Shown here piece after piece: positions 1-12,400 of a stretch of DNA of 12,400 nucleotides. Origin of the DNA: Balneolaceae bacterium (GTDB taxonomy: Bacteria; Bacteroidota; Rhodothermia; Balneolales; Balneolaceae); the NCBI GenBank assembly GCA_007118525.1, contig SKRK01000106.1, forward strand, positions 1-12,400, in the 5' to 3' direction. The notes under the pieces were generated by a model. That model was given only the letters and a program-made list of their open reading frames with translations. It had not been told where the DNA came from and did no database searches. Position numbers and translations under genes: made by a program. The number at the start of each line of letters is the position of its first letter. Position 1 is the stretch's first letter.

Positions 1-330
1 CCCGAGGAGAAAGAAGAGGTTAAAGCTGAAACTGAGCAGAAAGAAGAAGTAAAGGCTGAGGAAACCGAAGTTAAGGCTAAAGCAGAACCTGAAGAAAAAG
101 AAGAAGCAAAAGCTGAAACGGCAGAAGAGGTGAAAACCGAAGAGCCAAAGGCTGAAGAGAAGGAAGAGCCTAAGAAACCTGAAGCTTCAACACTCTCAAC
201 CGAAATGAATGCTAACGAGGCAATCGATCACATTAAAAACACGGATATCAAAGATTTACAAGGTTTTGTAACTGATGATGAAGAGCGTGTTACCGTGCAG
301 CGTGCCTGGGAAGCTAAACAAGCTGAATAA
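1..330 (+). CDS. rpsP: 30S ribosomal protein bS16, C-terminal tail (partial)
   Basis: The frame is open from base 1 to the TAA at 328-330, giving 109 residues with no start in the window, so this is the 3' end of a longer gene. The first 60 or so residues are almost only Glu, Lys, Ala, Pro and Val in loose repeats of the type EEKEEVKAE. The last 40 or so residues look like a small folded helical unit (AIDHIKNTDIKDLQGF, then DDEERVTV). No S16 core is visible. The assignment rests on position: rpsP normally heads the rpsP-rimM-trmD-rplS operon, and bS16 of Bacteroidota-like bacteria often carries a long C-terminal extension. The in-frame ATG at 205 and GTG at 130 are internal. Another protein with a KE-rich tail is possible but less likely. 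Confidence 0.75.
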   Translation, partial: PEEKEEVKAETEQKEEVKAEETEVKAKAEPEEKEEAKAETAEEVKTEEPKAEEKEEPKKPEASTLSTEMNANEAIDHIKNTDIKDLQGFVTDDEERVTVQRAWEAKQAE

Positions 331-349
331 GATTTAACCATAGCCGGGA

Positions 350-889
350 ATGACACAAACTGTGAACAACCGGTTCATTGAAATTGGCCGAATAGGCAGG
401 CCGCGCGGACTTGAAGGTCTGGTACGCTTTATGCCAAATGATATTTTTACTGCTGATCTGTTTGATCAGGTCTCTGTTTTCTATATAAAAAATCAGAGAT
501 CTGACCTGATTCCAACCCGCGTTGAATCAATACGGGTTGAAAAAAAACGGAACCAGCAGACGTTCTTTGTAAAATTTGATACGATCGCCAATAGGGAAGA
601 AGCCGAATCAGCCATGAATAGAGCTCTCTATGCAGATAGAGAAGTAACTGACGTGGCAACTAAGCCTGAAGAGGATAAAGATGACCTATTCGGGTATACA
701 GTTATTTTCGATGGAGAAAAAGTGGGGAAAGTCCTGGATGTAATCCATAATCCCGCTCACCCAATCCTGGAGATAAAATTTGGCAGTGTTTCGCTGCTTA
801 TTCCTTATGTAAATGAGTTTGTAGATCATGTGGATCATGATAAAGCTACTGTCTATTGCAAAAACCTCGATCAATTAACCGACTTCTAA
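350..889 (+). CDS. rimM: Ribosome maturation factor RimM
   Basis: Encodes a 179-residue protein, the usual RimM length. RimM binds protein S19 in the 30S head and helps 16S rRNA 3'-domain processing and assembly in the cytoplasm. The N-terminal RimM barrel carries GRIGRPRGLEG at residues 13-23 and the NREEAE helix at 81-86. The C-terminal PRC-barrel starts near LFGYTV (113-118) and includes LLIPYVNEFV (149-158), the segment typical of S19 binding. The gene begins 19 bases after the rpsP stop, and its TAA directly abuts the ATG of trmD (TAAATG), so rimM and trmD are very probably translated together. No clear Shine-Dalgarno is seen before the ATG. The start is supported by the GRIGRP motif falling at the usual distance from the N-terminus. 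Confidence 0.96.
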   Translation: MTQTVNNRFIEIGRIGRPRGLEGLVRFMPNDIFTADLFDQVSVFYIKNQRSDLIPTRVESIRVEKKRNQQTFFVKFDTIANREEAESAMNRALYADREVTDVATKPEEDKDDLFGYTVIFDGEKVGKVLDVIHNPAHPILEIKFGSVSLLIPYVNEFVDHVDHDKATVYCKNLDQLTDF

Positions 890-1585
890 ATGCTTAGAAT
901 TGATATCATCTCAGGTGTACCGGAACTCTTGCAAAGTCCGCTGCAACATAGCATTATAGGCCGCGCGAGGGAGAAGCAACTCGTGGATATTTATATTCAT
1001 GACCTCAGAAAGTATTCGACGGACAAGCATAATAAAATTGATGACTATCCATATGGTGGTGGGGCAGGTATGGTGCTTTCGGCACAACCCATTTTTTCTT
1101 GTATTGAAAAATTGAAAAATGAACGGGAGTATGATGAAATCATATTTACCGCACCCGACGGAGAGCTGTTTGCTCAGTCTAATGCGAATGAGCTCTCCAT
1201 TAAAGAAAACATCATTATTTTATGTGGCCATTACAAAGGCGTAGACCAAAGGGTTCGTGATGAACTGATTACCAGGGAGTTTTCTATCGGTGATTATGTT
1301 CTCTCCGGAGGTGAACTGCCGGCCCTTGTAATGACAGATGCGTTGGTCAGGCTTTTACCAGGTGCTTTAGGAGATTCAGAAAGCGCCCTAACCGATTCTT
1401 TCCAGGAAGATTTGTTGGAAGCTCCCATTTACACACGGCCTTCAGAGTTTAAGGGGCTGCGCGTTCCGGATATTCTGTTGTCTGGCGATCATAAAAAAAT
1501 AGAAAAGTGGCGTTCAGATAAAGCAATTGAACGAACACGACAAAGAAGACCCGATTTATACAAAAATTTTAAAAAGAAAAACTAA
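890..1585 (+). CDS. trmD: tRNA (guanine-N1-)-methyltransferase TrmD
   Basis: Encodes a 231-residue SPOUT-family enzyme that methylates G37 at N1 in tRNAs with a G36, preventing +1 frameshifting; it acts as a homodimer with SAM in the trefoil knot. Visible motifs are YGGGAGMVL (55-63), [11 protein letters not shown] (112-122), the knot segment [14 protein letters not shown] (132-145) and YTRPSEFKG (181-189). Arg154 and the catalytic-base Asp169 (in TDSF) fall at the same numbers as in the Haemophilus enzyme. The C-terminal helical part ends in a Lys-rich tail. The ATG touches the rimM stop with no spacer, which suggests coupled translation. Length and motifs are complete. Confidence 0.98.
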
Positions 1586-1596
1586 ATCCCAGTAAC

Positions 1597-1601
1597 GAGG
1601 A
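1597..1601 (+). promoter_or_regulatory. Shine-Dalgarno site of rplS
   Basis: GAGGA lies seven bases before the ATG at 1609. It favours that ATG over the in-frame ATG at 1618, from which it would be 16 bases away. It is one of few clear Shine-Dalgarno matches in this window, where most starts have only A/T-rich leaders. Confidence 0.6.
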
Positions 1602-1608
1602 CAATACC

Positions 1609-1977
1609 ATGGATAAAATGAAACTTGTAGAACAAACCGTTGTACATGACAACCTTCCTGAATTTACAGCGGGAGATACCGTAAACGTTCATTATCGTGT
1701 TCGTGAAGGGGAAAAAGAGCGAATTCAGCAATATGAAGGTATTGTAATTAACGAACGGGGAAGCGGAGCTAATAAAACTTTCATCGTGCGTAAAATGTCA
1801 GGCAGTGTGGGCGTGGAGAGAATTTTTCCTCTCTATTCACCTTTCATCGCAAAAATTGATGTGAAGAAAAGAGGAAGGGTTCGCCGATCCAAGCTCTTCT
1901 ATCTTCGTGAAAGACGAGGCAAGGCTGCCCGTATCCGCGAAAAAGAGGTTGCCAGACCTGACAAGAACAAAAAATAG
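1609..1977 (+). CDS. rplS: 50S ribosomal protein bL19
   Basis: Encodes a 122-residue bL19, which sits at the interface between ribosomal subunits. The family pattern is clear: [13 protein letters not shown] (19-31), YEGIVI (42-47), [12 protein letters not shown] (69-80), then the basic stretch [24 protein letters not shown] (88-111). The Lys-rich end PDKNKK is slightly longer than in many homologues. It is the last gene of the rpsP-rimM-trmD-rplS operon, starting 23 bases after trmD, and an intrinsic terminator follows its stop within about 10 bases. The start is chosen at 1609 because of the GAGGA site; 1618 would shorten it by three residues only. Confidence 0.98.
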
Positions 1978-1986
1978 ATATTCTTT

Positions 1987-2022
1987 AAAAAAAGCGGTGT
2001 AGTAATACATCGCTTTTTTTTT
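1987..2022 (+). terminator. Rho-independent terminator after rplS
   Basis: A nine-pair stem AGCGGTGTA / TACATCGCT (one G-U pair) closes a GTAA loop at 2002-2005. It is preceded by a run of A and followed by nine T (2014-2022). The flanking A-run and T-run could also let it work on the opposite strand, though no gene needs that here. It ends the rpsP-rimM-trmD-rplS transcript. Confidence 0.92.
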
Positions 2023-2049
2023 GGATCAACTCATCTCAATTATCTTTTT

Positions 2050-2087
2050 TTATTAAGAAGAGATTTATATTCAACTTCTCTTAATAA
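2050..2087. repeat. Inverted repeat upstream of adk
   Basis: TTATTAAG (2050-2057) is matched by CTTAATAA (2080-2087), and the stem continues inward with AAGAG against CTTCT, with one mismatch and one G-U pair, around a 12-base loop. It lies about 60 bases before adk. The plus strand has no T-run after it, so it is not a normal terminator for rplS. It could be an operator or a leader structure for adk; nothing in the sequence decides this. Confidence 0.4.
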
Positions 2088-2145
2088 ACTATAGATAGAT
2101 TATATGATCGAAGTCCTGAAAATTTAAAACTAACCTACTATTAAA

Positions 2146-2700
2146 ATGAATATCATTCTGTTTGGCCCACCCGGTGCCGGAAAAGGAACACAGGCAAAAA
2201 AAATGTCTGATCATTTTGGAATACCTCAGCTATCTACCGGAAATATCTTCAGAGAGAACATCAAAAAAGAGACACCGCTTGGGAAAAAAGTAAAGTCTAT
2301 TTTGGATGCCGGCCGGCTTGTGCCCGACGAAACGGTTGTGGATCTGGTTACAGACGAGCTCGAAAAGAATGACTATAAAAATGGGGTTATACTTGACGGT
2401 TTTCCCAGAACTGTAAACCAGGCAGAAGCGCTCGAGGTTTATCTTTCTGAAAAAGGGGAAACCATCGACTATTTTATAACTCTTGATGTCCCCGAAGAGG
2501 AACTGGTGGAACGGATCCTCAGCCGTGGTGAGGGGAGGAGTGATGATACTGCTGAAAAGGTGAAGACCCGGTTGAAGATCTATCGCGATGAAACAGAACC
2601 CGTGCTGAATTACTATAAAGAGAAAGGCGCTGTAAAAGAGATTAATGGAGTTGGTTCGATTGAGGAGATATTTAACCGAATAAAAAACGCTGTTTCTTAA
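2146..2700 (+). CDS. adk: Adenylate kinase
   Basis: Encodes a 184-residue adenylate kinase (ATP + AMP to 2 ADP), a cytoplasmic housekeeping enzyme of nucleotide balance. The P-loop GPPGAGKGTQ is at residues 7-16, the AMP-binding STGNIFRE at 30-37, the DGFPRT motif at 84-89, and the Arg-rich ATP/LID contact RSDDTAEKVKTRL at 131-143. The LID is the short type without the inserted Cys4 zinc-finger-like domain, which explains the length below the 214 residues of E. coli Adk. It stands apart from rplS behind a terminator and thus probably has its own promoter in 2023-2145, though I could not place one firmly. The leader before the ATG (TATTAAA) has no Shine-Dalgarno. It converges on the minus-strand metalloenzyme gene. 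Confidence 0.97.
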   Translation: MNIILFGPPGAGKGTQAKKMSDHFGIPQLSTGNIFRENIKKETPLGKKVKSILDAGRLVPDETVVDLVTDELEKNDYKNGVILDGFPRTVNQAEALEVYLSEKGETIDYFITLDVPEEELVERILSRGEGRSDDTAEKVKTRLKIYRDETEPVLNYYKEKGAVKEINGVGSIEEIFNRIKNAVS

Positions 2701-2783
2701 AGTCACCTTAATTAGAGCCGAGGGCGATGTCCCCCTGAATGTTGATTTGACTTCGAATTCACTACGTTTCATCCCCTATTGAC

Positions 2784-2819
2784 CTCCGCCTTCCGGTGGA
2801 GTCCCGTCAGCTGTCGGGA
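2784..2819. repeat. REP-like double palindrome between convergent genes
   Basis: Two hairpins abut directly. The first, CTCCGCC-TTCC-GGTGGAG (2784-2801), has seven pairs including one G-U. The second, TCCCGTCAGCTGTCGGGA (2802-2819), is a palindrome broken by a single T-T mismatch. The GC-rich pair stands out against the surrounding AT-rich DNA and sits between the convergent adk and metalloenzyme genes. The layout resembles dispersed palindromic (REP/BIME) elements. It may also stop transcription from both sides, but no T-run follows. Copy number elsewhere is unknown from this window. Confidence 0.5.
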
Positions 2820-2876
2820 TTAATTAATTAATTTCTCTCTCGAAGGGATATCTATGGGAATCACACATTAAATACT

Positions 2877-3773
2877 CTAATCGTCTATCAAAACCTCCAA
2901 AATAGCAGGGGTAACGTCTGTAATACTCTTTACATTTTTGAACGGTTCAGTATTTCCTTTCACAAATAGGGGAACAGGATTTCGTGTATGAGTTTTAGTC
3001 GTTAGATCTTCCAGATTACCATGATCACTCGTTATTACAAGTGTATCAGAAGGTTTAATCTTTTTTATAATACCCATTAAAAACTCATCCAGCCTCCTCA
3101 ATACGATATCCGCTTTCTCCCGGTTCATCTCATGGCCGGCTTTATCGGTTAAATAGTATTCATAGAGTACCAAATCATAATTTCTTAAAGCGTTCAGCGC
3201 TCTTTTAGACGCTTCAACCGGCTTAATCTCCGGTACATCGAGCCCCAGCATATCACGCCATGCATTCTGTATGATTTCAGCTGTAATCGCTTTACCCTCT
3301 TTTATATCTTCAATTTTATTTAACCTTATCCCGGCTGAACGAACCATTAAGGTTGTACTCGTCCAGCGATCTCTGATTTCAGATTTTTTAAAAAAAATGT
3401 CGGGATAGGCATTCAAAAAATGAGGTTCTTTACCCAGTTCGATTACCTTTTTAAATAGACTGTTCTTTACAAGTAGAGGTTTGGTACTCGAATACGGATA
3501 GGGACCAAAATGTTTACCAATCATTTCTGAAGCATTTATACCTGAAAAGAGAGTTACCTGACCGGTACCGCTTTGTGGTAATCCTTTCACACCCAGGTTA
3601 GCGTCGATAGTTTTAAATAATTTCGTATCTCCAATAACTTCTTCACACTCCCTGTGGAATCCATTTTTCCCGGTAAAAAAAGAGAAACTTTTTAATTCTT
3701 TATCTGCTAAAGGATTCAATGAATGATTTTCACCAACGCCTATTCCATCAATAAAAATAAAAAGAAGAGACAT
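2877..3773 (-). CDS. Alkaline-phosphatase-superfamily metalloenzyme (phosphoglycerate-mutase-like)
   Basis: Encodes 298 residues of the alkaline phosphatase / cofactor-independent phosphoglycerate mutase superfamily. Visible metal-site pieces are IDGIGVG (Asp9), the nucleophile loop LPQSGTGQVTLFSG (66-78, Ser68 or Thr70), TDKAGH (Asp210, His214), SDHGN (Asp250, His251) and His262. This covers the usual two-metal set. At 298 residues it is much shorter than iPGM (about 510) and lacks its inserted domain, so it is not a full glycolytic mutase. Related short members are annotated only as metalloenzyme or phosphodiesterase, and the substrate is unknown. The ATG shares its A with the TAA of the preceding gene dtd (TAATG), so the two are translationally coupled. 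No signal peptide is seen, so it is likely cytoplasmic. Confidence 0.85.
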   Translation of the reverse strand: MSLLFIFIDGIGVGENHSLNPLADKELKSFSFFTGKNGFHRECEEVIGDTKLFKTIDANLGVKGLPQSGTGQVTLFSGINASEMIGKHFGPYPYSSTKPLLVKNSLFKKVIELGKEPHFLNAYPDIFFKKSEIRDRWTSTTLMVRSAGIRLNKIEDIKEGKAITAEIIQNAWRDMLGLDVPEIKPVEASKRALNALRNYDLVLYEYYLTDKAGHEMNREKADIVLRRLDEFLMGIIKKIKPSDTLVITSDHGNLEDLTTKTHTRNPVPLFVKGNTEPFKNVKSITDVTPAILEVLIDD

Positions 3774-4213
3774 TATTTTTCCAGTATGAGAGTAACAGGT
3801 CCATCGTTAATCAGCTCTACTTCCATCATTGCTCCAAATTGACCTGATTCTATTTTTAATTCCGTTATTTTTTTAAACTTATCGATCATATAATCATACA
3901 ATGGCTCAGCTTTCTCAGGCCTGGCAGCTTCAATATAACTGGGCCGTGTACCTTTACGGGCATTCCCATACAGGGTAAACTGTGAAACAACCAAAAGACT
4001 CCCTGAGACGTCTGTGACAGATCTATTCATCTTATTCTCCTGATCTTCAAATATCCTGAGTTTGGAAATTTTTTCGCAACACCAATTTACCTCCTTTTCA
4101 GTATCACTTTCATGAATACCCACAAGCAGTAGAAGGCCATGACCAATCTCGCCTGAAATTGAATTATTTATGGTTACTGACGCTCTTTTTACCCGTTGAA
4201 TAACAATTTTCAT
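3773..4213 (-). CDS. dtd: D-aminoacyl-tRNA deacylase
   Basis: Encodes a 146-residue DTD, which removes D-amino acids (and glycine mischarged on tRNA-Ala) from tRNA. Starting from the ATG at 4213 the family motifs fall in place: MKIVIQRVKRASV at the N-terminus, SQFTLYG (77-83), GTRPSY (88-93), FGAMMEV (126-132) and the cross-subunit Gly-cisPro signature NDGPVT (136-141). The frame stays open upstream to an ATG at 4291, but those 26 extra residues match no DTD N-terminus and would be encoded by the DnaA-box cluster, so I reject them. The first DnaA-like box ends two bases from this ATG, so DnaA binding could affect dtd expression. It overlaps the downstream metalloenzyme start by one base. Confidence 0.95.
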   Translation of the reverse strand: MKIVIQRVKRASVTINNSISGEIGHGLLLLVGIHESDTEKEVNWCCEKISKLRIFEDQENKMNRSVTDVSGSLLVVSQFTLYGNARKGTRPSYIEAARPEKAEPLYDYMIDKFKKITELKIESGQFGAMMEVELINDGPVTLILEK

Positions 4214-4214
4214 A

Positions 4215-4292
4215 TGTGGATTAAAGTGTGGATAAAGTGGTTTAAACTTGTGGAGAATTTTATTTACTTCATAAACAGAATACTTCTCCACA
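4215..4292. promoter_or_regulatory. Left DnaA-box cluster
   Basis: Four boxes occur in 78 bases: TGTGGATTA (4215), the exact TGTGGATAA (4227), TGTGGAGAA (4249) and, inverted, TTCTCCACA (4284). The first three are in the same orientation with starts 12 and 22 bases apart, close to one and two helical turns. The last two form a 9-base perfect inverted repeat. The cluster begins two bases from the dtd ATG and could serve both as origin and as DnaA-responsive control of dtd. Confidence 0.7.
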
Positions 4293-4376
4293 TCAATTCA
4301 CAAAAAAATGAAGTTCTTAACAGTACAAACTAATAACTTTTGATGTTGATGACATTTTTAAATGTTACAGGTGCGA

Positions 4377-4450
4377 TTTATAAAAAATGTGAATTACTAA
4401 AAATTTAACAATTTAAATTATTGTTTTTATTCATTTAGTTATTAACAAAG
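4377..4450. other. AT-rich candidate unwinding region
   Basis: Nearly all bases are A or T, with runs such as AAAAATTTAACAATTTAAATTATTG. One DnaA-like box (TGTGAATTA, 4388-4396) lies inside and another (TTCTTCACA, 4451-4459) at its edge. Position between the two box clusters fits a duplex unwinding element, but AT-richness alone is weak evidence. Confidence 0.45.
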
Positions 4451-4505
4451 TTCTTCACAATCAATCTTCACTGATTGTATAAGTAAGGATAAATAACTTA
4501 TAAAC

Positions 4506-4575
4506 ATTTCCACACTGTCTACTACTATACTACAAAATTCAAAATCCAATACTTTTAGTTATTACCTGTGGATAA
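4506..4575 (+). other. DnaA box plus DnaA-trio-like module
   Basis: The box ATTTCCACA (4506-4514, one mismatch) is followed by a four-base spacer and then CTACTACTATACTAC (4519-4533). The opposite strand thus reads 3'-GAT-GAT-GAT, which is the DnaA-trio pattern known from Bacillus subtilis, where trios next to DnaA boxes direct DnaA filament growth on single strand. An A/T-rich stretch follows (4534-4564), then an exact inverted box at 4567-4575. The order box, trio, AT-rich DNA matches the basal unwinding system; the last two triplets are out of register by two bases. Confidence 0.55.
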
Positions 4576-4671
4576 CATCCCCGAATAAACCTAAAAGGTA
4601 AGTATCAATCTTTTTATATTTCACACTTGAAATATGAAAAAAATATTATTCAATAATTTTAAAGCATTAAA

Positions 4672-5676
4672 GTGTCAGAAAAAAAATTTACCTATAAAGA
4701 TTCCGGTGTAGATATAAAAGCTGGTGAAGAGTTGGTTAACTCCATTAAAGATGTTGTAAAAGAAACCCATAATGCAAATGTACTGAGTAATATTGGAGGA
4801 TTTGGTGCACTCTTCGCTGCAGATTTTAAAAAATATAAAGAACCTGTTCTAGTGAGCAGTGTGGATGGAGTAGGTACAAAATTAATAGTAGCATTTAAAG
4901 CGGGAAAATATGATACCGTTGGCCAGGACCTGGTAAATCATTGCGTTAATGATATTGCTGTATGTGGAGCTACACCACTTTTCTTTTTAGACTACTTTTC
5001 AACCGGTAAGCTGGAACAGAGTATAGGTTACAATGTAATTAAAGGGTTTTCAAAAGCATGCAAAGAGAATGGTGTTGCTTTAATTGGCGGTGAAACAGCG
5101 GAGATGCCGGATATTTATAAAGAGGGTGAGTTTGACCTTGCCGGTACTATTGTAGGTGTTGTTGACCGTGAAAACCTTGTAACCGGTCACAAGATAAGTA
5201 AAGGAGACAGATTAGTTGGTTTTAAAAGCACCGGTCTTCACACCAATGGTTATTCTCTTGCCAGAAATGTTCTATTCAGTGAGTTTGATATTAATGATCG
5301 TGTAGATCTACTTGATGGAACTATAGGTGAGGAGCTACTCCATGTTCATAAATCCTATCTGAATCTTATTACCAATCTTAAAGAAATTGAAGGAGTAAAT
5401 GGGTTCTCACACGTTACCGGAGGGGGAATTGAAGGAAATACAAAGAGAATTTTACCCGAGGGACTAAAGCTTTCAATTGATTGGAGCTGCTGGAAACGCC
5501 CTGCAATTTTCAATCTGATTCAAAAAACAGGCAATGTTCCCGAAGAGGATATGCAAACTACTTTCAATCTTGGTATAGGCTTGGTGGCGGTAGTAAGTGA
5601 ATCAGCTATTAAAAAGGTTAAGGCAGCTGCAGATCATTTGAATGAAGAACTTATTCAAATTGGAGAAGTTGTTTAA
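4672..5676 (+). CDS. purM: Phosphoribosylformylglycinamidine cyclo-ligase (AIR synthetase)
   Basis: Encodes a 334-residue PurM, which closes FGAM to aminoimidazole ribonucleotide using ATP, the fifth step of purine synthesis. Motifs: YKDSGVD (8-14), SSVDGVGTKL (62-71), NHCVNDIAVCGA (89-100), GGETAEMP (139-146), GLHTNGYSLAR (188-198), HVTGGGIEGN (247-256) and FNLGIG (298-303). Length is close to the family norm of about 345. The start is GTG at 4672, since the family N-terminus begins a few residues before YKDSGVD and no in-frame ATG lies before it. No Shine-Dalgarno is present; the leader is AT-rich. It stands alone, not in a pur operon, and its promoter must overlap the right part of the oriC candidate, as must any coupling of its expression to replication. 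Confidence 0.97.
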   Translation: MSEKKFTYKDSGVDIKAGEELVNSIKDVVKETHNANVLSNIGGFGALFAADFKKYKEPVLVSSVDGVGTKLIVAFKAGKYDTVGQDLVNHCVNDIAVCGATPLFFLDYFSTGKLEQSIGYNVIKGFSKACKENGVALIGGETAEMPDIYKEGEFDLAGTIVGVVDRENLVTGHKISKGDRLVGFKSTGLHTNGYSLARNVLFSEFDINDRVDLLDGTIGEELLHVHKSYLNLITNLKEIEGVNGFSHVTGGGIEGNTKRILPEGLKLSIDWSCWKRPAIFNLIQKTGNVPEEDMQTTFNLGIGLVAVVSESAIKKVKAAADHLNEELIQIGEVV

Positions 5677-5776
5677 TTCTCTAAAGAGTTGATTATTGTT
5701 CTCCCTGTCTATTATCTGTTCGATTAACTATCTTTGACCTTCATTAAGTGTAAAGTTTGTCTGAAAAATTAGATCT

Positions 5777-6115
5777 ATGAAAAAAGTAAAACTGATAGAG
5801 ATTGCCCACGGCCGCAGCGGAGATAAGGGCAATGGAAGTAACGTTGGAATTATAGCCCGACATCCGAATATCTATCCTTTTTTAAAAAAGGAGCTTACAA
5901 AAGAGAGAGTAAAAGAGTACATGAAAAATATCTGCAAGGGAGAGGTTGAGAGATATGAAATGGAGAATATTGGAGCACTTAATTTCATACTGAATGAAAG
6001 TCTCGGAGGGGGAGGAACTGTCTCTTTAAAACTGGATGCCCAGGGAAAAACTCACGCTTCAACTCTATTAAGAATGGAACTGGATGTACCTGAAGAACTT
6101 CTTAATTTGGTGTAA
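5777..6115 (+). CDS. AtuA C-terminal-like (ferredoxin-fold) domain protein
   Basis: Encodes a 112-residue protein matching the C-terminal domain of AtuA, a protein of the acyclic terpene utilisation cluster in Pseudomonas. Signature segments are AHGRSGDKGNGSNVGI (10-25) and ESLGGGGTVSLKLD with AQGKT (74-92). It has no N-terminal AtuA (DUF1446-type) domain, so it is the free-standing version found in many genomes, often next to acyl-CoA carboxylase or enoyl-CoA hydratase genes; none of those is here. No enzymatic function is established for the stand-alone domain. No signal peptide or membrane segment is present. It begins 100 bases after purM, so it may be co-transcribed or have its own promoter. 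It converges on the protease gene. Confidence 0.8.
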   Translation: MKKVKLIEIAHGRSGDKGNGSNVGIIARHPNIYPFLKKELTKERVKEYMKNICKGEVERYEMENIGALNFILNESLGGGGTVSLKLDAQGKTHASTLLRMELDVPEELLNLV

Positions 6116-6149
6116 ATAATCGCTGTGGTAAGAAACCCGTAAAATTTTA

Positions 6150-8306
6150 TCATTTAAGCAGAAGCATCTTTTCAATTTTTATCTCTGTGTCTGTAGTCAT
6201 TCTATAGAAATAGATCCCGGAGGAGAGGCGGCTTGCGTTGAAAGGAATTTCATAATACCCTACGTTGGTCTGTTGGTCAAATATAGTTTCTATCCTAGAC
6301 CCTAAGGCATTAAAGATCTCAATTTTAACTCTTGTTTGTTCAGGAATTACAATAGGAATTACAGTTTGATTATTAAATGGATTTGGATAGTTATTTCCTA
6401 AGGATGTAATACCATCACTATTGACAAATCTAATTTCAGGCTTGTCATTAAGTTCAAGATCATCTGCAATAATTGTATATCTAACATCCCCTTCTATTCT
6501 GTTTGTAACTGAAAATTGTGCATTTCCCATATAATCAGTTATATCATTTATTACTCTGATATCAGAAAACCCTCCAGTTTGCTTAATTTCTATATAGGCA
6601 TTTTCTACCGGTTCAAACTCACTATTTAAAACGGTAACGGTAATTTTACTACTCTGTTCACCGGTTGCCAATACTCTGTCTATACTTGCTTCAACGGTTG
6701 AATTAGGGACGCTTATATCTTTTGTATTAAATTCAATATTCCCGCCATAGCTAATTCCGCCATCATTGATGGCATAGGCACGAGCATAGTACTTTGTGTT
6801 ACCATTTAGATTTGTAAAGGTAGTTTGAAATAAATCTTCTCCAATTGAACCCGTGCCGCAAGAGTTAGATAATTCCGGGTCAGGTGCGGAATTCCAGCAG
6901 AAACCTGTTTCAGTTATATCTGTTTCCCCCGAATCTAAGATAATCCCTACACCTTCTGCTTTTCCGGCTGAAATATTTAAGACCTCAACGGATTCAACTA
7001 ACGGTGGTTCACTCGATTGTCTGTATGCAGCAACTACATGTTTTATCTCCCTTATACTTCTGGAGTTATCTGAAGGTGAAAAGTTACCCGTATAAGATCC
7101 GGTAGGTACTCCCTGAAAAGTTATATCAGGATTTGAAAATATATTTACAGGCTGATCATCCTGATTATATGTCATTACAGATGTATAGCCAATATTGTTT
7201 GTTCCTGTCCATCTCCATCCCGTTGAATATTCAAAAAGGCCACCACTTGGGCCGGCTGCAGAACTGGATTGATTTCGGCTATGGGCATTTCCCATATTAT
7301 GACCCATTTCATGAACGTGAGTCGTTCCGGCTGCCTGTTGTACTCTTGAAATTGAAAACCCAAATCGCGGAGATCCATCTATACTATTTAATCGCCAGGC
7401 TAACCCTCCAACATCATTTGTTAAGGTGAATAAAGCAACGAGATCTGCTTTATGCAAATCTCTCAAAACATGAACTTCATCCATGTATCCCGAGTATTGA
7501 CTGCCCCATGGAGTAAATGTAGGAGATGTGGTTAATCTTCTAAGATCAACGTAGCTATCATCACTCTCTGTATAATCCACTAATGCACTATGTACCAGCC
7601 TGAATTCAAGATCAATCTCGGAATTATCTATTGTTTCCTGAGCTACAGCCATTGATTGGTTTATAATATTTTGAATGCCACTTGAATTTTGCATGGCCCA
7701 GTTTCGGGCATTTACAGTATATACTATCATAACATCTATAACAGCTGTCCCCTCATCAACCTGATCAATATCTTGTTGTTTGAAACTCTGTGAACCTTCT
7801 GTTGTGTGATCGTCATGTATGCCACACGATATTTCATCTCTTTCATGTGGATTTATCTCTATGATTCTATGGCTGTTGGTCTCTTTTGAAAATCTTATTT
7901 CAAAAAAACTATGGTCATCAATATTGTTAATGCTTGAAAGAATCATCCCTTCCGAATAAGAGAGTGTAAAACTATTTCTCCAATCACCGTTTATATGGCC
8001 TGTAATTGACCAGTCGTCATTAAGGTGACTTATTACTCTTTTTACCTCAACGGTATATTTTTCACTGTCTAAACTCTCTATCTCAAAGCTTGTGATCAGG
8101 CCATTTCTGATATCAGTTAAAACCGATAGATTAAATTCTACAGGTGCTTTTTTTATATCAGAGACCGATTTGGCAGGCCATTCAGTCTCTATATTCCCTG
8201 ATAACTCAAATAATTTATTACTCTGCTGTGCATGGAGAGCATTGCTGCTAAAAAATAGGAAAAATGTAAGCAGCACATATTTTAAAAGCGGTAATGGATA
8301 ATTCAA
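6150..8306 (-). CDS. Secreted zinc metalloprotease with type IX secretion tail
   Basis: Encodes 718 residues. A signal peptide (about 1-27, hydrophobic LLTFFLFFSS, cleavage near HAQQ) is followed by a propeptide-like part to about 185. The catalytic domain has the zincin motif HEMGHNMGNAH (His332, Glu333, His336, His342) and a Met-turn SVMTYN (Met378), the reprolysin-like/metzincin layout. Next come a fibronectin-like domain of the Bacteroidota type (GFCWNSAPDP, then YYARAYAINDGG; about 435-528), an Ig-like domain (about 535-628), and a T9SS type A sorting domain (NYPNPFN at 639-645, ending KIEKMLLLK). It is expected to be exported by Sec, crossed by T9SS, and released or anchored outside. 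The only suitable start is TTG at 8306, because TAA closes the frame 27 bases upstream; GTG at residue 11 would cut into the signal peptide. Confidence 0.92.
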   Translation of the reverse strand: MNYPLPLLKYVLLTFFLFFSSNALHAQQSNKLFELSGNIETEWPAKSVSDIKKAPVEFNLSVLTDIRNGLITSFEIESLDSEKYTVEVKRVISHLNDDWSITGHINGDWRNSFTLSYSEGMILSSINNIDDHSFFEIRFSKETNSHRIIEINPHERDEISCGIHDDHTTEGSQSFKQQDIDQVDEGTAVIDVMIVYTVNARNWAMQNSSGIQNIINQSMAVAQETIDNSEIDLEFRLVHSALVDYTESDDSYVDLRRLTTSPTFTPWGSQYSGYMDEVHVLRDLHKADLVALFTLTNDVGGLAWRLNSIDGSPRFGFSISRVQQAAGTTHVHEMGHNMGNAHSRNQSSSAAGPSGGLFEYSTGWRWTGTNNIGYTSVMTYNQDDQPVNIFSNPDITFQGVPTGSYTGNFSPSDNSRSIREIKHVVAAYRQSSEPPLVESVEVLNISAGKAEGVGIILDSGETDITETGFCWNSAPDPELSNSCGTGSIGEDLFQTTFTNLNGNTKYYARAYAINDGGISYGGNIEFNTKDISVPNSTVEASIDRVLATGEQSSKITVTVLNSEFEPVENAYIEIKQTGGFSDIRVINDITDYMGNAQFSVTNRIEGDVRYTIIADDLELNDKPEIRFVNSDGITSLGNNYPNPFNNQTVIPIVIPEQTRVKIEIFNALGSRIETIFDQQTNVGYYEIPFNASRLSSGIYFYRMTTDTEIKIEKMLLLK

Positions 8307-8342
8307 AAAACAGTTGTCTTTGATGAATATTTAAATTTCTAC

Positions 8343-8348
8343 ATTATA
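8343..8348 (-). promoter_or_regulatory. Possible -10 element for the metalloprotease gene
   Basis: TATAAT reads on the minus strand between the stop of the SCP2-R2lox gene and the protease start, 37 bases before the TTG. No convincing -35 hexamer is present at 16-18 bases. Lineages near Bacteroidota often use a different -7 consensus, so this may be chance. Confidence 0.22.
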
Positions 8349-8354
8349 AGATAT

Positions 8355-9686
8355 TCAGATGTTTAAATGTAGTTTATTGATACGATTTTGGAACTGTTTA
8401 ATAGCATATTCCAGGAACCACTCTTTATCTAAACCAAACGGGACCACATCATACGGTTCAAAAATTTCATGAATGATGTTGGTAGCATCATTGAGCAGCT
8501 CTTCCAACTCATCCTCAAATGGACCTCTTAAACCGGGGTTATCACTAAGAAGGCGGTTTATCAGGTATAACCCGTAGGCGATATGGCGCGATTCGTCCTG
8601 TTTTAACAGTGTAATCCCTTTTTGCATTCCTGGAAGAAGATCATTCTCCTTCAGCATTTTATGGTAGGCCTCATAGCCCGTTTCTGCCAGGGTCCCCTCT
8701 ACAATCATATTGTAAGTTCCGGAAGCCTTTAGTTGTGAGAGGGGGGATGCATCCTCTGTCAGTCGATTCATCGCGATAGGTAGTTTTTCATAAAACAGAA
8801 CTTTATAAAAAGGGCCGTGGAACGCCTCAAAATCCGGCCGGCTTACCATCACCTCATTTACAAATCTTGAGAAGAACTCGGTGTGTTTAGCCTCTTCCCA
8901 GAGGAATGAGGTAAGGAACATCTCCTCTTCTATTCGGCCTTCACTTGCAATCACCTGGATAAGGGGAAGTATATCAAGTGTCACAGCTTCTTCACCCGCC
9001 ATGAAAAGTGCGGAAAGGTGTGTAATTATTTTCTTCTCTTCATCAGAGAGTTGCTGCCACTGCTCCCTGTCTTTTGAAAAATCGATATCTGATGGATTCC
9101 AAATCCCATACTTTTTGGCCTTTTGAAACAACTGCATCGGAAAACTTTCAAAATTCAGGCCCTTTGACGTGGTAATGAACTTTTTATGTTTTAATGTCCC
9201 TCTCTTCTGAGCTTTATCTGTTTTTTTTGAATCAACCTGATTTACATGTTGAGCAGAATAAACAGGGGCTGTTTCCAAAAGTGCTTTTGCGGCTTTACGA
9301 TGCGTAGACAGAGTTACCAGGCTGCCCTTTTCAAGCTTCAGTTTTCCCTTCATAATAGACATGGTTGGATCCTTCTTCTCCTCAATCAATTTAATCCATG
9401 TTGTCTTATCAGCTTTTAAAATAACATCCGAAATATCTTCATCTTCAGGCTTGGCAAATCTCATATCATAACACTCGCCGTATTGCAGATTTAAAAAAAA
9501 TCCTATTGCGTTTTCAGAATTTAGCACATCAGGTATCGGATCGAATTTAAGTATTAATGGTGCATTCCAGTTCTTCCCTTTATTTTTGTAATCCGTACTG
9601 TTTTTTAAAGAAACTTTCCACTCTCCTAACCATTTTCTGGTAAAGTAACTCTGTATATCCTGACTCTCTTTTTTTTTAAACCACAT
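8355..9686 (-). CDS. SCP2 domain fused to R2-like ligand-binding oxidase
   Basis: Encodes 443 residues in two parts. Residues about 10-140 fit an SCP2 sterol-carrier domain (NAPLILKFDP, LNLQYGECYDMRFAKPED, IMKGKLKLEKGSL, then HRKAAKALLE). A Lys/Thr/Ser-rich linker (141-172) leads to an R2-like ligand-binding oxidase (R2lox): GLNFESFPMQLFQKAKKYGIWNPSDIDF, AGEEAVTLDILPLI, EEEMFLTSFLWEEAKHTEFF. All six ligands for the Mn/Fe site are present by alignment to Rv0233 of Mycobacterium tuberculosis: Glu232, Glu265, His268, Glu330, Glu365, His368; so is the Val235-Tyr325 pair that forms the ether cross-link in R2lox. R2lox binds a long-chain fatty acid, which fits the lipid-carrier partner. It is not a ribonucleotide reductase R2 in the radical-transfer sense. 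It has no signal peptide. It is divergent from mnmG, and its start ATG is well placed. Confidence 0.9.
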   Translation of the reverse strand: MWFKKKESQDIQSYFTRKWLGEWKVSLKNSTDYKNKGKNWNAPLILKFDPIPDVLNSENAIGFFLNLQYGECYDMRFAKPEDEDISDVILKADKTTWIKLIEEKKDPTMSIMKGKLKLEKGSLVTLSTHRKAAKALLETAPVYSAQHVNQVDSKKTDKAQKRGTLKHKKFITTSKGLNFESFPMQLFQKAKKYGIWNPSDIDFSKDREQWQQLSDEEKKIITHLSALFMAGEEAVTLDILPLIQVIASEGRIEEEMFLTSFLWEEAKHTEFFSRFVNEVMVSRPDFEAFHGPFYKVLFYEKLPIAMNRLTEDASPLSQLKASGTYNMIVEGTLAETGYEAYHKMLKENDLLPGMQKGITLLKQDESRHIAYGLYLINRLLSDNPGLRGPFEDELEELLNDATNIIHEIFEPYDVVPFGLDKEWFLEYAIKQFQNRINKLHLNI

Positions 9687-9798
9687 AAGATTTTGTTGTT
9701 AGTATAATAGATGAAATTAAAGATCATTTGTGATGAGGAAATTCTTTCCGGGAATGATCGTTTAGATAATCCAAATAAAGCGATATTTTTAATTAAGT

Positions 9799-9827
9799 TA
9801 TAAAATTCTTTATAAAATTTATAAAAA
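9799..9827. repeat. Short AT-rich direct repeats upstream of mnmG
   Basis: TTATAAAA occurs three times, starting at 9799, 9810 and 9819, in a stretch with almost no G or C that ends at the mnmG start. Spacing is 11 and 9 bases. It may be part of the promoter or leader of mnmG, or merely low-complexity DNA. No DnaA box or Shine-Dalgarno is seen in the 159-base gap. Confidence 0.35.
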
Positions 9828-9845
9828 GATAAAAAACAATTATAT

Positions 9846-11735
9846 ATGGATAGTCTACATCCCGCTTATGACGTTATTGTAGTGGGTGCGGGTCACGCCG
9901 GCAGTGAAGCGGCCGGCGCAGCTGCTAAAATGGGGTCAAAAACCCTGCTGATTACAATGAATCTTGATGCAATTGCGAAGATGTCGTGTAACCCGGCTAT
10001 GGGCGGAGTTGCAAAAGGTCAACTCGTTAGAGAGATAGACGCTCTTGGCGGACTAAGCGGAATAGTAAGTGATCAGAGCGGAGTACAGTTTAGAATGCTG
10101 AATCTCTCAAAAGGTCCGGCTATGTGGAGCCCGCGCTGCCAAAGTGATCGTATGCTCTACTCTCAAAAGATGAGAGAGCAGCTGGAATCGATTCCAAATC
10201 TCTATTTCAGGCAGGATAATGTGGTTGATATCTTAACAGAGGATTCCGGTAAGAAGGTTATAGGGGTGAGAACTCAAACCGGACAAACGTTTCTTTCAAA
10301 TTCTGTAGTGCTTACAAGCGGAACGTTTTTAAATGGACTGATTCACATTGGTGAAAGTCAGCATGGTGGAGGTCGCTCAGGAGAGAGAGCCTCCATAGGG
10401 ATTTCAGCATCTCTTGAAAAACTTGGGTTTGATATTGGAAGATTAAAAACAGGCACGCCTCCCAGAATTGACGGGAGGTCTATCGACTACTCAAAGCTTG
10501 AGATACAATATGGTGATGAAGATCCGAGTCCTTTCTCTTTTATGACGGATAATCTTCCGGGAGTAAAGGAGCAGCTTACCTGCTGGATCGGCTATACCAA
10601 CAATGAGGTTCATGAGACATTAAAAACCGGCTTCGATAGAAGTCCTATGTTTAATGGACGTATTAAATCTGTTGGACCCAGGTATTGTCCAAGTATCGAA
10701 GATAAGATCAACAGGTTTGAAGATAGGGACAGGCACCAGTTGTTTTTGGAACCAGAAGGGTGGAATACATATGAAATGTACCTGAACGGGTTTTCCACTT
10801 CACTGCCAGAAGATGTACAATATCAGTCACTTAGGAAAATACCGGGTTTTGAAGAGGCTGTTATGCTTCGTCCCGGTTATGCAATAGAATACGACTATTT
10901 TCCACCCTATCAGGTAAAGCGCAGCCTTGAAACCAAAAAGGTGGATGGCCTATTCTTTGCCGGACAAATTAACGGAACCACCGGTTATGAAGAAGCCGCC
11001 TGTCAGGGCTTAATTGCAGGTATTAATTCAGCTCTTTATGTTGAGAATAAAGAGCCCTTTGTTTTAAAAAGATCGGAAGCCTACATAGGCGTTTTAATTG
11101 ATGATTTAATTAACAAGGGGACGGAAGAGCCCTATCGCATGTTTACCTCAAGAGCCGAGCACAGAATATTGCTTCGCCAGGATAATGCAGATCTGCGTCT
11201 AACGGAATTGGGGTATCGTATCGGTTTGGTTGATGAGGAGAGGTATAAGAGATTCTCAAAGAAGAAGAGTGAAATTGATCGTTTATATGATCTGATCAAC
11301 GATTATACGGTGCGCCCTGAAAAAATGGATCAGATGCTTAAATCGAAGGGGACTTCAGCTCTTACGCAACCTGTTAAGGCAAAAACGGTGATCCCCAGGC
11401 CGGAGATACATCTTCAAGACTTATTGGATGCAGATAATGAGTTAAACAACAGGGTCTCAGAAATTACGCAAAACCATTATGTACTCGAACAGGTGGAAAT
11501 CCAGATCAAATATGATGGTTACATAAAACGTGAATTTGAAATGGTAGAAGAGATCAGCAAACAGGAGAATTCAGAAATTCCCTTAGAGCTCGACTACGAA
11601 AAAATAAAAAGCCTCTCTTCAGAAGGCAAAAGCAAACTACAGAAAATTAAACCGGAGACTATTGGGCAGGCCTCACGAATCAGCGGAGTGTCCGCAAGTG
11701 ATGTGGCGGTTCTGATGGTTTACTTAAAACGATAG
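9846..11735 (+). CDS. mnmG: tRNA uridine-5-carboxymethylaminomethyl modification enzyme MnmG
   Basis: Encodes a 629-residue FAD enzyme that, with MnmE, installs the (carboxymethyl)aminomethyl group on U34 of tRNAs. Visible are the Rossmann FAD motif [10 protein letters not shown] (14-23), CNPAMGG (48-54), RLKTGTPPR (199-207), the signature [11 protein letters not shown] (277-287), [14 protein letters not shown] (371-384), and [15 protein letters not shown] (426-440). The helical C-terminus ends with [19 protein letters not shown], the MnmE-binding region. Full length for the family (about 620-630). The ATG at 9846 puts YDVIVVGAG at the usual place. Its stop is directly followed by the rsmG start with a parS site, so mnmG and rsmG form an operon near the origin, the old gidA-gidB order. 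Confidence 0.98.
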
Positions 11736-12383
11736 GTGTTTCACGTGAAACATGGGTACAAAAGAGTTGAAGTTAATATCAGCGCGCTTCAGAAGGCCAG
11801 GAAGATATATCAAGATAACGAGAGGGATTTAGAGAATTACCTTGATCACCTCCTGGACTGGAATAGTAAGATTAACCTGGTAAGCCGTACTGTTTCACGT
11901 GAAACATTAAGAGAGCATATTGTTCACTCGCTCATTCCGGTTGCGCTTAATATGACGGATAATCACATAAAATGGATCGATGCCGGAACTGGAGGGGGGC
12001 TTCCGGGTATTCCTCTCGCTATAACAGACCGCGATGCTTATTGGTTGCTGAATGATAATGTTAAGAAGAAGATGACGGCGGTAGAAGATATTGTTAAATC
12101 TGTAGGGTTAAAAAATGTGAAAGTTCTGGCGATGAGTATTTCCCTGGCAGAACTTCATAAAGGAACAGGGATAGTGACAAAGCACGCTTTTAAAATAGAT
12201 GATCTGCTAAGGTTGCTGGGTTCAAAACCATGGAAAACAATTCTGATGTGGAAGGGGGTAGAGGGTGCAATTGATGAGTTGAAAGCCTCAAAGAAAAAAC
12301 TGAACTGTACCATTTACGAATTTAAATTCGGTGATAATGAACCCTTTTATGAGGGAAAGGGAATTGTGAAAATTGAGAGATAA
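11736..12383 (+). CDS. rsmG: 16S rRNA (guanine-527-N7)-methyltransferase RsmG
   Basis: Encodes up to 215 residues of RsmG (GidB), which methylates G527 of 16S rRNA, near the streptomycin site. The N-terminal helix region YLDHLLDWNSKINLVSR (35-51) and the SAM-binding loop DAGTGGGLPGIPLAI (82-96) are clear, as are LLNDNVKKK (104-112), LKNVKV (125-130) and the KG turn (WKGVEGA, 172-178). The GRAE-type Arg and the SRA Arg found in most RsmG proteins are not seen (MSIS and TKHAF instead), so the active region has diverged. The start is GTG at 11736, right after the mnmG stop, inside parS; a GTG at 11745 is an alternative. The ATG at 11752 is out of frame. parA/parB genes may follow beyond the window. 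Confidence 0.88.
   Translation: MFHVKHGYKRVEVNISALQKARKIYQDNERDLENYLDHLLDWNSKINLVSRTVSRETLREHIVHSLIPVALNMTDNHIKWIDAGTGGGLPGIPLAITDRDAYWLLNDNVKKKMTAVEDIVKSVGLKNVKVLAMSISLAELHKGTGIVTKHAFKIDDLLRLLGSKPWKTILMWKGVEGAIDELKASKKKLNCTIYEFKFGDNEPFYEGKGIVKIER
11737..11752. other. parS: parS site 1
   Basis: TGTTTCACGTGAAACA matches the 16-bp parS consensus of ParB exactly. The site begins one base after the G of the rsmG GTG start, so the N-terminal residues FHVKH are simply translated parS. Being palindromic it has no strand. ParB loading here would place the segregation nucleoprotein complex at the mnmG-rsmG boundary. Confidence 0.95.
11891..11906. other. parS: parS site 2
   Basis: A second exact TGTTTCACGTGAAACA lies inside rsmG, 154 bases downstream of the first, encoding the residues TVSRETL in the stretch NLVSRTVSRETLR. 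Two perfect copies so close by chance are very unlikely. Their coding role (residues 52-58) means the site and the protein sequence constrain each other. Confidence 0.95.
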
Positions 12384-12400
12384 GAAGTTATCTTCCATCC

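Follow-up and report, generated by a model that had tools for sequence, protein, structure and literature searches.

The intergenic gap between dtd and purM is very probably the chromosomal replication origin (oriC) of this Balneolaceae bacterium, and probably that of its order. The window analyzed here is the whole 12.4-kb contig C105 of a Balneolaceae MAG (2.07 Mb, 369 contigs, 81% complete), assigned to this family through the named purM sequences closest to its own, and the candidate oriC corresponds to the entire 458-bp gap at positions 4214-4671. Twelve DnaA boxes with at most two mismatches were detected in it, and in relatives the locus combines a turn of the GC skew with conservation across the order. 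The original prediction of a chromosomal origin is supported by this skew turn, observed at the gap in three relatives, and by the boxes kept in relatives, even in three genomes in which purM is no longer adjacent.

The gap is flanked by dtd, encoding D-aminoacyl-tRNA deacylase (3773-4213, minus strand, PF02580), which starts at 4213, and by purM, encoding AIR synthase (4672-5676, plus strand, PF00586/PF02769), which starts at 4672. These flanking genes diverge from each other, as had been claimed. The AT-rich core of the prediction was also recovered, with a GC content of 24-26% (about 75% AT) for the whole gap and 85% AT in two successive 40-base frames of its central part (4374-4453).

Among the 12 boxes, two were exact copies of TTATCCACA, three carried one mismatch and seven carried two. 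The exact boxes are located at 4227-4235 and 4567-4575, both on the minus strand. The one-mismatch boxes are located at 4215-4223 (TAATCCACA, minus), 4249-4257 (TTCTCCACA, minus) and 4284-4292 (TTCTCCACA, plus), the last two being inverted partners. Two exact boxes had indeed been predicted, but the estimate of about seven near-matches was too low, as ten are present in the gap. The exact box at 4227 lies at offset 14 from dtd, a position occupied by a box in 17 of 18 same-genus gaps (the window's own counted), and the box at 4284 lies at offset 71, where most same-genus gaps also have a box. Two of the two-mismatch boxes form a tandem pair on the plus strand, which consists of TTATAAACA (4498-4506), replaced by TTATCCACA in several relatives, and ATTTCCACA (4506-4514), placed at an 8-nt offset and overlapping the first box by one base. 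The exact box at 4567 closes the array in inverted orientation, and its TGTGGA is invariant in a 28-row alignment. When the whole window was scanned with 458-bp frames in 50-bp steps, three or more boxes with at most one mismatch were found only in frames overlapping the gap.

Downstream of the tandem pair, a DnaA-trio tract is predicted at 4519-4533 on the minus strand (top strand CTACTACTATACTAC, bottom strand 3'-GAT-GAT-GAT...). The search rule for a basal unwinding module (BUS), as given in the portion of PMC8287927 used here, asks for a DnaA box with three or more trios of the form 3'-NAN-5' no farther than 16 bp from it; tandem boxes are described there as common, and the spacer length peaks at 10-13 from the better box. 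An arrangement following this rule was found in the window at 4498-4527, with the trio tract beginning 12 nt past the first and 4 nt past the second tandem box. The 3'-GAT-5' repeats thus lie on the strand opposite to the tandem boxes, and the inverted exact box follows 33 bp beyond them. The stretch from the trios to this closing box (4534-4566) may be the site of unwinding, and positions 4520-4566 are 77% AT.

The gaps of the order were also searched for a strict form of this module, in which, beyond the published rule, the first trio must read CTA on the complementary strand. On the dtd-to-purM strand, the strict combination of box, spacer and trios was detected in 33 of 62 distinct gaps and missed in 29. 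It was found on the other strand in five of the 62 and in 1.5% of dinucleotide shuffles. At least one of the 33 strict modules (L198) sits at an unusual place in its gap. Only one of the 19 gaps that could be placed in families f3-f5, by handle or by matching coordinates, contained the strict module (L110, taken as G009, f5), compared with 32 of the other 43. This distribution suggests that the strict module is essentially a Balneolaceae feature that was mostly lost in the other families of the order. In the f4 genus to which G012 belongs, the best tandem pair lies about 30 bp closer to dtd and is not followed by trios. When the first 520 bp of each gap were searched for a tandem pair at 8-nt offset with at most three mismatches, 48 of the 62 gaps had one, and none of the single-base shuffles did (100 per gap); the window's own pair, with four mismatches summed, falls outside these 48. 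The core CCACA-N3-6-CTACTACTA yielded 12 matches over 21 whole genomes, 11 in the dtd gap and one elsewhere in G007, so that 11 genomes had a match and 10 had none.

The first four genes of the window, which by their translations we take to be rimM-trmD-rplS-adk, are followed by a metalloenzyme-superfamily gene (minus strand), dtd, the gap and purM. To the right of purM are an AtuA-ferredoxin-like gene, a metallopeptidase-like gene (minus), a ribonucleotide-reductase-small-chain-like gene (minus), mnmG (gidA; 9846-11735, plus, PF01134) and rsmG (gidB; 11736-12383, plus, PF02527). Two exact copies of the palindrome TGTTTCACGTGAAACA, presumably parS sites judging from the parS consensus used to name them, are located within rsmG at 11737-11752 and 11891-11906. 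This segment with mnmG, rsmG and the two parS-like sites (9846-12383) was not mentioned in the original prediction, which described the dtd/purM neighbourhood as unusual. The flanking genes are as described, but the oddness holds only in part, with mnmG, rsmG and parS lying 5-7 kb away. Exact parS-like 14-mers (GTTTCACGTGAAAC) were detected in 12 of 14 genomes, where every site adjoins mnmG at 7-68 kb from the gap; the other two genomes, G051 and G061, had no exact parS. A reversed-sequence control for the 14-mer gave one palindromic site, in G012.

The protein encoded at 6150-8306 is metallopeptidase-like and carries a C-terminal secretion sorting domain, and at 8355-9686 an SCP2-like part and the ribonucleotide-reductase-small-chain-like part share one reading frame. 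An Rfam scan of the window gave no matches at gathering thresholds.

A GC-skew minimum at the gap had been proposed as a check, and the skew was sampled in three relatives assembled as one contig (G025, G061 and G012; 20 samples of 20 kb each). In all three, the two 20-kb samples meeting at the gap have opposite signs, the skew turning there from minus to plus. Left-arm samples were negative in 10/10 (G025), 10/11 (G061) and 7/11 (G012) cases, and right-arm samples were positive in 9/10, 8/9 and 9/9 cases, respectively. Five left-arm samples were positive, namely one of G061 at 1.86 Mb, three of G012 at 1.0-1.7 Mb and one of G012 at 30 kb (+0.005). The four distant ones (1.0-1.86 Mb) would be expected if the terminus does not lie opposite the gap. 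The two negative right-arm samples were those of G025 at +44 kb (-0.009) and of G061 at +130 kb (-0.034). The cumulative skew was also followed over contiguous stretches of 230 kb (G025), 260 kb (G061) and 210 kb (G012). Its minimum lay within the gap in G025, 55 bp away from the centre of the gap; in G012 it was displaced by 2.2 kb and in G061 by 37 kb. The sum at this G061 minimum was -1654, compared with -1549 at the gap. The best single change point coincided with the gap only in G025, and was displaced by 65 kb in G061 and by 40 kb in G012. Each of the three stretches had its densest box cluster in the dtd-purM gap.

In many bacteria the origin is located upstream of dnaA. The true origin could likewise be sought there, with the dtd-purM cluster as a secondary DnaA-binding site, a reading that we consider very unlikely. 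What speaks for it is that two exact DnaA boxes lie close upstream of dnaA in the MAG, within 173 bp of the gene (L032, contig C293, 5922 and 6020), and that equally spaced pairs occur in G025, G061 and G012 (L047, L074 and L075); in all four genomes the two boxes were 98-99 bp apart and shared one orientation. The sequence available upstream of dnaA amounts to 173 bp in the MAG, where the contig ends, and to 276 bp in G012, where the record starts, while 900 bp were read in G025 and G061, where one and two more one-mismatch boxes, respectively, were found beyond the pair. In each genome, only 2-4 boxes with at most one mismatch were present in the 173-900 bp read, and the strict trio module was found on neither strand in any of the four genomes. 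Moreover, no sign change of the skew was observed around dnaA in the three one-contig relatives, where dnaA lies inside an arm, 346 kb (G025), 449 kb (G061) and 269 kb (G012) from dtd, and the flanking samples are of one sign. On these grounds the region upstream of dnaA was rejected as origin, and its conserved box pair probably serves dnaA autoregulation. The gap itself is not beside dnaA, as originally stated: the gene is on another contig (C293) in this MAG, and its distance from dtd is 46-831 kb in the 16 genomes of the order where one contig carries both. The one-contig record of G012 (G012:C1:1-1716) is numbered from just upstream of dnaA, and its skew turn is found about 270 kb away.

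A total of 116 genomes of the order were surveyed, with a dtd match in 104, a purM match in 105 (fragments counted), both in 102 and both on one contig in 95; two weak paralogue-like matches were excluded from these counts. In all 95 genomes with the pair on one contig, dtd and purM point away from each other, with the gap between them. The length of the gap ranges from 395 to 2815 bp, with a median of 506 bp and 60 gaps under 600 bp. The whole gap was contained in 28 of the 30 loci of one set. Within the window's genus, boxes recur at offsets 14, 36, 71, 101, 226, 238, 285/293 and 354 from dtd, not all of them in each genome. Among 80 named loci, dtd was present in 29, and each of these 29 had a divergent gap with 4-12 boxes (at most one mismatch). 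In fifty outgroup loci without dtd, from Ignavibacteria, Neomarinimicrobiota, Geobacter and others, the region upstream of purM (up to 1500 bp) held 0-3 boxes. A further set of 20 gaps, of which 16 came from f3-f5, had 3-9 boxes (at most one mismatch), where single-base shuffling gave means of 0.10-0.40, and of 1.25 in the case of the 2815-bp gap; the offsets were unlike those of the window's genus. Relatives that retain the dtd-purM arrangement therefore also retain the boxes in the cross-genome comparison that had been suggested, and a loss of boxes was not seen in the gaps read. Two of the long gaps, which were read, owe their length to a single additional gene between the candidate origin and purM; it is DinB-like in Balneola sp. 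EhC07 and endonuclease/exonuclease/phosphatase-like in G044. These additional genes are found at L106:9404-9913 and L005:232-1083.

Seven genomes have dtd and purM on different contigs, and three of them were examined. G058 and G114, both from the window's genus, had eight and seven boxes upstream of dtd at the usual offsets, the CCACA-CTACTA core included, and purM elsewhere. The purM contig of G114, assigned by matching coordinates (L101, Balneolaceae), lacked dtd, and no box was found upstream of its purM. In G001, the sole representative of f2, the contig with dtd covers 200 bp of the gap before it ends; three boxes lie in this part, and none were found beside the purM of G001. Since boxes persist beside dtd after the departure of purM in all three genomes, the box array travels with the dtd-side position and not with purM. 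The rearrangement in G058 (L007, 1939-3438) is directly beside the candidate origin and leaves the array intact; the gene that follows in the place of purM is presumably sigma-factor-like, judging from its translation.

DnaA boxes elsewhere also control genes and the timing of initiation, and sites that titrate or regulate DnaA are known under names such as datA and DARS. The gap could be such a site, or a DnaA-controlled divergent promoter of dtd and purM, with no origin function; it is a divergent promoter region in any case. We give this explanation hardly any credence. Neither version of it predicts the skew turn, the nearby parS or the trio-like module, and the array left unchanged beside dtd in G058 and G114 speaks against a role at the purM promoter.

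The probability that the cluster is a mere chance product of AT-rich intergenic DNA appears practically nil, and this explanation can be regarded as already refuted by shuffling and conservation: even at the AT content of the gap, none of 2000 dinucleotide shuffles attained the observed counts in any class (exact, 2 against a mean of 0.0095; at most one mismatch, 5 against 0.21; at most two mismatches, 12 against 2.5), and box positions are kept among same-genus genomes whose Dtd proteins are just 68-77% identical (one at 95%).

If the gap is the origin, its operation can be outlined by analogy with known systems. DnaA would bind the tandem pair at 4498-4514 as well as the array nearer to dtd, with its inverted and direct boxes, and a DnaA-ATP filament would extend from the tandem pair onto the trinucleotide repeats at 4519-4533. 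The filament would then open the AT-rich stretch as far as the closing box at 4567, which is inverted; helicase would be loaded there, and two forks would leave. The new origins would be segregated by ParB bound to the parS sites of rsmG, at a distance of 7 kb.

The gap is with high probability oriC, its parts and presumed mechanism being those of known DnaA origins, and the aspect that is new to us is the order-wide conserved location far from dnaA. The BUS of the Bacillus subtilis oriC (DnaA-box#6/7 and DnaA-trios), according to the sections used of PMC6669920 (EMBO J 2019) and PMC8287927 (NAR 2021), has the same succession of a tandem box pair, a spacer and 3'-GAT-5' repeats. The upstream box is the one nearer to consensus, here in several relatives, and the spacer of 12-13 nt compares with the published peak of 10-13. 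In contrast to B. subtilis, the module described here lies between dtd and purM, away from dnaA, and its strict form is nearly absent in f3-f5.

The oriC of Escherichia coli is also located away from dnaA. It lies between gidA (mnmG) and mioC, as stated in the excerpt consulted of PMC10225481, and an origin near mnmG is thus common to both. Here, however, the flanking genes are dtd and purM, and mnmG lies at a distance of 5 kb, which is larger in relatives; purM and other genes occupy the space in between. In Synechococcus lividus PCC 6715, the oriC is likewise uncoupled from dnaA, being far from dnaA and dnaN (DoriC 10.0, PMC6323995, in the part of the article available to us). The box is TTTTCCACA there and TTATCCACA here, and the case described there is a single cyanobacterium, whereas the arrangement here is order-wide. 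Within the wider Bacteroidetes/Chlorobi assemblage, the oriC of Melioribacter roseus was also predicted at a skew turn, between dnaA and dnaN (PMC3534657, in the passages used). That origin is beside dnaA, unlike the one proposed here, and in our Ignavibacteria-type loci dtd is absent from the region upstream of purM, which holds 0-2 boxes.

There is about an even chance that the order fixed its origin once beside dtd, leaving dnaA tens to hundreds of kb away with a conserved two-box promoter, keeping the mnmG/rsmG-parS centre nearby and a box array in the gap, and changing or losing the trio module in several families. If true, the dose of the initiator gene would be uncoupled from origin firing, and the order would provide an example of turnover of the unwinding module at an origin that stays put. 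For this order, whose members are halophilic and marine bacteria, the gap offers a precise candidate origin, and the box array lying upstream of dtd can serve as a gene-neighbour marker for locating the origin even in fragmented assemblies. Placing oriC at dnaA is likely to mislead in Balneolales; the record of G012, for example, is numbered from a point about 270 kb from the likely origin. The dozens of natural variants also form a good test bed for finding the parts that a box/trio origin needs.

In the literature, no paper was found that joins dtd, purM and a replication origin, or that deals with a Balneolaceae origin; a computed DoriC entry may exist. A search on oriC in Bacteroidetes gave no title on a Balneolales origin among the matches listed. 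Likewise, a search on Balneolota, Balneola or Gracilimonas with oriC or DnaA box gave no Balneola-type name together with oriC among the matches listed.

A second box cluster in the MAG was considered on contig C250 (L033), with exact boxes at 2443, 2564 and 3139 (span 2443-3147). It was rejected, its boxes being spread over 700 bp and partly inside a gene that we take, from its translation, to be P-type-ATPase-like. The boxes at the end of this gene are possibly a titration site.

In seven one-contig genomes from other families of the class, dtd and purM were not adjacent. Upstream of dnaA, exact boxes were detected at distances of up to about 250 bp in G118, G132, G150 and G156 and of up to 400 bp in G121; the record of G117 begins at dnaA. 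G162 had one exact box 500 bp from dnaA and, about 20 kb away, three exact boxes within 162 bp (G162:C1:1491765-1491926), which are possibly the origin in that genome. The skew turned downstream of dnaA in the two genomes sampled, at 904-1000 kb in G118 and at 2343-2700 kb in G121, and we therefore make no claim of an ancestral origin at dnaA. G150 and G156 (family f18) each had two DnaA-like matches, 46-47% and 52-54% identical to the query and about 190-200 kb apart.
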